Positions 1-64,000 of a stretch of 64,000 bases of DNA are shown here, piece after piece. The stretch is from positions 62,001 to 126,000 of the forward strand of contig JAIXOU010000100.1 of assembly GCA_027486585.1 (NCBI GenBank), given 5' to 3'. The stretch comes from Verrucomicrobiaceae bacterium (GTDB taxonomy: Bacteria; Verrucomicrobiota; Verrucomicrobiia; Verrucomicrobiales; Verrucomicrobiaceae). Numbering within the stretch: position 1 is the stretch's first letter; the number at the start of each line of letters is the position of its first letter. The translations under genes and the position numbers were made by a program. Below the pieces are notes generated by a model. That model did not search any database. It had not been told where the DNA came from and was given only the letters and a program-made list of their open reading frames with translations.

Positions 1-1070
1 TAGGTCTCGGCACTGCCAGGTTCGGCTTGGGGATTGTGACCGCCGTTACGCACCATGATCTCGGCGCTGGCTCCGTTGTCTGAGGCAAAGAAGATGAGGG
101 TGTTGTCATAGGCCTTCATGGCCTTGAGCTGGGCCAGGATCCTGCCGATCTCCTGATCCATGCGGTCCACCATGGCGGCGTGGATGGCCATTTTGGTGGC
201 CTGGAAACGGCGCTGTTCGTCGGTGAGCTCATTCCATGGCAAGGGCCGGTTGATCTCACCTGAGCCGAGGATTTTCATGGCCTCTGGGAAGTCGTAAGGA
301 GGGCCTACCTCGCGTTCTAGCTTGGAGAGCTCGGTGGTGGTGATGCCCGCGGATTTGAGGTTGGCATGGCGTGCTTCACGCATTTTCTCCCAGCCTGCCA
401 AATAGCGGTCGCGATACTTGGCGATGTCTTCTGGCAGGGCATGGAGAGGGAAGTGGGGCGCGATGAAGGGGATGTAGTGGAAGAAAGGTTTGTCGGCATG
501 ATGGGCTGCATGATCCTTCAGGCAGTCGATGGCGTGATCGGCAGTGGCGATGGTGGCGTAGTAACCTTTTTCATCCGCAGGTGGCGTGATGGGTTTGTCA
601 TCGATCAAGTTGCCTTGAGCGGTGAAGAAATTGCCCTGATTGTGCATGTCCAAGGAGCGATCAAAGCCTGCCTCAAGCACTTTGCCGTCGATGTGCCATT
701 TGCCGCTGTGGTAGTTCCGATAGCCTGCGGGTTTTAAAAAGTCGGGCAGTAGTCGCGCCCAGCTCTGACGCACGCCTTGGCCGCCGCCGGGAACCTCAGG
801 CAACTGATCCCGATGAATCTGCTGCGCGTAGTAGCCGCTGAGCAAAGCTCCGCGAGATGGCCAGCAGCGGGCGGTATTGTAGAACTGAGTGAAGCGCAGT
901 CCGTTCCTGGCTAGGCCATCGAGATTGGGGGTCTGAATTTCTCCTCCGTAGCAGCCGAGATCTGAGTAGCCTAAGTCATCCGCTAAGATGAAGATCACAT
1001 TGGGTTTATCCGCGGCATGGGCCAAGGAAAGTCCGACAAGAAGGCTGGCAAGTAGGCTGAAGAAACGCAT
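1..1070 (-). CDS. Arylsulfatase, exported (3' end beyond the window)
   Basis: The frame is open from an ATG at 1068-1070 to the left edge (356 codons seen), so the C-terminus is missing. Residues 1-20 are a signal peptide (MRFFSLLASLLVGLSLAHAA), placing the enzyme outside the cytoplasm. Asp31-Asp32 in ILADDLGY is the usual first metal-binding pair. Cys69 lies in C-W-P-S-R, the C-x-P-S-R sulfatase signature whose Cys is converted to formylglycine by a maturase. Further in come SGKWH and, near the edge, NGASAEIMVRNGGH, typical of the arylsulfatase A-like family abundant in Planctomycetes and Verrucomicrobia, where they desulfate polysaccharides or sulfate esters. The substrate cannot be read from the sequence. 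The gene looks monocistronic at its 5' end; a phased repeat array lies about 100 bp upstream. Confidence 0.93.
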   Translation of the reverse strand, partial: MRFFSLLASLLVGLSLAHAADKPNVIFILADDLGYSDLGCYGGEIQTPNLDGLARNGLRFTQFYNTARCWPSRGALLSGYYAQQIHRDQLPEVPGGGQGVRQSWARLLPDFLKPAGYRNYHSGKWHIDGKVLEAGFDRSLDMHNQGNFFTAQGNLIDDKPITPPADEKGYYATIATADHAIDCLKDHAAHHADKPFFHYIPFIAPHFPLHALPEDIAKYRDRYLAGWEKMREARHANLKSAGITTTELSKLEREVGPPYDFPEAMKILGSGEINRPLPWNELTDEQRRFQATKMAIHAAMVDRMDQEIGRILAQLKAMKAYDNTLIFFASDNGASAEIMVRNGGHNPQAEPGSAET

Positions 1071-1354
1071 GAAGGCTCTGGAAACGCTCGACGCCCGTTC
1101 ATCTATCACTAGTGCGATACGATCCACGCCGCAGGAACCGTTTACGATAGCTAAAGGGTGCTATGCGCCGTTGACGGTTGTTGACACTGGTTTCACGGAA
1201 TCCGGAGACTGCCAATGACAACGCGCATGCTAATCGACCTCTGAAAAACCATCGTCAACAACGGTCAACAACTGCCAACCACTGTAAACGGCTACCGCAT
1301 GGTCGTTATTCCCCTCTGCGCTTTTGACGATGAGATGGCTTGAAGGTGTTGCGA
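1071..1354. other. Intergenic region upstream of the sulfatase
   Basis: This 284-bp gap separates the sulfatase start from the 3' end of the ApbE gene on the same strand. I see no convincing gene in it; one plus-strand frame crossing it has no family resemblance. Its main content is an array of GTTGAC and GTCAACA-like motifs at 1170-1290, annotated separately. The sulfatase promoter should lie here but no clear -35/-10 pair was recognised. Confidence 0.6.
1170..1290. repeat. 10-bp-phased inverted/direct GTCAACA motif array (copy A)
   Basis: On the plus strand GTTGAC starts at 1170 and again at 1180. Then GTCAACA, GTCAACA, GCCAACC and GTAAACG start at 1254, 1264, 1274 and 1284, exactly 10 bp apart. 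The first two are the reverse complement of the later motif, so the locus is an inverted half followed by a direct half with helical phasing. A second locus of the same design lies at 43640-43712. Phased spacing suggests cooperative protein binding on one DNA face, or a dispersed intergenic repeat. It lies 100 bp upstream of the sulfatase start. Confidence 0.6.
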
Positions 1355-2212
1355 CTAGACCCACAGGGCTTCAACCTGCCCGGCATACTTTTGACAGAGG
1401 CTGAGCACTTCTTCCCGATCCATAATCATGAAGGCGGTCGAAAGCGCGTCTGATAAAGCTGCGGAAGGTGCCAGGGCATAACTGCGCTGCTCTTGAATCG
1501 CCAGTGGACGAAGCGTGCGGGGATTCATGATGTGGGCACCTTTGACCATGAAGCCACTGCCGCTGAGGGCGCGATCTTTGAGTGCCAGGGCCTGGGCTCC
1601 GTCTGCTAAGGTGACGGTCCAGGCTTCTTCGTCAGGCGGCTTTCCCATGGCGAGCAGGGTGCTGTCTCCAGCATTTAGAAGCGCGTGTTCGATGCCCCAG
1701 TCATTCAGGGTGACGGCGGCCTGATCCAGCGCATAGCCTTTACCGACGGCTCCGAGATCAAAGACCATGTGATCGGCTTTGACGGTGACGCATAGATCCT
1801 CCTCATCCAGCTCGAAAAGATCTGAGCCGATGCTGAGTTTGGCCAAATGCAGCCTTTCTTCGGAAGGCTCACGCAATGATCCATCTTCAGTGCGCCAGAG
1901 CTGCATGAGCGGACCAACGGTGATGTCAAAAGCGCCGCCTGATTCCGCATGCATGGTTTTGGCTAAAGAGAGGCAGTCATAGGTGGCTAGTGAGACGCGG
2001 TGGCTTTGACCTGCACGCAGCTGATTCAATTGCCAAATGTCACTGCCAGGGCGGAAGCGACTTAGCTCATCTTCAAGGCGATGAATTTCGGCAAAGACAG
2101 CTTCGGCTGCCTGTGCCGCGTAGAGTGCATCCACCTCTGAAGTCTCGACAATGATGACCTCGAATGAGGTCGCCATGGCATTCACTTCAAAGTGACGCAT
2201 TCCCGTGCTCAT
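1355..2212 (-). CDS. apbE: FAD:protein FMN transferase (ApbE family)
   Basis: The 285-residue product matches ApbE, which uses FAD to attach FMN covalently to a Thr of target flavoproteins such as NqrB/C and RnfG/D. Visible family blocks are ESGGAFDITVGPL (about 90-102), DLGAVGKGYALD (about 150-161) with the conserved Gly-rich loop, NAGDSTLLAMG (about 180-190), HIMNPRT (about 225-231) and ALSDALSTAFMIM near the end, which contributes the Mg-binding Asp. It is shorter than typical ApbE proteins (about 330-350) and has no signal peptide or lipobox, unlike many exported homologues, so it may act in the cytoplasm. Its start overlaps the stop of the upstream glycosyltransferase gene by 4 bp, so the two are probably translationally coupled. 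No target flavoprotein gene (nqr or rnf) lies in the window. Confidence 0.9.
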   Translation of the reverse strand: MSTGMRHFEVNAMATSFEVIIVETSEVDALYAAQAAEAVFAEIHRLEDELSRFRPGSDIWQLNQLRAGQSHRVSLATYDCLSLAKTMHAESGGAFDITVGPLMQLWRTEDGSLREPSEERLHLAKLSIGSDLFELDEEDLCVTVKADHMVFDLGAVGKGYALDQAAVTLNDWGIEHALLNAGDSTLLAMGKPPDEEAWTVTLADGAQALALKDRALSGSGFMVKGAHIMNPRTLRPLAIQEQRSYALAPSAALSDALSTAFMIMDREEVLSLCQKYAGQVEALWV

Positions 2213-3975
2213 GGTTTCCTGGGAATTGCCGAACCCATGTTTGGTAAGACCGGAGCAGGAGCTGCAGGCATCAGTGTGGGGGGCGTGGAGATCGTGCCTT
2301 CAGGAACTTCTAGAGAAGGGGCTGGCTTTTCCTCGTGCACTGGCGCTACCGGGGTCGGCTCAGGGGTATAGACTTTCTCGACCAAGATTGAAACCAGCAC
2401 ACCAGGGCGCAGGCCAAAAGGGCCGCGTTCGCGGTAATCACGCCCTTCCAATAATGACTTCACGGCTGGAAGTTGTTCCGTATCGACAATGACGATGGGG
2501 GCCGTGATTTTTTCTGGGATCGTGGTTTGGTAACCCACATTTTTCTGTGCACGCCAATACCAGGGCAGGGGCCAGCCTGAGTCTTGATTGATGACTTGGA
2601 TGTCAGGTGAGTCGGGAGCCCGCTCAGCGCGGATCTTTTTCACCTCTTCCAGCAGCCTGAGAAAGTTGGGTGAAGTATGAGAGTAAACGTAGGGGTTACG
2701 CGAATCGGCCTCATAGGGTAGGGCGGCGATACGTCCAGTCGTGATGCTGGTCATATAGCAAAGATGCCAAATGCCAAATCCCAGAACCAGTTTATAAACG
2801 AAGCGCATCATTCGTCCGCTTAGCCATGTCCAGATCCAACTAATCCCAGCTCCGGCTAGCAAAGTCAGTGAAAATTGTGCCGAAAGAATGCACCAAGGTG
2901 TCTTGTAGCTGAGAATTGAGTAGCCGGTAAATAAGGCCAGCGTGTAAACGGAAAGAAAGACGAGAAAAGCCTGATGAGCCTTGGATTTAAAGTCGCCGAC
3001 CAAAGCATAGAGCATGCCTAAAATGCCCAGGCCACCGATCATGGCCTCACTCCAGATGAGGGTGTCTTTTCTCCAGAAGATCAGGCTCAGATAATAGTGC
3101 CAGGGCTTCTCATGGCCGCTGCCGTCGCTGCGCTGAAAGTAGTTGGCATAGGACATCAGGCTATCCTGCACCGCCTGCCAATCGCGGAATCCACCAGAAT
3201 ACGATAGGACAGAGACCAGAATCGCAGGGATTAAAACCCAAAGCCAAGTTTTGGTTGGGCGACCGCGACTGCTGCTGGAGCTGAGACGCAGTCCGTTACT
3301 TTTAGCAGGCTGAAAGTCGCCGATTAAAACACGCGCGGCCAGCCACCCAGCCAGAGCAGCGGCGATGTTTAGAATGAAAGTTTCCTTGGTGGCATGTTGA
3401 AAGCCCAGGCAGCAACCACCCAGAATCAGCCATAGGCGTCCGCCGCTCTGTGAATAGCGCCAAAAGCAGCCCAAAGTCAGCGCGACGAGAAGCGTCAACT
3501 GCATCTCCATGATGAAATAGCGGCTGTAAAAGGCCATCATGGGCGAAACCGCACCCATGAGCATGGCCATGGCGGTGCCGAGTCGGCCTAAAACATCTCC
3601 AAAAAGCAGGGGGACGAGCAAGAGTAGCATCCCGCACATCACAGCGACCATGCGTAGATCGCTTTCTGTCCAGGTGCTGGGATCGCCCCAACCTGCCACT
3701 TTTCCCCAGAACAAGCTCACCTGGTGCAGTGCCGGTCCGTGGTAGTCTTTGGGGTCGTATTGAAAATGGCCTGACTGCGCGTAATCCGCCAGCTTGATGC
3801 CGAGGATGGCTTCATCGGTGTGCATGGGTCGGCGGTCCAGGCCTGGAAAGCGATAAAACGCCCCGAGTCCGAGGGCCAAAAGGACCAAGAACAAAAACGA
3901 AATGCGAGTGATAGAGACCTCTTTGCGTGCTGCCATGTGGGTGGTCATCATGGCGTCGTCTGAGTGACCTGCCAA
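2209..3975 (-). CDS. GT39-like membrane glycosyltransferase (TIGR03663 type)
   Basis: This 588-residue polytopic protein has a first membrane segment at about 26-41, followed by R-R-P-M-H-T-D-E-A (Asp54-Glu55). That acidic loop is the hallmark of PMT/ArnT-like glycosyltransferases using polyprenyl-linked sugars. HGPALHQ, FYSRYFIMEM and HATKETF are further motifs of the TIGR03663 group, also described as flippase-associated (Agl23-like). Many membrane helices follow to about residue 410, then a soluble domain and a Pro-rich tail (about 525-588). It should act at the cytoplasmic membrane transferring sugar to an extracytoplasmic acceptor; donor and acceptor are unknown. Alternative starts exist at Met9, Met10 and Met14. 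It precedes and overlaps apbE by 4 bp and follows the pilin-like gene after 45 bp. Confidence 0.8.
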   Translation of the reverse strand: MAGHSDDAMMTTHMAARKEVSITRISFLFLVLLALGLGAFYRFPGLDRRPMHTDEAILGIKLADYAQSGHFQYDPKDYHGPALHQVSLFWGKVAGWGDPSTWTESDLRMVAVMCGMLLLLVPLLFGDVLGRLGTAMAMLMGAVSPMMAFYSRYFIMEMQLTLLVALTLGCFWRYSQSGGRLWLILGGCCLGFQHATKETFILNIAAALAGWLAARVLIGDFQPAKSNGLRLSSSSSRGRPTKTWLWVLIPAILVSVLSYSGGFRDWQAVQDSLMSYANYFQRSDGSGHEKPWHYYLSLIFWRKDTLIWSEAMIGGLGILGMLYALVGDFKSKAHQAFLVFLSVYTLALFTGYSILSYKTPWCILSAQFSLTLLAGAGISWIWTWLSGRMMRFVYKLVLGFGIWHLCYMTSITTGRIAALPYEADSRNPYVYSHTSPNFLRLLEEVKKIRAERAPDSPDIQVINQDSGWPLPWYWRAQKNVGYQTTIPEKITAPIVIVDTEQLPAVKSLLEGRDYRERGPFGLRPGVLVSILVEKVYTPEPTPVAPVHEEKPAPSLEVPEGTISTPPTLMPAAPAPVLPNMGSAIPRKP

Positions 3976-3994
3976 CGATAAATGATTTGGCTCT

Positions 3995-4017
3995 CAGAAA
4001 CGATCGAATCGTTTCTG
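3995..4017. terminator. Perfect 10-3-10 hairpin after the pilin-like gene
   Basis: CAGAAACGAT (3995-4004) and ATCGTTTCTG (4008-4017) form a perfect 10-bp stem with a 3-nt loop, starting 3 nt beyond the pilin-like stop codon. There is no T-run on either strand, so it is not a canonical intrinsic terminator. A transcript attenuator or 3' stabiliser separating a highly expressed pilin from the glycosyltransferase is an inference. Confidence 0.55.
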
Positions 4018-4020
4018 GAA

Positions 4021-4431
4021 TTAGCGGACGAAGGCTTCTGGAGAATATGCAAGATCACCATTTTTGATTTCGAGGTATTGAGCTGCACCTGCCATGTCTT
4101 CAAACGACATGTTGGGCACTTTGAAGGTGCGGTTCTTAAGCGGGCCTTTTGTAATGGTGATGCCGTCCACAAGAAGCTTTACGGGCTTCGTCACATCGTC
4201 GCCAGCTCCGGTGGTGACATTGAAGCCCGCTGCATTCGCTGCATTCGCCAGGGAGCAGAGGTTCTGGGCATTGCGTTGATCCTTGGCCTGCCTGGCTCCT
4301 TGGCTGTTGCCAAAAACTGGGACCGCCATGGTCACCATGATGCCGAGGATGGCGACGAAGGTCAGCATTTCGAAAAGGCTAAATCCTGCCTTGCGGCTGG
4401 CTGGAGTGGAGGTTGGGCTGTTGAGTTTCAT
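4021..4431 (-). CDS. Type IV pilin-like (prepilin-type N-terminus) protein
   Basis: The 136-residue product has a class III signal: a basic leader ending SRKAG, then FSLFEMLTFVAILGIMVTMAVPVF. Cleavage after Gly16 leaves Phe+1 and Glu+5, the features needed by the prepilin peptidase and for filament assembly. The rest is a small globular domain with no cysteines. It may be a pseudopilin of a type II secretion system or a minor pilin. Exported proteins with this N-terminus are very numerous in Verrucomicrobia and many are not in pilus clusters; no other pilus gene is present here. Upstream are two palindromic TGATAATTATC boxes. The downstream hairpin and the glycosyltransferase gene suggest partial co-transcription. 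Confidence 0.8.
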   Translation of the reverse strand: MKLNSPTSTPASRKAGFSLFEMLTFVAILGIMVTMAVPVFGNSQGARQAKDQRNAQNLCSLANAANAAGFNVTTGAGDDVTKPVKLLVDGITITKGPLKNRTFKVPNMSFEDMAGAAQYLEIKNGDLAYSPEAFVR

Positions 4432-4458
4432 AAGGATATTAAATCTGCAACCAATCTA

Positions 4459-4510
4459 TGATAATTATCAAATTAGTCAATGGTTGTATCTTTAAATTAT
4501 GATAATTATC
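4459..4510. promoter_or_regulatory. Two TGATAATTATC palindromes, 41 bp apart
   Basis: TGATAATTATCA (perfect 12-bp palindrome, 4459-4470) is repeated at 4500-4510 as TGATAATTATC. The 41-bp offset is close to four helical turns. The region is AT-rich and lies between the divergent pilin-like gene (start 4431, minus) and the giant TPR gene (plus). The core resembles half of a Fur box (GATAATGATAATCATTATC), but no iron gene is near. A related ATGATAATTAT occurs upstream of the exported protein gene near 54820. Confidence 0.45.
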
Positions 4511-4630
4511 TCAAGCGGTAGTATCAGATATGAGAAAGCCATGCTGTGTGAGCTGGATATCTCCAGAGAAACCAGCCACGAAAGTTGTCGTGTTTAGGCC
4601 AGCGTGTTAAGGTGGCTCATTCAATTCGAG

Positions 4631-7600
4631 ATGTTTTGTTTCACCCATCCCCTGAAGCGCACCGCATTTGCTGCGGTGCTATTGGGTTTATGGATCTGTC
4701 AGTCTGGTCTTTCTGCCGCAGCCGATGGCGATGACCGCTGGTCGGAGCGGGAAACGCATTTGGCCAATGAGTATCTCGGCCTGCTCGTCAGCCAGCCAGA
4801 TTATGGTCGTGTGGTTGATCTGCTTTGGACGCTTTACGACAAGCACGGGGCCACGCAGTTACTGATTGATAATGTCGCCACTCAGGCCCGTGCGACGAAT
4901 CATCCTGCCGTGCTCATGGTGCTTGGGCACCTCTATCGCAAAGGCGGATCTGTGGATAAAGCGAATGCGGTGTATGATGAAGTGCTACGGGCAGAGCCTA
5001 AAAATGCGCGAGCTTTGCAATCACGCGCTGATCTAGCCAGCCAATCGGGCGACGCTAAAACGGCCTATGAGATGATCTCCAAACTAGTAGCCTACACAGC
5101 AGAGTCTGATCCTCAAAAGGTGTCCATGCTCATGCAGCTGGGTTCGTTGGCTGTGGCGAGAGAGCAAAATGAGGAAGCCGTTTCAGCCTGGGAGCGCGCA
5201 GTCAATCTGCGGCCAGGTGATTTTAACTTGGTGCGTCAGGTGGCTGAGCTGATTTTGAGAATTGGTCTTCCAGATAGAGCGGCGGTTTTCTACACGAGTC
5301 TTTCTGAGCAAACGGATCCGCAGCAGCGGCTGGATGCCCTCTATGATTTGGCTAGAATCCATGAGCACGCAGATCAGTTTGGAAAGGCGGACGCTGCTTT
5401 GGTCAAAGGCTTGGGCCTGCTTGATTTCCACGACGATCGCTACATGGATTTTTTCAGACGACGCGTCAGATTGCATGAGCGTTTTGGCCGACTGGATGAA
5501 CTGCGTCAACAGCTCACGAAAGCGGCTGCCTCCTTGCCTATCAGTGAGCGCGCCTTGAGAGATTGGGCTAGTTTCACCGAGATCACAGTGGATACCGAAG
5601 CACAGGTCCTAGCCTTACGTGAGCTGGTGCAAAAGGTGCCTTCGGTGGATGATTATCGGTATGAGTTGGTGCGGGTTTTACTCGATCATGATGGTGCCAT
5701 CGAGGCTGCTACACTTTTGGATGAACGTTTGAAGGGAGATGCGAGTGATCTGCCCGCTCTCGTTTTTTTGCGCGCTGAGGCAGACCTCCGCCAGGGCAAG
5801 ACCGTAGAGGCTATCAGCAGGATCGAGGCACTGGTGAAGGCACCAGGAATCTCTGCCGAAGTGGAGAAACAGGCTCTAACCTTCGCCCAGCAGCGTGCGC
5901 TAGATGCCGTAATCGAGTTGATTTTAAAGGCTCGACTTGAGCGTGAGCCCACGAAGGCCGAAGCGGTCTTTGAATTAGCGGCTTTTTATAAAACTCGCAA
6001 AGACATGACTGCGGCAGACGCTCTGCTGCGCCAGTTCACTCAGGCTGCTGTTTCGGATGAGGAGCGGCAGCGGAGGCTCAATGATGCAGCGGCCTTTCTG
6101 GCCTCGGGAAGTGATTTGGATAGTGCCATTGTTCTGGCTCGTGAAGCTGTGAGCAAGGCCAGTGCTGGCCGTGAGGAGTTTCTTCGATTGGCAGATATTC
6201 TCATCGAGCATGGTGATGCGGAGGAGTCGCTCACCTGGATGGAAAAAGCCTGGCAGGCGAGTCTGACGGATGAGGATGGAGCGGATGTCGATGAGCGCAT
6301 CTATTCGCTGTTGATCGGAGATGAAAAACATAAAGCTCGAAAATCCAAAGGCAGTGGCGGGGAGTTTCAGTTGCCTGATGCTTTCACAGGTAAGGGGTTT
6401 GCCAGTCATGATGAAGCCCCAGAGGCTGCGTCTATTCCTGAGGCAGTGATGGCAAAGATGAAGACCTTTGCTGCGGATGCGGCAGCCAAGACCAAGCTTT
6501 CTGCACGGGAGCTTTTCCGCGCTGCCTGGTGGGCCGTGAGAGCTGAGCAATTGGATCAGGCTTATGCCTCTTTTGCAGTGCTGCAAAAGGATGATCAAAA
6601 CAAGCCACGCGAGCTTTCACTTGAGGCCGAGCGGTTGCTCTTAGAGCTTGCCTTGTTAGATAAGAATACAGCCTTAGCCATGCGGGTTTTACGTCGTCTA
6701 ATCCAGCGTGATGAGTCGGGAAAAATCCGCTACACATTGCGGCTGAGTGAACTCTTGCTCGAGGATGAGCAGGTTGCTAATGCAGCGGTTTCTGTTGGGT
6801 TGTCGGCTGAAAGGACGGGCTGGAGATTGACAGGTGCTACCCCATTGCCCGCTATCGCTGCGACGTCATTTTTGGAGCGTGCTTATCGCGATATGCCTGA
6901 CTCTGAGCAGCTGCTCCAGGCCTTGACTCAATGCTACACGCTGCAGCGCCGCAATGACGATGCCATGAAACTTTGGGAGGCCGCTATTTCCCGTGCGACA
7001 GGTACCTCAGCGGTGACTTTGATGGAGCGCCATGCAGAGATGCTGCTGCAAAAGATGAACTTACCCAAGTATGTGCAGGTTCAGTGTCGAATCATTGAAG
7101 TGGAGACCGAGGTGAAGCGCCGACGTGAGGCATTCAAGCGATTCTTGGATAGGCTTCTTTGGTCTGAGCAGGGGGGCGAGCTTACGGAGGCTGCTTTGAA
7201 AGAGCGGCTGAAACTGGTGAACGATGCGCTGGTCGTGCAGGTCAAGCGGCATCCCTTTGATGGCTTTTATCAGGAGGCGCTAGCCCAGGTTTATAGTCGA
7301 TCTGGAGATCCTGTGAAAGCTTTTGCGGCCATGAAGCAGGCTTATTACACCTCTCCTGATACACCGTTCTCATTGGATCAGTTGCGGGAGGCTGCTTTGC
7401 GTGTGGCCGACATGAAATCGGCGATTTATTTTCAGAAGCAGATCGCTGCTGCAGCTGCACCACAGGAACTTGCCGCGGAATCGCGCCGTCTGGTGGAGAT
7501 GCTGGAGGAGACCTTTCAAATGGCAGAAGCGGATCGGGTGAGGAGACGACTGGAGAGTCGCTTTTCCCAGGATGCCGCGGCTTTGGAAGCGCTGGCAGAG

Positions 7601-10600
7601 CACTACCGCAGCACAGGTCAGGATGAGGCAGAGCGCCGTGTCTATGAGCAGATCGCCCGAGTGCGACCCTGGGATGCACGCTTGCAGTTGCGACTGGCTT
7701 TAAAATGTCTGCGTCTGGCGGATGACGTGAGTGCCTTGAAGCACTTGCAGGAGATTTGTAGTCGCACTGTAGGGCAGGCTTTTCAGGCGGGTAATCTTGT
7801 GGCTGAGCGTATGCCTTTACCCTTGCTGGATGCGCGGAAGCCAACTGCCTCTGGCACGGCCACTGAGATCACGGACCTTCTGGATTCGGCCACCTCGTTA
7901 AGCAATGAGGAAACAAAGACCTTGCGCATGTTTTTTGGACTGCCACGCGCTGAGTTTGTCGAGCTTCCTGATGCAGTGCCCCTGATCCGACTTCGGGCGA
8001 TCGAGGAACTGGGTAAACTGACCTACCGAGGCGATGCGCGAGTCCGTAGTGCTCTGCCAATACTGGATTTAAAGTCGCCCATTGAGCGGCTTTGGTCGTT
8101 TTATTACAGGCGGGAAGGGGAAGCCTTTCGGAAGGAGCTCCGGCTGCTAATGAGCAAAGGCGCTCATTTGGAATCTCAGTTCTGCCAACTTTGGTTAACT
8201 CTGCGCTCTGGCGGCATGGCGGATGCTTTGCAGTGGTGTGAGCAAAAGGGGCTCGCTGTCGAGGTTCAAGAAGTCCGTAAGCGTGTCCTGCTAGCCGTCG
8301 GGGCTATGCTGGCTGATTTGGAAGGATTTCGTTTTGAAAAAGGTGAACTGGCCATTCTAGGAAGCGTGCGCAGCACGGCGGTGATGGACATCATTCGGCG
8401 GCTGCAAGATAGTCAGCGCTATCCAGAGGCTTTGGAATTGGGTGAGAGTGTGCGCAAACATCAGCCTGAGTTGTCGGACATCTTTACGTTTTCCTTGGCC
8501 CGAATTGCCGAGTCAGCTGAGCGCTGGGATTTGGCTCGTGGCTATCTCAGTCGAGTGGTTCGTGGACCTGTGCGGCCTGAGGCTTATCGTGGCACGTATG
8601 ATCCATTTCTTTTCAGTCTTAGTGCCGCGACTCGATTAGCGGTGACTCCTGAGGAGCGTGAAGAAAATTTACGCAGTGCCTGGCGTCATCTTCAGGCGAT
8701 TCCGGCTTCTGCCATGACCAGCTTGCGCAAGTCCGCCGTGGCCGGTTTAGCCGGATCTTCAGACACGGCAGCGGCAGAGATGAGTGGTTTTATGACCAAG
8801 GACTTTTTGCCCTCACGTCAGATGGGAGAGATACGCGGAATGCTTCTGCCTCAGGGATCTCCACGATATGAGGAGCCGATGCATCTGCGCAGTTTATGGG
8901 AAGAGACACGGGAAATTCAGGCGCGTTTTGTTCAAGAGGGCATGGGGCCCTTGGTTCAGCAGGTCAATGAAGGACTCACGGCCAAATGGGGCAGTGTGGC
9001 ACTGACATCACGCAGTGGCTTGGAGTTTGGAGAATGGCGGCTGGGGAATCTCATAGGCAAGATGCGTCAGGTGGATTACCCGACGCGTTTGAGATTGCTC
9101 AGAGAGCATCTAGCCAGTGTTGATATGCGCCTGGAGGTTTCGGTGGATACTCTGAGTGAGCTAGGTGGTCGTCTAGAGAATGCAGGCATGTCCCGTGAAG
9201 CCATTGAAGTCTATGGGCTGCTGCCTGCGCGTGCGCCGGCCAATCCTGAATATGCGCAATGGCTGATCCGTGTGTCTGAGTCTGGCATGGATACGAAGAC
9301 AGGCTTAAAGTTCACTCTTCAGCTCCTCAACGCCGAGCCGCCGATGAAGCCGCCGCAACCTGGGGATGAAGTGCTTCGTGAGAAACATGCGCATTTTTTG
9401 GCCCTTGATTTCAATGTGCCTGAGCTGCATAAACTTGCTTATCAAACTCAAGTGACTCGGCTCTTGCAGGGGCGTATTCCTGATGCGGTTCCCTATCTGC
9501 GTGAGTTGGCGCTGCTGCATGAAAAGCTAGGTCAGTCCACGCTAGCTTTGGCTGCCTGGGAACGTTTGCATGAGGCCTTTGCCGTAAACTTAGACACCGG
9601 TATCGTGCCAGATGCTGAGAGCTGCGTGCACCGCGCACGTTTGTTGATCGAGCAAGGAAAACCTGTGCTGGCACTAGATGTCCTGCGCTTGATTCCTCTC
9701 GGGGAGAAGTCTGGACCAATGGGCAGAGAGATGCTGAAAATGCGTGCAACTCTCCTGGCTCAAATCCAGGGCTGGGAAGAGATTCGTCAGCTCATGACTC
9801 TCGCCGTTGAGTTAAAGTCACTGGACTGCATTTCTCATGTCTCGGAGATATGTCGTCTGCATGATCGAACGTCAGAGGCGCTGAATTTCATCACTCAGGC
9901 TGAGCGTAGTTTAAAAGAGGATGGAGATCGTTTTCGGTTACGCTTGGAATTGCTGAAATTACTGGCTCATGATTCAGCCTGGACGCCTGAGCGGGGTCGC
10001 GCTCAGGTTGCGGCTTTGTTTCGTGTCAGGCAGCGTGATCGCGAGACGTTGCAGCAAATGCTAGTCTGGTTTGGCGATCAAGCCAAAGGCCGTAATCGTG
10101 AAGCTTGGATGACTCTTTTGCGGTCAGAGGTGCGTGCGGGTGCAGATCGTCCTTTGGCTGCCCTTGTGCTGAGTACCTTTGCGGAGGAGGCTCCTGATGG
10201 GATGAAAGATGATCTCTCCTATGGTTGGCAGGCCGTTAAGGAAGGGGATCGTGTCTGTTTGGAGTTGGCCGCAGAGACTCTCATGGCCTGTCATCGACCA
10301 GCCTGGGCCTGGCAGGCATGTCTTAGCCTTCAAGACTTGCCAAGCCTACGTCTCGAGGCGCGTAAGATCCCGCTCATGCTGCGTGTGGCCAATGCTTTGG
10401 GGGATCGTGTCATTGTTCAGGAGATCTTCTCTGAAGTGGTGCGCATGCCGTTCCCCGGCGGCACCCAGACCGTCGCCTGGGCTACGGCCTTGGAAGAAAG
10501 TGATCAGCCCGAGCTAGCCCGTGAGCTGTATTTGGCTGCTCTGGATCGGCTGGAGGATACCCATGGAATGCAGCCAGATCTGAGCTCGGCATGGGCTAGG

Positions 10601-10840
10601 CATCTGATCCGCAGACAGGAGTTTGCGGCTGCTGAAAGTTACCTCATGAAGAATCTATGGATGTCTCCCAATGACTCGGCTGCTCTGCTTCATGAGCTGT
10701 ATTTGGACTGGGGTAGGCTGGCTGATATGCAGTCAGAGTTGCATAAATTTCATCTGCCAGGCGGAATCGAAAAGGAAGCACTTTTCCTGGCCGCCAAATC
10801 TCTCGGTCTGCCACTTCCTGTCGCGTCTCCATCACCATGA
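4631..10840 (+). CDS. Giant exported TPR-repeat protein
   Basis: The product is about 2069 residues from the ATG at 4631; an in-frame GTG at 4604 would add nine residues. The ATG is preferred because it gives a conventional signal peptide (MFCFTHPLKRTAFAAVLLGLWICQSGLSAAA) before a mature chain beginning DGDDRW. Almost all the rest is helical repeat: tetratricopeptide-like units are clear at LMVLGHLYRKGGSVDKANAVY, and again where Glu-, Ala- and Leu-rich pairs such as ALQSRADLASQSGDAKTAYE recur. No enzymatic domain was recognised. Proteins of this type act as periplasmic scaffolds or in outer-membrane assembly and polysaccharide export, but the role here is unknown. Its stop overlaps the start of the next gene (ATGA at 10837-10840), so the two products are probably made together. 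Confidence 0.85.
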   Translation: MFCFTHPLKRTAFAAVLLGLWICQSGLSAAADGDDRWSERETHLANEYLGLLVSQPDYGRVVDLLWTLYDKHGATQLLIDNVATQARATNHPAVLMVLGHLYRKGGSVDKANAVYDEVLRAEPKNARALQSRADLASQSGDAKTAYEMISKLVAYTAESDPQKVSMLMQLGSLAVAREQNEEAVSAWERAVNLRPGDFNLVRQVAELILRIGLPDRAAVFYTSLSEQTDPQQRLDALYDLARIHEHADQFGKADAALVKGLGLLDFHDDRYMDFFRRRVRLHERFGRLDELRQQLTKAAASLPISERALRDWASFTEITVDTEAQVLALRELVQKVPSVDDYRYELVRVLLDHDGAIEAATLLDERLKGDASDLPALVFLRAEADLRQGKTVEAISRIEALVKAPGISAEVEKQALTFAQQRALDAVIELILKARLEREPTKAEAVFELAAFYKTRKDMTAADALLRQFTQAAVSDEERQRRLNDAAAFLASGSDLDSAIVLAREAVSKASAGREEFLRLADILIEHGDAEESLTWMEKAWQASLTDEDGADVDERIYSLLIGDEKHKARKSKGSGGEFQLPDAFTGKGFASHDEAPEAASIPEAVMAKMKTFAADAAAKTKLSARELFRAAWWAVRAEQLDQAYASFAVLQKDDQNKPRELSLEAERLLLELALLDKNTALAMRVLRRLIQRDESGKIRYTLRLSELLLEDEQVANAAVSVGLSAERTGWRLTGATPLPAIAATSFLERAYRDMPDSEQLLQALTQCYTLQRRNDDAMKLWEAAISRATGTSAVTLMERHAEMLLQKMNLPKYVQVQCRIIEVETEVKRRREAFKRFLDRLLWSEQGGELTEAALKERLKLVNDALVVQVKRHPFDGFYQEALAQVYSRSGDPVKAFAAMKQAYYTSPDTPFSLDQLREAALRVADMKSAIYFQKQIAAAAAPQELAAESRRLVEMLEETFQMAEADRVRRRLESRFSQDAAALEALAEHYRSTGQDEAERRVYEQIARVRPWDARLQLRLALKCLRLADDVSALKHLQEICSRTVGQAFQAGNLVAERMPLPLLDARKPTASGTATEITDLLDSATSLSNEETKTLRMFFGLPRAEFVELPDAVPLIRLRAIEELGKLTYRGDARVRSALPILDLKSPIERLWSFYYRREGEAFRKELRLLMSKGAHLESQFCQLWLTLRSGGMADALQWCEQKGLAVEVQEVRKRVLLAVGAMLADLEGFRFEKGELAILGSVRSTAVMDIIRRLQDSQRYPEALELGESVRKHQPELSDIFTFSLARIAESAERWDLARGYLSRVVRGPVRPEAYRGTYDPFLFSLSAATRLAVTPEEREENLRSAWRHLQAIPASAMTSLRKSAVAGLAGSSDTAAAEMSGFMTKDFLPSRQMGEIRGMLLPQGSPRYEEPMHLRSLWEETREIQARFVQEGMGPLVQQVNEGLTAKWGSVALTSRSGLEFGEWRLGNLIGKMRQVDYPTRLRLLREHLASVDMRLEVSVDTLSELGGRLENAGMSREAIEVYGLLPARAPANPEYAQWLIRVSESGMDTKTGLKFTLQLLNAEPPMKPPQPGDEVLREKHAHFLALDFNVPELHKLAYQTQVTRLLQGRIPDAVPYLRELALLHEKLGQSTLALAAWERLHEAFAVNLDTGIVPDAESCVHRARLLIEQGKPVLALDVLRLIPLGEKSGPMGREMLKMRATLLAQIQGWEEIRQLMTLAVELKSLDCISHVSEICRLHDRTSEALNFITQAERSLKEDGDRFRLRLELLKLLAHDSAWTPERGRAQVAALFRVRQRDRETLQQMLVWFGDQAKGRNREAWMTLLRSEVRAGADRPLAALVLSTFAEEAPDGMKDDLSYGWQAVKEGDRVCLELAAETLMACHRPAWAWQACLSLQDLPSLRLEARKIPLMLRVANALGDRVIVQEIFSEVVRMPFPGGTQTVAWATALEESDQPELARELYLAALDRLEDTHGMQPDLSSAWARHLIRRQEFAAAESYLMKNLWMSPNDSAALLHELYLDWGRLADMQSELHKFHLPGGIEKEALFLAAKSLGLPLPVASPSP

Positions 10841-11424
10841 TTCATTCACTCAAGTTTCTAATCGTCGCTCTTTTGCTGACGAGCTGCGCTTCAAAAAAGA
10901 CCTCTCGTCACGAGGACCTCGGCGGTCAGCCGATGTCAAAACGGATCGCTAACTCGATGAAGCGGATGAATGATCCGAATGACCGCAGTGTCTTTGATAA
11001 ATCGATGCAGGCCTCTTTAGGCGGCAATAAGAGCGCGGGCTGGCTCAGTAAACAAAAACACTCCACCAGTGATTTCAATGGAGTGAAGTCCTTCTCTGGT
11101 ATGACGGCTTTTAAAACGCAGGACTTTGCTGGCAGTGATCTGAAGAGCCGCTTGGGTGATCAAGGATTTAACCAGCGCGAGAAAGAGCCCTCCTTTGCGG
11201 ACAACGTTTTTAAGACTGATCAAAATCCATTTGCCCAGAAAATGTCTCGTGATGACACCCGAAGTTTTTCTGGTGCTAACGATGTCTTTAAAACCAAAGC
11301 CAACCGGGAGGGGCTCAAGGAGCAGAGAAAGGACAACACGCCTAAATTCATCGAGCTAGATCCGAAAGAGAGAACATCTGCCTACACCGAAGATCAGGTT
11401 CGCAGGCTGATGGGACGAGACTGA
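10837..11424 (+). CDS. Small putative lipoprotein, translationally coupled to the TPR protein
   Basis: The 195-residue product begins MIHSLKFLIVALLLTSC, a lipoprotein signal with lipobox L14-T-S-C17, so it should be lipid-anchored after cleavage before Cys17. The mature chain is highly polar, with many Lys, Ser, Asn, Phe and Asp, and has loosely repeated DN/DVFKT segments (for example DNVFKTDQNPF and NDVFKTKANRE). It ends TEDQVRRLMGRD. It looks largely disordered and matches no family I know. The 4-bp overlap with the TPR gene suggests it is a partner that anchors or caps the giant scaffold; this is inference. Confidence 0.75.
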   Translation: MIHSLKFLIVALLLTSCASKKTSRHEDLGGQPMSKRIANSMKRMNDPNDRSVFDKSMQASLGGNKSAGWLSKQKHSTSDFNGVKSFSGMTAFKTQDFAGSDLKSRLGDQGFNQREKEPSFADNVFKTDQNPFAQKMSRDDTRSFSGANDVFKTKANREGLKEQRKDNTPKFIELDPKERTSAYTEDQVRRLMGRD

Positions 11425-11433
11425 GTGAGCGGA

Positions 11434-11472
11434 TGGCGTCTCGCGACGACCTCCATGGATAGATCAGGCTAG
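11434..11472. repeat. 38-nt intergenic repeat, copy 1 (second copy at 43225-43262)
   Basis: The stretch from GGCGTCTCGC to GGCTAG matches 43225-43262 without gaps at 32 of 38 positions, and all six differences are transitions. In both places it spans the stop codon of a minus-strand gene and runs into its 3' flank. A short stem CGTC/GACG around a TCGC or TCGT loop is kept in both copies. At 43 kb it is the right end of a larger structured element; here only this end is present. Confidence 0.6.
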
Positions 11473-12462
11473 AATGGGTGCCTGTGTCAGAATCTTGTCC
11501 AAGCCATTGAGGCAATACGCCCAATGAATAGGCAGATCTGATAACGACTCTTGATATCCAGCGGCAGCTCGACCACCAATGATTAAGGCGGTCGTCTCCG
11601 GCAGGATTTTCCGAAGCTGTCTGACTTTATCTTCAATTGCCGGGCATTTTTCAGGATAAACAAGGCTTAGAGCGACAGCACGGGCCTTCCGTGCAGAGGC
11701 GCAAGCGGCGATTTCCTCAATGGGTAGATTGGGGCCAAGATAGGTGACTTTCCACCCCAGGTCACGAGCTGAGGCAGCGACCAGCATCGCACCCAATTCA
11801 TGCACTTCACCGGTTGGTGTCGTGATGACAAGTTCAGGAGCGTTTTCCGCTATCTGACTTCCAGGCACTGGCATCATGAGCACTTCACGAATGACGTTGG
11901 TGGCCAAATGCTCCTGCCCAGGACGCAGATTCCCGGCTTGCCAAGACTCGCCAATGGTTTGGATCAAAGGGCAAATGACATGATGCAACATGCCGCGCTG
12001 TCCTAGCTGCTGACGGGCGCGACTCAGAAGATGATGCATGACCTCACTGTCAAAGGCCTTTGAGGCAGCCATGCAGAGATCGACAAACTGCTTCGGCTCC
12101 TCCAGCGGCTTGGAGTCAGATATTGCGGCAGCCTTTTTCCCTTTGGGCAACAGGCTGCGTTGCAAATGATCATCGAGTAGCTGTTCGAGTTCGCTGGTGG
12201 GCAGTTTAGCTACGTTGCCGATTCGATGTCCATTTTCAGTCAGTTGGCGGAGGATTTTCAGCCTCTTGATGGCCTCTTCACAATACAGACGGCGATTACT
12301 CTCAGTGCGGGTGGGGCTCATGGCCCCATAGCGCCTTTCCCAGATACGAATGACGTGGGCACTGAGACCTGAGAGGTGGCTGGCCATTTGAATTGCGCAG
12401 GGCATAGTAGCTGGTAGTTGATTGAGTCCGAATTGCTGAGTATAGGAAAAGTCGTCGGGCAC
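11464..12462 (-). CDS. CarH/LitR-like MerR regulator with B12-binding domain
   Basis: The 332-residue product has an N-terminal MerR winged HTH (about 22-85; HVIRIWERRYG and NRRLYCEEAIKRLKILRQL). A helical bundle follows (about 120-190) and then a Rossmann cobalamin-binding domain (about 208-325). Trp174 and Glu184-His185 form W-x9-E-H, and Glu219-x-His221-x-x-Gly224 is the lower-ligand motif; both characterise CarH, the adenosylcobalamin-dependent light-sensing repressor. His221 would be the lower axial ligand. The residue after Trp174 is Gln, whereas Thermus CarH has a His there that ligates cobalt after photolysis, so the photochemistry may differ. No carotenoid gene is nearby. It is divergent from spmAB across 70 bp holding two inverted repeats, which suggests autoregulation or control of spmAB. 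Confidence 0.87.
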   Translation of the reverse strand: MPDDFSYTQQFGLNQLPATMPCAIQMASHLSGLSAHVIRIWERRYGAMSPTRTESNRRLYCEEAIKRLKILRQLTENGHRIGNVAKLPTSELEQLLDDHLQRSLLPKGKKAAAISDSKPLEEPKQFVDLCMAASKAFDSEVMHHLLSRARQQLGQRGMLHHVICPLIQTIGESWQAGNLRPGQEHLATNVIREVLMMPVPGSQIAENAPELVITTPTGEVHELGAMLVAASARDLGWKVTYLGPNLPIEEIAACASARKARAVALSLVYPEKCPAIEDKVRQLRKILPETTALIIGGRAAAGYQESLSDLPIHWAYCLNGLDKILTQAPILA

Positions 12463-12480
12463 GGATTACGGACTAAGTTC

Positions 12481-12513
12481 GACAAAGGAAACATTTTGTC
12501 TCAATTTTTGAGA
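12481..12513. promoter_or_regulatory. Two overlapping inverted repeats between carH-like gene and spmAB
   Basis: GACAAA-N8-TTTGTC (12481-12500) and TCTCAA-TTT-TTGAGA (12499-12513) are both perfect and overlap by two bases in the 70-bp divergent intergenic region. Dyad elements in this position fit operators for a MerR-type dimer or tetramer acting on one or both promoters. No -35/-10 was assigned with certainty. Confidence 0.5.
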
Positions 12514-12532
12514 AACCTGCATTTTTAACGTC

Positions 12533-14149
12533 ATGCTGAATCATATTTGGGCCATTCTACTTTTTATCGGGCTGATCGTCGCAGGACTCATCGGTCGGGT
12601 CTCGGGTGACGCAAATGTGATCGACGCTGCGATGAAGGGGGCGGAAAAGGCAGTCATGGGAATTGCTCTACCTCTGGCTGGCATGATGATGTTTTGGCTG
12701 GGCGTGCTTCGGCTTTTGGAAAAAGCAGGTGTGCTGGAGGCCGTCGTCCGTTTGCTTTCGCCTTTGCTACGTCGTCTTTTCCCAGATGTGCCGACAGGGC
12801 ATCCGGCCATGAGTGCCATGGTGATGAACCTTTCGGCCAACATGCTGGGGCTCTCAAATAATGCAACTCCACTCGGGCTCAAGGCGATGGGGCATCTGCA
12901 AGAGCTGAATCCTCATAAGCAAAGCGCTAGCAACGCGATGATCACCTTCTTGGCCCTGAATACAGGAGCTTTTACGCTGATCCCGATGTCAGCCATGAAC
13001 TTCTTGAATGCGGCAGGAATCAAAAATAGCTATCAGGTCATCGTTCCCACCATCCTTGCCACGGCTTGTGCCTCCGTCGGTGCTGTTCTTGCGGCGAAGA
13101 GTTTTCAAAGGCTGCCGCAATTTGTACCCCAACCTGACGAGGAAGATTCGACTCCCAATAAAGGAGGGCATGATCCCACAGACCTCGCAGCACCCAAGAT
13201 CTCCCGTATCTCCTCTAAAGCTCGACTCTGGCTTTCCATTCTCGCTATCCTCTTTGTCGGAGTATCCGCACTAGAACTAGGCCCTCCAGTCTGGCGGAAA
13301 ATAGTCCTTAAAGATTCTGGCCTCTCTGCGGTACTTGATAAGGCGGCTCAAAGAAGAGCGGATGCGGAAGCTGTTCTCGCCCAGAAGAAAGCAGAGGCAA
13401 ATGCAGCTTTAAATGAAAAAGGTAAGCCTACAAAATGGTCCGAAATTTCGACAGACCCAGTTTATTATTCTCTCCCTGAAGCTCAAAAGCTGGAACTCAA
13501 AACAGAATTTTTCAAACGGGTTGTTTTACCAAAACTGGGGGAACTTCCCGAAGGTATGACTGAGGATATGGCGCTTAGCTATTGGATTCAGAATGCAAAT
13601 GACTCTGGAATGAGTTGGCGCCGTATGATGGATGGGACTTCGGGGCTTGCCATTCCAGCCATCCTGATTCTCGCCGTTGGCTTTGCCTGGGCACGTGGAG
13701 TCCGTGTTTATGAGGAGTTTGTCGATGGAGCTAAAGAAGGCTTTCAGGTCGCTGTGCGCATCATGCCCTACCTCGTGGCCATGCTTGCTGTATTGGCGAT
13801 TTTGCGGGAATCGGGTGCCTTTCAACTCTTGGAGTATGCTCTAGCGCCAGTGCTCGGCTTCCTTGGCTTTCCTGTTGAGCTTCTTTCCTTGGCGTTGATG
13901 CGGCCTCTCAGTGGCTCTGGTGCGCAGGGCATTCTGAATGAGATCCTGACTCGTCCTGATTTGAGCGAGATGGTGAAATTCACCGCAGCGATTCTCTATG
14001 GCTCCACCGAGACGACCTTTTATGTCCTGACGGTGTACTTCGGAAGTGTCGGGATTCGCCGATTCCGCCACGCGCTCATGGCTGGATTAACGGCGGATTT
14101 CATCGGAATGGTGGCGGCAATCATCTTTGGGAGGCTTTTGTTTGGTTGA
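12533..14149 (+). CDS. spmAB: SpmA-SpmB fusion membrane protein (nucleoside recognition/Gate domains)
   Basis: The 538-residue membrane protein joins two homologues of spore maturation proteins. The SpmA-like half (1-190) shows MVMNLSANMLGLSNNATPLGLKAMG and LALNTGAFTLIPMSAMN. The SpmB-like half (about 365-538) shows GFQVAVRIMPYLVAMLAVLAILRESGAF, RPLSGSGAQGILNEIL and GSTETTFYVLTVYFG. A charged Ala/Glu/Lys-rich linker (about 230-360) with its own helix separates them. In Bacillus SpmA and SpmB help spore core dehydration; in non-sporulating bacteria the Gate-domain pair is thought to form an inner-membrane transporter of unknown substrate. No sporulation gene is in the window. It starts 70 bp from the divergent CarH-like gene and is followed by a VapBC pair after 61 bp. 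Confidence 0.88.
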   Translation: MLNHIWAILLFIGLIVAGLIGRVSGDANVIDAAMKGAEKAVMGIALPLAGMMMFWLGVLRLLEKAGVLEAVVRLLSPLLRRLFPDVPTGHPAMSAMVMNLSANMLGLSNNATPLGLKAMGHLQELNPHKQSASNAMITFLALNTGAFTLIPMSAMNFLNAAGIKNSYQVIVPTILATACASVGAVLAAKSFQRLPQFVPQPDEEDSTPNKGGHDPTDLAAPKISRISSKARLWLSILAILFVGVSALELGPPVWRKIVLKDSGLSAVLDKAAQRRADAEAVLAQKKAEANAALNEKGKPTKWSEISTDPVYYSLPEAQKLELKTEFFKRVVLPKLGELPEGMTEDMALSYWIQNANDSGMSWRRMMDGTSGLAIPAILILAVGFAWARGVRVYEEFVDGAKEGFQVAVRIMPYLVAMLAVLAILRESGAFQLLEYALAPVLGFLGFPVELLSLALMRPLSGSGAQGILNEILTRPDLSEMVKFTAAILYGSTETTFYVLTVYFGSVGIRRFRHALMAGLTADFIGMVAAIIFGRLLFG

Positions 14150-14210
14150 TAACTGATAAAAAGATGAAAATAAATATTGAAAATGATGATTTGAGATTCA
14201 TTTTGGCCTC

Positions 14211-14414
14211 ATGAGAATCACTGTTGATATTGAAGAAAGCATCCTCAACGATCTTGTTGGTATGATGGGAGAGAGTAAAAAGAGTCCTGCTGTGGCAAGG
14301 GCCGTCACAGAGTTTGTGAAACGGCAGAAGGCCAAAGAATTTGGCCGCCTTCTCAGGCAGGGTGTCTTTGACTATCCTGTCCTTAATGAGGAAATTGAGA
14401 AACAGGATATCTAA
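14211..14414 (+). CDS. vapB: VapB-type antitoxin
   Basis: This 67-residue protein starts MRITVDIEESILNDLVGMMGESKKSPAVARAVTEFVKRQKAKEFGRLL, a short ribbon-helix-helix-like N-terminus of the VapB/DUF2191 group, followed by a tail (residues about 50-67) that would wrap the toxin. Its gene lies 12 bp upstream of a PIN-domain toxin. VapB antitoxins neutralise the partner RNase and usually repress their own promoter; the AT-rich stretch at 14150-14210 is the likely promoter and operator. Confidence 0.82.
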   Translation: MRITVDIEESILNDLVGMMGESKKSPAVARAVTEFVKRQKAKEFGRLLRQGVFDYPVLNEEIEKQDI

Positions 14415-14426
14415 CTCCAGTCACTC

Positions 14427-14864
14427 ATGGTTCTTGTAGATTCTTCCATTTGGATCGAAGCCTTACGGCGTGATGGTGACTTAGGTGCTAAGGTAGCGCT
14501 CGAAGCGCTGCTCGAAGAGTACGAGGCAGCCACCACCAGTCCAGTTCTGCTGGAAGTACTCGGTGGTGCCCGCAAAGAAGAGCGGCAGCGCATGTCCGAG
14601 TATTTCTCCATCATTCCTCATATTCAGGCAGAAGCTAAGGATTGGGATAAGGCCATTTCTTTTGCCTGGTTTTTGAGGGATAAAGGAATCGCTGCTCCAT
14701 GCAATGACATCCTCATCGCCACGATAGCCCTGCGATGTAACATCCGCGTTTTCGCTCGGGACAAGCACTTTGATGCCATGGCAAACATGATGGGCCTCAC
14801 TTTGTATCGCCCTGGTTTAGGCGGCACTTATTCGCCTGAGAATCGTGGAGGTGAGGGAATCTGA
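14427..14864 (+). CDS. vapC: VapC-type PIN-domain toxin (RNase)
   Basis: The 145-residue PIN-domain protein has the acidic metal site expected of VapC: Asp5 (VLVDSSIWI), Glu43 (LLEVLGG), Asp94 (CNDILIA) and Asp112 (ARDKHF). VapC toxins cleave tRNA or rRNA when free of VapB. It follows the antitoxin by 12 bp. The C-terminal tail after LYRPG (about 18 residues) is longer than in many family members, and its stop (TGA 14862-14864) overlaps the start of the next flavoprotein gene by one base. That places a non-TA gene in the same transcript. The catalytic set appears intact, so the pair is probably functional. Confidence 0.87.
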   Translation: MVLVDSSIWIEALRRDGDLGAKVALEALLEEYEAATTSPVLLEVLGGARKEERQRMSEYFSIIPHIQAEAKDWDKAISFAWFLRDKGIAAPCNDILIATIALRCNIRVFARDKHFDAMANMMGLTLYRPGLGGTYSPENRGGEGI

Positions 14865-16468
14865 TGCTACAAATTTCCCAACTCACTCTCCCTGTCGAGC
14901 ACGCTGACACCGATCTGCGTCCTGCTTTGTTAAAGCGTTTAGGCATACCAGATTCTGCTCTGCGCGGTTTTAGCGTCAAGCAGCGTGCCATTGATGCACG
15001 TCGTCAGCATGTCAATTTCAGCTACACGCTCCTAGCTGAGGTGGATCAGGAACCGCGTGTCCTGAAATCCGTCGCTAAAGACACTCAAATTTGTCCTGCA
15101 CCGGATGAGAGTTACCGCCAGATGCCGCCATCCAGTGAGCATGTGGTCACCAATCGTCCGGTCATTGTCGGCACTGGACCTTGTGGCCTTTTTGCCGGAC
15201 TTCTCTTAGCTCGGGCAGGGCGCCGACCCATCCTACTAGAGCGCGGTAAAGCTGCGGGGGATCGTGCCCGTGATGTCACGGGTTTTTGGCGGCGTGGGTG
15301 GGACTTTAACCCTGAGTCGAACGTGCAGTATGGTGAAGGCGGCGCTGGCACCTTTTCAGACGGCAAGCTTTACACACAGATTCGAGATCGTGAGCATCGC
15401 ATCCCGTGGCTATTAAAAGAGATGGTCGCAGCTGGGGCTCCAGAAGATATCCTCATCAAAGCACGCCCGCACATTGGCACCGATAGGCTCATCAAAGTCG
15501 TACGCCACATCCGCGAAGAGATCATTTCTCTCGGGGGAGAGGTGCGCTTTGGTTCACGAGTCAGTGACGTCGTGATTGAAAACAAGGTAATGCGCGCTGT
15601 CGTGCTGGCTGATGGTTCGGTGATCGAGGGCGCACCCATCATCTTTGCGATCGGTCACAGTAGCCGAGATACCTTTGAAATGCTGCATCGGAATGGCGTG
15701 CCGTTTGAGGCCAAACCTTTCTCTGTCGGCGTGCGTATCGAGCATCCACAGCGGATGGTTGACCAGATGCTGTATGGCAAATGGGCTGGCCATGCGCGTC
15801 TGGGATCGGCTCCTTATAAATTCGTCTCTCACTGCCCCAATGGCCGCGCTGCTTACAGCTTCTGCATGTGCCCTGGTGGACTTGTCGTTGCGGCAAATTC
15901 TGAACCTGGCACCGTCGTGACCAATGGCATGAGTAGCTTTGCGCGCGATGAAGCCAACGCCAATAGCGGCTTCATGGTGGACATCAGTCCGAAGGATTAT
16001 GGCGAACACCATCCGCTGGCTGGCATCGAATTTCAGCGTGAGATCGAACGTGCCGCCTATCGTCTCGGAGGTAGCAATTATCACGCGCCAGCCCAGCTTT
16101 TGAGTGACTTCATGGAAGGCCGAGCGAGCACAGGGCAGGGAACGGTGAAGCCATCTTATGAACCTGGTGTGATTTGGACCGATCTTCGTGAATGCCTGCC
16201 AGAATATGTGATCGATACGATCAAGTTGGCTGTCCCCGAGATTGCTAAAAAGCTTCCTGGGTATCATCTCGATGATGCAATCCTCACTGGGGCCGAGACA
16301 CGCAGTTCGTCTCCTGCCCGCATACCGCGCCATGCTGACTCACTTCTGTGCACAGGAATTCAAAATTTTTATCCTGCGGGTGAAGGCGCTGGCTATGCAG
16401 GGGGGATTATTTCTGCTGCTGCTGATGGGATGCGCGTGGCTGAAGCTGTCGAGCGCTCATTGAGTTGA
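14864..16468 (+). CDS. FAD-dependent dehydrogenase, COG2509 family
   Basis: The 534-residue product has an N-terminal cap region (1-100), then a dinucleotide-binding motif VGTGPCGLFAGLLLARAG (about 102-119) and ERGKAAGDRARDV. WDFNPESNVQYGEGGAGTFSDGKL follows, the signature stretch of the uncharacterised FAD-dependent dehydrogenases of COG2509. The C-terminal block PAGEGAGYAGGIISAAADG closes the FAD site. No membrane segment or signal is present, so it is cytoplasmic. The substrate of this family is not established. Its start overlaps the vapC stop by one base, so it is co-transcribed with the toxin-antitoxin pair; whether this is functional or accidental is open. Confidence 0.87.
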   Translation: MLQISQLTLPVEHADTDLRPALLKRLGIPDSALRGFSVKQRAIDARRQHVNFSYTLLAEVDQEPRVLKSVAKDTQICPAPDESYRQMPPSSEHVVTNRPVIVGTGPCGLFAGLLLARAGRRPILLERGKAAGDRARDVTGFWRRGWDFNPESNVQYGEGGAGTFSDGKLYTQIRDREHRIPWLLKEMVAAGAPEDILIKARPHIGTDRLIKVVRHIREEIISLGGEVRFGSRVSDVVIENKVMRAVVLADGSVIEGAPIIFAIGHSSRDTFEMLHRNGVPFEAKPFSVGVRIEHPQRMVDQMLYGKWAGHARLGSAPYKFVSHCPNGRAAYSFCMCPGGLVVAANSEPGTVVTNGMSSFARDEANANSGFMVDISPKDYGEHHPLAGIEFQREIERAAYRLGGSNYHAPAQLLSDFMEGRASTGQGTVKPSYEPGVIWTDLRECLPEYVIDTIKLAVPEIAKKLPGYHLDDAILTGAETRSSSPARIPRHADSLLCTGIQNFYPAGEGAGYAGGIISAAADGMRVAEAVERSLS

Positions 16469-16514
16469 GGTTGATGAAGAATCACCAGCACTAAATGATA
16501 GCTTGGCATGGCTG

Positions 16515-16531
16515 ACGCTGTTTGATACACA
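16515..16531. promoter_or_regulatory. Short inverted repeat upstream of the MoxR gene
   Basis: GCTGT and ACAGC form a 5-bp dyad around a 7-nt spacer, 7 bp before the MoxR start codon. It overlaps the expected ribosome-binding region, where no Shine-Dalgarno sequence is seen. It could be an operator or a translation-controlling hairpin; the evidence is only the dyad. Confidence 0.25.
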
Positions 16532-16537
16532 GCGCCT

Positions 16538-17554
16538 ATGTCCGACTCCACTGACTCATCTCCTCCCGCCGCAGCATTGTCAGATCAAGAGGTCGTCGAA
16601 ATGGTGGCCGGGATACGCGCGAGGCTCTTTGCCGAGGTCGGCAAGGTCATCGTTGGCCAGCAGGAGGTGGTGGATCAGATGCTCATCGCCCTCATTGCGG
16701 GCGGGCATTGCCTCATCACTGGCGCGCCCGGTTTGGCAAAGACGCTACTGGTGAAAACCGTGGCCGATGTCTTCGATCTCAGCTTCAACCGCATCCAGTT
16801 CACGCCCGACCTCATGCCCTCCGACATCACTGGAACGGAGATCCTCGAAGACACCGACCAAGGCCGCCGCATGGTCTTCAACAAAGGCCCCATCTTCGCC
16901 CACATGATCCTCGCGGATGAGATTAACCGCACGCCGCCGAAGACCCAGGCCTCGCTGCTGGAGGCCATGCAGGAGCATCAGGTCACCGTCGCCGGAAACA
17001 CCATGCATCTCCCTGAGCCCTTCTTCGTGCTCGCCACGCAGAACCCCATCGAGATGGAAGGCACCTACCCTCTGCCCGAGGCGCAGCTCGACCGCTTCAT
17101 GCTAAACATCGTCATCGACTACCTCAGCGAGGACGAAGAAGTCGCCGTCGTCACCCGCACCACGAGTGGCAAAAAAGAGCCCGTCCTTCGCCTCTTCACG
17201 GGCGATCAACTCCAGGCCTTCCAGAAGGTCGTGAAGAAGGTCCCCATCGCCGAAGACGTCGCCCGCTACGCCGTCAAACTCGCCGCCAGCTCCCGCCCGA
17301 ACCGCCCCGGCACCCCCGACTTCGTCAACGAATGGGTCAGCTGGGGAGCGGGCACCCGAGCCAGTCAAAACCTCGTCCTCGGCGCCAAAACAAGAGCCCT
17401 CATCCAAGGCCGCGCCCACGTTACCCTCGACGACATCCGCACCTTGGCGCTGCCGGTGTTGAGGCACCGTATTCTGATCAACTACCGCGCTGAGGCGGAA
17501 GGCGTCAATGTGGCGAAGGTGATTGGGAGGCTGATTGAGAGTTTGGGGAAGTAA
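16538..17554 (+). CDS. MoxR-family AAA+ ATPase
   Basis: The 338-residue protein carries Walker A G62-A-P-G-L-A-K-T69, Walker B MILADEINR (Asp127-Glu128), sensor-1 ATQNP (about 168-172) and the AAA lid with the conserved ALPVLRHRI near the end. MoxR ATPases work as chaperone-like machines on VWA-domain partners, loading metals or remodelling complexes. Here it heads an operon-like run with DUF58, BatA-like and VWA proteins, the usual company of the MoxR-Bat group. Codons are richer in G/C-ending triplets than in the preceding flavoprotein gene. The start codon lacks a strong Shine-Dalgarno site, as for most genes in the window. Confidence 0.93.
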   Translation: MSDSTDSSPPAAALSDQEVVEMVAGIRARLFAEVGKVIVGQQEVVDQMLIALIAGGHCLITGAPGLAKTLLVKTVADVFDLSFNRIQFTPDLMPSDITGTEILEDTDQGRRMVFNKGPIFAHMILADEINRTPPKTQASLLEAMQEHQVTVAGNTMHLPEPFFVLATQNPIEMEGTYPLPEAQLDRFMLNIVIDYLSEDEEVAVVTRTTSGKKEPVLRLFTGDQLQAFQKVVKKVPIAEDVARYAVKLAASSRPNRPGTPDFVNEWVSWGAGTRASQNLVLGAKTRALIQGRAHVTLDDIRTLALPVLRHRILINYRAEAEGVNVAKVIGRLIESLGK

Positions 17555-17592
17555 GATCGCCAGTTGCGGAAGTTTGCCTTTGATAAGCAAAA

Positions 17593-17883
17593 ATGAAATC
17601 AGCAAGAGCACATCTCAAATCAGGACTGTTCTGTCTTTTCTGGTCAAGCTTTGCGACCTGGATGCTGGTCGCTTCTTTGATGGATGATGGTGGTTTTAAC
17701 TTCGTGGCCCGAAGGACTCGAGCTTCCACTTTGGTGACTGCGGAGACGCACCCAATCTTCTTTTGGTTTTGGATCATTTTTTGGTCCTCGGCTTGCCTTT
17801 ATGTTTTCAGCCTAGCCATCAAGCAGTTCCGATCATGGCGTTCCTTGTCGGCTCAAGGTAAGGAAAAGAGGCATCAGCCCTAA
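17593..17883 (+). CDS. Small two-helix membrane protein
   Basis: A 96-residue frame between the MoxR and DUF58 genes has two strong hydrophobic segments (about 9-29 and 54-78, the latter FFWFWIIFWSSACLYVFSLAI) and a basic tail (RSWRSLSAQGKEKRHQP). No family was recognised. Base use is more AT-rich than in the flanking genes, as is the other small membrane gene of this operon (25099-25434). Its position within a co-directional run supports a real gene, perhaps a late insertion into the MoxR operon. Confidence 0.55.
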   Translation: MKSARAHLKSGLFCLFWSSFATWMLVASLMDDGGFNFVARRTRASTLVTAETHPIFFWFWIIFWSSACLYVFSLAIKQFRSWRSLSAQGKEKRHQP

Positions 17884-17915
17884 AGTTAAGATCTTTTATT
17901 TCGGATTTATCTGTC

Positions 17916-17990
17916 ATGCCCTCCCACCTCGACACCTCCGCCCTCGCACGCATTTGTTCTCTCGAATTGAGCGCGAAGGTCATAGTCGAG
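17916..17990 (+). pseudogene. Broken 5' copy of a DUF58 gene
   Basis: The first about 25 codons (MPSHLDTSALARI, then SLELSAKVIVE) align with residues 9-29 of the intact DUF58 protein starting at 18381 (SIDANALSRIKSLELRAKVIME). They are in the same frame, but the likeness ends at about 17985 where a repeat-rich insertion begins. The frame then runs through the repeats to a TAG at 18333-18335, with a second TAG at 18342. The two copies are clearly diverged at the nucleotide level, so this is not a fresh target duplication. It is either the remnant of a second DUF58 gene or the original 5' end displaced by the insertion. Confidence 0.6.
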
Positions 17991-18000
17991 GAACCAGGAG

Positions 18001-18300
18001 CTTTGGTTTCCGGTCCCGGAGGGACCAGAGACATTAGCCGGTGGTGGAGGGAGCGAAGCGACCGTGAACCACCGGTCTGCGTGACACCACAGACCTCATC
18101 CTCCCCGCGCCCTGGAAGGGCGCGAGAAGTCAGCGCTAACACCTCCGATGCCGCCTATCCCATCCGTCCCATTCTCGCGCCCCGCTGGGGCGCGGCCCTG
18201 AATTCGATCAACGGGCATCGTCGATCCGGTGGTTCTCGCTCGCCGAGCCTCGCTTCACCACCGGCTAATCTCTCGCACCCCTCCGGGGCGCATTTCAAAG
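18001..18300. repeat. 300-bp inverted-repeat element (MITE/REP-like) inside the MoxR operon
   Basis: Arms at 18001-18075 and 18226-18300 are imperfect reverse complements. Both contain CCGGTGGT and ACCACCGGCTAAT plus a CCCTCCGGG core. Nested inside are two short perfect palindromes that are inverted copies of each other: CGCGCCCT-gga-AGGGCGCG (18106-18124) and CGCGCCCC-gct-GGGGCGCG (18176-18194). The whole tract is thus one large dyad centred near 18150. It encodes no plausible protein. Palindromic GC-rich repeats of this look are scattered in Planctomycetes and Verrucomicrobia genomes (general knowledge). It separates the broken and intact DUF58 5' ends. Confidence 0.7.
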
Positions 18301-18345
18301 GCGTGTCCCCCATCCTGCGCAAACGCCCCGAATAGTCGCCTTAGC

Positions 18346-18400
18346 TTCGTCATTACTCATTCGTCATTATTTCGTCATTCGTGCTTACTCATTCGTCATT
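18346..18400. repeat. TTCGTCATT short repeats at the DUF58 start
   Basis: TTCGTCATT occurs four times: 18346-18354, 18360-18368, 18371-18379 and 18392-18400. The GTG chosen as start of the DUF58 gene (18381) lies between the third and fourth copies, so the repeat seems to have supplied the start codon. The same unit in reverse complement (AATGACGAA) occurs three times at 27818-27847, at the start of another gene of the same operon. Confidence 0.65.
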
Positions 18401-19295
18401 CTCCATCGACGCCAACGCGCTCAGCCGGATTAAATCCCTAGAGCTTCGTGCCAAAGTCATCATGGAGGGCTTGTGGAAAGGCATGCACCGCAGTCCCTAT
18501 CATGGTTTTTCGGTCGAGTTCTCCGAATACCGGGCCTATGTCCAGGGCGATGATCCGCGCTACATCGATTGGAAGGTCTTGGCGCGCAGTGACCGCACCT
18601 TCATCAAGAAATTCGAAGACGAGACGAACCTGCGTTGCCAGCTCGTCGTGGATCACAGCCGCTCCATGAGCTTCGGCTCGGGGCCGATGACAAAGGCAGA
18701 TTACGCGGCCACGCTCGCTGCCACGATGGCTCTCTTTCTCATGCAGCAGGGCGATGCCGTGGGCGTGACGACTTTTGGCCAGACCTTGCAGGAACACATT
18801 CCTGCGCGGAATCGTCCCGGCCATCTGCGGAGGCTCATGCTGGAGCTGGAAAAGCCCGCGCCTGCGGGATCGACATCGCTCGATCTCAGTGTCAGCCAGC
18901 TCGCCGATCTCGTCCGCAAGCGTGGCCTCATTTGTCTCGTGTCCGATTTGCTTGCGCCTGTGGAGAAGCTGGAGCGCCAGCTTGGCCTGCTCGGTGCCAT
19001 GGGCCATGATGTCGTGCTCTTCCACGTCATGGATCGCGCCGAGATCGACTTCAGCTTCGACAAAGCCGCGCACTTCCGCGATGCCGAAACCGGCACCGAG
19101 CGCTTCATTGATCCTGCCTCCGCTCGCGAGGCCTATTTGAACCGCCTGAATGTCCACCGCGACTTCATCCGCCGCGCCTGCGAGCGCCAAGGCATCGAAT
19201 ATCACTGGACCCCGACCGACACGCCCATCGAGCATGTCCTCTTCGACTTCCTCTCCGCCCGCCTGAGAAAGAAAGGAGGCGTCGCCCGCCGATGA
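18381..19295 (+). CDS. DUF58-domain protein (MoxR partner)
   Basis: The 304-residue product begins at a GTG inside short repeats; the next in-frame Met (27) would cut into the conserved start. The DUF58 core is evident: KGMHRSPYHGFSVEFSEYR (34-51), GDDPRYIDWKVLARSDRTFIKKFEDETNLRCQLVVDHSRSM, where DHSRS resembles the DxSxS metal site of a VWA fold. It is cytoplasmic with no membrane helix. DUF58 proteins are constant partners of MoxR ATPases, probably as substrate or adaptor. The gene overlaps the next one by 4 bp. No usual start such as the ATG seen in the broken upstream copy remains, so expression may rely on reinitiation after the TAG at 18333. Confidence 0.87.
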   Translation: MLTHSSFSIDANALSRIKSLELRAKVIMEGLWKGMHRSPYHGFSVEFSEYRAYVQGDDPRYIDWKVLARSDRTFIKKFEDETNLRCQLVVDHSRSMSFGSGPMTKADYAATLAATMALFLMQQGDAVGVTTFGQTLQEHIPARNRPGHLRRLMLELEKPAPAGSTSLDLSVSQLADLVRKRGLICLVSDLLAPVEKLERQLGLLGAMGHDVVLFHVMDRAEIDFSFDKAAHFRDAETGTERFIDPASAREAYLNRLNVHRDFIRRACERQGIEYHWTPTDTPIEHVLFDFLSARLRKKGGVARR

Positions 19296-21340
19296 CCTGG
19301 CTCTTTCCACTCTATCTTCTCGGTGGGGCCGCGATCATCGGGCCGATCCTGATGCATCTGCGTCGGCGTCCGCCGCAGGATCGGGTGGAGTTCAGCTCTC
19401 TGATGTTTCTCGATGCGCAGACACCGATGCCCGTGAGCAAGCGTCGCCTTGAAAACTGGCTGCTGCTGTTGCTCCGTTGTCTCGCACTGCTGCTGCTGGC
19501 GCTCATGTTTGCCCGGCCTCTCTGGCGCTCGGAGAACGAAGACTCTGTCTCGCAGAACCAAGCCACCGTGTTGCTGCTGGATCGCAGCGCCTCCATTCAG
19601 CGCGGGGATCTTTGGAAACAAGCCATCACCACCGCGACCCAACGACTGGAGAAGATCGCCGTCACGGACCGTCTCGCCGTGGCGACCTTGGATCGCGAGA
19701 CAAAGCTGTTCTGGTCCTTCGATCAAGACAAGACCTCCGCCAGCACCCGCCTCGCCACGTTGAAACCCCAGCTCGCGGCCATGAAGCCCGGCTGGGCCTT
19801 GACCGATCTCGGTCAGTCACTTGTGGATGCCGCAGGTTGGTTTGGAAGCGCGCAAGGTTTGAGCGGATTGAAGAAGAGAGTCATCGTTATCACCGATTTC
19901 CAGGAAGGCGCTCGTCTCGATGCCCTGCGCGGCATGGTCTGGCCGGAAAACATCGCCGTGGAAGTGGTGCGAGTGGATGCGCCGAACGCCGATAACTTCA
20001 CGCTGAGTCTCGCGGCGAGCACTGAGGAAAGCCTGCATGGCCAAAGCGATGCGCCCACGACTCGTGTCCGCCTCAGCAACACTCGCGATTCAAAAGCCAG
20101 CGACTTCAAGCTCGCTGTGGACAAGGGCACGGAGGCACCGATCACCGGCTATCTGCCACCAGGTGCGAGTCGCGTGATCAGTATTCCCGGCAACGCAGGC
20201 ACACTTACGCTCAGCGGTGATGTCTGGGACTTCGACAACCGAATCTACATCGCTCCAGCGCAGCCGAAGTCCGTGAAGATCGTCTTCATCGGCGATGAAA
20301 AGACCCGCAGCGAAGCCGCCACGCCGCTCTTCTATCTGAGCCGTGCCTTGCAGCCGACCCCGAGTTTGCGACCCGAGCTGACCATCGTGCCAGAGACTGC
20401 ACAGAGCCTTCCCGCAGACACCGAGCTTGTCTTCATCTCCGGTGCGAGACTCAGTTCTCCTTTGGCCCAAAGATTGCGCGCTTTGGCAGAGAAGGGCGGT
20501 CTGGTCATTGCTGTGGTCACGCCTGAAATGAAGACGCAGGACCTGGAGGCACTCACGGGCATCAGCGGCATTCAGTCGGACGTGTCAGATAAGTCGGGCT
20601 CGTCTGACGACTACCAGATGCTCTCCGAAGTCCAGACCACCCACCCACTCCTCCGCCCCTTCGCCGATGAGCGTCTGCGTGACTTCACGAAGCTTCATTT
20701 CTGGAAGCATCGCAAGCTGACCCTGCCCAAGGACAGTCCACTCGAAGTGCTGGCACGCTTTGATCAAGGTGATCCTGCCATCCTCGTGCGGTCGCTTGGC
20801 AAAGGTCGCATTGTCTTGCTCACCAGCGGCTGGCATCCAGCGGACAGCCAGCTCGCGCTCAGCACGAAGTTTGTCCCGCTGCTCTACGGCTGGCTGGAAG
20901 CCGCCGGATTCCGCAACGAACAAGCTGTGTCGTTGTTGGTGGGAGATGTGCTCCCACTGGACGGAGCCACCTCGATCACGACTCCCAACGGACAGAGGCT
21001 TACTCCCAAACTCGGCGACACGATTCGCGCAGAACTGCCAGGCGTTTACACCTTGGGCAAGGATCACCTCGTCGCTGTCAACATCGCGCCGGAAGAAGGT
21101 CGCATCACGCCGATGGACCTCGCCAAGTTGCGCGAACTCGGCGTTCGTGTCAAAGATGTCGATGACACCACCAGCACCAAAGCCGAGGACAAAGAACGTC
21201 TCGCTATCACCGAGCAGGAGGCCCAGCAGCGTGCGTGGATTTGGCTGCTCGGCAGCCTGCTCGCCATCCTCGCCTGGGAAACCTGGCTGTCTGGAAGAAT
21301 TAGACAGGGAACCCTTCAATCCGCGTATTCATCACCATGA
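19292..21340 (+). CDS. BatA-like membrane protein with VWA-type domain
   Basis: The 682-residue protein starts with the BatA N-terminal domain: helix MTWLFPLYLLGGAAIIGPILMHL, RRRPPQDRVEFSSLMFL, then a second helix at about 55-74. A VWA-like region follows with LLLDRSASIQ (about 91-100), the DxSxS metal site. The central part (200-600) is extracytoplasmic, beta-rich, with SVKIVFIGDEKT and a glutaminase-like fold segment (ADTELVFISGARLSSPLAQRL). A last membrane helix lies at about 650-668 (WIWLLGSLLAILAWETWLSG). It should span the cytoplasmic membrane and interact with the MoxR and DUF58 proteins. It overlaps both neighbours by 4 bp, which supports tight coupling. Confidence 0.85.
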   Translation: MTWLFPLYLLGGAAIIGPILMHLRRRPPQDRVEFSSLMFLDAQTPMPVSKRRLENWLLLLLRCLALLLLALMFARPLWRSENEDSVSQNQATVLLLDRSASIQRGDLWKQAITTATQRLEKIAVTDRLAVATLDRETKLFWSFDQDKTSASTRLATLKPQLAAMKPGWALTDLGQSLVDAAGWFGSAQGLSGLKKRVIVITDFQEGARLDALRGMVWPENIAVEVVRVDAPNADNFTLSLAASTEESLHGQSDAPTTRVRLSNTRDSKASDFKLAVDKGTEAPITGYLPPGASRVISIPGNAGTLTLSGDVWDFDNRIYIAPAQPKSVKIVFIGDEKTRSEAATPLFYLSRALQPTPSLRPELTIVPETAQSLPADTELVFISGARLSSPLAQRLRALAEKGGLVIAVVTPEMKTQDLEALTGISGIQSDVSDKSGSSDDYQMLSEVQTTHPLLRPFADERLRDFTKLHFWKHRKLTLPKDSPLEVLARFDQGDPAILVRSLGKGRIVLLTSGWHPADSQLALSTKFVPLLYGWLEAAGFRNEQAVSLLVGDVLPLDGATSITTPNGQRLTPKLGDTIRAELPGVYTLGKDHLVAVNIAPEEGRITPMDLAKLRELGVRVKDVDDTTSTKAEDKERLAITEQEAQQRAWIWLLGSLLAILAWETWLSGRIRQGTLQSAYSSP

Positions 21341-24300
21341 TCGAAGCTGAAATCCTCAAAGAGAAGTTTCGAGGCTTGGCAAAGGAGCTTCAATCGAACA
21401 GACGTCGGCAAACGGTCATCATCGGTTATCTTTTGATCGCTCTCGGACTATGGCTGGTAGCAAAAAATCCCTCTTGGGTTCCCAAGGATAAGCAGCACTG
21501 GATGTTTTGGGTGACTATCACAGGTATTGGAATCATCCTGCTTGTTATCTGGCTTCGTTTTAGACGCCCAGCATTAATTGAAATGGCCCGTCGACTCGAG
21601 GTTCACGATCCAAAGTTGAACGGCCTGGCTATTACTGCGGCTGAACTTCTGCATAAACCAGAGATGATGTTTCTAGACCATCGAGTGATTTCATCGTTCA
21701 CGGACTATTCCGCGACGAGAAACTGGCCGATATTATTACTCGGTTGGAGGAAGAAGGTTTGGTCGGACGCAATGGTTGGTGGTTCTCTCATCGTCATGGT
21801 GATTTTTTCTGGCATAGCAAGCCGGTCTGTATCCAAACACCACGCAAAAACCAAAGCACTTCCAAACATTGCCAAGCCCGCAATCACTGCCCCCGAACTC
21901 TCCACCACTATTAGCCCCGGTGATACTGAGATCGAGCGTGGTTCACGACTCGTCGTCGAGGCCACCTTTGCCAAAGACGTGCCGGCTGACGCGACACTGA
22001 TCATCTCTGAAATCGATGGCAAGGAGCGAGACCGCATCCCCATGCGGCTCACGGTAGATGAGAAGGTCTTCGGCGGCATGATCGCGAAGGTGGACAAGGA
22101 CGCGCGTTATCATGTCGAGTTCGGCGATGGTAAATCGAAGCAGCACACGATCACGACCTTTGTGTATCCGAAGCTGGAGCAGGTGGATGTGAAGATCACG
22201 CCGCCCGCTTACACGAAGCTGCCGCCGAAGGAGATCAAGAACACGATCAAGATCTCGGCGATGGAAGGCAGCTCCATCGACTTCAGCCTGAAGGTGAACA
22301 AGCCAGTCAAAGAGGCAGAGCTTTTCGGTGAAGACAAAACATCGCTGCCGCTTAAGCCATCCGCCAAAGATCCGACGACCCTCGTGGCAACGATGAAGGC
22401 CGAGAAGTCGCAGAAGTGGCGTGTGCATCTCGTCGATGACAAGGAGCGGGCGAACAAGAACCCGCCTTGGATCAGCGTGACGGTGCAGTCGAACCAACTC
22501 GCGAAGATTGAGGTCGTCTTTCCAAAGCGAGATGTGCAGGTTTCGCAGATCCAAGAGCTGCCAGTCGAAGCGAAGGTCTGGGATGATCTCGGGGTGACGA
22601 AGAGTGGCGCGAGTTTCAGCATCGCGGGTAAGACGAAGGATGTCATTTTCAAACACGGCGTCACCGAGCCCTCGAAGAAGCATGAGGTGAAGGAATTGCT
22701 CGCTTTGGAAAGTGAGAACACCTCGCCACGCCAACTCGTGAGTTATCACTTCTGGGCTGAAGACACTGGTCCGCAGGGCGAAGTCCGCCGCGCGATGAGC
22801 GACATGTTCTTCGCCGAGGTTCGCCACTTTGAAGACATTTTTCGCGAGGGCGAGTCGCCGCCAGGACCTCCTGGTAAGGAACCGAAAGGCGACGTGGATA
22901 AGCTCGTCGAGCTTGAGAAGCAGATCGTGAATGCCACCTGGCGGCTCGTTCGTGATACCAATGCGGGCAAGACCATGGAAGCCGTGGCTCCTGATACTGG
23001 TGTCGTGCAGGAGTCGCAGGCGATGGCTCTGGAGCAAACCAAAGAGGCGATGGAGAAAGCTGAAGACGCCCAAATCAAGACCGCGCTTACGGAAGCTTGG
23101 AAGAGCATGAAGGACGCGCTCGATCCTTTGGGGATGGCAGCGGAGGAGAAGAAACGCGCTTCTTTGAACCAAGCGCTGACCTTTGAACAAAGCGCGCTGG
23201 AGTGGCTGCATCAGGCACAAAGTCGCGAGCACATGATCATGCGCTCGAAGTCAAAACAGAGCGCCAGTGGCAAACAGAAGCAGATGCAGAACCAGCTGAT
23301 GGAACTGGAGATGAAGCAGGACGAGCAGCGCTATGAAGAAGAGAAACAGGCCAGTGAAGAACAGACCGCCGAGCAGCAGGAAAACCTGCAAGTGCTGAAC
23401 CGATTGAAGGAACTCGCCCGCCGTCAGGAAGCGCTGGCCGAGAAGATGAAGGAACTGCAAAAGCAGCTCGATCAGGCCAAGACCGAGCAGGAAAAGGAAG
23501 AACTGCAAAACCAGCTCAAGCGTCTCGAAGAAGAGCAGAAACAGCTCGTGAACGATCTCGATGATCTTAAGGAGCGCATGGAGAAGCCCGAGAACGCCGC
23601 CAACATGGCCGAGGCCAAGCAACAGCTCGAACAAACTCGCGAGCAGGTCAATGAAGCCGCCGAAAAACTCAAGGAACAGCAGCTCGCCGAAGCCGCCAAC
23701 TCCGCGACCCGTGCGCAACGAGAGCTGGAGAAGATGCAGGAAGATTTCAAAGAGAAGACTGCCAAACGCTTCGCCGATGAAATGAAGCATATGCGCCAGC
23801 AGGCACGTGAAGTGGCTGAGAAGCAGAAGCAGATCGCCGAGTCTTTGGAGAACCAAAAAACGGGCGTGCCTAGTGGTGATACCAGCGCTGATCTCGACAA
23901 AATGCTCAAGGGCGGCGAAGCCTCACGCCAGATCCAAGATCAGCAGGAGAAGGTGGCGAAGCTACTCGAAGACATGAAGCGCGTGAGCGAGCAAGCCGAG
24001 GGCAACAACCCGCTGCTGCATCGTCGCCTCTACGAAGCTGTGCGCGAAGCCAAGACCGGCGGACTCGAAGAGCATCTCGACGAAGCGCGGATGCAGTCCC
24101 GCTACGGCCAACGCGCCGAAGCCCAAGACGCCGAACGCAAAGCCAACACGCTGGTGGATAAGCTCCAGCAAGGTGTGGAGAAGGCAGCGGAAAGTGTGCT
24201 CGGCAGCGAGACGGAAGCGCTGCGGATGGCGCGGGCGGAATTGGACAAGCTGATTAAGGAGGCGGGTCAAGAAGGCGGGCAAACCAAGCCAGATGCGGAG

Positions 24301-25095
24301 AAGGGAGACGCGGAGACTCGGAGCGCCCAAGCCTCAGCGAAGGAACCCAAAGAGGGAGGGAAGCCTTCGGGTGAAGCTAAAGGTGAAGCGAAAGCCTCTG
24401 GGCAGAAGCCTGGAGAGGAAAAACCCGGTCAAGAAGGTCAAGGAGAGTCAAAGCCTGGGCAGATGGCCCAAGGGCAGAAGCCCGGTCAGCAAGGTCAAAA
24501 GCCTGGAGAAGGCATGCAACCGGGTGAGTCTAAAGGTTCACAGCCTGGAGAAGGTCCTCAGATGGCCCAAGGCGAAGGCAAGGAAGGGGCCGGTGGCAAA
24601 AAAGTCACGGGCGGGAAGCCAGGTGAAGCCGGGCAGAGTGGCCAAGGTGGACAGCAGCCCGATGGTCGTGAACGCAACACGGCTGGAGGCGGCGGAGGTG
24701 GTGGCGAAGACGGTGGAGCCTTTTTCTTCGACCAAGGCGCAGAAGTTGCGAATGACCGGCCCTTCACCGGCGAAGGCTACGACCGCTGGACGGATCGCCT
24801 GCGTAATGTGGAGGAACTTTTGAACCAGCCCGAACTCCGCAACGAAGCCGCCAAGGTGCTCGACAACGCCCGTGCGATGCGCATCGATCACGAACGCAAT
24901 GATGCGGCTCCACAGGTCGATCATCTTCAAATGCGCATCCTGAATCCTCTCGTCGAGTTACGTGATCGAGTTGCTGAAGAGCTTGCCAAGCGTGACACGA
25001 AAAACCCTATGGTCCCCGTGGACCGCGACCCCGTGCCGCCCGCCTTTCGCGAGTTGGTGAAACGCTATTATCAGGAGCTTGGGAATGGGAACTGA
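21337..25095 (+). CDS. Large coiled-coil membrane protein (DUF4175-like)
   Basis: The 1252-residue protein has membrane helices near residues 29-44, 55-75 and 145-165, then an extracytoplasmic beta-rich part (190-520; ITPPAYTKLPPKEIKN is a typical Planctomycetes/Verrucomicrobia motif). A very long Glu/Gln/Lys/Arg coiled coil spans about 600-985. Next is a low-complexity segment rich in Gly, Gln, Pro, Lys and Glu (about 985-1115, with GQKPGE-type repeats and GGGGGGGEDGGAFFF). It ends with a C-terminal helical domain (WTDRLRNVEELLNQPELRNEAAKVLDNAR). It resembles DUF4175-type proteins of MoxR clusters. The first about 190 codons are visibly more AT-rich than the remainder. Function is unknown; a mechanical or scaffolding role in the envelope is inferred. 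Confidence 0.82.
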   Translation: MIEAEILKEKFRGLAKELQSNRRRQTVIIGYLLIALGLWLVAKNPSWVPKDKQHWMFWVTITGIGIILLVIWLRFRRPALIEMARRLEVHDPKLNGLAITAAELLHKPEMMFLDHRVISSFTDYSATRNWPILLLGWRKKVWSDAMVGGSLIVMVIFSGIASRSVSKHHAKTKALPNIAKPAITAPELSTTISPGDTEIERGSRLVVEATFAKDVPADATLIISEIDGKERDRIPMRLTVDEKVFGGMIAKVDKDARYHVEFGDGKSKQHTITTFVYPKLEQVDVKITPPAYTKLPPKEIKNTIKISAMEGSSIDFSLKVNKPVKEAELFGEDKTSLPLKPSAKDPTTLVATMKAEKSQKWRVHLVDDKERANKNPPWISVTVQSNQLAKIEVVFPKRDVQVSQIQELPVEAKVWDDLGVTKSGASFSIAGKTKDVIFKHGVTEPSKKHEVKELLALESENTSPRQLVSYHFWAEDTGPQGEVRRAMSDMFFAEVRHFEDIFREGESPPGPPGKEPKGDVDKLVELEKQIVNATWRLVRDTNAGKTMEAVAPDTGVVQESQAMALEQTKEAMEKAEDAQIKTALTEAWKSMKDALDPLGMAAEEKKRASLNQALTFEQSALEWLHQAQSREHMIMRSKSKQSASGKQKQMQNQLMELEMKQDEQRYEEEKQASEEQTAEQQENLQVLNRLKELARRQEALAEKMKELQKQLDQAKTEQEKEELQNQLKRLEEEQKQLVNDLDDLKERMEKPENAANMAEAKQQLEQTREQVNEAAEKLKEQQLAEAANSATRAQRELEKMQEDFKEKTAKRFADEMKHMRQQAREVAEKQKQIAESLENQKTGVPSGDTSADLDKMLKGGEASRQIQDQQEKVAKLLEDMKRVSEQAEGNNPLLHRRLYEAVREAKTGGLEEHLDEARMQSRYGQRAEAQDAERKANTLVDKLQQGVEKAAESVLGSETEALRMARAELDKLIKEAGQEGGQTKPDAEKGDAETRSAQASAKEPKEGGKPSGEAKGEAKASGQKPGEEKPGQEGQGESKPGQMAQGQKPGQQGQKPGEGMQPGESKGSQPGEGPQMAQGEGKEGAGGKKVTGGKPGEAGQSGQGGQQPDGRERNTAGGGGGGGEDGGAFFFDQGAEVANDRPFTGEGYDRWTDRLRNVEELLNQPELRNEAAKVLDNARAMRIDHERNDAAPQVDHLQMRILNPLVELRDRVAEELAKRDTKNPMVPVDRDPVPPAFRELVKRYYQELGNGN

Positions 25096-25098
25096 GTC

Positions 25099-25434
25099 AT
25101 GAATTTTATTAGCGGCATAGGTTTAATGGTTCCAATCGTGGGGTTTCTGAGCTTCGCTTTAGGCTTAATGTTGGTCGGTGGCGGTGGAGATGACACCTCA
25201 GACAAGCAGTTAGTTTTCGCTGCTGCTTTTAGCTTCTTTCTGACGGGGGTTACTCTGAAAAAACTTTGTTATCTGATACAAAACCGCTCTCTTCTGTGGA
25301 TGCCAAAAACAACGGATATTTCGTCATGGAGATCAGCGCATGGATTTCTCTTTGTGCCTGCGGCATACTGGCCGAGGCTGTGCATCGGAGCAGGATTACT
25401 GGTGGTCGTGGCTTATGTGTTGAAGTTTGTATGA
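25099..25434 (+). CDS. Small membrane protein of unknown function
   Basis: A 111-residue frame starts 3 bp after the stop of the coiled-coil gene. Hydrophobic segments lie at about 7-28, 38-54 and 90-110 (CIGAGLLVVVAYVLKFV). GGGGDDTSDKQ forms a short polar loop. No family was recognised. Like the 17593 gene, it is AT-richer than its neighbours. The close spacing on both sides (3 bp and 14 bp) makes it a likely operon member. Confidence 0.65.
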   Translation: MNFISGIGLMVPIVGFLSFALGLMLVGGGGDDTSDKQLVFAAAFSFFLTGVTLKKLCYLIQNRSLLWMPKTTDISSWRSAHGFLFVPAAYWPRLCIGAGLLVVVAYVLKFV

Positions 25435-25448
25435 AGTCTTAATCATTG

Positions 25449-27812
25449 ATGACCCTCACCCTCCAACATCCTGAACGACTCTGGCTTGCCGTTGCGATCC
25501 TCGCGGTGGCGGTGGTGGTCCTGCTATGGGGGTATCGGAAGTCGCCTTTGCGTGGTCTCATGAAATGGGCAGCGATGGCTTGCAAGCTCGGTGCCTGGGT
25601 ATTGCTGGTCTTCTGCCTCATGGATCCGGTGTGGTCACGCAAGCAACCGAAGACGGGCGAAAACGAAGTTGTGATCGTAGCGGACAACAGCGCTTCTTTG
25701 CAGGTAGCTGAAACCTCCGGCGGCACCACGCGTGGCAAATCCATCCACGAGGCGCTCGGCAAAGACGCCAAGTCGCCGCCAGCATGGCTGGACGAACTCG
25801 GGCGCATGTTTCGTGTGAAAACTCAGATCGTGGACGAGCGTCTGCAAAACGTGCCTGACTTCACGAAGCTGGACTTCAGCGGCATGAAGTCGGAGCTGGA
25901 GCGTGCGCTGAAAACTCTGCGTGGCGGAGGCTTGGGTAGTCGAACTGCAGCAGTTATCTTGATCACGGATGGCAATCCGACCGATAAGTCCGATGCACCC
26001 GATTCCAAGACTGGAGGCGCGCCCGTCTTTCCAGTCCTCGTCGGTAAAGACGAACCCACGCCTGACCTGCGCATCGTGGAGCATTCGGTGACACAGACTT
26101 CATTTGAAGACACACCCGTGACAATCACGGCACGCATCGCAGGAACGGGCTTTGTTGGCAAAGAAGTGGCGGCAGTCATTCTGGATGAAGCTGGGAAGGT
26201 CGTCGTGACAGAGAAGCTCAAACTCGCGAAGGATGGTGAGACTCAAACTCTGCGACTGAAGGTGCCTGCGGTGAAGCCGGGTATCTCGTTCTTCCGATTG
26301 GTGACCCTGGATGCAGCGCTGCTGAAGCAGATCGAGAAGGATGCGTGGAAGCCTGTTTCCAAAGAAGCCACGCTGGCGAACAACGAACGCCACATCGCCG
26401 TGGATCGTGGCGAGGGGCCGTATCGGGTGCTGTATGTTTCAGGGAGGCCGAACTGGGAATACAAGTTCATGAGGCGTGCGCTTGCGGGTGACACAGAGAT
26501 TCAGATCCCCTCGCTGATCCGCATCGCGAAGCGTGAACCGAAGTTCGAGTGGCGAGGGCGCACAGGGGAAACGAGCAACCCACTGTTTCGTGGCTTTGGC
26601 GATCAAGGAGTGGCGCAGCGCTACGATCAGCCCGTGCTCACGAGACTGGGCACGAAGGACGCAAAGGAACTCAGTGCAGGCTTTCCGAAGACCGCGGAGG
26701 AACTCATGGGCGAGTATCGCGCGATCATTCTGGATGACATCGAAGCGGCGTTCTTCACGCAGGAGCAGATGAATCTCATGGAGCGTTTCGTCAGCGAGCG
26801 CGGCGGTGCTTTACTCATGCTCGGTGGGCAGGAAAGTTATCAGCAGGGCGGCTATGATCACACACCGGTGGGGCAGATGCTGCCAGTGTATCTGGATCGT
26901 GTGTCTCAGTCGCCAGCCATCGAGAATGGGCGCTTCAATCTCACGCGTGAGGGTTGGCTGGAGCCTTGGACACGTGTGCGATCAGGTCGCGAGGACGATG
27001 AGAAACGACTCGCTGAAATGCCGGGCTTCTTTGCCATTAATCAGACCTTTTCTATCAAGCCAGGTGCGAGTGTCCTGGCGACGATCAAGGCAGGCGAAGA
27101 GGCTACCACGTATCCGGCGCTTGCTGCGCAGCGTTTCGGTGAAGGGCGTGTGGCTTCCGTGATGATCGGCGATCTCTGGCGTTGGGGGATGCGGGATGAA
27201 GAGGCGCGCAAAGATCTCGACAAAGCCTGGCGTCAGCTCATGCGCTGGCTGGTGGTGGATGTGCCGGACAAGATTCAGTTTACCGCCTTGCCGGATGCCG
27301 AACGGATGAAGCTGGAGGTGCGAGTGCGTGATGCTTCTTTCCAGGCCAAGGACGATGCTGTGGTGAAGATCGAAGTCATGGGGCCGGCTGGGAAGAAGAG
27401 CGAGTTGTTCGCCGAGCCAAGCCTGAAGGAAGCGGGTCTGTTTGAAGCTGAGTTTTATTCGCGTGAGACAGGGGCGTTTCGGGCAGTGACGACGGTTACT
27501 TCAGCGGCAGATGGTAGCGAGAGCGCTAAGGTTGACAGCAAAGCCACGGGTTGGGTACATGACCCACTCGCAGCTGAGTTTGCTTCACTCAAGCCTGGGC
27601 GTGCATGGGCGGAGCGCGTGGCCAAGGAGTCCGGCGGGCAGGTGCTGAGTTTGGCTGATTTGCCGAGGCTGCCGGAAATTTTAAAGGACATCCGCGTGCC
27701 CCTAGAAGAGACGATCACGACGCCATTTTGGCATGCTCCATGGGTGTTTGCCGTGGTGCTTGGACTGTTAGGCACGGAGTTGTATTTGAGACGGAAAGGA
27801 GGCATGGCATGA
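25449..27812 (+). CDS. VWA/glutaminase-like membrane protein of the MoxR operon
   Basis: The product is 787 residues from the ATG at 25449 (an in-frame TTG lies just before it). Two N-terminal helices (about 13-30 and 45-60) precede a VWA-like region with VIVADNSASLQ (metal-site DxSxS form) and AAVILITDGNPTD. A glutamine-amidotransferase-like fold follows: VLYVSGRPNWEYKFMRRAL, AIILDDIEAAFFTQEQMNLMERFVSERGGALLMLGGQESY. The position of the usual Cys nucleophile holds Gly/Gln, so no amidotransferase activity is expected. A final helix (WVFAVVLGLLGTELYL) and a basic tail end the chain. It is the usual large partner in MoxR-DUF58-BatA clusters of this phylum. Its final ATG-GCA-TGA overlaps the start of the next gene. 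Confidence 0.85.
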   Translation: MTLTLQHPERLWLAVAILAVAVVVLLWGYRKSPLRGLMKWAAMACKLGAWVLLVFCLMDPVWSRKQPKTGENEVVIVADNSASLQVAETSGGTTRGKSIHEALGKDAKSPPAWLDELGRMFRVKTQIVDERLQNVPDFTKLDFSGMKSELERALKTLRGGGLGSRTAAVILITDGNPTDKSDAPDSKTGGAPVFPVLVGKDEPTPDLRIVEHSVTQTSFEDTPVTITARIAGTGFVGKEVAAVILDEAGKVVVTEKLKLAKDGETQTLRLKVPAVKPGISFFRLVTLDAALLKQIEKDAWKPVSKEATLANNERHIAVDRGEGPYRVLYVSGRPNWEYKFMRRALAGDTEIQIPSLIRIAKREPKFEWRGRTGETSNPLFRGFGDQGVAQRYDQPVLTRLGTKDAKELSAGFPKTAEELMGEYRAIILDDIEAAFFTQEQMNLMERFVSERGGALLMLGGQESYQQGGYDHTPVGQMLPVYLDRVSQSPAIENGRFNLTREGWLEPWTRVRSGREDDEKRLAEMPGFFAINQTFSIKPGASVLATIKAGEEATTYPALAAQRFGEGRVASVMIGDLWRWGMRDEEARKDLDKAWRQLMRWLVVDVPDKIQFTALPDAERMKLEVRVRDASFQAKDDAVVKIEVMGPAGKKSELFAEPSLKEAGLFEAEFYSRETGAFRAVTTVTSAADGSESAKVDSKATGWVHDPLAAEFASLKPGRAWAERVAKESGGQVLSLADLPRLPEILKDIRVPLEETITTPFWHAPWVFAVVLGLLGTELYLRRKGGMA

Positions 27813-28786
27813 AAAGGAATGACGAAACCCTAATGACGAATGACGAAGGTATGTGGAAGCTCGTGAGTCTGTGCTTGCTGTTGATTGTCTTCATGATGCC
27901 CTTCGGTATGGCCAGTGCAGCGCAGCGTGATGTCGAAGTCCTCATCGTCACGGGTGCGCCTGGCGAGCAGGAATATGCCGAGAAGTTCGAGAAGCAGGTG
28001 ACGACTTGGAAAACCGCCTGTGTAAAGTCTGGTATCGCGGTCGAGGTCATCGGCAAGGATGAGCATGATGCTGAGGCTCTGGAGGCTGCTTTGAAAAAGG
28101 CAGCCACGAAATCGACAGGTCAGTTTTGGCTTGTCCTGATCGGGCATGGGACCTTTGATAATCGCGAGGTGAAGTTCAATCTGCGCGGACCGGATGTTTC
28201 AGCGAAGCAGCTCGCGACTTGGTGTCAGCCGATTCAACGCGAGTTGATCTTCATCGACGGCGGTTCATCGAGCGCAGGTTTCCTCCAGCCACTGGCGGGG
28301 AAGAACCGGATCATCATCACTGGAACGAAAAGCGTGGATGAGATCTACTACACGCGTTTTGGTGAGTTCTTTGCGCCAGCCATTGCCGGGGATTTGGCGG
28401 CTGATTTAAACCAGGATCAACAGGTCTCCTTGCTTGAAGCCTTCCGCCACGCTTGCAAACAAGTCGCCAACTTCTATGAAACCGAAGAACGGCTCGCTAC
28501 AGAGCACGCATTGATTGACGATAGTGGCGATGGCTTGGGTGCAAGATCGGAGCTTTTCACTGCAGCAACCCAAGACCTCAAAGATGGTCAGCGCTCGGCA
28601 CAAGTCGCGCTGGTATTGAGTGAAGAGGAACAGAAACTCACCGATACCCAGCGCGTCAAGCGTGATGCTTTGGAGCTGAAACTGGAAGCTCTAAAGGCCC
28701 AGCGTTCCGCCTTGAAGGAAGATGAGTATTATCGCCAGCTTGAGCTCATCCTCAGAGAGCTTTCTGCTTTTTATTCACGGCCATGA
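27809..28786 (+). CDS. Exported caspase-like (C13-type fold) protein, probably inactive
   Basis: From the ATG at 27809 the product is 325 residues; AGGAGG at 27797-27802, six bases upstream, supports this start. An in-frame ATG at 27851 gives a cleaner signal peptide (MWKLVSLCLLLIVFMMPFGMASAA). The 14 residues between (KRNDETLMTNDEG) are encoded by AATGACGAA repeats. The mature domain has the legumain/caspase-like layout: VLIGHGTF with His113, then LIFIDGGSSSAGFL and TGTKSVDEIYYTRFGEFF. Where the catalytic Cys would stand there are only Gly and Ser (GGSSS), so protease activity is doubtful. A second-half EF-hand-like DLNQDQQVSLLEAF and a coiled tail follow. It closes the MoxR operon and probably acts in the periplasm. 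Confidence 0.72.
   Translation: MKRNDETLMTNDEGMWKLVSLCLLLIVFMMPFGMASAAQRDVEVLIVTGAPGEQEYAEKFEKQVTTWKTACVKSGIAVEVIGKDEHDAEALEAALKKAATKSTGQFWLVLIGHGTFDNREVKFNLRGPDVSAKQLATWCQPIQRELIFIDGGSSSAGFLQPLAGKNRIIITGTKSVDEIYYTRFGEFFAPAIAGDLAADLNQDQQVSLLEAFRHACKQVANFYETEERLATEHALIDDSGDGLGARSELFTAATQDLKDGQRSAQVALVLSEEEQKLTDTQRVKRDALELKLEALKAQRSALKEDEYYRQLELILRELSAFYSRP
27818..27847. repeat. AATGACGAA short repeats in a coding start
   Basis: AATGACGAA occurs at 27818-27826, 27832-27840 and 27839-27847 (the last two overlap). It is the reverse complement of the TTCGTCATT unit at 18346-18400. Here it lies between two possible start codons of the caspase-like gene and is translated if the better-supported upstream start is used. 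Confidence 0.65.
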
Positions 28787-28855
28787 AAGTGCCACTTTAG
28801 CTGAGAACAGAACTTTTTGTCTTCTCGGCGCGTATCTTGCAGGTAATCTTTTATC

Positions 28856-31072
28856 ATGCGTCTGCTTATCATCATCACCGGTTTCTGTTTGACGGCCAGT
28901 TCAGGCCTCTGGGGGCGTTCGGAGAAACGCGCCGTCACGGTCAAATCGGTAGAAGACATTGCAGCAGAAGTGAAGCCTTCAGTGGTGAAAGTGATGCAGG
29001 AGGGACGAGAAGGTGTGGATGGTCTGGGGACTGGATTTGTCGTTAGCGCCGATGGGCTGATTGCTACCAATCTGCATGTGATTGGTGAGGCTCGGCGACT
29101 GGTTGTAGAGATGAGTGATGGAACAAAGCATGAGGTGACGGAGGTTACGGCCACAGACGCGCACTGGGATTTAGCTCTGCTTCGGGTGTCTTGCAAAACG
29201 CTGAAACCACTCGTTTTGGCGGACAGTGATGCGGTGAAACAGGGCCAGCCAGTGGTGGCCATGGGGAATCCTGAAGGACTTGGTTTTAGCGTTGTCGATG
29301 GCGTAGTCTCGGAATTTCCTGACGTCATCAATGAGGTGCCTATGATTCGATTGGCGATGCCAATCGAGCGTGGCAATAGCGGTGGTCCCTTGATGGATCG
29401 ACAAGGGCGTGTTTTGGGGCTTTTAACGATGAAGTCAGCGGTGACTGACAATCTTGGCTTTGCCATGCCGGTGAATGAATTGAAGCATCTACTTGAATCG
29501 CCCAATCCTGTGCCGATGGAGCGATGGCTAACCATTGGAGTTCTGAATCCAAAGCTCTGGCAGCCTGCACTCGGCGCGCGCTGGACTCAGCACTCGGGCA
29601 TGATTCAATCCAAGTCGATGGGGAGTGGGTTTGGTGGCCGCACGCTTTGTTTGTCCAAGACTCAGCAGCCAGCAGAGACATTTGAAGTCGCCGTGAACGT
29701 GAAATTAGAGGAAGAAAACGGAGCGGCGGGCTTGGTCTTCTGTGCGCAGGATGAGGATCATTACTATGGATTCTATCCTTCAAACGGGAAGATGCGGTTT
29801 ACCCGCTTTGAGGGACCTGATGTTTATTCGTGGACAGTGCTTTCGGAGTTTGCCACCGAGGCCTATCGCTCGGGGCAGTGGAATCATCTGCGTATTCGAG
29901 TTGAGCCAGGTCAAATCACAGGCTGGGTGAATGGTCAACGCGTTCTTATGCATGAGGATACTGTTTTGCGTAGTGGTAAGTCAGGGCTGTGCCGGTTTCG
30001 CGCGCCCGAGGCTGATTATCGCGGTTTTCGTCTGGGGAAGGATCTTTCCGAAAAGGCGATTTCGCCAGCTTTAGCGGATGCCTTGCACAAGCAGTTGGAG
30101 CAATACACATCGAGTAAGGGTTCTGGAAAAGAGATGGTCGACAAGCTGCTGAAAGATTCAGCCGCGGCTCGCAGCATCATCATTGAAAAGCGTCGCGATC
30201 TGGAGAAGCAGACGGCAGCATTACGAGAACTTGAAAAAGATCTACACCGGAGAACCGCTACTCAGGATTTACTGGCAGAATTGGCCAAGCCTGAAGATCA
30301 GATTGATTTGCTGCGTGCTTCTCTTTTGCTGGCACTACATGACAATCCAGAAGTTGAGTTGGCGCAATACATGCAGCAATTCAGTCTTATGGTGGATGAA
30401 TTGAAGGCAGACCCAGACATCGTCAAAGGAACAGCAACGGCAGTGAAGCGCTTAAACCGTTACCTCTTTGAGCAAGGCGGCTTTCATGGCAGTCGGCATG
30501 ACTATGAAAGCAAGTCCAACAGCTACATGAGTGCCGTTCTGGATGATCGGGAAGGTTTGCCTATTACTTTAGCGGTTCTTTATCTCGAGTTGGCCTCTCG
30601 TTTAAAAATTCCTCAAGTTTATGGCGTGCCGTTACCTGGACGTTTCATGGTGGGTTACAAAGATGGGCCTGAAGGGGAGTTGCGCTTGCTGGACGTGTTT
30701 AATCAGGGGAAGCAGCTTACGGTTGAGCAAGCTGCACTAGATTTAACTGAAACTGGTCAGTTTGATCCAGAGCTTTTGGAGCCAACTACGAAGCGTAGCA
30801 TCATTTTGCGCATGCTGCGGAATCTCATGAGTGGCCTGCTCGATCAAGAAGCTGAGGTGAAGGAGGCTTTGCCCTACTTGAATCTAGTGGTCGCCATTGA
30901 TCCAGATTCCATGGTTGAGCGACTCACGCGTGCCCAGATGAATCAGCGCATCGGAGATAAAGCCTCAGCCTTATCGGATGTTCAGTGGCTCATTGAGCAC
31001 TTCCCAGAATCGGGTCCCGAAAACATGCGGGGCATGTTGGATGAATGGATGCAGTCTCTGCGCACACCTTGA
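28856..31072 (+). CDS. Trypsin-like protease fused to a LamG-like and a SirB1/transglutaminase-like domain
   Basis: The 738-residue protein starts with a signal peptide (about 1-20), then an HtrA-type trypsin-like domain (30-205) with intact triad His74 (TNLHVIGEA), Asp105 (HWDLALLRV) and Ser175 (RGNSGGPL). No PDZ domain follows. Residues about 220-400 form a concanavalin/LamG-like (DUF1080-type) domain (GLVFCAQDEDHYYGFYPSNGKMRF, GQWNHLRIRVEPGQITGWVNGQ). The C-terminal part (about 480-730) resembles the SirB1 transglutaminase-like plus TPR region: NSYMSAVLDDREGLPITLAVLYLELASRLKIPQVYGVPLPGRFMVGY. It is probably periplasmic. Whether it degrades proteins or acts in wall-associated processing is unknown. 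It starts 70 bp after the MoxR operon in the same direction and converges on rnhB. Confidence 0.82.
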   Translation: MRLLIIITGFCLTASSGLWGRSEKRAVTVKSVEDIAAEVKPSVVKVMQEGREGVDGLGTGFVVSADGLIATNLHVIGEARRLVVEMSDGTKHEVTEVTATDAHWDLALLRVSCKTLKPLVLADSDAVKQGQPVVAMGNPEGLGFSVVDGVVSEFPDVINEVPMIRLAMPIERGNSGGPLMDRQGRVLGLLTMKSAVTDNLGFAMPVNELKHLLESPNPVPMERWLTIGVLNPKLWQPALGARWTQHSGMIQSKSMGSGFGGRTLCLSKTQQPAETFEVAVNVKLEEENGAAGLVFCAQDEDHYYGFYPSNGKMRFTRFEGPDVYSWTVLSEFATEAYRSGQWNHLRIRVEPGQITGWVNGQRVLMHEDTVLRSGKSGLCRFRAPEADYRGFRLGKDLSEKAISPALADALHKQLEQYTSSKGSGKEMVDKLLKDSAAARSIIIEKRRDLEKQTAALRELEKDLHRRTATQDLLAELAKPEDQIDLLRASLLLALHDNPEVELAQYMQQFSLMVDELKADPDIVKGTATAVKRLNRYLFEQGGFHGSRHDYESKSNSYMSAVLDDREGLPITLAVLYLELASRLKIPQVYGVPLPGRFMVGYKDGPEGELRLLDVFNQGKQLTVEQAALDLTETGQFDPELLEPTTKRSIILRMLRNLMSGLLDQEAEVKEALPYLNLVVAIDPDSMVERLTRAQMNQRIGDKASALSDVQWLIEHFPESGPENMRGMLDEWMQSLRTP

Positions 31073-31073
31073 C

Positions 31074-31688
31074 TTATAAGGCTAACTCAAGCTGGGCTAC
31101 TGGACCAAAGCTACGACGATGCGCAGGGCAGGGGCCAAGCCTTTTCAAAGCTTCGAGATGTTTCGGCGTGGGATAGCCTTTGTGAATCTCAAATCCGTAG
31201 CCTGGATGCTGACGCGCTAGGTCGATCATGAGTCGGTCACGCTGCACTTTAGCAATGATGCTGGCAGCGGCGATGCTGTAGCTGAGGCTGTCTCCTTTGA
31301 CCAGTGCGACCTGATGGAGGGGGAAATCGCGCACAGGTTTGCCATCGATCAAAACAGCGTCCGGTTGTGGATTGAGGGCGAGGGCGCATTTCCTCATGCC
31401 GATCCAAGTTGCTTGCAGGATATTCACGAGATCGATCTCCTCCACGCTCACCATTTCGGCATGCCAGCGGATGTGGGGATTGGAAATGATTTCCTCATAA
31501 AGCAGATCACGCTGTTTTTCAGTCAGCTTCTTCGAGTCATTCAGCACAGGATGCTCAAAGTCTGGCGGTAAGATCACTGCTGCCACGGATACGGGGCCTG
31601 CCAAAGGGCCACGACCTGCCTCATCGATTCCGGCCACGCTGCGGTAGCCGCAGTCGATTAGCAGTTTTTCGTGGGCAAGGGATGGCAT
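31074..31688 (-). CDS. rnhB: Ribonuclease HII
   Basis: The 204-residue cytoplasmic enzyme removes ribonucleotides from RNA-DNA hybrids and misincorporated ribonucleotides. The family signature SVAGIDEAGRGPLAGPV gives the Asp-Glu pair of the two-metal site, with LNDSKKLTEKQR, VLIDGKPV and KGDSLSYSIAAASIIAKVQRDRLM supplying the rest. Length is normal for RnhB. Its stop is one base from the stop of the protease fusion gene on the other strand, so the transcripts overlap at their 3' ends. It is divergent from uvrA across 115 bp. Confidence 0.97.
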   Translation of the reverse strand: MPSLAHEKLLIDCGYRSVAGIDEAGRGPLAGPVSVAAVILPPDFEHPVLNDSKKLTEKQRDLLYEEIISNPHIRWHAEMVSVEEIDLVNILQATWIGMRKCALALNPQPDAVLIDGKPVRDFPLHQVALVKGDSLSYSIAAASIIAKVQRDRLMIDLARQHPGYGFEIHKGYPTPKHLEALKRLGPCPAHRRSFGPVAQLELAL

Positions 31689-31803
31689 AGGAGTGTGTAT
31701 CGTTCAGAATCCATTCTGCAAGTCTTGGGAATTGAAAATGAATCTGATGAAATCAATGCACTCGACAGGCACCTCCTGAGCGTAAATTCAGCCCAGCCTA
31801 CTC

Positions 31804-34800
31804 ATGCCAAAAAAATCTACCGCCAAGCCCCAGACAACTTTTGCTCCTGTCGATGTGATTCAGGTGCGTGGTGCTAGGCAAAATAACCTCCGTGGATTTG
31901 ACTTGGATTTGCCGCTTGGAAAGCTCAGCGTGGTTACCGGTCCCAGTGGCTCGGGGAAGTCATCTTTGGCCTTTGATACGATCTACGCAGAGGGTCAACG
32001 GCGTTATGTGGAGACCTTTTCTCCATATACCAGGCAGTTTTTTGAGCGCATGGACAAGCCTAAGGTGGACGCCATTCATGGTATTCCCCCCGCCATTGCC
32101 ATTGAGCAGGTCAATAACATTCGTTCCACGCGCAGCACGGTTGGCACGATCACCGAGATCAATGATTACCTGAAGATGCTGTTTCCAAGGCTGGCAGAAG
32201 CCACTTGTCCTGAGTGCCAGCGTCCCGTGCGGCCTGAGACAGCGCAAAGCATTCATGCGGATTTATTAGGCACTCACGCTGGAAAGCAGGCGCTGATTTG
32301 TTTTGGGGTAGCTGCTCCGAAAGACACCAAGACGGAGGACTTTTTTCCATTTCTGCAAAGCCAAGGGTATCTGCGCATCTGGATCTACGGTGAATTAATT
32401 CGCACCGATGAGCCGGCCAGCATGAAGGGGAGGAAGTTGCCCGCGATTGTGCTCGTTGTGCAGGATCGAGTTACTCTTGAGAGTAAGCAGAAAGCCCGTC
32501 TTAGCGAAGCGATTGAGGCAGCGCTGCGTTTGGGTAAGGGACAGTTAACGGTGCTCTTGGATTCTGGCGCGCATACAGCAGATTCGACTTTGTTATCCTT
32601 TAGCACGGATTGGCGCTGTGCAGACTGTGATCTGAAATTGCCGGCACCTACGCCTGGTCTTTTTTCATTCAATAATCCAATTGGGGCCTGTCCTACCTGT
32701 AAAGGCTTTGGGCGCACGCTTGGTTTGGATCTGCATAAAGCCATGCCGGATGAATCATTGAGTATCCGAGATGGATTGGTCAAAGCTTTCTCCGGCACGA
32801 CTTATCGTGAGAGTCAGGATGATCTGGAGCGGGCCGCCAAACGGCGCGGCGTCTCCTTAACAACTGCTTTCAGTGATCTGCCTGTCAAAGATCAGCAATG
32901 GTTGATCGAAGGGGAAGATAAAGACCCCGAGCGCGCTCACAGCAATGGTCAATGGTACGGAGTGAAAGGCTTTTTCAAGTGGTTGGAAGCACGTTCTTAC
33001 AAGATGCATGTTCGCATTTTTGTCAGTCGTTACCGCGCTTACACCACCTGTGGAGACTGTGACGGTGGGCGTTTAAAGAAGGATGCTTACAACTTTCGCA
33101 TTGCTGGCCAAACGATCGCGGATCTGTGGAATTTGCCTGTCGTTCAATTGCTGCCTTTGCTGAAAAGTTGGAGTATTAGTAATGGCGATGGTGCGACAAA
33201 AATGCTGAGGGATGAGATTTCCAGCCGTCTCAGTTATCTGGATCGTGCGGGTCTTGGTTACATTCACCTAGATCGCCAAACTCGCACCCTGAGCGGTGGC
33301 GAGCTCCAGCGTGTGAATCTCACGACTTGCCTGGGTGCTTCTTTGGTCAATACGCTGTTTGTCCTGGATGAACCCAGCATTGGTCTTCATCCGCGTGATA
33401 TTGGTCGGCTGATTGGGGTCATGGAAGGTCTACGTGATAAAGGCAACACACTCTTAGTGGTCGAACACGAAGAGGCGGTGATGCGAGCCGCAGATAACGT
33501 GATCGAAATTGGCCCTGGCCGCGGTGATAAAGGCGGCCACCTCGTTTATGATGGCGATCTTGAGGGCTTGGAAGCCATGAAAGACTCGCTGACTGCGGAC
33601 TACCTTACAGGCAGAAAAAAGATCCTTGTGCCAGCAAAGCGCAGATCGATTCAAAAGAATCATCAAATTGAAATCAAAGGCGCGCGGCAAAACAATCTTC
33701 AAAATCTCGACATTGAAATTCCGCTTAGCGTCTTGTGCTGCATCACCGGCGTTTCAGGCTCTGGCAAAAGTACCCTGATTCATGAAGTGCTGTATCGTAA
33801 TTTGCAGCGTTTGCGTGGTGAGGTCTGTGAAGACGAACCGGGTCGGGTGAAGTCGATCAAAGGTCACGAGAAGCTTCATCAAATCATCATGGTGGATCAG
33901 TCGCCTCTGGCTCGCACTCCAAGAAGTACGCCTGCAGTTTATGTTGGGGCTTTTGATGCTATTCGCCAGCTCTTTGCGGAAACCGATGATGCCAAAGCAC
34001 TCGGCATTACCCCAGGATTCTTTTCCTTTAACTCGGGTGAAGGTCGCTGTGAGCGCTGTGCAGGCACAGGCTATGAGAAGATCGAGATGCAGTTCCTCAG
34101 CGATCTCTTTGTCACTTGCCCTGAATGCACTGGCACACGCTATCAACCCCATGCGCTGAAGATCCTGCTCAATGGTAAAAGCATTCATGACGTTCTCTGT
34201 CTGACGATTGAAGAAGCCATGCATTGGTTTCGTCAGGCAGAGACTTCTGCCAGCAGTGGCAATAAGCGTGCTGACGCTTCCTCGGCACGCAAGGCTCAAG
34301 GTATCGCCGACAATCTGGCTATTCTTGTTGAGGCAGGTCTTGGCTACTTGAAGCTGGGTCAGCCTTTAAACACACTCTCCGGCGGTGAAGCCCAACGCTT
34401 GAAATTAGTCGGGCATTTGATCGAAAGTTCGAATGCTAAAGAGGCCGCCGCTAGCTCCGCCTTGCTTTTGCTAGATGAGCCTACCACGGGTCTGCATTTT
34501 GATGACATTGCTTTGTTGGTGAAGCTCCTTCAGCGGCTGGTCAATGAAGGCAACAGTCTTATCGTGATCGAGCATAACATTGACGTTATTCAGTGCGCCG
34601 ATTGGGTCATTGATCTGGGGCCCGACGGTGGCGCGGATGGTGGCCGACTTGTGGTTGCGGGCACACCCGAGACGGTGGCTGATTGCTCCGCCTCATGGAC
34701 GGGGCGTTATCTTCAGGATAAATTTGCTAGCCCCAATCGCTTGGCCGAATCGCGGATGGTGCGCCCATCGAACCGTCTCAAAGACAAGCTTGAAACGCGC

Positions 34801-37476
34801 CTGACCAACTCCATCACTATTCGCGGTGCTCGTGAGCATAACCTCAAGAATATCAGTGTCGAAATTCCACGCGATCAGTTTGTGGTCGTCACTGGCCTCA
34901 GTGGATCAGGTAAATCGACACTGGCTTTTGATCTGGTATTTGCCGAAGGCCAACGTCGATTCCTGGATAGCATGTCTGTCTATGCACGCACCTTTGTGGA
35001 GCAGATGGAAAAGCCTGAAGTTGATTTCATCACCGGTGTGCCGCCGACCGTTGCGATCGAGCAGCGAATTTCCCGCGGCGGCGGTAAATCAACAGTCGCT
35101 ACAGTGACCGAAGTTTGGCATTTTTTACGACTCCTCTTTGCCAAGCTCGGCACGCAGCATTGTCCAAAATGTGATGTGCCTGTCGTGAAACAAAGCGCTA
35201 GCGCCATTACTCAGACCATCACGGCTCAGGTGAAACGTGGGCCAGTGCACCTAATGGCACCGTTGATCAAAGCTCGCAAAGGCTTCCACACAGAGGTTGC
35301 CGAGAATGCACGCAAGCACGGCATTGAGACGCTGCTTGTCGATGGCGAGTTTAAGGACACCCTGAACTTCAAGCCTCTGGCGCGATTTAAAGAACACACG
35401 ATCGATGCTGTCGTGAGTTGTGTGGATAAAGGTGTGTCTGCTGTGGAGCTGCGTCCCTTGATTGATAAGGCGATTAAATTGGGCAAAGGCACGATCAAGC
35501 TGCGTTTGGCCGATCAATCCATGCAAGTGCTTAGCACTGAAATGAGCTGTCCATCCTGCTCTTTATCCTTTGAGGAGTTAGACCCGCGATTGTTCTCATT
35601 TAATAGCCCGCATGGCTGGTGTAAACAGTGCCGAGGTTTCGGATTCACGGTCACAGATCATGGCGCAACGCCGCGCCGTGAAGACATTTCTCAGCTTGAA
35701 GCCGAGATGGAAGAAGAACGCCGTCTTACGCGCCATGAGGATGATGAGGAGAGTCATGTACGAGTCATCTGCCCTGCCTGTCATGGCAGCCGCCTCAATG
35801 AAACCGCACGCTTTGTGAAACTCACTGGCAATGCTGAGGTAACTAAAAAAGCAGGAGCTGCACCTGTGGCCTTACGCATCCAAGACATCAATCATCTTTC
35901 CGCTGAAGCCGCTTCCGGCTCCATGGCCAAGCTTGCCTTCACCGGGACTTCTGGGGAGATTGCTCGTGATATTTTGGCAGAAATTAAACAGCGACTGCAC
36001 TTCATGAAAGAGGTCGGTCTTGGTTATCTGCAGCTTGATCGTAGCGCCGATACGCTGAGCGGTGGTGAGGCCCAGCGCATTCGATTGGCGGCACAGTTGG
36101 GCTCCAATCTGCGTGGTGTGCTTTACGTGCTCGATGAGCCGACCATCGGTCTGCATCCACGCGACAACGAACGCCTCCTGAATACTCTGGTTGCACTTCG
36201 AGATAAGGGGAATTCATTGCTCGTCGTCGAGCATGATGACGACACCATGCGCCGAGCCGATACGATCATTGACCTTGGGCCAGGTGCTGGTCGCTTCGGT
36301 GGTGAGATCATCAGTCAAGGGCCGTTACAGCACATTCTCAAGGACAAGAATAGCGTCACTGGACGCGAGCTGCGCCAGCCTATGAAGCACCCAATTCAAG
36401 GTGTGCGTCGTCCCCTGCCATCGGCTAAGAAAAAGGAAGGCTGGCTCAGTATCACAGGGGCTCATGCCAATAATTTACAAAACATCGCCGTCTCTATTCC
36501 TGTCGGACGACTCACTGTGATTACCGGTGTCAGCGGCAGTGGTAAAAGTACCTTCATGCATAGTGTTTTGGCACCTGCAGCGAAAGCCGCTTTGAGCAAA
36601 GTTAAGAGCAAAGCCCGACAACCCTGGAAAGAAGCCCATGGCTTTGATCAGATCGCCGCTATGCATGAAGTGGATCAATCCCCGATTGGTAAAACCTCGC
36701 GCTCTTGCCCAGCGACCTATGTTGGAGTGCTTGACGACATTCGGAAACTTTATGCCCAAGTGCCCGCTGCCCGAGCTCGTGGGTATGAGGCAGGACGTTT
36801 CTCCTTTAACAATGATAGCGGACGCTGTGAAGCCTGCCAGGGCAATGGCGAGATCAAAGTGGAAATGAACTTCCTGCCGACGACACGAGTCCCTTGTGAA
36901 GTCTGTCGAGGTCTGCGTTACAACTCAGCAACGCTTGAGATTGATTTCAATGGCAAAACGATTGGCGAGGTTCTACGCATGAGCATCACCGAGGCCGCTG
37001 ACTTTTTCTCCAGCCAGCAGCGCATCGCTCGGCCACTGCAATTGCTTGCGGATACAGGCGTTGGTTATCTCCAGCTGGGTCAGCCAAGCCCAACGCTCAG
37101 TGGTGGTGAAGCCCAGCGGTTAAAGCTCGTCACTGAACTCAGTGTCGGGCAGGGGAAAACGGTGACCCAACGCATGAAGGGGCTGAAGAGCGAAAAGCGT
37201 AATCTTTACCTGATCGAAGAGCCCACCATCGGTCTGCACATGAGCGATGTCTCACGTCTGCTCGATGTCCTGCATCGCCTAGTCGATGATGGTCATACGG
37301 TCGTTGTCATTGAGCATCATCCCGATGTCTTTGCCGAGGCCGATTATCTCATCGACATCGGTCCTGAAGCCGGTCCGGATGGGGGGCAAGTTGTCGCCAC
37401 AGGCACTCCGGAAGAAGTCTCTAAACACAAGACCAGCGTCACGGCGCCTTTCTTGCGGAGGATTCTAAAGGCCTAA
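31804..37476 (+). CDS. uvrA: Tandem (double-length) UvrA excinuclease subunit
   Basis: The 1890-residue product is two complete UvrA units in one chain, about twice the usual 940 residues. Four Walker A motifs are present near residues 46 (GPSGSGKSS), 648 (GVSGSGKST), 1031 (GLSGSGKST) and 1575 (GVSGSGKST). Four ABC signatures lie near 495 (LSGGELQRV), 858, 1418 and 1765 (LSGGEAQR). Each unit keeps paired CxxC zinc modules (CADCDLK with CPTCKGFG; CERCAGTG with CPECTGTR; CPSCSLS with CKQCRGFG; CEACQGNG with CEVCRGLR). UvrA normally works as a dimer that scans DNA for lesions and loads UvrB; this chain could be a covalent dimer. Similar double UvrA proteins are known in Chlamydiae, a related phylum. 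No second uvrA is in the window. Confidence 0.95.
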   Translation: MPKKSTAKPQTTFAPVDVIQVRGARQNNLRGFDLDLPLGKLSVVTGPSGSGKSSLAFDTIYAEGQRRYVETFSPYTRQFFERMDKPKVDAIHGIPPAIAIEQVNNIRSTRSTVGTITEINDYLKMLFPRLAEATCPECQRPVRPETAQSIHADLLGTHAGKQALICFGVAAPKDTKTEDFFPFLQSQGYLRIWIYGELIRTDEPASMKGRKLPAIVLVVQDRVTLESKQKARLSEAIEAALRLGKGQLTVLLDSGAHTADSTLLSFSTDWRCADCDLKLPAPTPGLFSFNNPIGACPTCKGFGRTLGLDLHKAMPDESLSIRDGLVKAFSGTTYRESQDDLERAAKRRGVSLTTAFSDLPVKDQQWLIEGEDKDPERAHSNGQWYGVKGFFKWLEARSYKMHVRIFVSRYRAYTTCGDCDGGRLKKDAYNFRIAGQTIADLWNLPVVQLLPLLKSWSISNGDGATKMLRDEISSRLSYLDRAGLGYIHLDRQTRTLSGGELQRVNLTTCLGASLVNTLFVLDEPSIGLHPRDIGRLIGVMEGLRDKGNTLLVVEHEEAVMRAADNVIEIGPGRGDKGGHLVYDGDLEGLEAMKDSLTADYLTGRKKILVPAKRRSIQKNHQIEIKGARQNNLQNLDIEIPLSVLCCITGVSGSGKSTLIHEVLYRNLQRLRGEVCEDEPGRVKSIKGHEKLHQIIMVDQSPLARTPRSTPAVYVGAFDAIRQLFAETDDAKALGITPGFFSFNSGEGRCERCAGTGYEKIEMQFLSDLFVTCPECTGTRYQPHALKILLNGKSIHDVLCLTIEEAMHWFRQAETSASSGNKRADASSARKAQGIADNLAILVEAGLGYLKLGQPLNTLSGGEAQRLKLVGHLIESSNAKEAAASSALLLLDEPTTGLHFDDIALLVKLLQRLVNEGNSLIVIEHNIDVIQCADWVIDLGPDGGADGGRLVVAGTPETVADCSASWTGRYLQDKFASPNRLAESRMVRPSNRLKDKLETRLTNSITIRGAREHNLKNISVEIPRDQFVVVTGLSGSGKSTLAFDLVFAEGQRRFLDSMSVYARTFVEQMEKPEVDFITGVPPTVAIEQRISRGGGKSTVATVTEVWHFLRLLFAKLGTQHCPKCDVPVVKQSASAITQTITAQVKRGPVHLMAPLIKARKGFHTEVAENARKHGIETLLVDGEFKDTLNFKPLARFKEHTIDAVVSCVDKGVSAVELRPLIDKAIKLGKGTIKLRLADQSMQVLSTEMSCPSCSLSFEELDPRLFSFNSPHGWCKQCRGFGFTVTDHGATPRREDISQLEAEMEEERRLTRHEDDEESHVRVICPACHGSRLNETARFVKLTGNAEVTKKAGAAPVALRIQDINHLSAEAASGSMAKLAFTGTSGEIARDILAEIKQRLHFMKEVGLGYLQLDRSADTLSGGEAQRIRLAAQLGSNLRGVLYVLDEPTIGLHPRDNERLLNTLVALRDKGNSLLVVEHDDDTMRRADTIIDLGPGAGRFGGEIISQGPLQHILKDKNSVTGRELRQPMKHPIQGVRRPLPSAKKKEGWLSITGAHANNLQNIAVSIPVGRLTVITGVSGSGKSTFMHSVLAPAAKAALSKVKSKARQPWKEAHGFDQIAAMHEVDQSPIGKTSRSCPATYVGVLDDIRKLYAQVPAARARGYEAGRFSFNNDSGRCEACQGNGEIKVEMNFLPTTRVPCEVCRGLRYNSATLEIDFNGKTIGEVLRMSITEAADFFSSQQRIARPLQLLADTGVGYLQLGQPSPTLSGGEAQRLKLVTELSVGQGKTVTQRMKGLKSEKRNLYLIEEPTIGLHMSDVSRLLDVLHRLVDDGHTVVVIEHHPDVFAEADYLIDIGPEAGPDGGQVVATGTPEEVSKHKTSVTAPFLRRILKA

Positions 37477-37477
37477 T

Positions 37478-39484
37478 TTATTCCTGGACCAACATCGCCT
37501 TGAGTCCGGCAAAGAAGTTGGTGTTCTCTTCTTGGGTGGGTGTTTCTTTCATGTGCATGGTGTAGTCCACTTCATGCATGTGGGTGCGATCAAGCTCGTT
37601 GAGGAAGGCGCTGGGCAGACTGCTTTGCTTTTGCCCCCACTTGGTGCGGAAGCGGACAAAACTCAGCGTGAGTTTTTGCCTTGCTCGGGTAATGCCAACG
37701 TAAAAGAGTCGGCGTTCTTCATCCACACGGCCTTCTTCAAAACTGCGCTTATGAGGAACAATGCCCTGTTCGATACCGGGTAGATAAACGATGGGAAACT
37801 CCAACCCTTTGCTGGCGTGCAGAGTGATCAGGCAGACTCCTTTTTTCTTTTCGATGTCGTCTTTATCCTCTCGTTCGTCATTGAGAGTGATTGAGTCGAT
37901 AAAGCCACCGAGGCCTTCTGATTTGTTGTTTTCTTGAAAGTTAGCGATCTGCGTCAGGAAGAGTGAGATGCCGTTTTCCCAGGCATTGTATTCTTCAGGC
38001 TTCTTGGCCATTTTTTGCAGATACTCCATGTACTCCACCTCTTTGATTAGGGCTTCGGTCAGAGTCACCAGGTCGGTCCCTTGAGCGCTTGCAGAGCTGG
38101 CATATTTGCAGATGAGTTCGGTGAATCCACGGACGGCGTTGCGTGATTTCTCGGGGATTTGGCGGAGGAAATCTTCATCACAGAGAGCTACCCAAATGCT
38201 GAACTGCTTCACCATGCTATGATCTCTGGCTAATTCAGCCGTCGTACCGCCAATGCCGCGTGTGGGGGTGTTTAGGACACGCAGGAGCGAGATGTCATCG
38301 TGCGGATTATGCAGGATGGTCAGGTAAGACAGAACGTCCTTCACTTCTCGACGATCAAAGAAACTGCGGGCTCCGACGACGCGGTAGGTGATCTTTTTGG
38401 CACGAAAGGCCTGCTCAAGGATTCGACTCTGATCATTGGTGCGGAAAAGTACGGCATAGGATTCCCAGGGCTCTTTGTTATTGTAAAAACCTGCTTCGAT
38501 CTCCTTGGCGATCATCTCGGCTTCTTCGGCATCATCCTCGACAACGACGAGACGCACGGGGTCAACGTTCATGTTCCGGCTCCAGAGCTGCTTTTCACGG
38601 CGTCCGGCATTGTTTTTAATCAGGCTGTTGGCCGTATGCAGGATGGCGGTGGTTGAGCGATAATTTTCCTCCAACTTTACCACCGTTGGGTTGGGGAAGA
38701 AGTTCTCGAATTCAGTGATGTTGGTGATTTCAGCACCGCGCCAGCCATAGATGGACTGATCATCATCACCCACGACGCAGACATTGTAAGGCGCTGGGAC
38801 GAGTGCCCGCAGCAGACGCATTTGCAGGGAATTGGTGTCCTGAAACTCATCGACGGTGATGTATTTGTGTCGCTGATGCAGCGTGGCGCGCACGTCTCCA
38901 TTTTCCTCCAGTAATTTGACGCCGAGACAGAGTAGATCATCGAAGTCCATGACGTTCAGCGCTCGCATCTCGTTGGCATATTTTTCAGCCACGGCAGCAT
39001 AGAGATCCATGGTAGGGTCGCCGACTTCTTCGCCATTGTTCTTGGCTTTGCTGATGCGTGCCAGCGCTTTTTGAGGGTCCATGGTTTCCTCTTTAATCAG
39101 CAGGCCTTTGAGCACTCGTTTGATCAAGCTGACTTGCTCAGCAGCGGAATAAATAACAAAATTCTTTTTGTAACCGACATGCTCGGCGAACTCGCGCAGG
39201 AGTTTGGCACAAAAAGCATGGAAGGTGCCCACGATCACCTTTTTTCCCTGACCATCTCGGCACATGTCCTTCACACGTTCACGCATTTCAGCTGCGGCTT
39301 TGTTGGTGAAAGTGACGGCTAAGATATGCTCTGCTTTAATGCCTTCATTGATCATGAAAGCCACTCGGGCTGTGACGACACGAGTCTTGCCCGTGCCTGC
39401 CCCAGCCAGGATCAACAGTGGGCCATGGATGTGCGTGGCCGCTTGTCGTTGCTGTGGGTTTAAGGTTCCGGTGAATCCGCTCAT
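37478..39484 (-). CDS. UvrD/PcrA/Rep-family ATP-dependent DNA helicase
   Basis: The 668-residue superfamily 1A helicase shows the Q motif LNPQQRQAA (8-16), Walker A AGAGTGKT (27-34), VTFTNKAAAEMRER (Ia), DEFQDTN (II), GDDDQSIYGWRGA (III), LEENYRST (IV), LITLHASKGLEFP (V) and YVGITRARQKL (VI). It unwinds 3'-5' and serves in nucleotide excision and mismatch repair or fork restart. Its stop is one base from the uvrA stop on the opposite strand, grouping it physically with the repair gene. The C-terminus is shorter than in E. coli UvrD, closer to Rep. Start at ATG 39484. Confidence 0.95.
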   Translation of the reverse strand: MSGFTGTLNPQQRQAATHIHGPLLILAGAGTGKTRVVTARVAFMINEGIKAEHILAVTFTNKAAAEMRERVKDMCRDGQGKKVIVGTFHAFCAKLLREFAEHVGYKKNFVIYSAAEQVSLIKRVLKGLLIKEETMDPQKALARISKAKNNGEEVGDPTMDLYAAVAEKYANEMRALNVMDFDDLLCLGVKLLEENGDVRATLHQRHKYITVDEFQDTNSLQMRLLRALVPAPYNVCVVGDDDQSIYGWRGAEITNITEFENFFPNPTVVKLEENYRSTTAILHTANSLIKNNAGRREKQLWSRNMNVDPVRLVVVEDDAEEAEMIAKEIEAGFYNNKEPWESYAVLFRTNDQSRILEQAFRAKKITYRVVGARSFFDRREVKDVLSYLTILHNPHDDISLLRVLNTPTRGIGGTTAELARDHSMVKQFSIWVALCDEDFLRQIPEKSRNAVRGFTELICKYASSASAQGTDLVTLTEALIKEVEYMEYLQKMAKKPEEYNAWENGISLFLTQIANFQENNKSEGLGGFIDSITLNDEREDKDDIEKKKGVCLITLHASKGLEFPIVYLPGIEQGIVPHKRSFEEGRVDEERRLFYVGITRARQKLTLSFVRFRTKWGQKQSSLPSAFLNELDRTHMHEVDYTMHMKETPTQEENTNFFAGLKAMLVQE

Positions 39485-39562
39485 AGTGCGCTCTCCGTTT
39501 GAACGTTGCTTGCCCTAGTTTCAAGTGGCAATCATGCTTCAAAAAGATGATCTTTTGTCTTG

Positions 39563-41032
39563 CTATGGAAGAGCTGCGAGTGTGGCTATTAGCAGATGCC
39601 AAAATTTCTGAGTGGAGCTAATGCTGGCACACTCTTTTTCCGAGTGTGCCTCGTGGATGTTTGGGCCAAACGAAATCATGTCTAGACCAGGGTAAGCGAT
39701 GCTGATGACGCCGCATTCCAGGCCTGCGTGGCAGGCGCCGACTTTAACTTCGTGACCAAACAGTTCGCGGTACAGAGGCTTCATCAGTTCGAGGATCGGT
39801 GATTCAGCGCTGGGGCTCCAGCCGGGGTAACCTGCATCATGACGGATTTCAGGGCAGTTCATCTCGTCTGCTCCCATCATTTGAAAGGGTGCGGCAAAGG
39901 CCCGTGCGACATCTGTCAGGCTGGACGCAACTGAGCTGCGCTGCAGGCCGCTCCACTCGGCGTGCCCACTTCCAAGTACTATCAGGGATAGGTTTGATGA
40001 AGCTTCGACCAAGCCTGGGACGACGGGACTCATCCGATATACGCCATTCACCACGGCTTGGAGTGCTAGGATGAACGGTTCTTGCACATACTCGGCTATG
40101 GTTGAAATGTAGCCTTGTTCGACCTTTGCAGGTTGTATCGTGATGCTCAGGTCTGGTTCGATTAGACGGAACTCTTCACGAATGCCAGCGGCCTCCTTGG
40201 CATAGATTTCATCAAAGCGTGGCTTATCCAGAATGACGACCTGAGCTGAACACTGAGCTGGGATTGCATTCCGTGCACTGCCGCCTTGCATCGTTGCTAC
40301 GGCCACAACGTCAGTGCCACAAGCACTTAGAATACGGGCCATCAGTTTGATCGCATTCGCTCGCCCTTCGTGGATTTGCAGACCTGAATGACCACCGCGC
40401 AGTCCACTGATCTGGATAGCAAGGTAGGGCTTATCGGGGCCATGAATGGATTCTGTGTAGTCCAGGCTGGCCAATGTATCCACGCCGCCCGCGCAGCCGA
40501 TGGTGAAGGTGTCGTCCTCTTCGGAGTCGAGATTGAGCATGGTTTTGCCTGTCAACAGGCCGGGTTGCAGTCCGAGGGCACCGCCCATGCCTTGTTCCTC
40601 ATCGAGCGTGAACAGAGCCTCGATTGGCGGATGCGAGAGATCTTTGGAAGCCAGCACAGCCAGGATGGCCGCCACACCAAGACCATTGTCAGCCCCCAGT
40701 GTCGTGCCTCTTGCTCGCACCCAATCGCCATCGACCCACATGTCGATGCCTTGTGTGTTGAAGTCGAACTTCAATCCATCAGCTGCCTTGTGAACCATGT
40801 CCAGATGAGCCTGCATGATAACTGGCGCATGGTTTTGTCGATCAGACGTTGCGGGTTTCTTGATGATGACATTCCCAGCACTATCTAGGATCGATAGCAG
40901 CCCGTGGCGGTCGGCAAAGTCACGCACAAAAGCCACCACACGATCTTCCCTTTTCGAAGGCCGGGGCACAGCATTCAGATCGGCAAAACAGTTCCAGAGT
41001 GCAGAGGGTTCGAGGGCGTGGATGTCGGACAT
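39563..41032 (-). CDS. pepD: Aminoacyl-histidine dipeptidase (PepD-type, M20)
   Basis: The ATG at 41032 gives a 489-residue protein starting MSDIHALEPSALWNCFADLNAVPRPSKRE, the usual PepD start; a TTG 45 bp upstream (41077) is less likely. Metal-site motifs are MQAHLDMVH (His-x-Asp), TLGADNGLGVA (bridging Asp), LDEEQGMGGALGL (catalytic Glu pair) and the His near the end (FGPNIHEAHSEKE). GLRGGHSG belongs to the lid domain. It hydrolyses Xaa-His and other dipeptides in the cytoplasm, feeding amino-acid recycling. It follows the helicase gene upstream by 78 bp on the same strand and is probably a separate unit. Confidence 0.93.
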   Translation of the reverse strand: MSDIHALEPSALWNCFADLNAVPRPSKREDRVVAFVRDFADRHGLLSILDSAGNVIIKKPATSDRQNHAPVIMQAHLDMVHKAADGLKFDFNTQGIDMWVDGDWVRARGTTLGADNGLGVAAILAVLASKDLSHPPIEALFTLDEEQGMGGALGLQPGLLTGKTMLNLDSEEDDTFTIGCAGGVDTLASLDYTESIHGPDKPYLAIQISGLRGGHSGLQIHEGRANAIKLMARILSACGTDVVAVATMQGGSARNAIPAQCSAQVVILDKPRFDEIYAKEAAGIREEFRLIEPDLSITIQPAKVEQGYISTIAEYVQEPFILALQAVVNGVYRMSPVVPGLVEASSNLSLIVLGSGHAEWSGLQRSSVASSLTDVARAFAAPFQMMGADEMNCPEIRHDAGYPGWSPSAESPILELMKPLYRELFGHEVKVGACHAGLECGVISIAYPGLDMISFGPNIHEAHSEKECASISSTQKFWHLLIATLAALP

Positions 41033-41054
41033 GTAGATTCGATGGTTGGTCGAA

Positions 41055-41264
41055 TCAGGCTCGGAGAGATCGCGCAAGCTTCAAGGACATTTGTCTTCGA
41101 TTGCGAATCAAAGTTACGATTAAATGCAGGGGCCAGGCTAAGGCTGCTCGAATCCAAAAGTTGTGCACGAATGGGTAGTTGTTCCCGTGGCACCACACAC
41201 CTTCAAGCTGGTCGATGAAGGCATCGATCTCAGGCCTCAGGTGTTTGCATTTCTCGACAAACAC
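41055..41264 (-). CDS. Possible small protein upstream of pepD
   Basis: A 69-codon frame starts with a GTG inside a hairpin and ends 22 bp before the pepD ATG. The product (VEKCKHLRPEIDAFIDQL, then one hydrophobic segment AALAWPLHLIVTLI and a basic tail) has a natural-looking composition but no recognised family and no clear ribosome-binding site. It may simply be leader DNA. Confidence 0.3.
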   Translation of the reverse strand: MFVEKCKHLRPEIDAFIDQLEGVWCHGNNYPFVHNFWIRAALAWPLHLIVTLIRNRRQMSLKLARSLRA

Positions 41265-41268
41265 CTGA
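41237..41268. promoter_or_regulatory. Perfect 11-bp inverted repeat upstream of the Tat-exported flavoprotein gene
   Basis: TCAGGTGTTTG (41237-41247) and CAAACACCTGA (41258-41268) are exact reverse complements separated by 10 bp, ending 21 bp before the ATG at 41290. There is no T-run, so an operator or 5' UTR hairpin is more likely than a terminator. It also lies at the possible start of the small minus-strand frame. Confidence 0.5.
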
Positions 41269-41289
41269 AGCTCTAGTTATATTCGCGTT

Positions 41290-42906
41290 ATGAATCATTC
41301 ATTTCTGTCGCGTCGTCGTTTCATCTCTCATTCGATTGCAGCTTCGACCTTAGTAGGCGCTGCTTATGGAGTGGGCGGTGATACTGCTGACATCTGTGTT
41401 TATGGCGGCACCGCCAGCGGGGTGATGGCAGCTGTGACAGCGGTTAAGCAAGGCTGCACCGTCGTGATTATTGAGCCGAGTCGATGGCTGGGCGGCATGA
41501 CAGGTGGTGGCTTGAGTCATGTGGACTGGGGACGTGAGAAGGCGGTCGGTGGAACTGCTTTGAGCATCCTATCGAAAAACTATGACGATGCCAAGTATCG
41601 CGAGGTCTTCTTGTCGTTGGTGAAGAAATATCGCATTCGCGTCATTTATGAACATCGTGTCTCATCGGTGGTTAAGGAAGGTGCGAACATACTCAATATG
41701 GTTCTGGATCATGCGCCGCCTGATGCCCGAGGTTGTCCAGTCGCTACAGCGACAAAGCCAAACGCAATGACGATCAAGGCGAAGGTCTTTATCGATTGTT
41801 CCTATGAAGGCGATCTCATGGCACGAGCGGGCGTGAGCTATACTTGGGGCCGCGAGAGTCGAGATGAGTATGGGGAATCGCTCGCTGGCGTGCGGCCTAA
41901 CCTCGCTGTGTATGACATTGATCCGTATGTGACGCCGGGTGATCCCAAGAGTGGACTGTTGCCTTTCATCCAAGACATGAAACCGCAGCCAGAAGGCAGC
42001 GCGGATCGGTTGACAATGGGTTATGGCTTCCGCTGGAAGTTTAGCAAGGATCCAGATCGTATCCCGATTGATCCGCCAGAGAACTACGATCCCAAACAGT
42101 TTGAGTTGTATCGCCGTGGCTTTAAAAACAAGGCTGGGATTGACCTGGGCCGCCGCATGAAGGGTAAGCTTGGGTTCTTTGAAGAGGCGGGTGGTCGCAT
42201 TCACTCGATCGGACAGGGGAATCTTGCTCGGGCGCTGCTAGCCCCAACAAACTATGGCAGTAATGCTGACTATCCCGATGGCGATTACGCTACCCGCGCT
42301 CGTATTTGGAAGGCTGATCAGGAATTCATGCGAGGCATGACGCACTTTTTGCGCACCGACGACTGCGTGCCTGATAAGTTCAAGCAACTCGCGGCCGAAC
42401 TTGGTTTTCAGCGTGGCATCTTTGACGAAACAGGCGGATGGCCGCATCAGCTCTATGTGCGCGAGGCTCGCCGCATGAGGTCCGAGTATGTCCTGACTCA
42501 GAAGGACCTTGAAGGCAGCACCAATCCTGAGGATAGCATCGGCCTCGCTTCGTATGGTGTGGATGATTGGCCTTATGCTACCTATGCACTGGACGGCAAG
42601 GTCGCACTCTACGGCGGCGAGTTTTCCATGCTGTATCTCGACAGCAAACACGAAGGTATTTATAAGATCCCGTATCGTGCGATCACGCCAAAGCAAAGCG
42701 AGTGCACCAACCTTCTCGTTCCAGTCTGCGTGAGTGCAAGCCACATCGCTATGACCTCCATTCGCATGGAGCCTGTCTGGATGATTCTAGGCGAATCCGC
42801 AGGCGTCGCCGCAGGGATGGCTGTGCGTGAAAGCATGCCTGTGCAAAGGGTTCCGTATGCGAGGCTTCAAGAGAAGCTCCTGGTCCTGAAGCAGAAACTA
42901 GCCTGA
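41290..42906 (+). CDS. Tat-exported FAD-dependent oxidoreductase (FAD_oxidored/xanthan-lyase-like family)
   Basis: The 538-residue product has a twin-arginine signal (SRRRFISHSIAASTLVGAA, Arg-Arg-Arg at 8-10), so it is probably exported folded with its cofactor. The FAD-binding start ICVYGGTASGVMAAVTAVKQG (about 36-56) with EPSRWLGGMTGGGLSHVDWG is typical of the FAD_oxidored family (PF12831), common in Planctomycetes and Verrucomicrobia and often annotated as xanthan lyase-like. FIDCSYEGDLMARAGVSYTWGRES and LLVPVCVSASHIAMTSIRMEPVWMILGESAGVAAGMA are the other family blocks. The substrate is unknown, perhaps a sugar. A perfect inverted repeat sits just upstream. It has no co-directional partner. 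Confidence 0.85.
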   Translation: MNHSFLSRRRFISHSIAASTLVGAAYGVGGDTADICVYGGTASGVMAAVTAVKQGCTVVIIEPSRWLGGMTGGGLSHVDWGREKAVGGTALSILSKNYDDAKYREVFLSLVKKYRIRVIYEHRVSSVVKEGANILNMVLDHAPPDARGCPVATATKPNAMTIKAKVFIDCSYEGDLMARAGVSYTWGRESRDEYGESLAGVRPNLAVYDIDPYVTPGDPKSGLLPFIQDMKPQPEGSADRLTMGYGFRWKFSKDPDRIPIDPPENYDPKQFELYRRGFKNKAGIDLGRRMKGKLGFFEEAGGRIHSIGQGNLARALLAPTNYGSNADYPDGDYATRARIWKADQEFMRGMTHFLRTDDCVPDKFKQLAAELGFQRGIFDETGGWPHQLYVREARRMRSEYVLTQKDLEGSTNPEDSIGLASYGVDDWPYATYALDGKVALYGGEFSMLYLDSKHEGIYKIPYRAITPKQSECTNLLVPVCVSASHIAMTSIRMEPVWMILGESAGVAAGMAVRESMPVQRVPYARLQEKLLVLKQKLA

Positions 42907-43258
42907 TCTATGTCACGATTTTTCATCGGTTTAGAAGTCGGCATTCAGGGTGGTGGCATGGCTGCTTCAGTGGCTCGTGAGCACTTCGCGGGCGCATCCG
43001 CTTGGTAGAACCGCTGTCCGCCTTCTGAGTGACCTTTTGTTTTCACTTCACAAATGCCGTCGGTTTCGGAATAGCATCCTTAACTTGACCTATTCATGAA
43101 ACGCTACTGCGACTTGCTGCAAGCTCACATTGGCATTGTTGGGCCTGCTTTGAAAGGCATCGAGCATTTACTAATGCACTCAGCCTTTCAAAACTACGCC
43201 CGCCTTGCCACTGCGGGCTTTCGAGGCGTCTCGTGACGACTTTCATGAATAGATTAGG
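42907..43258. other. Intergenic region with structured element, no gene
   Basis: The 352 bp between the exported flavoprotein gene and the next minus-strand gene hold no convincing open frame. The first 180 bp look unremarkable. The rest (43089-43252) is a structured element annotated separately. Confidence 0.6.
43089..43252. repeat. 164-bp element with perfect 12-bp terminal inverted repeats and internal hairpins
   Basis: CTATTCATGAAA (43089-43100) and TTTCATGAATAG (43241-43252) are exact inverted repeats bounding the element. Inside are CTTGC-T-GCAAG near 43110; a two-tier hairpin TTTGAAAGGC (43149-43158) with GCCTTTCAAA (43183-43192), enclosing GCATT-TACT-AATGC (43164-43177); and GCCCGC (43198-43203) with GCGGGC (43213-43218). 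The right end continues into the 38-nt repeat found also at 11434-11472. The architecture fits a miniature mobile element or a structured RNA. No coding frame. Confidence 0.6.
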
Positions 43259-43262
43259 TTAG
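43225..43262. repeat. 38-nt intergenic repeat, copy 2
   Basis: This is the partner of 11434-11472, with six transitions in 38 bases. It overlaps the right terminal repeat of the 164-bp element and the stop codon (TAA, 43259-43261) of the following minus-strand gene. A shorter, degenerate likeness (TTTTTCATGAATA followed by TTAGG) is seen at about 63145-63168. Confidence 0.6.
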
Positions 43263-43633
43263 GCTGGTTGGAGTTCAGGCTCCCAATCTTCTTTTCCGGT
43301 GCCGACGCCAATGAGTTCTTTTTCTTCTGCCTCCTCGCTGTCGGTTTGAAGGGGGGCGAAACGCTCGCTGCGGAAGCCAAGTTCCTGCTTGAGGCTACTG
43401 TGGGGATCGTCAGGATTTTGCAGCTCTTTTAAAAGCAGCAGAATGTCGAACTCCGCATCCGTGAGCTGGATCTCAGCATCATCATTGACTGAAAATTTGG
43501 GATTGGATCGTCCGGCTGCCATGGAGCGGACTGTGTAGATCCGGTCCTTCTTTGGCAGAGCCGTGTAAAGATCATAGACCCAGGGCTCGAATTGATCATT
43601 GATACAGACGACTTTTTGACCGGTTTGGAACAT
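43259..43633 (-). CDS. Conserved-looking hypothetical protein, 124 residues
   Basis: The product starts MFQTGQKVVCINDQFEPWVYDLYTALPKKDRIYTVRSM, like short SH3-like beta domains that begin with a G-x-K-V-V-C-I-N/D segment. An acidic stretch and then ELGFRSERFAPLQTDSEEAEEKELIG follow. No signal, helix or enzymatic motif is seen; probably cytoplasmic. The function is unknown. Its start lies a few bases from the phased repeat array B, and its stop lies inside the 38-nt repeat, so both ends touch repeated DNA. Confidence 0.7.
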   Translation of the reverse strand: MFQTGQKVVCINDQFEPWVYDLYTALPKKDRIYTVRSMAAGRSNPKFSVNDDAEIQLTDAEFDILLLLKELQNPDDPHSSLKQELGFRSERFAPLQTDSEEAEEKELIGVGTGKEDWEPELQPA

Positions 43634-43639
43634 AACGTG

Positions 43640-43712
43640 GTTGTTGGTGGTTTGCGGTGGTTTGGTAAATAATCGTCAACAATTGCAAAGGACTGTCAGC
43701 AAATTGCAAACT
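43640..43712. repeat. 10-bp-phased inverted/direct motif array (copy B)
   Basis: Plus-strand GTTGTTGG, GTTTGC and GTTTGG start at 43640, 43650 and 43660. GTCAACA, GCAAAGG, GTCAGCA and GCAAACT then start at 43675, 43685, 43695 and 43706. The spacing is 10 bp (one step 11), and the first group is in inverted orientation to the second, as in copy A at 1170-1290. It fills the gap between two minus-strand genes and begins 6 bp upstream of the 43633 start codon. Confidence 0.6.
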
Positions 43713-43718
43713 TCCCGG

Positions 43719-45368
43719 CTACTCTCTGCCCAGGGCTTTCAGGTGCTCGTGCAAGCGTTTGAGGACTTCGTCGATAACTACTTGGTCTTCGACGCAGCCG
43801 TGCCAGCAGGGGACGATTTTTTCGGTGCCGGTGCTGAGGTGTGAGCTGGAGTAGGGGACGACTCGGTCGCTGCTTTCCAATAAAGGTTTGTTTCCAACAC
43901 GACCGATGATGCTGTGATGTGGGATTGGGATGGGCTTGCTATTGAGGGCTGTAAAGTAGGGGTGCTTTGGGGAAAGTGTTCCTGAGCTGAGGAATGCAAA
44001 TATGCCCCAGTCGCGGATCTGAGGATTGAGGGCGTCACTGTTGCCGGAAATGATTTCTTTGACCAGAAACAGGGAGTCGATCGGCAGTCGGATGAGGGTG
44101 GAGAGTCGGTAAATGATGCCTTTATCCGCGACGGCGCTGCCTCTCTGTGGGACGGCAATGAAAATGAGGCGTTTGATGTCGGGTTCTTTAGTGAAAATAA
44201 GCGATTGGGTGAGGCGCTCACGGCTGGCTTCCGTGAGGTTTAGTTCGGCTGGTGGGCGCTTAAAGTAGGCTTTCCAGAAGTCTTCCCCGGAGTCGATGCT
44301 CTGGATGCGACTGAGCAGTCCGCCCATGCTGTGGCCGACGAGGACCATCTGATCCATGCCAGGGTCATTGTGGTCGGGATCGAGTTTTTCACGGGCTTCT
44401 TTGAGTGATTCCCGCAAACGGCGTGCAGTGTTGGGCACGGCCATGCCAGTGGGATAAAGGAAATACCAAGGCTGGTAATTGGCGCGCAGGACAGGGTCAG
44501 CGTAGATGGCATTGATGCAGGGATACCAGATGTGAGGATCACTGAGCACGCCATGGACAAAGGTGACTGGGATACGCTGCGGATCATGGATCTCAAGGCG
44601 GTAGAGCTTGCTGTCGGCGATGGTTTTTTCTGGGAACAGAGCGCCGATGAGGGAGAAACGGCGCAGGAAGTTGTTATCAAGGGCCAGCTTTTTGGCGGCG
44701 CTGTAATTGGCCTCAAGCGCAATGGTACGCTGACCGATTTTAAGGGTAGGCTGACGTAGCGGATTATAGAGGTGCAGATGCGCCTGGCGTGGTGCTTTTG
44801 AGTCTTCTGGTTTTGGATCAAAAACGATCAACGCAGTAAGCGTCAGATGGCCTCCATTGAGTGGCATCAGCGGGTACTGTTGCGCCATTATTGGGGAATA
44901 AGAGACTTCTCCGACGACAGGGATACCGATGCCAGCTTCTGTGACATCGCGCGACTTTCTAACAGGCACGTTTTTTGCCAGTCGCAGCCGATCTAAAACC
45001 AATGGCGAAACCTCCTGTGGGGAGCCGGGTGGAGGTAGAAGTTGAATTTGAAAACTGCTGCCGGAGCCTTCAAATCGACTCTTCAGCTGCCAGTCCCGTG
45101 GCAGCTTGCGGCTGTTCCATTCATCCAAAATGGAGGCAACGGCGCGCTCATAATCAGCTTCGGCTTTGTCTCTTTTGCTGGCGGAATTGGCGCTGTTTTT
45201 CCAGATGTCCCAGGCCGATGCTGCGGTTCTGAGATGGTTAGCGATGCGCCTTTCACTAAACCGGTTCAATGACCAAAAAGGCTCTTTGACCGTTGGTGAC
45301 TTCGGGGCATGAACGCAACTGGCGAGCAGGTGTAGAGAAGCTAATAGAAGCAGGAGTCGCAGAATCAC
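43719..45368 (-). CDS. Lipoprotein alpha/beta hydrolase (lipase-like)
   Basis: From a GTG at 45368 the product is 549 residues and starts MILRLLLLLASLHLLASC, a lipoprotein signal with lipobox L-A-S-C18; a TTG at 45419 would give a long, less likely leader. A helical N-terminal part (25-230) precedes the hydrolase fold: VTFVHGVLSDPHIWYP (oxyanion region), MVLVGHSMGGLLSRIQ with the Ser nucleophile in G-H-S-M-G, SSDRVVPYSSSH (acid) and a late His (PCWHGCVEDQ). It resembles PGAP1-like or triacylglycerol lipases. It is probably anchored in the outer or inner membrane facing the periplasm. The substrate is unknown. Confidence 0.82.
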   Translation of the reverse strand: MILRLLLLLASLHLLASCVHAPKSPTVKEPFWSLNRFSERRIANHLRTAASAWDIWKNSANSASKRDKAEADYERAVASILDEWNSRKLPRDWQLKSRFEGSGSSFQIQLLPPPGSPQEVSPLVLDRLRLAKNVPVRKSRDVTEAGIGIPVVGEVSYSPIMAQQYPLMPLNGGHLTLTALIVFDPKPEDSKAPRQAHLHLYNPLRQPTLKIGQRTIALEANYSAAKKLALDNNFLRRFSLIGALFPEKTIADSKLYRLEIHDPQRIPVTFVHGVLSDPHIWYPCINAIYADPVLRANYQPWYFLYPTGMAVPNTARRLRESLKEAREKLDPDHNDPGMDQMVLVGHSMGGLLSRIQSIDSGEDFWKAYFKRPPAELNLTEASRERLTQSLIFTKEPDIKRLIFIAVPQRGSAVADKGIIYRLSTLIRLPIDSLFLVKEIISGNSDALNPQIRDWGIFAFLSSGTLSPKHPYFTALNSKPIPIPHHSIIGRVGNKPLLESSDRVVPYSSSHLSTGTEKIVPCWHGCVEDQVVIDEVLKRLHEHLKALGRE

Positions 45369-45447
45369 AGGGCGGTCGGGGGACACTGCATCCTTGGCTG
45401 AAGGCGCGCCTGCAATCAAGCACGTATCCTTGAAACTATGGACAGTG

Positions 45448-47658
45448 TTAGAGGCCTTTGGGCATCCAGGGTTCTAGTTTGCTGACTTCGGCCTTGGCTT
45501 CTGAGCTGACGGGGATTCCCCAGGCATCAAAGAAGGGGCCGAGGTTTTTTTGAGTGATTTTGGAGTAGCGAATCAGGAATTGATCTCGGCGCTCATCGTC
45601 ACCCTTCGGCGCGGGGCCGTAGCTGGTGTCGGCAAAGCTATGCAGGTATTGACGCCAGCTGTCCCAGCCAAACTCCTGCATGAGCTGGATGTAGGTGGTG
45701 AGTGCTAGGAAGGGATCACTTTTCCAGGCCTGCCATTTGATCGGTGCCCTCTTGATTTTTTGCAGGTTTTCTTTTCGGGCTTCTTCGCTGATAGCTGGAT
45801 GGCCGATGAGCCAGTCTTTTTTTAGGACTTCATGGTAGCAGTACATGCCGATGACGTTGTTGGTGACTTCGCCAGTGCCATCAAAGGTGAAATCTCCGCG
45901 CTGATGGTTATGTCCGATCTCATGGTAAAAGCCCCAGCCCGGGAATTTTAAGCGACTGAAAGTGACCATCTCTGGCGCGGCACTGGTCGGGATCATGATG
46001 GGGTAGCCGCTGTGCATGTACCCAGCGCTGATTTGGACGTCGGCGACGATGCGCTCAGGCCGCTTACGCTCGGTGGCTTGATTGCTGACATCATCCTGTG
46101 CAGCGACGACTTTTTGCCAGAAGGTCATGAGCTCCGTGGGATTGTTCACGCTTTTGGCTACGGAGCTGGGGAAGGAGATGATCAAGTTTTCACAGGCCAT
46201 CTCGGCCCAGATGCCGGGACGTTTTTTGATCTCGTTATTCCATTTGGCATCGTCGTCTTTTCCTAAAACGAAGAGTGGAGAAGCAACGGCACCGCTGATG
46301 ACTGCAGACATGGCTGTGGTCTCGTTGGCGCGGTTAGGGACCTCAATGTAGATGAGCCCACCAAAGGCGCTAGCGGTCTTTGTGACGGTAGCGGTGAGTG
46401 GGGTACTTTTCGTGATGTCGGGTGCTCTCTGCCAGGTGTCCAAATGATACAAGGTATCGCTGTGACAGCCGATGCGTACGGCATAGCCTTTGTCAGCATG
46501 GCTGGAAGGGATGGTGACGGTCACAGTGTCACCTGCAGCGGCGTAGAGACCTGTGCTGGTCCAGCCAGGGATGGCTGGATTGATGGGAATCTCCTGAGTG
46601 ATGCGTGGTGTCTCTGCCGGTGTCTGGCCGGGAAAAGCGACGTGAGCTGGGTGGGCAGTCACGGTCTCACTGGCAGCAAGACGCAGCACTCGGGTCTCCA
46701 TGCCAAGACGGATGCGGGCAGCGGCATGGGCTGCTTGGGTAAGCGGTGCTTCCTGTGTAGGTAGGGGACCATTGCCACCTGTCGCTCCCAGGGCTGCCGT
46801 GACGGCATCTCGCAAATGGTTGCGACCTGGCGGCTGAGCTGAGAGGGCAATCTGGATGGCGTTGGAGCTTTGTTTGACCTCTTCTGGCGTGAGAGCAGCG
46901 CTGCCATAGGCCTGTTTCTTGATCGAGTTCACCGCCTCTGAGGCATTCATCAGTTTCGGCAATGTTGGTCTGGCCGAAAAAGCTGTGAGCTGATCAAAGG
47001 CGCTCATATCTGTGATGGCGATGCCTGTAGCCATGAGGGCCTGATTCACTCCATGAGAAACGGAAAGTTCTTTGCCACCGCTCGTTTGGTTAAAAGCCCA
47101 GCCGGTCATGCCGCCGATGAAACCGCCGCCTTCTTTAATCCACTGAATCAATGCAGCGCCTTCCGCCGGATCGGTGATGCCTTGAAGATTGGCAATGATG
47201 ACGTCGTAATCTTTGAGCGTCTTAGCCTCCATAGGGCCTTCACATTTTCCACTGCGGAATCCACGCTGATCATAGAAACTGACGGCATTGACGCCCATGA
47301 GGCCGAGTCTTGGCTTGTCTTTGGCTCCGGTCCATTTGACTGCATTTTCCATCAACTTGGCGTGATCTCCACCTAGGCCACCGTCAAGAAAGTTGTTGTG
47401 ACCAAATAGAATCACACGGCCTTTCCCATATCCTGCTGCGGCTGCGACCGCGATTTCGATGCCTTCTTTATCCGGGGCTGATAGAATGGGGAAAGCCATA
47501 TTTCCCCAAATGGCTACGGGCCCAGGTGCACCTGATTTTGGCACGGACTGCACACTGGCGAGGATTTTGGCACGCTCAGCGGTGACGATCTCGGCTGGCA
47601 TTTGAGCCTGTGCAAGATTCAGGCTGAGAGTGATTGATAGAAGCAGGGCGGCTTTCAT
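45448..47658 (-). CDS. Exported M60-like zinc metallopeptidase
   Basis: The ATG at 47658 gives a 736-residue product with signal peptide MKAALLLSITLSLNLAQAQ; an upstream Met at 47730 lacks a signal and is less likely. An N-terminal glutaminase-like or ThuA-like region (about 20-220; GKGRVILFGHNNFLDGG, YDVIIANLQGI) precedes a beta domain. The C-terminal peptidase domain has GFYHEIGHNHQ (HExxH near residue 576) and a downstream Glu in GTGEVTNN as third zinc ligand. These are the features of M60/enhancin-like peptidases that cut glycosylated proteins such as mucins. It has no carbohydrate-binding module that I recognise. It lies 29 bp upstream of the lipase TTG on the same strand. Confidence 0.82.
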   Translation of the reverse strand: MKAALLLSITLSLNLAQAQMPAEIVTAERAKILASVQSVPKSGAPGPVAIWGNMAFPILSAPDKEGIEIAVAAAAGYGKGRVILFGHNNFLDGGLGGDHAKLMENAVKWTGAKDKPRLGLMGVNAVSFYDQRGFRSGKCEGPMEAKTLKDYDVIIANLQGITDPAEGAALIQWIKEGGGFIGGMTGWAFNQTSGGKELSVSHGVNQALMATGIAITDMSAFDQLTAFSARPTLPKLMNASEAVNSIKKQAYGSAALTPEEVKQSSNAIQIALSAQPPGRNHLRDAVTAALGATGGNGPLPTQEAPLTQAAHAAARIRLGMETRVLRLAASETVTAHPAHVAFPGQTPAETPRITQEIPINPAIPGWTSTGLYAAAGDTVTVTIPSSHADKGYAVRIGCHSDTLYHLDTWQRAPDITKSTPLTATVTKTASAFGGLIYIEVPNRANETTAMSAVISGAVASPLFVLGKDDDAKWNNEIKKRPGIWAEMACENLIISFPSSVAKSVNNPTELMTFWQKVVAAQDDVSNQATERKRPERIVADVQISAGYMHSGYPIMIPTSAAPEMVTFSRLKFPGWGFYHEIGHNHQRGDFTFDGTGEVTNNVIGMYCYHEVLKKDWLIGHPAISEEARKENLQKIKRAPIKWQAWKSDPFLALTTYIQLMQEFGWDSWRQYLHSFADTSYGPAPKGDDERRDQFLIRYSKITQKNLGPFFDAWGIPVSSEAKAEVSKLEPWMPKGL

Positions 47659-47861
47659 AGGTGGCTGGTCGGCTTCTTTAAACTCGTCATCAAGGACATT
47701 CATTAGCAGAAGTTTTCGCCAGTGGATCATTCTGGCTGGTTAGGTAAGATCTGAAATGACCGGCTGGCTTAAAGTGTACCATGGCAAGGGTTTGGCGCTG
47801 CGTGCAGTGGCTCTTCCGGTTGATTGGTCATTTTTTGATGCGCGCAGCTTCGGCCTGAAAA

Positions 47862-47900
47862 CAAACAACCCCACGCGCTGAGAAAGCGGGCGGGGTTGTT
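47862..47900 (-). terminator. Intrinsic terminator of the P-loop gene
   Basis: AAACAACCCC (47862-47871) pairs with GGGGTTGTTT (47891-47900), with extra CGC/GCG pairing in the loop. On the minus strand the stem is followed by TGTTTTC, a T-rich run, 30 bp after the stop at 47930. Confidence 0.8.
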
Positions 47901-47929
47901 TAATTGGAGTGAATTGGGGAAGGCCGCTT

Positions 47930-48673
47930 TTACGCTGCGCGTGCTTTGAGACGCGTTTTCTTTTCTTCGAGTTTTGGCTGTGTCGTCGGTTTGAAGGCTT
48001 CGCCAAAGAGATATTGGCGGGCGCTGTCGATCTGTCCCATGACGCGGTTATGCCATTTCACGAAGTCTTTACCCAGGTCTTCTGCAGGCATTTTGCCCAT
48101 GAGGACTTCTGCGAGCTCTTTATGCTCACTGCGGAGGACCATGTCCACCTGGAAGCCGACTTCAGGGATGTAAAGCTCTACGGCTTCGAACATGTCCATC
48201 ACACGGGCTGCGTAGCTACGGTCCCAGACTTTATCGTCATCTTCGTAGCTGCTTGTGATCAGGTGAGCGATCAGGTATTCGGCATGGTCTGAAAAGACTT
48301 CAGCGGACTCAATGACAGAATCAAAACTGTCTCCTTCGCTCGTGACTGGTAGTACGACAGATAGGGTGAAATCAGCTTTTTCCAGAGCGGTCTCCAGCTG
48401 GTGGTTTTGGTAAAACTTGTGGAAAAACTCACCCATCCCAGTGCTCACTTCGAGAATGGTGATGGGGCTTTCTTCCAAGGTCTCCATGAACGAACGACGC
48501 GTCAGACGCGTGCTGTCGATATGGTGTTCATGATCGTCGGCTGAAGCATCGTCCACCAGAGTTTTCATCTGATGAGAGACGCCGTATTGGCCGAGGTAAC
48601 GGCTGAAGCAGCGAGCAATCGTGCTCTTGCCGGTCGATGGATAATCGTTTTGGATGAGGATGAGCTTTTTCAT
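47930..48673 (-). CDS. P-loop NTPase of unknown function (ParA/TraL-like)
   Basis: From Met at 48673 the product is 247 residues; an in-frame Met at 48697 would add eight. It begins MKKLILIQNDYPSTGKSTIARCFSRYL, a Walker A-like loop with Gly-Lys-Ser-Thr preceded by Pro rather than the usual Gly. ITILEVSTGMGEFFHKFY and the FTLSVVLPVTSEGDSFDSV strand fit a SIMIBI-type NTPase. The tail is basic (KLEEKKTRLKARAA). No ParB, plasmid or conjugation gene is adjacent. An AT-rich leader upstream and a strong terminator downstream show it is a monocistronic unit. The physiological role is not evident. Confidence 0.7.
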   Translation of the reverse strand: MKKLILIQNDYPSTGKSTIARCFSRYLGQYGVSHQMKTLVDDASADDHEHHIDSTRLTRRSFMETLEESPITILEVSTGMGEFFHKFYQNHQLETALEKADFTLSVVLPVTSEGDSFDSVIESAEVFSDHAEYLIAHLITSSYEDDDKVWDRSYAARVMDMFEAVELYIPEVGFQVDMVLRSEHKELAEVLMGKMPAEDLGKDFVKWHNRVMGQIDSARQYLFGEAFKPTTQPKLEEKKTRLKARAA

Positions 48674-48875
48674 ATTAGTTTCGGATTCCATAGTCATTAT
48701 GTAAATTATAAATAATATTGCAACAATAAAATGTTAAGGAGTGTAAATTTTTTATTGATACCGACTTTCGGTGTTTCTTGGGTAACTGCGAAAACTAGCT
48801 TTTGGACACATTTCAGCCACATCGTGTCGCGCTGATATGCAAGGAGCAGGGCAGGGTGCTTCGTTTAGCTCAAGC

Positions 48876-49850
48876 ATGACTCGCACCATCCTCTCTACTG
48901 TCTTTGTTCTTGGACTCGCCACTCAGATAAATGCTCAAAACATTCGCGCTGGTATTATCGGCCTCGATACGTCCCATGTTTTATCGTTTACCAAGACGCT
49001 GAATGCTCAGCCCCAGAAGCCTGAAGTGATGGGCGTGCAAATGGTAGCTGCTTATGCACAGGGATCCAAAGACATCGAGTCCAGCACCAAGCGTGTGCCT
49101 GAATACATTGAGAAAGTGAAATCTATGGGTGTGGAGATCGTGCCTAGCATCGAGGCATTGCTAGACAAAGTGGATGTCATTTTTCTAGAAACCAACGATG
49201 GCCGTCCGCATCTGGAGCAATTACGCCCCTGCCTTGCTGCACATAAACCCGTCTTTATCGATAAGCCGATCGCAGGCTCTCTGGTGGATGCGATCAAAAT
49301 TTTTGATGAAGCTAAGGCTGCTGGAGTGCCTCTGTTCTCCTCCTCATCTCTACGTTTTGGCAAAACGACGCAGGCTGTGCGCGGTGGCAGTCTTGGGAAG
49401 GTGAGCCAGGCAGAAACCTACAGTCCTGCCTCCCTAGAAAAGACGCACCCAGATCTCTTCTGGTATGGCGTTCATGGAGTCGAGAGCCTATTCACAGTCA
49501 TGGGCACTGGGTGCATTTCGGTAAAGCGTGGCACCACTGCCGATAGTAAAATCACCGTCACTGGCACCTGGGACGGCGGCAGAAAAGGCACCTTCTCTGA
49601 AAACAAAGGCTATGGCGGCAAAGCCGTTGGTGAAAAAGGTGAGTCTGCTGTGGGCAGTTACGATGGCTATGATCCGCTGCTTTTCGCCGCCGTGCATTTT
49701 TTCCGCACCGGAATCGTCCCAGTCTCAGCGGAAGAGACCCTAGAAATCTATGCTTTCATGGAAGCCGCCGATGAAAGCAAACGCCGCAACGGTGCCGAAG
49801 TCACCCTTAAAGAGGTCATGGATAAAGCTCTGGCTGAAGCTCGGAAGTAG
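48876..49850 (+). CDS. Exported Gfo/Idh/MocA-type oxidoreductase
   Basis: The ATG at 48876 gives 324 residues with a signal peptide (MTRTILSTVFVLGLATQINAQN); an upstream Met at 48837 only adds a polar leader. The N-terminal Rossmann domain shows RAGIIGLDTSHVLSFTKTL and the dehydrogenase lysine segment KPVFIDKPIAGS, here D-K-P. The C-terminal part binds substrate (HPDLFWYGVHGVESLFTVMG). NAD(P)-dependent members act on sugars and inositols; exported ones are frequent in Planctomycetes and Verrucomicrobia and their redox partner is unclear. A strong bidirectional terminator follows 20 bp after the stop. Confidence 0.87.
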   Translation: MTRTILSTVFVLGLATQINAQNIRAGIIGLDTSHVLSFTKTLNAQPQKPEVMGVQMVAAYAQGSKDIESSTKRVPEYIEKVKSMGVEIVPSIEALLDKVDVIFLETNDGRPHLEQLRPCLAAHKPVFIDKPIAGSLVDAIKIFDEAKAAGVPLFSSSSLRFGKTTQAVRGGSLGKVSQAETYSPASLEKTHPDLFWYGVHGVESLFTVMGTGCISVKRGTTADSKITVTGTWDGGRKGTFSENKGYGGKAVGEKGESAVGSYDGYDPLLFAAVHFFRTGIVPVSAEETLEIYAFMEAADESKRRNGAEVTLKEVMDKALAEARK

Positions 49851-49869
49851 AACCTTTTGAAAATAAAAA

Positions 49870-49902
49870 GTGGGATGTCTTTCGACATCCCACGATCTTT
49901 TT
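49870..49902. terminator. Bidirectional intrinsic terminator
   Basis: GTGGGATGTC (49870-49879), loop TTTC, GACATCCCAC (49884-49893), followed by GATCTTTTT on the plus strand. On the minus strand it is followed by CTTTTTATTTTC. It serves the Gfo/Idh gene and the convergent rpiB-glyA gene. Confidence 0.92.
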
Positions 49903-49920
49903 AGAACTTGGATGGTGCGC

Positions 49921-51618
49921 TTACGGCAGTGGGAAACGCTCGTTGATTTGGGCGATCTCGGTTTTGATCTCGGCAAGCACGGTTGGGTTGTCCTTATTCG
50001 TGAGGGCCTTGTCGATCCAGTTGGCAATCTGCACCATTTCAGCCTCTTTCATGCCACGAGTCGTGACGGCAGGGGTGCCGATGCGAATGCCGCCACCGAG
50101 TGTGATTTTCTCGGTGTCAAAGGGGATGCCGTTTTTATTCACGGTGATGCCGGCGTGATCCAGAGTCTCACTGGCCACTTTGCCATTCAGACCTTTGGGA
50201 CGAAGATCGACGAGCATGAGGTGGTTATCAGTGCCACCGCTGACGATGCGGTAGCCGATCTCGCTGAGGCGACCGGCCAGAGCTTGGGCATTTTTCACCA
50301 CTTGCGCGGTGTATTGCGCAAAGTCAGGCTTTAAGCACTCGCCAAAACAGACGGCTTTGGCAGCGATGACGTGCATGAGCGGGCCGCCTTGCACACCTGG
50401 GAAAACTTGGCTGTTGATCTTTTTGATGAGATCTTCGTTGTTGGTCAGGATGATGCCGCCACGGGGACCGCGCAGGGATTTATGCGTGGTGCTGGTGACA
50501 AAGTCGGCGTATTCCATCGGACTCGGGTGCGCGCCACCAGCGACGAGGCCGGCGATGTGGGCCATATCGACAAAGAGATAGGCACCCACGCTTTTAGCGA
50601 TCTCGCTCATGCGTTTGAAGTCGATGATACGCGGGTAGGCAGAAGCACCCGCGGTGATCATTTTTGGCTGCTCGCGCTTGGCCACTTCAGCCAGCTCATC
50701 GTAGTCGATGAGTTCATCTGACTGGCGCACGCCGTATTGGCAAAAGTTGTAGAAGCGACCCGAGAAGTTGGCTGGATTGCCGTGGGTCAAGTGACCGCCG
50801 TGGGCGAGATTCATGCCGAGCACTTTATCACCGGGCTGAAGCACGCTGAAATAAACGGCAGCATTGGCCTGGGAGCCTGAGTGTGGCTGGACGTTGGCGT
50901 ATTTAGCGCCAAAGAGCTGGCAGGCGCGGTCGATGGCCAGTTGTTCTACTTTATCCACTTCCTCACAGCCGCCATACCAGCGCTTGGCAGGGTAACCTTC
51001 GGCATATTTATTGGTCAGGCATGAGCCCTGGGCTGCCATGACGGCTCGGCTGGTGAAGTTCTCACTGGCGATGAGCTCGATGTTGTTTTGCTGACGATGC
51101 TGCTCACCGCGAATGATTTCGGCGACGGCTGGATCTGCGGTGGCGAGGATGCTGAGGGGATGGGCTTGGGTATTCATTTTATCGACTCTGCGCCCGTGGC
51201 GGCCACCAGCGAAGGGGGTCTTTAACCAGGTGTCCACGATGTCTTTAGCGGTAGCTTCAGGCGTGGTTTTACCAGCGAGGCAGAGAATGTTGGACGCGTT
51301 GTGTTCACGCGTGATGGCAGCGGTTTCCGTATCGCTCACAAGGCTGGCCTGAATGCCAGCATGGCGGTTGGCACTGATGGACATGCCGATGCCTGTGGTG
51401 CAGACGAGAATGCCAGCGTCGGCCCGGCCATCGAGCACACGTTCAGAGACGAGCTCTGCGTAGTCTGGGTAATCCACGCTGTCCATGCTGTGGGTGCCCA
51501 GATCTTCGACGCTGTAGCTGCCGCTGGCCTTCAAGTGGGCGACGACGGCATTTTTCAGAGTGAGACCGCCATGGTCAGATCCGATGGCAATGGTGTGGGG
51601 CAGCGTAGAGTTCGACAT
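49921..51618 (-). CDS. rpiB-glyA: Fused ribose-5-phosphate isomerase B / serine hydroxymethyltransferase
   Basis: The 565-residue chain joins two enzymes. Residues 1-140 are Rpi[13 protein letters not shown] and [15 protein letters not shown] with catalytic Cys73. Residues 148-565 are a full [48 protein letters not shown], and [13 protein letters not shown] with PLP-binding Lys380. RpiB interconverts ribulose- and ribose-5-phosphate; SHMT converts serine and tetrahydrofolate to glycine and methylene-THF. Together they supply ribose phosphate and one-carbon units for purine synthesis. Met148 (51177) could serve as an internal start producing SHMT alone, but no strong Shine-Dalgarno is seen. 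The frame is continuous with no stop between domains. It lies 11 bp downstream of the phosphatase gene. Confidence 0.94.
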
Positions 51619-51629
51619 TAGGGAAAGGG

Positions 51630-52136
51630 TTACGATTGGGAGGGTTTCCAGGTTTGCTCAATGAAGGCGTGAATGCTAGGCAGTAATTTGTCCAGATGTT
51701 CCTGCATTTCACGATACTCTTCCAAATCACCGCCAAAGGGATCGGAGACGTCTTTGCCACGCAGTTTGTCGTCAGCCGTGAACTCGCTCAGGAGGTAAAT
51801 TTTATCTTCAGCCTCAGGGTAGTCCATGAGGAGGGCTGATAGATGGCTGCGGCCAAGAGCAAAGATGTGCGTCGCCTGATCCACGAGATCAATGGTCACA
51901 GCCCTGCTCTGGTGCTTGGAGAGGTCTAGGCCGCGTTCTTTGGCCAGTTTAGCGCTATGGCGGCTGGCGGCTTGTCCAGAAAAAGCGCCAACGCCTGCAC
52001 TGTGCACAGCATAATCAGGCGCTGCCTTCACTAGGTCACGAAAAAGCACCTCAGCCAGGGGGCTGCGGCAGGTGTTTCCAGTGCAGACAAAAAGGACGTT
52101 TTTCAAAGAGTGATCAGAGTGCCGCGCTACGCTCAT
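51630..52136 (-). CDS. Low-molecular-weight protein-tyrosine/arginine phosphatase
   Basis: The 168-residue protein has the P-loop [16 protein letters not shown] with nucleophile Cys18 and Arg24, and the general acid in [11 protein letters not shown]. This is the LMW-PTP fold shared by Wzb, YwlE and arsenate reductases. Thr21-like residues around C-T-G-N-T-C resemble YwlE, a protein-arginine phosphatase, so the substrate class is not certain. It is cytoplasmic. Its gene sits 11 bp upstream of rpiB-glyA; the same phosphatase-RpiB-GlyA order is known in Firmicutes (ywlE-rpiB-ywlG-glyA region). Confidence 0.9.
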
Positions 52137-52238
52137 TTGTCAAAAGACCGTTCGCAGCATAAATCAACCTTTCCTGATTTGAGTTGAACCTGAGGTTGCC
52201 GTCTTCGGGGAATCCCGTAACCTCCGCGCCTTTCATTC

Positions 52239-53090
52239 ATGGCTCTTTCCCTCATTCTGACTCATCCTGGCGGCTCACATAAAGACGAACTGCTGGCCTG
52301 TAGCTTGCTGGCTGCGGTTCATCGCGTGCCCATTGTCCGGCGTGAGCCGACAGATGCGGATCTGGCTGATCCTAGCATTGCGGTGGTGGATGTCGGAGGC
52401 GAGCATGCGCCTGAGCGGAACAATTTTGATCATCATCAGTTCCCTGCCGATCATCCGCCCGTGTGTGCGCTCAGTCTGGTTTTGCAGCACCTTGGGGTTT
52501 ATGAGGACGCGCGGCAGTTTTGTGAGTGGTTAGAGCCTGCGGAGTGGTTTGATACCCGTGGGCCCAATGTCACTGCCAAGTGGCTGGGCGTGGATCGTAA
52601 CGCGATGAGTAAGCTCAGCTCACCAATCGACATCACGATCCTGCGTCGATTTGCCAAAGCAAAGCGATTGGAGCCGGGCGAGCCTCTATGGGAGATGCTC
52701 AGCTACATCGGTGAGGATCTGCTTGAGTATCTCCGTGACCTGAGGTCACGGCTGGATTTTATCGCTGAGACCGCAGAAATATGGAGTGTCGATGATCACG
52801 AGGTGCTCTTTCTCCCGCGCACAGAGCCAATGCCAGAGGAGCCTTCTTTTGGCATCGGGCGTTATTTGGAAAGTGTCGGCAAGAACAGCACGGTCGCTGC
52901 TCTGATCTACCCCGATCGGCGTGGCAGTGGTTATGGACTCTCCCGTCACAACGACCACCCCGGTTACGACTTTACCCGCATCGAAAAAGAGCCCGATGTG
53001 CATTTTGCCCATGCTCGTGGCTTTGTCGCAAAGACATCTGCCTCTGAGCTCAGCCGAGTTAAGGAGTTACTAAAACTTGCCAAAGTTTAG
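52239..53090 (+). CDS. MYG1-family (DHH-like) metal-dependent hydrolase
   Basis: The 283-residue product matches the MYG1/UPF0160 family: LTHPGGSHKDELLA (His9, His14, Asp16), VVDVGGEH (Asp51) and NNFDHHQFP (Asp64, His65, His66). These form a DHH-like binuclear metal site. Eukaryotic MYG1 is a 3'-5' RNA exonuclease; bacterial members are uncharacterised but probably act on nucleic acid or nucleotides. The C-terminal half is shorter and less typical than in eukaryotes. It is followed 2 bp later by a small gene, and starts 100 bp from the divergent phosphatase operon. Confidence 0.85.
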   Translation: MALSLILTHPGGSHKDELLACSLLAAVHRVPIVRREPTDADLADPSIAVVDVGGEHAPERNNFDHHQFPADHPPVCALSLVLQHLGVYEDARQFCEWLEPAEWFDTRGPNVTAKWLGVDRNAMSKLSSPIDITILRRFAKAKRLEPGEPLWEMLSYIGEDLLEYLRDLRSRLDFIAETAEIWSVDDHEVLFLPRTEPMPEEPSFGIGRYLESVGKNSTVAALIYPDRRGSGYGLSRHNDHPGYDFTRIEKEPDVHFAHARGFVAKTSASELSRVKELLKLAKV

Positions 53091-53092
53091 CC

Positions 53093-53314
53093 ATGAGTCT
53101 CTACGCCAGCGATCAGGAAGTCGTCCAGTTTTTTGCCTCACACGGCATTGAGGTGACGGATGTGCAGCGATTGGGCAAGCTGCGCCATCTCCGTGTTCAG
53201 GGGCAGCCCCTCACTCTGCCCATGCTTGCCAGCCCTGACGATTGTCTGCGGATCGTTCGGGATTGCATTGCCCGCAGAGGGGTTATTGAGTCTGGAACCA
53301 GTTCGGCTGATTAA
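53093..53314 (+). CDS. Small hypothetical protein coupled to the MYG1-like gene
   Basis: The 73-residue product (MSLYASDQEVVQFFASHGIE, then VTDVQRLGKLRHLRVQGQPL) looks like a compact alpha/beta domain with no known family. It starts 2 bp after the MYG1-like stop, so it is probably co-translated. Its stop overlaps the stop region of the opposite-strand gene by 4 bp. Confidence 0.65.
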   Translation: MSLYASDQEVVQFFASHGIEVTDVQRLGKLRHLRVQGQPLTLPMLASPDDCLRIVRDCIARRGVIESGTSSAD

Positions 53315-54798
53315 TTTAGCACTCCCGTCTCCTCAGCCAAGAATTTGCCTGAAAGGATCGGCGCGGAGGCTGAGGTGTCGCTAGGAAGTAAGAAATGGCC
53401 AACGGCCTGGTCGCGGCCTGGTACGACGAGTCCGCTGAAACTGCCCGGACGTGCACCGCTGGCCTGATTAGCGTTGAAGTTAATGGCGGTGCCGCGGCCA
53501 GACAAAAGACCAGTGGTCACATTGAGGCTGGCGTTCAGGCGATAGGGATTGGCAGGTCCAGCTGGCAGGACAAGAATATTGTTGGCACCGACGGTGAACA
53601 ATTGGTTGAAGGCGGAACTAAGACCACCCTCCGTGAAGGTGGCGACTGCGTTGTCAGAGCCTGAGCGAATGTTTAAAATCAGATTGCCTGGTGCTGGCGG
53701 GGTGTATTTGGCTCCGTTGCCTGAGAGTGTGTGCAGTGGGAAACCGTCGGCATAGCTGCGGCCTCCTGTTTTGAGTTTTACCCAGCCGAGAGAAGCGACA
53801 CTGCGACCCGTGCTAGAGGTCAGGGTCTGCCAGCCCTGGATTGAGCTACTGTAATTGAAGAGCATTACATGCAGTGCTGTTTGACCTCCTTGTGCCAGAT
53901 CGGTGGCATAGGTGAAGTTGGTGCCGTCTGCTAGGCGACCAGTCCACAGCACAGCCCCAGTGCTGCTAACAGTTTGTGTGGCCCAGGAAGCTCCTTGTGG
54001 GTAAATGGCATTACGCACGAGAGTGGAAGGGATCTCATAAGCGTTGTTCCAACGTCCTACAAAAGCCGAAGAAGCGGGATTGGTTTTGCTGTAGGCCGCA
54101 CGGAAGCCGAAGATATTGGCCGTAACGCCCACAGTGGCAGGTGCTGCAGGAGCCTCACGCAGGGTAGCGAAGATTTGGCCATTTCCACTGGGTAAACTGA
54201 AAGTGCACTCCAATGGGGCATAGGGAGCACGGCGTGGCACGAAGAAATAGCCGCTCGGGGTAATCCCGACTTGGGCGTCTAAAACGCCGCTGAAACTGTT
54301 TCTGTGAATGCCTCGGGTGATGATGCCGCTGTAGGTGCCATTGCTATTGACGTTTAGCCTTAAGCTGCCGCCAAAACCACCATTCAGCCACGTCTGGCGA
54401 TCAAGCAGCGCATTGTAGGTGCCGGCAGTATTTGTTGGCAATGGCTCGACGGTCCAATTGACGGTCATCGGCAAGCTCTTGGCTGTGCCATTGTAAGCTG
54501 TGAAAACGATGCTGTAGTTGCCTGCGATAATCGGACGTCCAGTGATACGTCCTGTCTTGGTATTTAGGGTGAGGCCTTTGGGTAAGTTTGTAACTGCGTA
54601 ACTGGTGGCTGGGGCAGCTGATGTGACGGATAACTGCTCATCGACGTAGCCACTAACGATGCCATTGCCGCCAGGATTGATCTGAATCAGCACCGGTGCC
54701 ACAAGCGGAGTCGAAACTGCGGCTGCAGGCGATACACTGGCCAATAGTATGGCCGAGGTTAAAGCAGCGGTGAAGAGAACGATGGATGAGAATTTCAT
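53311..54798 (-). CDS. Exported Ig-like-domain protein of unknown function
   Basis: The 495-residue product has a signal peptide (about 1-27, ending SPAAA) and then a putative Ig/cadherin-like domain (about 40-115: ATSYAVTNLPKGLTLNTKTGRITGRPIIAGNYSIVFTAYN), the He_PIG-type motif. The rest is beta-rich with GTYNALLDRQTWLNGGFGGSLRLNVNSNGTYSG, a repeated theme of Verrucomicrobia surface proteins. No catalytic motif is seen and no anchoring tail. It is likely periplasmic or secreted. Its upstream region is very AT-rich and contains ATGATAATTAT, similar to the boxes near 4459. Confidence 0.72.
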   Translation of the reverse strand: MKFSSIVLFTAALTSAILLASVSPAAAVSTPLVAPVLIQINPGGNGIVSGYVDEQLSVTSAAPATSYAVTNLPKGLTLNTKTGRITGRPIIAGNYSIVFTAYNGTAKSLPMTVNWTVEPLPTNTAGTYNALLDRQTWLNGGFGGSLRLNVNSNGTYSGIITRGIHRNSFSGVLDAQVGITPSGYFFVPRRAPYAPLECTFSLPSGNGQIFATLREAPAAPATVGVTANIFGFRAAYSKTNPASSAFVGRWNNAYEIPSTLVRNAIYPQGASWATQTVSSTGAVLWTGRLADGTNFTYATDLAQGGQTALHVMLFNYSSSIQGWQTLTSSTGRSVASLGWVKLKTGGRSYADGFPLHTLSGNGAKYTPPAPGNLILNIRSGSDNAVATFTEGGLSSAFNQLFTVGANNILVLPAGPANPYRLNASLNVTTGLLSGRGTAINFNANQASGARPGSFSGLVVPGRDQAVGHFLLPSDTSASAPILSGKFLAEETGVLN

Positions 54799-54860
54799 AA
54801 GCTGAGTGAAGCTAGTATAATTATCATCATTAAATTATAGTGTCTATAATTATTTCATAT
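54799..54860. promoter_or_regulatory. AT-rich promoter region with ATGATAATTAT-like box
   Basis: Reading toward the 53311-54798 gene, ATGATAATTAT and the related ATAATTATAG occur within 45 bp upstream of the start codon. The core equals that of the palindromes at 4459-4510. It could be a common regulator site or simply a shared AT-rich promoter style. Confidence 0.35.
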
Positions 54861-54970
54861 AAATTAAAGATATGGTACTTTGTGCTATTGCCCAGCTCGA
54901 CTAGCTCCAGTCCATACCCTCCGCCCAGATTGATGCGTGGCAGGGGCGTGCTTCGGTTGGCTCTCCCAGA

Positions 54971-55007
54971 AAACAAAAAAGGCGCTCTCAGCCGAAGCCG
55001 GAGCGCC
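54971..55007 (-). terminator. Intrinsic terminator of mscL
   Basis: GGCGCTC (54981-54987) pairs with GAGCGCC (55001-55007), with further CCGAAGCCGG pairing inside. On the minus strand it is followed by TTTTTTGTTTT (54971-54980). It lies 19 bp past the mscL stop. Confidence 0.92.
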
Positions 55008-55025
55008 GATAGAGAGATAGAGAAA

Positions 55026-55481
55026 TTACTTTTTGAGCAGGTCGCGGATTTCTGTCAGGAGAACAATGTCAGCAGCAGGCGCTGGTGGTGGCGCGGCAGC
55101 TTCTTCTTTTTGCATCATAGCCATGAGTTTATTGGCTGGCTTGATGATGATGAAAAAGATGACTGCGGCTGTAATGATGAAGCCGATGACAGCACCAAAA
55201 ATGGAGCCTATATCAAACTCTACAAAAGGTACCACTTTGGTAACTTCTTGTTGTACCTTTTCAGTTCCCTTCATGACGGTTTCCATCACTTTGATCGATT
55301 TTTCTCCGAATGGAATTTTCCAGTCAGGGGTCGCGCCGCCGCCGAACATACCGAGTAAAGGCTCAATGATACCTTTAGTGAAAGCTGTGACAATGGCACC
55401 GAATGAGGCACCAATGATAACACCAGTAGAAAGGTCAATGACGTTGCCTTTGAGGATGAATTTTTTGAATTCAGTTAGCAT
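55026..55481 (-). CDS. mscL: Large-conductance mechanosensitive channel
   Basis: The 151-residue membrane protein starts [44 protein letters not shown], the canonical MscL N-terminal helix and TM1 with the gate region. TM2 is [25 protein letters not shown], followed by a short Ala/Pro linker and the C-terminal helix TEIRDLLKK. It opens on membrane tension to release solutes in osmotic downshock. The periplasmic loop ([27 protein letters not shown]) is somewhat long. The gene is close (25 bp) to the upstream nitrilase gene on the same strand and has a strong terminator. Confidence 0.96.
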
Positions 55482-55506
55482 GATGATGGGTAACTATGGG
55501 TTAGGA

Positions 55507-56397
55507 TTAAAGAATTGAATCAATACGGATTAGACGCTCAATTCCAGCCGCTTTTCGGCCTAGATTGGCTGGATTTGTTTCTAAGCGCATTCGGCGCGTT
55601 GCGTCCAGCAGATTTTTATCAATCGAAACTCTCAGGGTTTCGTTGCCATTTTCATAAATCGGGGTCTCTGTGTGACGGATTGTGTCTCTAAAGGCACTTT
55701 GAGAAGGATTGTATAAGGCTGCACAACCGAGGCTCAAATCGATCAAGACTGACTCAGCCGTGCCAGTTAAATGACTGACGCCGACATAACAGCCCAGTTC
55801 TACGGCACGCGCAGATGCGCAACGGTTAACGCGCTCGACTCCGAGGATCGTTTCCGTGGCACTTGGGCAGAGGATGAGATCTACCTTTTCATGGCGCAGC
55901 CTGGCCGATAGTTCGGGGATTTCAATATCCAAGCAGATGATAACAGCGATACGGAAGTGACCAAAGGTCCAAATTTTTAGGACATCACCTGGCTCAAAAG
56001 AATCCTCCCAAGGTGTGAGGTGCAGTTTATCTTGGTAAACGAAAGTGCCATTTGAGAAGATCGGCGCCCGATTTCGGACTGCCCCAGATTCAGTCACTGC
56101 GGGCACTGTGCCAAGCACCACGGCTTTTGGGGAATGCGAGAGTTGCTCTTGGATATCTGGGAAGAGTTGGTTCCAGAAGACTTTGGCTACGCTCTGTAGC
56201 ACCTCATTTTTAGGGGCTGCAATAAGAGGTTCCAGCCCCATCCAGGTGAACTCAGGAAGCAGAACAAGATCTGCGCCAGAGTCCCAAGAGCTGCATACGC
56301 GTTCGACTATTGTTGAAGCAAATTGGGCAGGGCTAGAGCATTTGGTTCCAGGATCAAAAGTGAGTAGGTCTAGTGTGATGGCTTTCTTTTTGATCAT
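55507..56397 (-). CDS. Carbon-nitrogen hydrolase (nitrilase superfamily)
   Basis: The 296-residue product has the full nitrilase-superfamily triad: Glu49 (LLPEFTW), Lys124 (QDKLHLTPWE) and Cys155 (IICLDIE). A second acidic residue follows in DIEIPEL. It should hydrolyse an amide or nitrile in the cytoplasm; the substrate is unknown. Its start overlaps the upstream GNAT gene by 4 bp. In other bacteria a nitrilase-type domain and an acetyltransferase domain occur fused in one protein, so these genes may be the split form of that pair. Confidence 0.87.
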   Translation of the reverse strand: MIKKKAITLDLLTFDPGTKCSSPAQFASTIVERVCSSWDSGADLVLLPEFTWMGLEPLIAAPKNEVLQSVAKVFWNQLFPDIQEQLSHSPKAVVLGTVPAVTESGAVRNRAPIFSNGTFVYQDKLHLTPWEDSFEPGDVLKIWTFGHFRIAVIICLDIEIPELSARLRHEKVDLILCPSATETILGVERVNRCASARAVELGCYVGVSHLTGTAESVLIDLSLGCAALYNPSQSAFRDTIRHTETPIYENGNETLRVSIDKNLLDATRRMRLETNPANLGRKAAGIERLIRIDSIL

Positions 56398-56999
56398 AGA
56401 GAAGGGCTGTTGAGTTCTTTGATCCAGAACGTCAATGTCTTGGCCGTTTCCTCAGTTTGCTGGACTTCCTTCCACATGAAAGTTGCCTTCAGCTCGGGAT
56501 GCTTCACGTAGCCCTGAGCTTGCCAAAAGCCATCGAGCTCTCGGTATTCAGATGGGCGCAGTGGATGATTCTTTGGGCGATCCACTGCGCAAAACGCCGT
56601 CATCGTGCAACCTAAGTCGCGGGCGTGAGCCTCGCGGTATTGAAAAAACTGTTTGCCGATGCCGAGACCGCGGTAGCTGGCAAGAAGAACAGATTCGCCT
56701 AAGTAACAAGTTGAGTCAGTGTTACGGCCAGCTTCCTGAAAAGCAGATCGGAAGCCTGAGTCTGCTTCGTTGAGCTTTAGGCAAGTAGTTGCACCGACAG
56801 CCTTCTCGCCATCCATTGCGAGAACGACAAGGCTCGTCTCCGAGCTTGAGTAGGATTTTAGATAATCGAATTCATCTTCCAGGGTTCCATCATAGAGGTA
56901 TGGATAGTCGCGGAAAACATTCAGACGTAAGTGTCCAATTTTATCCAAATTTGGAATAATGTCTGGACCTTTGAGCTTTAAAAGTTGCAGTTTCATCAT
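56394..56999 (-). CDS. GNAT-family N-acetyltransferase
   Basis: The 201-residue protein has the GNAT fold: CYLGESVLLASYRGLGIGKQFFQYRE holds the acetyl-CoA-binding R/Q-x-x-G-x-G/A segment (RGLGIG), with LVVLAMDGEKAVGATTCL as the central strands. The tail KATFMWKEVQQTEETAKTLTFWIKEL is typical for the group associated with carbon-nitrogen hydrolases. It overlaps that gene by 4 bp, suggesting joint translation and a linked reaction. The acceptor is unknown. Confidence 0.83.
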   Translation of the reverse strand: MMKLQLLKLKGPDIIPNLDKIGHLRLNVFRDYPYLYDGTLEDEFDYLKSYSSSETSLVVLAMDGEKAVGATTCLKLNEADSGFRSAFQEAGRNTDSTCYLGESVLLASYRGLGIGKQFFQYREAHARDLGCTMTAFCAVDRPKNHPLRPSEYRELDGFWQAQGYVKHPELKATFMWKEVQQTEETAKTLTFWIKELNSPSL

Positions 57000-57208
57000 T
57001 GAATAGTAGCGGATGTGAAGAATATAAAATGTTCTATATCAGTATCTAATTGCGTTTTCGCGTGTTTGTTTAGAAAGGCTAATGAAGTCCAACTTATTGA
57101 TTATTTTATGGTCATAACCCAATATTTTCATTGAAATAAGCCTTTCAACATTGTTCTTAGTGCCTGAACAATACTCTCCCGAATAAATCAAAAGTCTTAG
57201 TTATTCAA

Positions 57209-59527
57209 ATGAATAAACCTTCCCTCAATCCACTTCGCATGCCTCAGCATGTGAAGTCTATTGAAGCACCGGAAGCGCAGATTTCTGAGATAGGAGACTT
57301 GAATTTAAGTGAGCAAGAGCGTAAGGTATTGACTCTGGTATCACGGGCGGCTTCTAATCAGCGCCACGCAGATGCTGGGTTTTCTCACGAGTTATTGTCG
57401 CACGTTGTTGAGGGTGCTACAGAACGGATGACTTACATTTACGATCAGGCTAGTGGAGCCTTTGTTTGCAATGGGGAAGCCTTTGCCCGCCATCTCGGAT
57501 TTACGGCTGAGGAGATCCTCGAAATGCCGCAAAGATGGCGCTCACTCATCCATCCCGACGATGCAGATAATGTGCTGCTGCATTCGTCAGTGTTAAATGG
57601 GGAAGTCCGCTCTAAACAGTTGCGTATCCTCTGTAAGGATGGGCGATGGGAGTGGATCAAAAATGATTGGCGTCCACTCCCCCCAGATGCACTGGGTAAC
57701 TCTGGGCGTGTTGTTGGGATGGCGCAGATCATTACGCGGTTGGCTCTGAAAAATCAGGCTCTTGTGAATGAGGCTGCTTTGACTTCGCTTCATCGAACCT
57801 TGGCTGAAGAATGGGTGGAAGCTATTTTCCTCGTCGATCTTAGTGGGTCAATTTTGTATGCAAGTCAGCAATCGCAAGTGAGCACTGGTTACACTCTGGA
57901 AGAACTGATGCAGCGGCCATTTGATCGTCTTTTCAGGGTGCCTCCAAGGTCTCAGATAGCGCGGGGCGCGACGAAAAGTATTCAGCGGAATTGGCTGTTA
58001 CGCCAGGATGGGGGAGTGTATCCAGTTGAGATTACAACTCGATCCTTTGCTAAGAATCGCCTCCTTATTTCGACTCGGGACATCACGGACCAGATTGATT
58101 CTGAACGTAAATCAAGCCAGCAAACAGCTTACTACAAAGCCTTGTTTGAAAACACCCCCTGTGGTGTGGCTACTTTTGATACAAGTTTTGAGTTTGTTGA
58201 GGTGAATCAAAGGCTGCGGTTGATGCTTGGTTACTCAGAAAATCAAATCTTTCACAAACCAATTCAAGACATCGTAGCACCTGAGTGTCAAGGCTTCGTG
58301 CAAGAATGGAAGCGTCAGGTTTCCGACCGGAAGGTGGATTTCTACGGGGAGACGGTTGAAATCACGCTGCGGCGTCGAGATGGGCGTCCGGTCATCGCTC
58401 ATGCCGTAATGACAATTACGTCTGACGACACAGCAGAGGGCGTTTTTGGCATGTTGATCCTGATGGACATCACGGCAAAACGGAACTCGCAACTGGAGTT
58501 AGCCAGACAACACCAGTTTAATGAAAAACTCATTCGTGAGGCAGCGGCCTTGATCATTCTCCTGGATCGTCATGCTAAAATTGTCATGGTCAATCCAGCT
58601 GTGGAAATCGTTACAAAATTTAAATCCAAGGACCTTGTCGGTAAAACACTTTGGCAGTGCGGCCTTTTGGATAAAGCTGAGATTCCCAATGCGAAGCAGC
58701 GCATGAAGGAGATTGTTGATGGTGCGGAGCGAGTCGCTGGAGTGGCGCGTGCGCGAACGAAGTCCGGTGACCTATGCATTTTACAGATTCAGAATACGGC
58801 CACACGATTTGAAGATGGTTCCGTAGAGAATGTCATTATTACTGCCATCGACATCACTGAGCAGCACCGCCTCCAGCAACACCTTATGGAGGCCGTAGAG
58901 CAGGAGCAGGCTAGAATCGGACATGATTTGCATGACGGCGTTGGTCAATTGCTTACAGGCATCGGAACTCTAGCGGAATCTCTGCAATCCGAACTTCAAG
59001 GTCGCCAAAAGGAAGAGGCTGAGCGGATCTATCAGCTTATTCGTGAAACGATTCATCAGGTGCGGCAGCTCTCTCATACAATGTCGCCGATGTCTGTACA
59101 GAATCGAGATTTGTCGGCATCTCTGCTGTTATTGGCGGACTCAGTTAGAACAAACTTTAGGCGTCAATGTCAGACTGATTTGGCTTCTGATATCCATGTT
59201 ACAGACACTCATGTAGCGGGGCATTTATTCCGTATTGCGCAGGAATCAGTAAACAATGCGATTCGTCACGGCGCACCCAAAGAGATTAGAATATCGCTGC
59301 GCCGCGAAGGAGTAAAGGAGGCTGTCCTGGAGATTTTCAACGATGGAGAACCCTTTGACTGTAAACCTGGTTCAACCGTAGAAGGTATCGGCTTGCGGGT
59401 GATGAAGCACCGCGCTGGCCTAATCCAGGCAAATCTTCAGGTATCATGTCCGTCAGCGGGAGGCGTATTAGTCAGCTGCCGCTTTCCTCTGACCTCTATA
59501 AAATCACCCCAACCCAAACGAAAATAA
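57209..59527 (+). CDS. Soluble multi-PAS sensor histidine kinase (NarX/HisKA_3 type)
   Basis: The 772-residue kinase has no membrane helix, so it is cytoplasmic. Four PAS-like modules are seen at about 68-175 (GAFVCNGEAFARHLGFTAEEIL), 190-292 (FLVDLSGSILYASQQSQVSTGYTLEEL), 302-425 (ALFENTPCGVATFDTSFEFVEVN) and 440-555 (LLDRHAKIVMVNPAVEIVTKFKSKDLVGKTLW). The HisKA_3 dimerisation helix EQARIGHDLHDGVGQLLTG carries the phospho-acceptor His near residue 572. The ATPase domain shows NNAIRHGAPKEI (N box), IFNDGEPF and GIGLRVMKHRAGL. It pairs with the NarL-type regulator 20 bp downstream. The signal is unknown; PAS domains often sense redox state or small ligands. Confidence 0.93.
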   Translation: MNKPSLNPLRMPQHVKSIEAPEAQISEIGDLNLSEQERKVLTLVSRAASNQRHADAGFSHELLSHVVEGATERMTYIYDQASGAFVCNGEAFARHLGFTAEEILEMPQRWRSLIHPDDADNVLLHSSVLNGEVRSKQLRILCKDGRWEWIKNDWRPLPPDALGNSGRVVGMAQIITRLALKNQALVNEAALTSLHRTLAEEWVEAIFLVDLSGSILYASQQSQVSTGYTLEELMQRPFDRLFRVPPRSQIARGATKSIQRNWLLRQDGGVYPVEITTRSFAKNRLLISTRDITDQIDSERKSSQQTAYYKALFENTPCGVATFDTSFEFVEVNQRLRLMLGYSENQIFHKPIQDIVAPECQGFVQEWKRQVSDRKVDFYGETVEITLRRRDGRPVIAHAVMTITSDDTAEGVFGMLILMDITAKRNSQLELARQHQFNEKLIREAAALIILLDRHAKIVMVNPAVEIVTKFKSKDLVGKTLWQCGLLDKAEIPNAKQRMKEIVDGAERVAGVARARTKSGDLCILQIQNTATRFEDGSVENVIITAIDITEQHRLQQHLMEAVEQEQARIGHDLHDGVGQLLTGIGTLAESLQSELQGRQKEEAERIYQLIRETIHQVRQLSHTMSPMSVQNRDLSASLLLLADSVRTNFRRQCQTDLASDIHVTDTHVAGHLFRIAQESVNNAIRHGAPKEIRISLRREGVKEAVLEIFNDGEPFDCKPGSTVEGIGLRVMKHRAGLIQANLQVSCPSAGGVLVSCRFPLTSIKSPQPKRK

Positions 59528-59547
59528 AAACTAACAACACAAATACC

Positions 59548-60186
59548 GTGAAACAAAAACTCTATCTCATCGATGACCATCCGGTCATTATCGAAGGTCT
59601 CAAAAAGATGCTTGAAGGCCAGTCTGATCTCCAAGTTGTCGGCACTTCTGAAGATGCCAATACCGCTATGGAGCAGATCCCAGATTTGAAGCCAAATTTG
59701 ATCATGCTCGACATCACCCTGAAAGATCGTAGTGGCGTTGATCTGATCAAGAAGTTCAAACAAACTTATCCTGATATCCTTATCCTCGTTTACTCCATGC
59801 ATGACGAAAACGTCTATGCTGAGCGCAGCCTTCGTGCTGGTGCCATGGGTTATCTCATGAAGGGTGAAACCAACGCACGCGTTCTCTTGGCTATCCGCCA
59901 GGTGCTCGGGGGTGGTTTCTTCTTCAGTGCTTCATTGCTTGGTAATATCGTCGCTGGTGGCGGTCCTCGCTCTGGTGCACGTGGTGAACCAGGACGCATG
60001 CTTAGCGATCGCCAATTGGAGATCTTTGAAATGGTCGGCCGTGGTTTTGATTCCCATACCATCGCTACCAAACTCGAGCTTAGCGCCAAGACGGTGGATG
60101 CTCATAAAGCCAACATCCGTCAGAAACTCGGTCTCGACTCAGCACGTGAACTGCTCATGGAAGCTGTGCGCTGGGTAGAGAAATAG
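59548..60186 (+). CDS. NarL/FixJ-type response regulator
   Basis: From the GTG at 59548 the product is 212 residues (MKQKLYLIDDHPVIIEGLKK), the normal length; an earlier Met at 59446 would add residues of kinase-overlapping, unlikely sequence. Receiver features are Asp9-Asp10, phospho-acceptor Asp55 (LIMLDITL) and Lys105 in YLMKGE. The LuxR-type HTH follows (LSDRQLEIFEMVGRGFDSHTIATKLELSAKTVDAHKANIRQKLG). It is the cognate partner of the adjacent kinase and binds DNA once phosphorylated. Target genes are not known. A good terminator follows 30 bp downstream. Confidence 0.95.
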   Translation: MKQKLYLIDDHPVIIEGLKKMLEGQSDLQVVGTSEDANTAMEQIPDLKPNLIMLDITLKDRSGVDLIKKFKQTYPDILILVYSMHDENVYAERSLRAGAMGYLMKGETNARVLLAIRQVLGGGFFFSASLLGNIVAGGGPRSGARGEPGRMLSDRQLEIFEMVGRGFDSHTIATKLELSAKTVDAHKANIRQKLGLDSARELLMEAVRWVEK

Positions 60187-60216
60187 GATCTCTTCGCTAA
60201 GAATCCTCTATCAAAC

Positions 60217-60257
60217 AACCGTCTGTGTCCGGGGTGACTCAGACGGTTTTTTGTTTT
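60217..60257 (+). terminator. Intrinsic terminator of the two-component operon
   Basis: AACCGTCTG (60217-60225) pairs with CAGACGGTT (60240-60248), followed by TTTTTGTTTT on the plus strand. Confidence 0.92.
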
Positions 60258-60305
60258 CGTGTGGCTTATCTGGAAAAGCTCGGGTTGTGCTCGCGTTGGT
60301 ATGGG

Positions 60306-61469
60306 ATGCAACCCAATCAGAGACTCGTTAGCCTTGATGCCTTTCGTGGATTTGTCATGCTTCTCATGGCTTCCTCTGGACTTGGATTAGCACAGATGGC
60401 CAGTCTATATCCAGACTCCTGGGTTTGGCAGCAGATCAAGTATCAGGTCTCGCACGTCCCGTGGACAGGCTGTTCACTCTGGGATCTGATTCAACCAAGC
60501 TTCATGTTCATGGTGGGTATCGCCGTGCCACTATCTGTGACGCGCCGAAAAGAGGCAGGGCAGGGTTTCATTGGGCTCACTTGGCATTCTCTCATTCGCG
60601 CGTTGAGTCTAGTTCTGTTGGCCGTTTTGCTATCGACGGGAGGAAAGGAAAAACAGACTCTATGGATCTTCACCAATGTCTTAGCCCAGATTGGACTTGG
60701 TTACGTCTTCCTTTCTATCTTGGCACGCCTCGGCTGGGAGTACTGTGTGGCTGCCATGGTCATGATTTTGGCAGGTGATTGGTTCTGGTTCTTTCAGCAC
60801 CCATTACCAGCAGAAGGTTTCGATTACGCTTCTATCGGTGCATTAAAAGAAGACCTTCTACCAGGGTTTTTTGGTCACTGGAGCAAGGGACTCAATGCGG
60901 CTGCGGACTTTGACCGTTGGTTGCTCAATCTCTTCCCTCATGCGCAGCCTTTCATCACCAATGCTGGGGGCTATACCACGCTGAATTTTATTCCTGCTTT
61001 AGCCACCATGCTGGGTGGGGCTATCACAGGGAATTTCATCCTCACCAGTCCACGCAGTCAGTTGCAGAAATGTGGCATGATGCTCGTAGTCGCAGCGGTG
61101 GCCTTGCTTCTTGGCACCGTCATTGGCTTCGTTGGTTGCCCAATTGTGAAGAGGATCTGGACACCATCCTGGGTGCTTTTTAGTGGTGGCTTGGTGCTGG
61201 TGATGCTGACCAGCTTTTACTGGTTAATCGAAATCGTGGGGCTGAAAAAGCCCTTCTTTCCGCTCGTCGTAGTTGGCATGAATAGCATTTTTATTTATGT
61301 CATGCACAGCCTCGCCGCTGGCTTGATTAAGGACCAGCTCAGCAAGCATGGCATGGCGGAACTCTTTGCTACGACTTGGGGGCCGGTCATCGAGAAAGCC
61401 AGTGTCTTAGCTGTCTTATGGTTGCTTTGTTTCTGGCTCTACCGCCAGCGGGCATTCCTCCGGCTCTAA
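60306..61469 (+). CDS. Polytopic membrane protein, HGSNAT/DUF5009-like acyltransferase
   Basis: The Met at 60306 gives a 387-residue product starting MQPNQRLVSLDAFRGFVMLLMAS, the typical N-terminus (R-x-x-S-L-D-x-F-R-G) of COG4299, related to heparan-alpha-glucosaminide N-acetyltransferase. An upstream frame start at 60225 would place the terminator inside the gene. About ten membrane helices follow, with WDLIQPSFMFMVGIAVPLSV, GYTTLNFIPALATMLGGAITG and the C-terminal GMNSIFIYVMHSL. It probably transfers acyl groups to a sugar or polysaccharide across the membrane. The gene is transcribed alone. Confidence 0.82.
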   Translation: MQPNQRLVSLDAFRGFVMLLMASSGLGLAQMASLYPDSWVWQQIKYQVSHVPWTGCSLWDLIQPSFMFMVGIAVPLSVTRRKEAGQGFIGLTWHSLIRALSLVLLAVLLSTGGKEKQTLWIFTNVLAQIGLGYVFLSILARLGWEYCVAAMVMILAGDWFWFFQHPLPAEGFDYASIGALKEDLLPGFFGHWSKGLNAAADFDRWLLNLFPHAQPFITNAGGYTTLNFIPALATMLGGAITGNFILTSPRSQLQKCGMMLVVAAVALLLGTVIGFVGCPIVKRIWTPSWVLFSGGLVLVMLTSFYWLIEIVGLKKPFFPLVVVGMNSIFIYVMHSLAAGLIKDQLSKHGMAELFATTWGPVIEKASVLAVLWLLCFWLYRQRAFLRL

Positions 61470-61471
61470 GC

Positions 61472-61777
61472 TCAGAGTGTCTCAGAGTCATAGACGATGA
61501 CGCGGTCAAAAAACTGGCGGCAGTTATCTACGAATCGTTTGTGCTTGGGACAGCCACCTTGATAAAACTCATGATCGGCCATGGTCTTGAAGTGCAGCGT
61601 GGAGGTGTAACTGAAGCTATGATCCGTGACTGGGCGATCTTCCGTCTGCGCAGGCTTGCCAATGCTGCCGTGGGAGATGTAGTCCAGGGTGAGCAATGCT
61701 TTGAGTTCGGATTCAAAGAAGGCCACTTGGTCGGCGGTCATGTCTTTTTTCAGCCAGAAATATACGTTGTGAGTCAT
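61472..61777 (-). CDS. Dabb (stress-responsive alpha/beta barrel) domain protein
   Basis: From Met at 61777 the 101-residue product starts MTHNVYFWLKKDMTADQVAFFESELKALLTLDYISHGSIGKPAQTEDR, then SFSYTSTLHFKTMADHEFYQGGCPKHKRFVDNCRQFFDRV. This is the Dabb ferredoxin-like fold, dimeric in plants and bacteria, with His/Asp near the dimer pocket. No enzymatic role is established for the bacterial members. An upstream Met at 61840 would extend into the neighbouring gene and is less likely. It overlaps no gene and converges on the acyltransferase-like gene (2 bp). Confidence 0.82.
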   Translation of the reverse strand: MTHNVYFWLKKDMTADQVAFFESELKALLTLDYISHGSIGKPAQTEDRPVTDHSFSYTSTLHFKTMADHEFYQGGCPKHKRFVDNCRQFFDRVIVYDSETL

Positions 61778-61829
61778 GGGTAGCAGGAACGATGTCGTTT
61801 TTATGGATTGAGGCAAATTGGAAGTGGGT

Positions 61830-62270
61830 TCAAATCTCAAAACTCACCGTCTCATTTCTTTCTCTCTCAAGCACATGGGTGAGCGTTGTGGTGTTGAGCC
61901 AGGCATTCATTTGCTCACGCAGAAGCCCGAAAGTCTGACCAAGACCGCAACCGCCAGCGATGCCGCATTCACATGACGTGGTGTCACCGCCGGCGCAGGG
62001 AATCGGCATGAAGGGGCCATCTATGAGGGTGATGATCTCACCCAAGGTAACGCGCGCGGCCGATTTGTGAAATTGGTAGCCGCCGCCAACGCCCCGCTTG
62101 CTTTTTAGCAGTCCGCCGTTTTTTAAAGTGAGTAGAATCTGCTCTAAAAACTTCAGGGGAATCCGCTCGCTTGCTGCGATGTCTTGGATCGCAAAAGTAG
62201 GGATGTCTGGAGATCGTGCCATCGCTAGCAGGGCGCGCATTGCATATTCGGCTTTCTTGGAAAGTTTCAT
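61830..62270 (-). CDS. Rrf2-family transcription regulator with Cys cluster
   Basis: From Met at 62270 the 146-residue product is MKLSKKAEYAMRALLAMARS, the standard Rrf2 start, with a winged HTH (FAIQDIAASERIPLKFLEQILLTLKNGGLLKSKRGVGGGY). Four cysteines follow at 92, 100, 102 and 108 (C-x7-C-x-C-x5-C). Rrf2 proteins such as IscR, NsrR and RsrR bind Fe-S clusters with Cys in this region, so this one may sense redox or iron-sulfur status. The spacing differs from IscR. A dyad TCAGG-CTAA-CCTGA lies 72 bp upstream of the start and could be its operator. Fe-S genes are not adjacent. Confidence 0.87.
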   Translation of the reverse strand: MKLSKKAEYAMRALLAMARSPDIPTFAIQDIAASERIPLKFLEQILLTLKNGGLLKSKRGVGGGYQFHKSAARVTLGEIITLIDGPFMPIPCAGGDTTSCECGIAGGCGLGQTFGLLREQMNAWLNTTTLTHVLERERNETVSFEI

Positions 62271-62341
62271 GACACCATGCCTTAATCTTTCAGGCGGCGT
62301 GATCAAGGGAAGTATTGCGCAGAAGTGATTCTCTATTCAGA

Positions 62342-62355
62342 TCAGGCTAACCTGA
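62342..62355. promoter_or_regulatory. TCAGG-CTAA-CCTGA dyad upstream of the Rrf2 gene
   Basis: A perfect 5-4-5 inverted repeat 72 bp upstream of the Rrf2 start codon. The arms (CCTGA) resemble part of known Rrf2-type sites. A second dyad, AAGGTT-G-AACCTT, lies at 62418-62430. Together they are the only marked features of the 253-bp gap 62271-62523. Confidence 0.35.
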
Positions 62356-62523
62356 ATGCCGTTAAGGAAAGTCTCTGTCCCATCCTAACAAAGCAGAGAT
62401 GCGGCTAATCTGATTGAAAGGTTGAACCTTGGTGCTGACTGCGACGGCGGATGATGGGTGCATCCGTAGTTAAATAATCCCAAAAATGAAAAATACAGTG
62501 AATGTAACTTAACGGCATTGGGA

Positions 62524-63018
62524 TTAAGCTGCCTGCGTTAACGGTTCATTGAGCATGGGTTCTACGCGATCTAGAGGTAGGACTTCAAAGCCACCGTTGG
62601 AGGTCGGTGAAACGATGACCACGCAGACGGTCAGCGGCTGAGTTCCTGATGTCGTTTGTGAAGCCTGGGCATTGGAAATGGCTCTGGCAATGCTTTTGGC
62701 AAGGTCTCGATTATCCGATAAGGTAGATGCTCCCTGACGCTCTCTTTTGCTGAACATAGAAGGAGAATTCACCATGGCCTTGAGGTCGCTGCGGCGAAAG
62801 CGCCACCTGCCGCCGATGCGGATGGCTGGCAGCTTGTTGTTCTTGGTGAGGTAATAAATAGTCGGCAGCGGTGCACGCAGGATTTCTGCGGCTTCTTTAG
62901 CACTGCATAAATGATCGGTAGGCTTGCGTTGGCCGCTGATCTGGGGGGCGTGGTCGGTAGGGGCGTCTGGGAGTTTCATAGGGGTTTTGATTTGTGCTGC
63001 TTTTTTCACTGGTGACAT
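62524..63018 (-). CDS. Excisionase-like HTH DNA-binding protein
   Basis: The 164-residue product has a helix_turn_helix_17/excisionase-type domain at about 36-85: HLCSAKEAAEILRAPLPTIYYLTKNNKLPAIRIGGRWRFRRSDLKAMV. Such a domain contacts DNA through a winged helix. The N-terminal 35 residues are polar and basic, perhaps disordered. The C-terminal part (95-164) has a conserved-looking strand TVCVVIVSPTSNGGFEVLPLDRVEPML of unknown fold. There is no integrase or prophage gene beside it, so it is more likely a free regulator than an excision factor. Confidence 0.75.
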   Translation of the reverse strand: MSPVKKAAQIKTPMKLPDAPTDHAPQISGQRKPTDHLCSAKEAAEILRAPLPTIYYLTKNNKLPAIRIGGRWRFRRSDLKAMVNSPSMFSKRERQGASTLSDNRDLAKSIARAISNAQASQTTSGTQPLTVCVVIVSPTSNGGFEVLPLDRVEPMLNEPLTQAA

Positions 63019-63444
63019 GATTGAGACGACCCCCCAGAGATTGAAAATCTCCGCGAAGTCCTCGAAAGTCGCATCCCCGGACTAACCAAAGAGATGGATG
63101 CATCTGCACTGCAAATCGCGTTGGTTTGATGACTTGGAACCGACTTTTTCATGAATACCATAATTAGGCACTCAATTGAGTCCTTCGGCTATTGGACCAT
63201 GGTCCTATTCCAGCCTCTTTTTAGCTCGTGTGCGCAAGCTGGCTTGGAGTGGAATACTTTAGTAGCGGTCGATTGTGGAAGGAAGATTACCTTCAGCAGA
63301 TGAAGATGAGAAAATGCGTGGTAGGAAATTTTTCCTTACACGTTCATGGAGCCCGTCAGCATCTTTTCATCCTTTGCTCTTCTACCGCGAAGGCTAGCCT
63401 CATCGTTTTCGATAATGCCAAGCGTGCCTAGCCATCTCTGAAAT
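63019..63444. other. Intergenic region with two perfect palindromes, no gene
   Basis: A 426-bp stretch lies between the HTH gene start and the acyl-CoA synthetase stop. A 67-codon plus-strand frame (63228-63431) has no family likeness and no ribosome-binding site. Perfect 12-bp palindromes ACTCAATTGAGT (63170-63181) and GGACCATGGTCC (63194-63205) have centres 24 bp apart. A degenerate likeness to the 43225 repeat is at 63145-63168. Confidence 0.5.
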
Positions 63445-64000
63445 TCACAAGCGCTTTAATTTGCCGCTGGCAGTGAGGGGGAGCTCGGTGACGACACTGA
63501 AAATGAGAGGGATCTTGTAGCCAGCGAGTCGTGTGCGGCAATGGGTGCGAATCTCCATGGTGGTGGGAGTGCCTTCGGCGCTAGGAATGTAGCGGGCGAC
63601 CGGGACCTCACCGTAAAGGGGATGCAGCCGGGCTTCGACGATGGAACGCTGAATTTTCGGATGGGAATCGAGCACGGCTTCGACCTCCTCAGGGAAGACT
63701 TTCATACCACCGACATTGATGAGGGTTTTCTTCCGTCCACAGATGAAGATTCGGCCTGCACTGTCGCGTTTGCCGAGGTCTCCCGTGGCAAACCAGCCTT
63801 CGCTATCGACAATGGCGCTGCGTGGCAGCCAGGGGTCAAGGTAGGCATCACACATGCCGGGGCCTTTGAGGCAGATCTCGCCGGGCTCGCCAGTGGCGGG
63901 CTCATGACCGCTTTCATCTTTCAAAAGGGCTTCGTAGGCAGGTAGAGGTAGGCCAAGGGCTTCGGGAGCTTCCTGAGCCCCTGTAAGATTCATGATGGGC
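63445..64000 (-). CDS. AMP-forming acyl-CoA synthetase/ligase (5' part beyond the window)
   Basis: The frame is open through the right edge (codons for Pro-Ile-Met precede MNLTGAQEAPEALGLPL), so only the last about 185 residues are seen. They include the hinge region GEPGEICLKGPGMCDAYLDPWLP, the GDLG segment GWFATGDLGKRDSAGRIFICGRKK, VGGMKVFPEEVEAVLDSHP and the A10 motif PLTASGKLKRL with the catalytic Lys near the C-terminus. This is an ANL-superfamily adenylating enzyme of acyl-CoA synthetase type. The substrate cannot be judged from this part. Confidence 0.9.
   Translation of the reverse strand, partial: PIMNLTGAQEAPEALGLPLPAYEALLKDESGHEPATGEPGEICLKGPGMCDAYLDPWLPRSAIVDSEGWFATGDLGKRDSAGRIFICGRKKTLINVGGMKVFPEEVEAVLDSHPKIQRSIVEARLHPLYGEVPVARYIPSAEGTPTTMEIRTHCRTRLAGYKIPLIFSVVTELPLTASGKLKRL

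Follow-up and report, generated by a model that had tools for sequence, protein, structure and literature searches.

Between two convergent genes of a Verrucomicrobiaceae bacterium lies a long, nearly symmetric foldback, and the question is whether this DNA is a mobile element, a structured RNA or a part of the 3' end of the gene beside it. All three had been proposed in a sequence-only reading of the window, that is, the whole stretch of DNA analysed here (64,000 nucleotides of contig JAIXOU010000100.1). The element is very probably a non-autonomous MITE of the IS1380 type, which would be moved in trans by an IS1380-family transposase, insert at YTAR and be tolerated at stop codons. An unexplained hairpin would thereby become a member of a defined mobile family with known ends, a known target and a likely mobiliser.

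Extent and parts of the element

An element with perfect 12-bp terminal inverted repeats had been placed at 43089-43252. The repeats are indeed present (CTATTCATGAAA at 43090-43101 and TTTCATGAATAG at 43241-43252), but the start had been set one base early and the interval as a whole was slightly too small. In an ungapped search the inverted repeat reaches 21 nt at 86% complementarity (43081-43101 with 43241-43261), and alignment with related copies sets the ends of the full element, YTAR included, at 43080-43262. Its parts and the adjoining gene are as follows.

43080..43083, plus strand: left copy of the target site, TTAA (YTAR), from the comparison of copies; the duplication is shown by empty sites at other copies
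43084..43101, plus strand: left terminal inverted repeat CTTGACCTATTCATGAAA, from the comparison of copies
43084..43258, no strand assigned: element proper, 175 bp, non-coding and near-palindromic, very probably a MITE, from aligned copies
43164..43177, no strand assigned: apical hairpin GCATTTACTAATGC, alignment columns 86-99
43241..43258, minus strand: right terminal inverted repeat, reverse complement CCTAATCTATTCATGAAA, from the 12-bp repeat and aligned copies
43259..43262, minus strand: right copy of the target site, CTAA, whose TAA serves as stop codon for the 43259-43633 gene
43259..43633, minus strand: neighbouring gene of 124 aa, without a Pfam match and conserved in the genus; its stop codon is the insertion target

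The majority form of the left terminal repeat among 28 copies is CCTGAnCTATTCATGAAA, and the stem of the apical hairpin is partly preserved through paired changes among copies. The two target copies of the window element are unlike by one base (TTAA left and TTAG right, as read on the plus strand). The body of the element contains no internal ORF of at least 80 aa.

A multi-copy family within one genus

The genome to which the window belongs (G000; 6.5 Mb, 147 contigs) gives 16 matches to the element, which represent 14 distinct places, since one copy accounts for two rows as separate pieces and a palindromic copy is matched a second time on its opposite strand. Among 37 genomes searched, two of which (G000 and G023) were scored for part of the first-look candidates, matches occur in eight, all of the same genus (8 of its 24 genomes, the own one included), and none of the 13 genomes from other genera of the order has a match. 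The comparison with related genomes reveals a multi-copy sequence, and the picture of a single-copy, non-conserved stretch without covariation does not apply, as the element repeats in the genus and covaries across 28 copies. Being 175 bp long, non-coding and present at 14 places in its own genome, it has the general features of a MITE. When at most 3 mismatches are allowed, the terminus pattern is found in 27 of 48 genus genomes, many of them having a single 3-mismatch match that may be due to chance; a reversed control pattern gives one match each in 10 of the 48. By terminus count, G000 (32), G050 (33), G048 (26), G013 (9) and G002 (6) are clearly multi-copy, with 0-1 matches per strand to the reversed pattern.

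Full copies have a near-fixed length of 182-185 bp and unrelated flanks, and deleted or enlarged forms of 34, 56, 93, 128, 245 and 290 bp are found as well. In four copies (L015, L145, L224 and L227, 245-311 bp) the stem includes roughly 60 bp or more of additional sequence. In G000 and G048 a repeat of a separate family, AATGGCTGACCGCCGATTTGCATCC or a near variant, occurs next to copies or within them (L013, within 2437-2620; L018, within 1203-1370; L125, right flank, after 1240). Plasmid records contain no match to the element at an E limit of 0.01, and no viral contig carries the exact 32-base inner stretch. One IMG/VR contig of 9519 bases (L238) has an exact terminus near its end and may be a host fragment.

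Target duplication and empty sites

YTAR stands at each end of 33 of the 49 non-redundant insertions for which both ends could be seen, a set that also takes in other phyla and some weak pairs; the two 4-mers are identical in 24 of those 33. Non-palindromic targets appear as direct repeats in five cases and as inverted repeats only in one (p 0.22, a small sample).

Alleles without the element were sought by means of the flanks in 48 genus genomes, with 6 first-look candidates scored per genome, and six insertions were compared with such alleles. Target duplication and empty sites, as expected of a MITE, are clean at two of them: the copy on C51 corresponds to a single TTAA in G003, and the copy of G013 (G013:C184) to a single CTAG in G002. 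Two other comparisons (L011 and L124) are not clean and show no YTAR; the former reads CTCG with a 2-bp gap in the G050 allele, and the latter lacks the motif against the alleles of G000, G003 and G050. Near the site of L127 (the G048:C709 copy) the G000 and G050 alleles read CTAA and TTAG in gapped alignments, and the left 4-mer of L127 itself is ATAG. For the window site, with 10 first-look candidates scored, the gene side alone can be aligned with G003, which amounts to half an empty site. Absences in these two comparisons, capped at 6 and 10 candidates, carry little weight.

Symmetry of the foldback

The description of the element as hairpin-rich holds for both strands. Folding of 43089-43252 gives -66.5 kcal/mol for one strand (z -6.70) and -72.9 kcal/mol for the other (z -6.58), 0 of 200 dinucleotide shuffles being as good in either case, and 43080-43262 folded as DNA has a z of -4.99, again with 0 of 200 shuffles as good.

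Covariation was assessed in 28 full-length copies, hand-picked after sister-genome orthologues, partial copies and copies with inserts had been dropped; L032 and L033, apparently one insertion common to two genomes, were both retained. Across these copies 92.3% of the cells of the 49 pairs examined do pair, falling to about 42% when the partner is slid by one column, a control that is flattering because the structure was obtained by RNAalifold on the same alignment, with three outer pairs added. Changes on both sides occur in 23 of the 49 pairs and in 123 cells, against 41.1 cells in shuffles, none of 500 of which is as high; these counts are not independent events, as the copies are kin and served to derive the structure. 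The number of further pair types (52 against 49.5, with 92 of 500 shuffles as high) is the sole covariation measure of five that does not exceed the shuffles.

The mismatches within the stems comprise 41 G-T and 46 A-C combinations (p 0.67). This absence of strand bias makes it less likely that the sequence is selected as RNA of one strand, and the strand-neutral covariation accords better with a palindrome at the DNA level than with an RNA from a single strand. It also calls for caution in general, as covariation alone is no proof of a functional RNA. Furthermore, the orthologous insertion in the sister genome G050 has lost 55 bp, the apical hairpin included, and that part of the locus therefore is not under strong constraint.

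Stop codons and neighboring genes

YTAR contains TAA or TAG, and stop codons can therefore be tolerated as targets. The window element supplies the stop codon and the 3' end of the 43259 gene. The orthologue of this gene in G003 ends at a plain C-TAA, without the element, which speaks against the idea of a 3' regulatory element that would be an inherent part of the gene. A fragment of a second copy is present elsewhere in the window:

11435..11472, plus strand: fragment of a second copy, right end only (E 2e-5)

This fragment provides the TGA at which the minus-strand gene at 11464-12462 ends. In its CATGA form the terminus has stops in all three frames on entering the element, so that an insertion near the end of a gene alters only a few residues.

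A collection of 138 YTAR termini comprises 36 that abut a clear long ORF (at least 150 codons) and 102 without a clear ORF. In 23 of the 36, the long ORF running into the terminus has its stop at the target TAR, where one third would be expected (p 0.00017). This frame test is stronger than the comparison with background sites given next, and either a target preference or counter-selection of broken genes would account for it. Gene calls by simple ORF rules place the end of an adjacent long ORF exactly at the target stop in 16 of the 49 insertions, compared with a background of 12 of the 71 non-coding YTAR sites of the window (p 0.051, borderline). Stop codons are tolerated and frequent targets, a preference for them being not proven. 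A simple rule for annotation follows, as the element determines where some genes of these genomes end, and the stop-codon target provides a testable reason for the survival of insertions at the 3' ends of genes.

The probable link with IS1380 elements

In GTDB species genomes, a 20-base terminus pattern occurs in 62 stretches, as against about 2 expected by chance at equal base frequencies. The record titles refer to Verrucomicrobia, Kiritimatiellae, Lentisphaerae, Chitinivibrionales, Calditrichia, Marinilabilia, Pseudomonadales and Granulosicoccaceae, and, Marinilabilia excepted, these genomes are metagenome-assembled. In one of them, from Kiritimatiellae (L184), facing termini 1628 bp apart enclose a 456-aa transposase, and this protein passes the IS1380 models (PF13701, 494.3 bits; NF033539, 369.5 bits at a cut-off of 180). 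Relatives of this transposase are present in 8 of the 20 genomes behind 20 chosen loci. The terminus is found at both ends of a complete IS1380 gene in L318 (0 and 3 mismatches), whose element is that of L184, and in L323 (4 and 0 mismatches), and at both ends of a gene remnant in L325 (3 and 3). L319, L320 and L322 have it at one end (0, 4 and 3 mismatches, respectively), the two ends seen in L321 are weak (5 and 4 mismatches) and no better than its shuffled control, and L324 is a transposase relative with the terminus at neither end. Five plasmid relatives were also inspected: three (L269, L272 and L273) have strict YTAR at both ends, L271 has CTAT, and no such ends were found in L270. L272, which is annotated as an IS1380 element, has CTAG on both sides and similar ends.

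The element thus has terminal repeats in common with an autonomous IS in other genomes (L184/L318 and L323), and it combines IS1380-type ends with a 4-bp YTAR target. As the same ends bracket complete IS1380 transposase genes in two other bacteria, an IS1380-type MITE is the most likely identity, and the mobiliser is probably a transposase of this type, to judge from the compared sequences. The miniature mobile element that had been considered is supported by its multiple copies, defined ends, target duplication, empty sites and ends common to IS1380 elements.

A partner transposase was not found in the same genome, nor was one with matching ends in the 48 genus genomes. The own genome has no relative of the L184 transposase at E 1e-20, and tblastn finds no significant similarity between L184 and the single weak PF13701 match there (39.6 bits, cut-off 34.7). 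The 48 genus genomes contain one distant relative, 33% identical, whose ends do not match. No relative was confirmed in viral contigs, and two phage records carry distant relatives. The host partner would so be absent from the draft assemblies, extinct or too divergent, and the IS1380 link therefore rests on common ends and target in other lineages.

Many termini are found in the Lentisphaerae MAG AM-2014 bin-3387 (L185, L187, L188, L194, L207, L213, L231 and L235), and several of them coincide exactly with the stop of a long ORF. In Marinilabilia salmonicolor a 182-bp element (L204:3929-4110) has the same terminus and is flanked by CTAA left and right, and the genome also has an IS1380 gene bearing two internal stops (L321).

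Alternative explanations

The extreme fold scores on both strands and the strong covariation (23 of 49 pairs, 123 against 41.1 cells, 0 of 500 shuffles) are what a conserved structured RNA, or a 3' element acting at the RNA level as a one-strand transcript, would lead one to expect. However, Rfam gives no match up to E 1 over 42900-43700, G-T and A-C mismatches are about equally numerous and favor neither strand, and the sister-species copy in G050 has lost its apical hairpin. On these grounds the structured RNA that had been suggested is not supported; relatives moreover have the same sites without the element, and an RNA acting from one strand seems hardly plausible. RNA from either strand may nevertheless be involved. 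A mobile element could also have been adopted as a bidirectional terminator or a stabilizer of mRNA 3' ends, as hypothesized for REP/BIME repeats. Transcripts of both strands would fold into a long hairpin, the element is placed between two convergent genes, and 16 of the 49 insertions have an adjacent long ORF that ends exactly at the target stop. A simple scan for a GC stem followed by a T run, however, detects no terminator-like site inside 43080-43262, so that an intrinsic terminator is not supported; 42880-43480 as a whole has 2 such sites, shuffled versions averaging 1.1 (sd 1.2). In G050 the corresponding insertion has a degraded hairpin, and the stop-codon placement can be explained by the YTAR target together with the removal of gene-breaking insertions. 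An adopted role of this kind is possible but unlikely. In the reading favored here, the window copy is probably no regulator but a passenger in decay.

The nature of the mobiliser could also be questioned. The IS5 group targets YTAR as well, and a MITE moved by this or another transposase with a similar target, its match to IS1380 ends being due to convergence, would be in line with the lack of an IS1380 partner in the genus assemblies. On the other hand, the 21-bp terminus flanks complete IS1380 genes, exactly or nearly so, in two unrelated lineages, and the 62 stretches with the 20-base pattern far exceed the 2 or so expected by chance. Such a convergence therefore appears quite improbable.

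A model for mobility

For the IS1380-type MITE that we favor, it can be imagined that an IS1380-family transposase recognizes the ends CCTGAYCTATTCATGAA in trans, its action being inferred. The element would enter at YTAR with duplication of 4 bp, as shown at two other copies. At a stop-codon target the gene would keep its stop on one side, while the element duplicates the stop on the other, as happened at the 43259 gene. Paired changes would keep the foldback symmetric in lineages that spread, and what probably counts for mobility or copying is the palindrome in the DNA, or that its two arms are equal.

A broader and more tentative idea is that IS1380 elements and their MITEs form a widespread class, for which the YTAR target gives stop codons a preferred or privileged place as sites of insertion and whose palindrome is actively maintained as DNA; we regard this as conceivable but rather doubtful. 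If true, genes would survive through the stop duplicated by the insertion and the other-frame stops at each end, and a maintained palindrome would predict a hairpin-dependent step in transposition or copying.

Relation to known small mobile repeats

Among the papers found on IS1380 elements and on MITEs, none describes this family in its title or in the opening of its abstract. Elements of the IS1380 family (NF033539; PF13701; for example, the ISAzs25-type element of the Azospirillum plasmid pAB510b) have ends that start with CC after a YTAR-type 4-mer, like the element. The ends of both have a TATTCA-like core in common and are near-identical in L184 and L323. The element differs by having no transposase gene and by its size, 175 bp against about 1.6-1.7 kb.

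RUP and Correia elements use a TA target and an IS630-type partner, and differ from the element in this respect. RUP, Correia elements and TIMEs are small mobile repeats with terminal inverted repeats, as the element is, some with all-frame stops, and TIMEs are distinguished from it by a Tn3-type partner and 5-6-bp repeats (PMC2229807, PMC4133298). Bacterial MITEs with an IS parent include MITEAba12 with ISAba12 (PMC6382973) and MITEPye1 with IS1182, the latter being predicted to fold into long stem-loops (PMC11578231). Both resemble the element in being short and non-coding, with IS-type terminal repeats and target duplication. The element differs in its IS family and host, in a target motif that can be a stop codon and in a parent IS that was not found in the host genus. 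It is of an ordinary kind, with a neat targeting detail.

REP repeats are palindromes of 20-40 bp with a GTAG or CGTC tag at one end and proposed roles at gene ends (PMC3733652). The element is likewise a palindromic repeat with a proposed role at gene ends, but a symmetric one of 175 bp with target duplication, and its size and symmetric ends do not fit a short palindrome with a one-sided tag.
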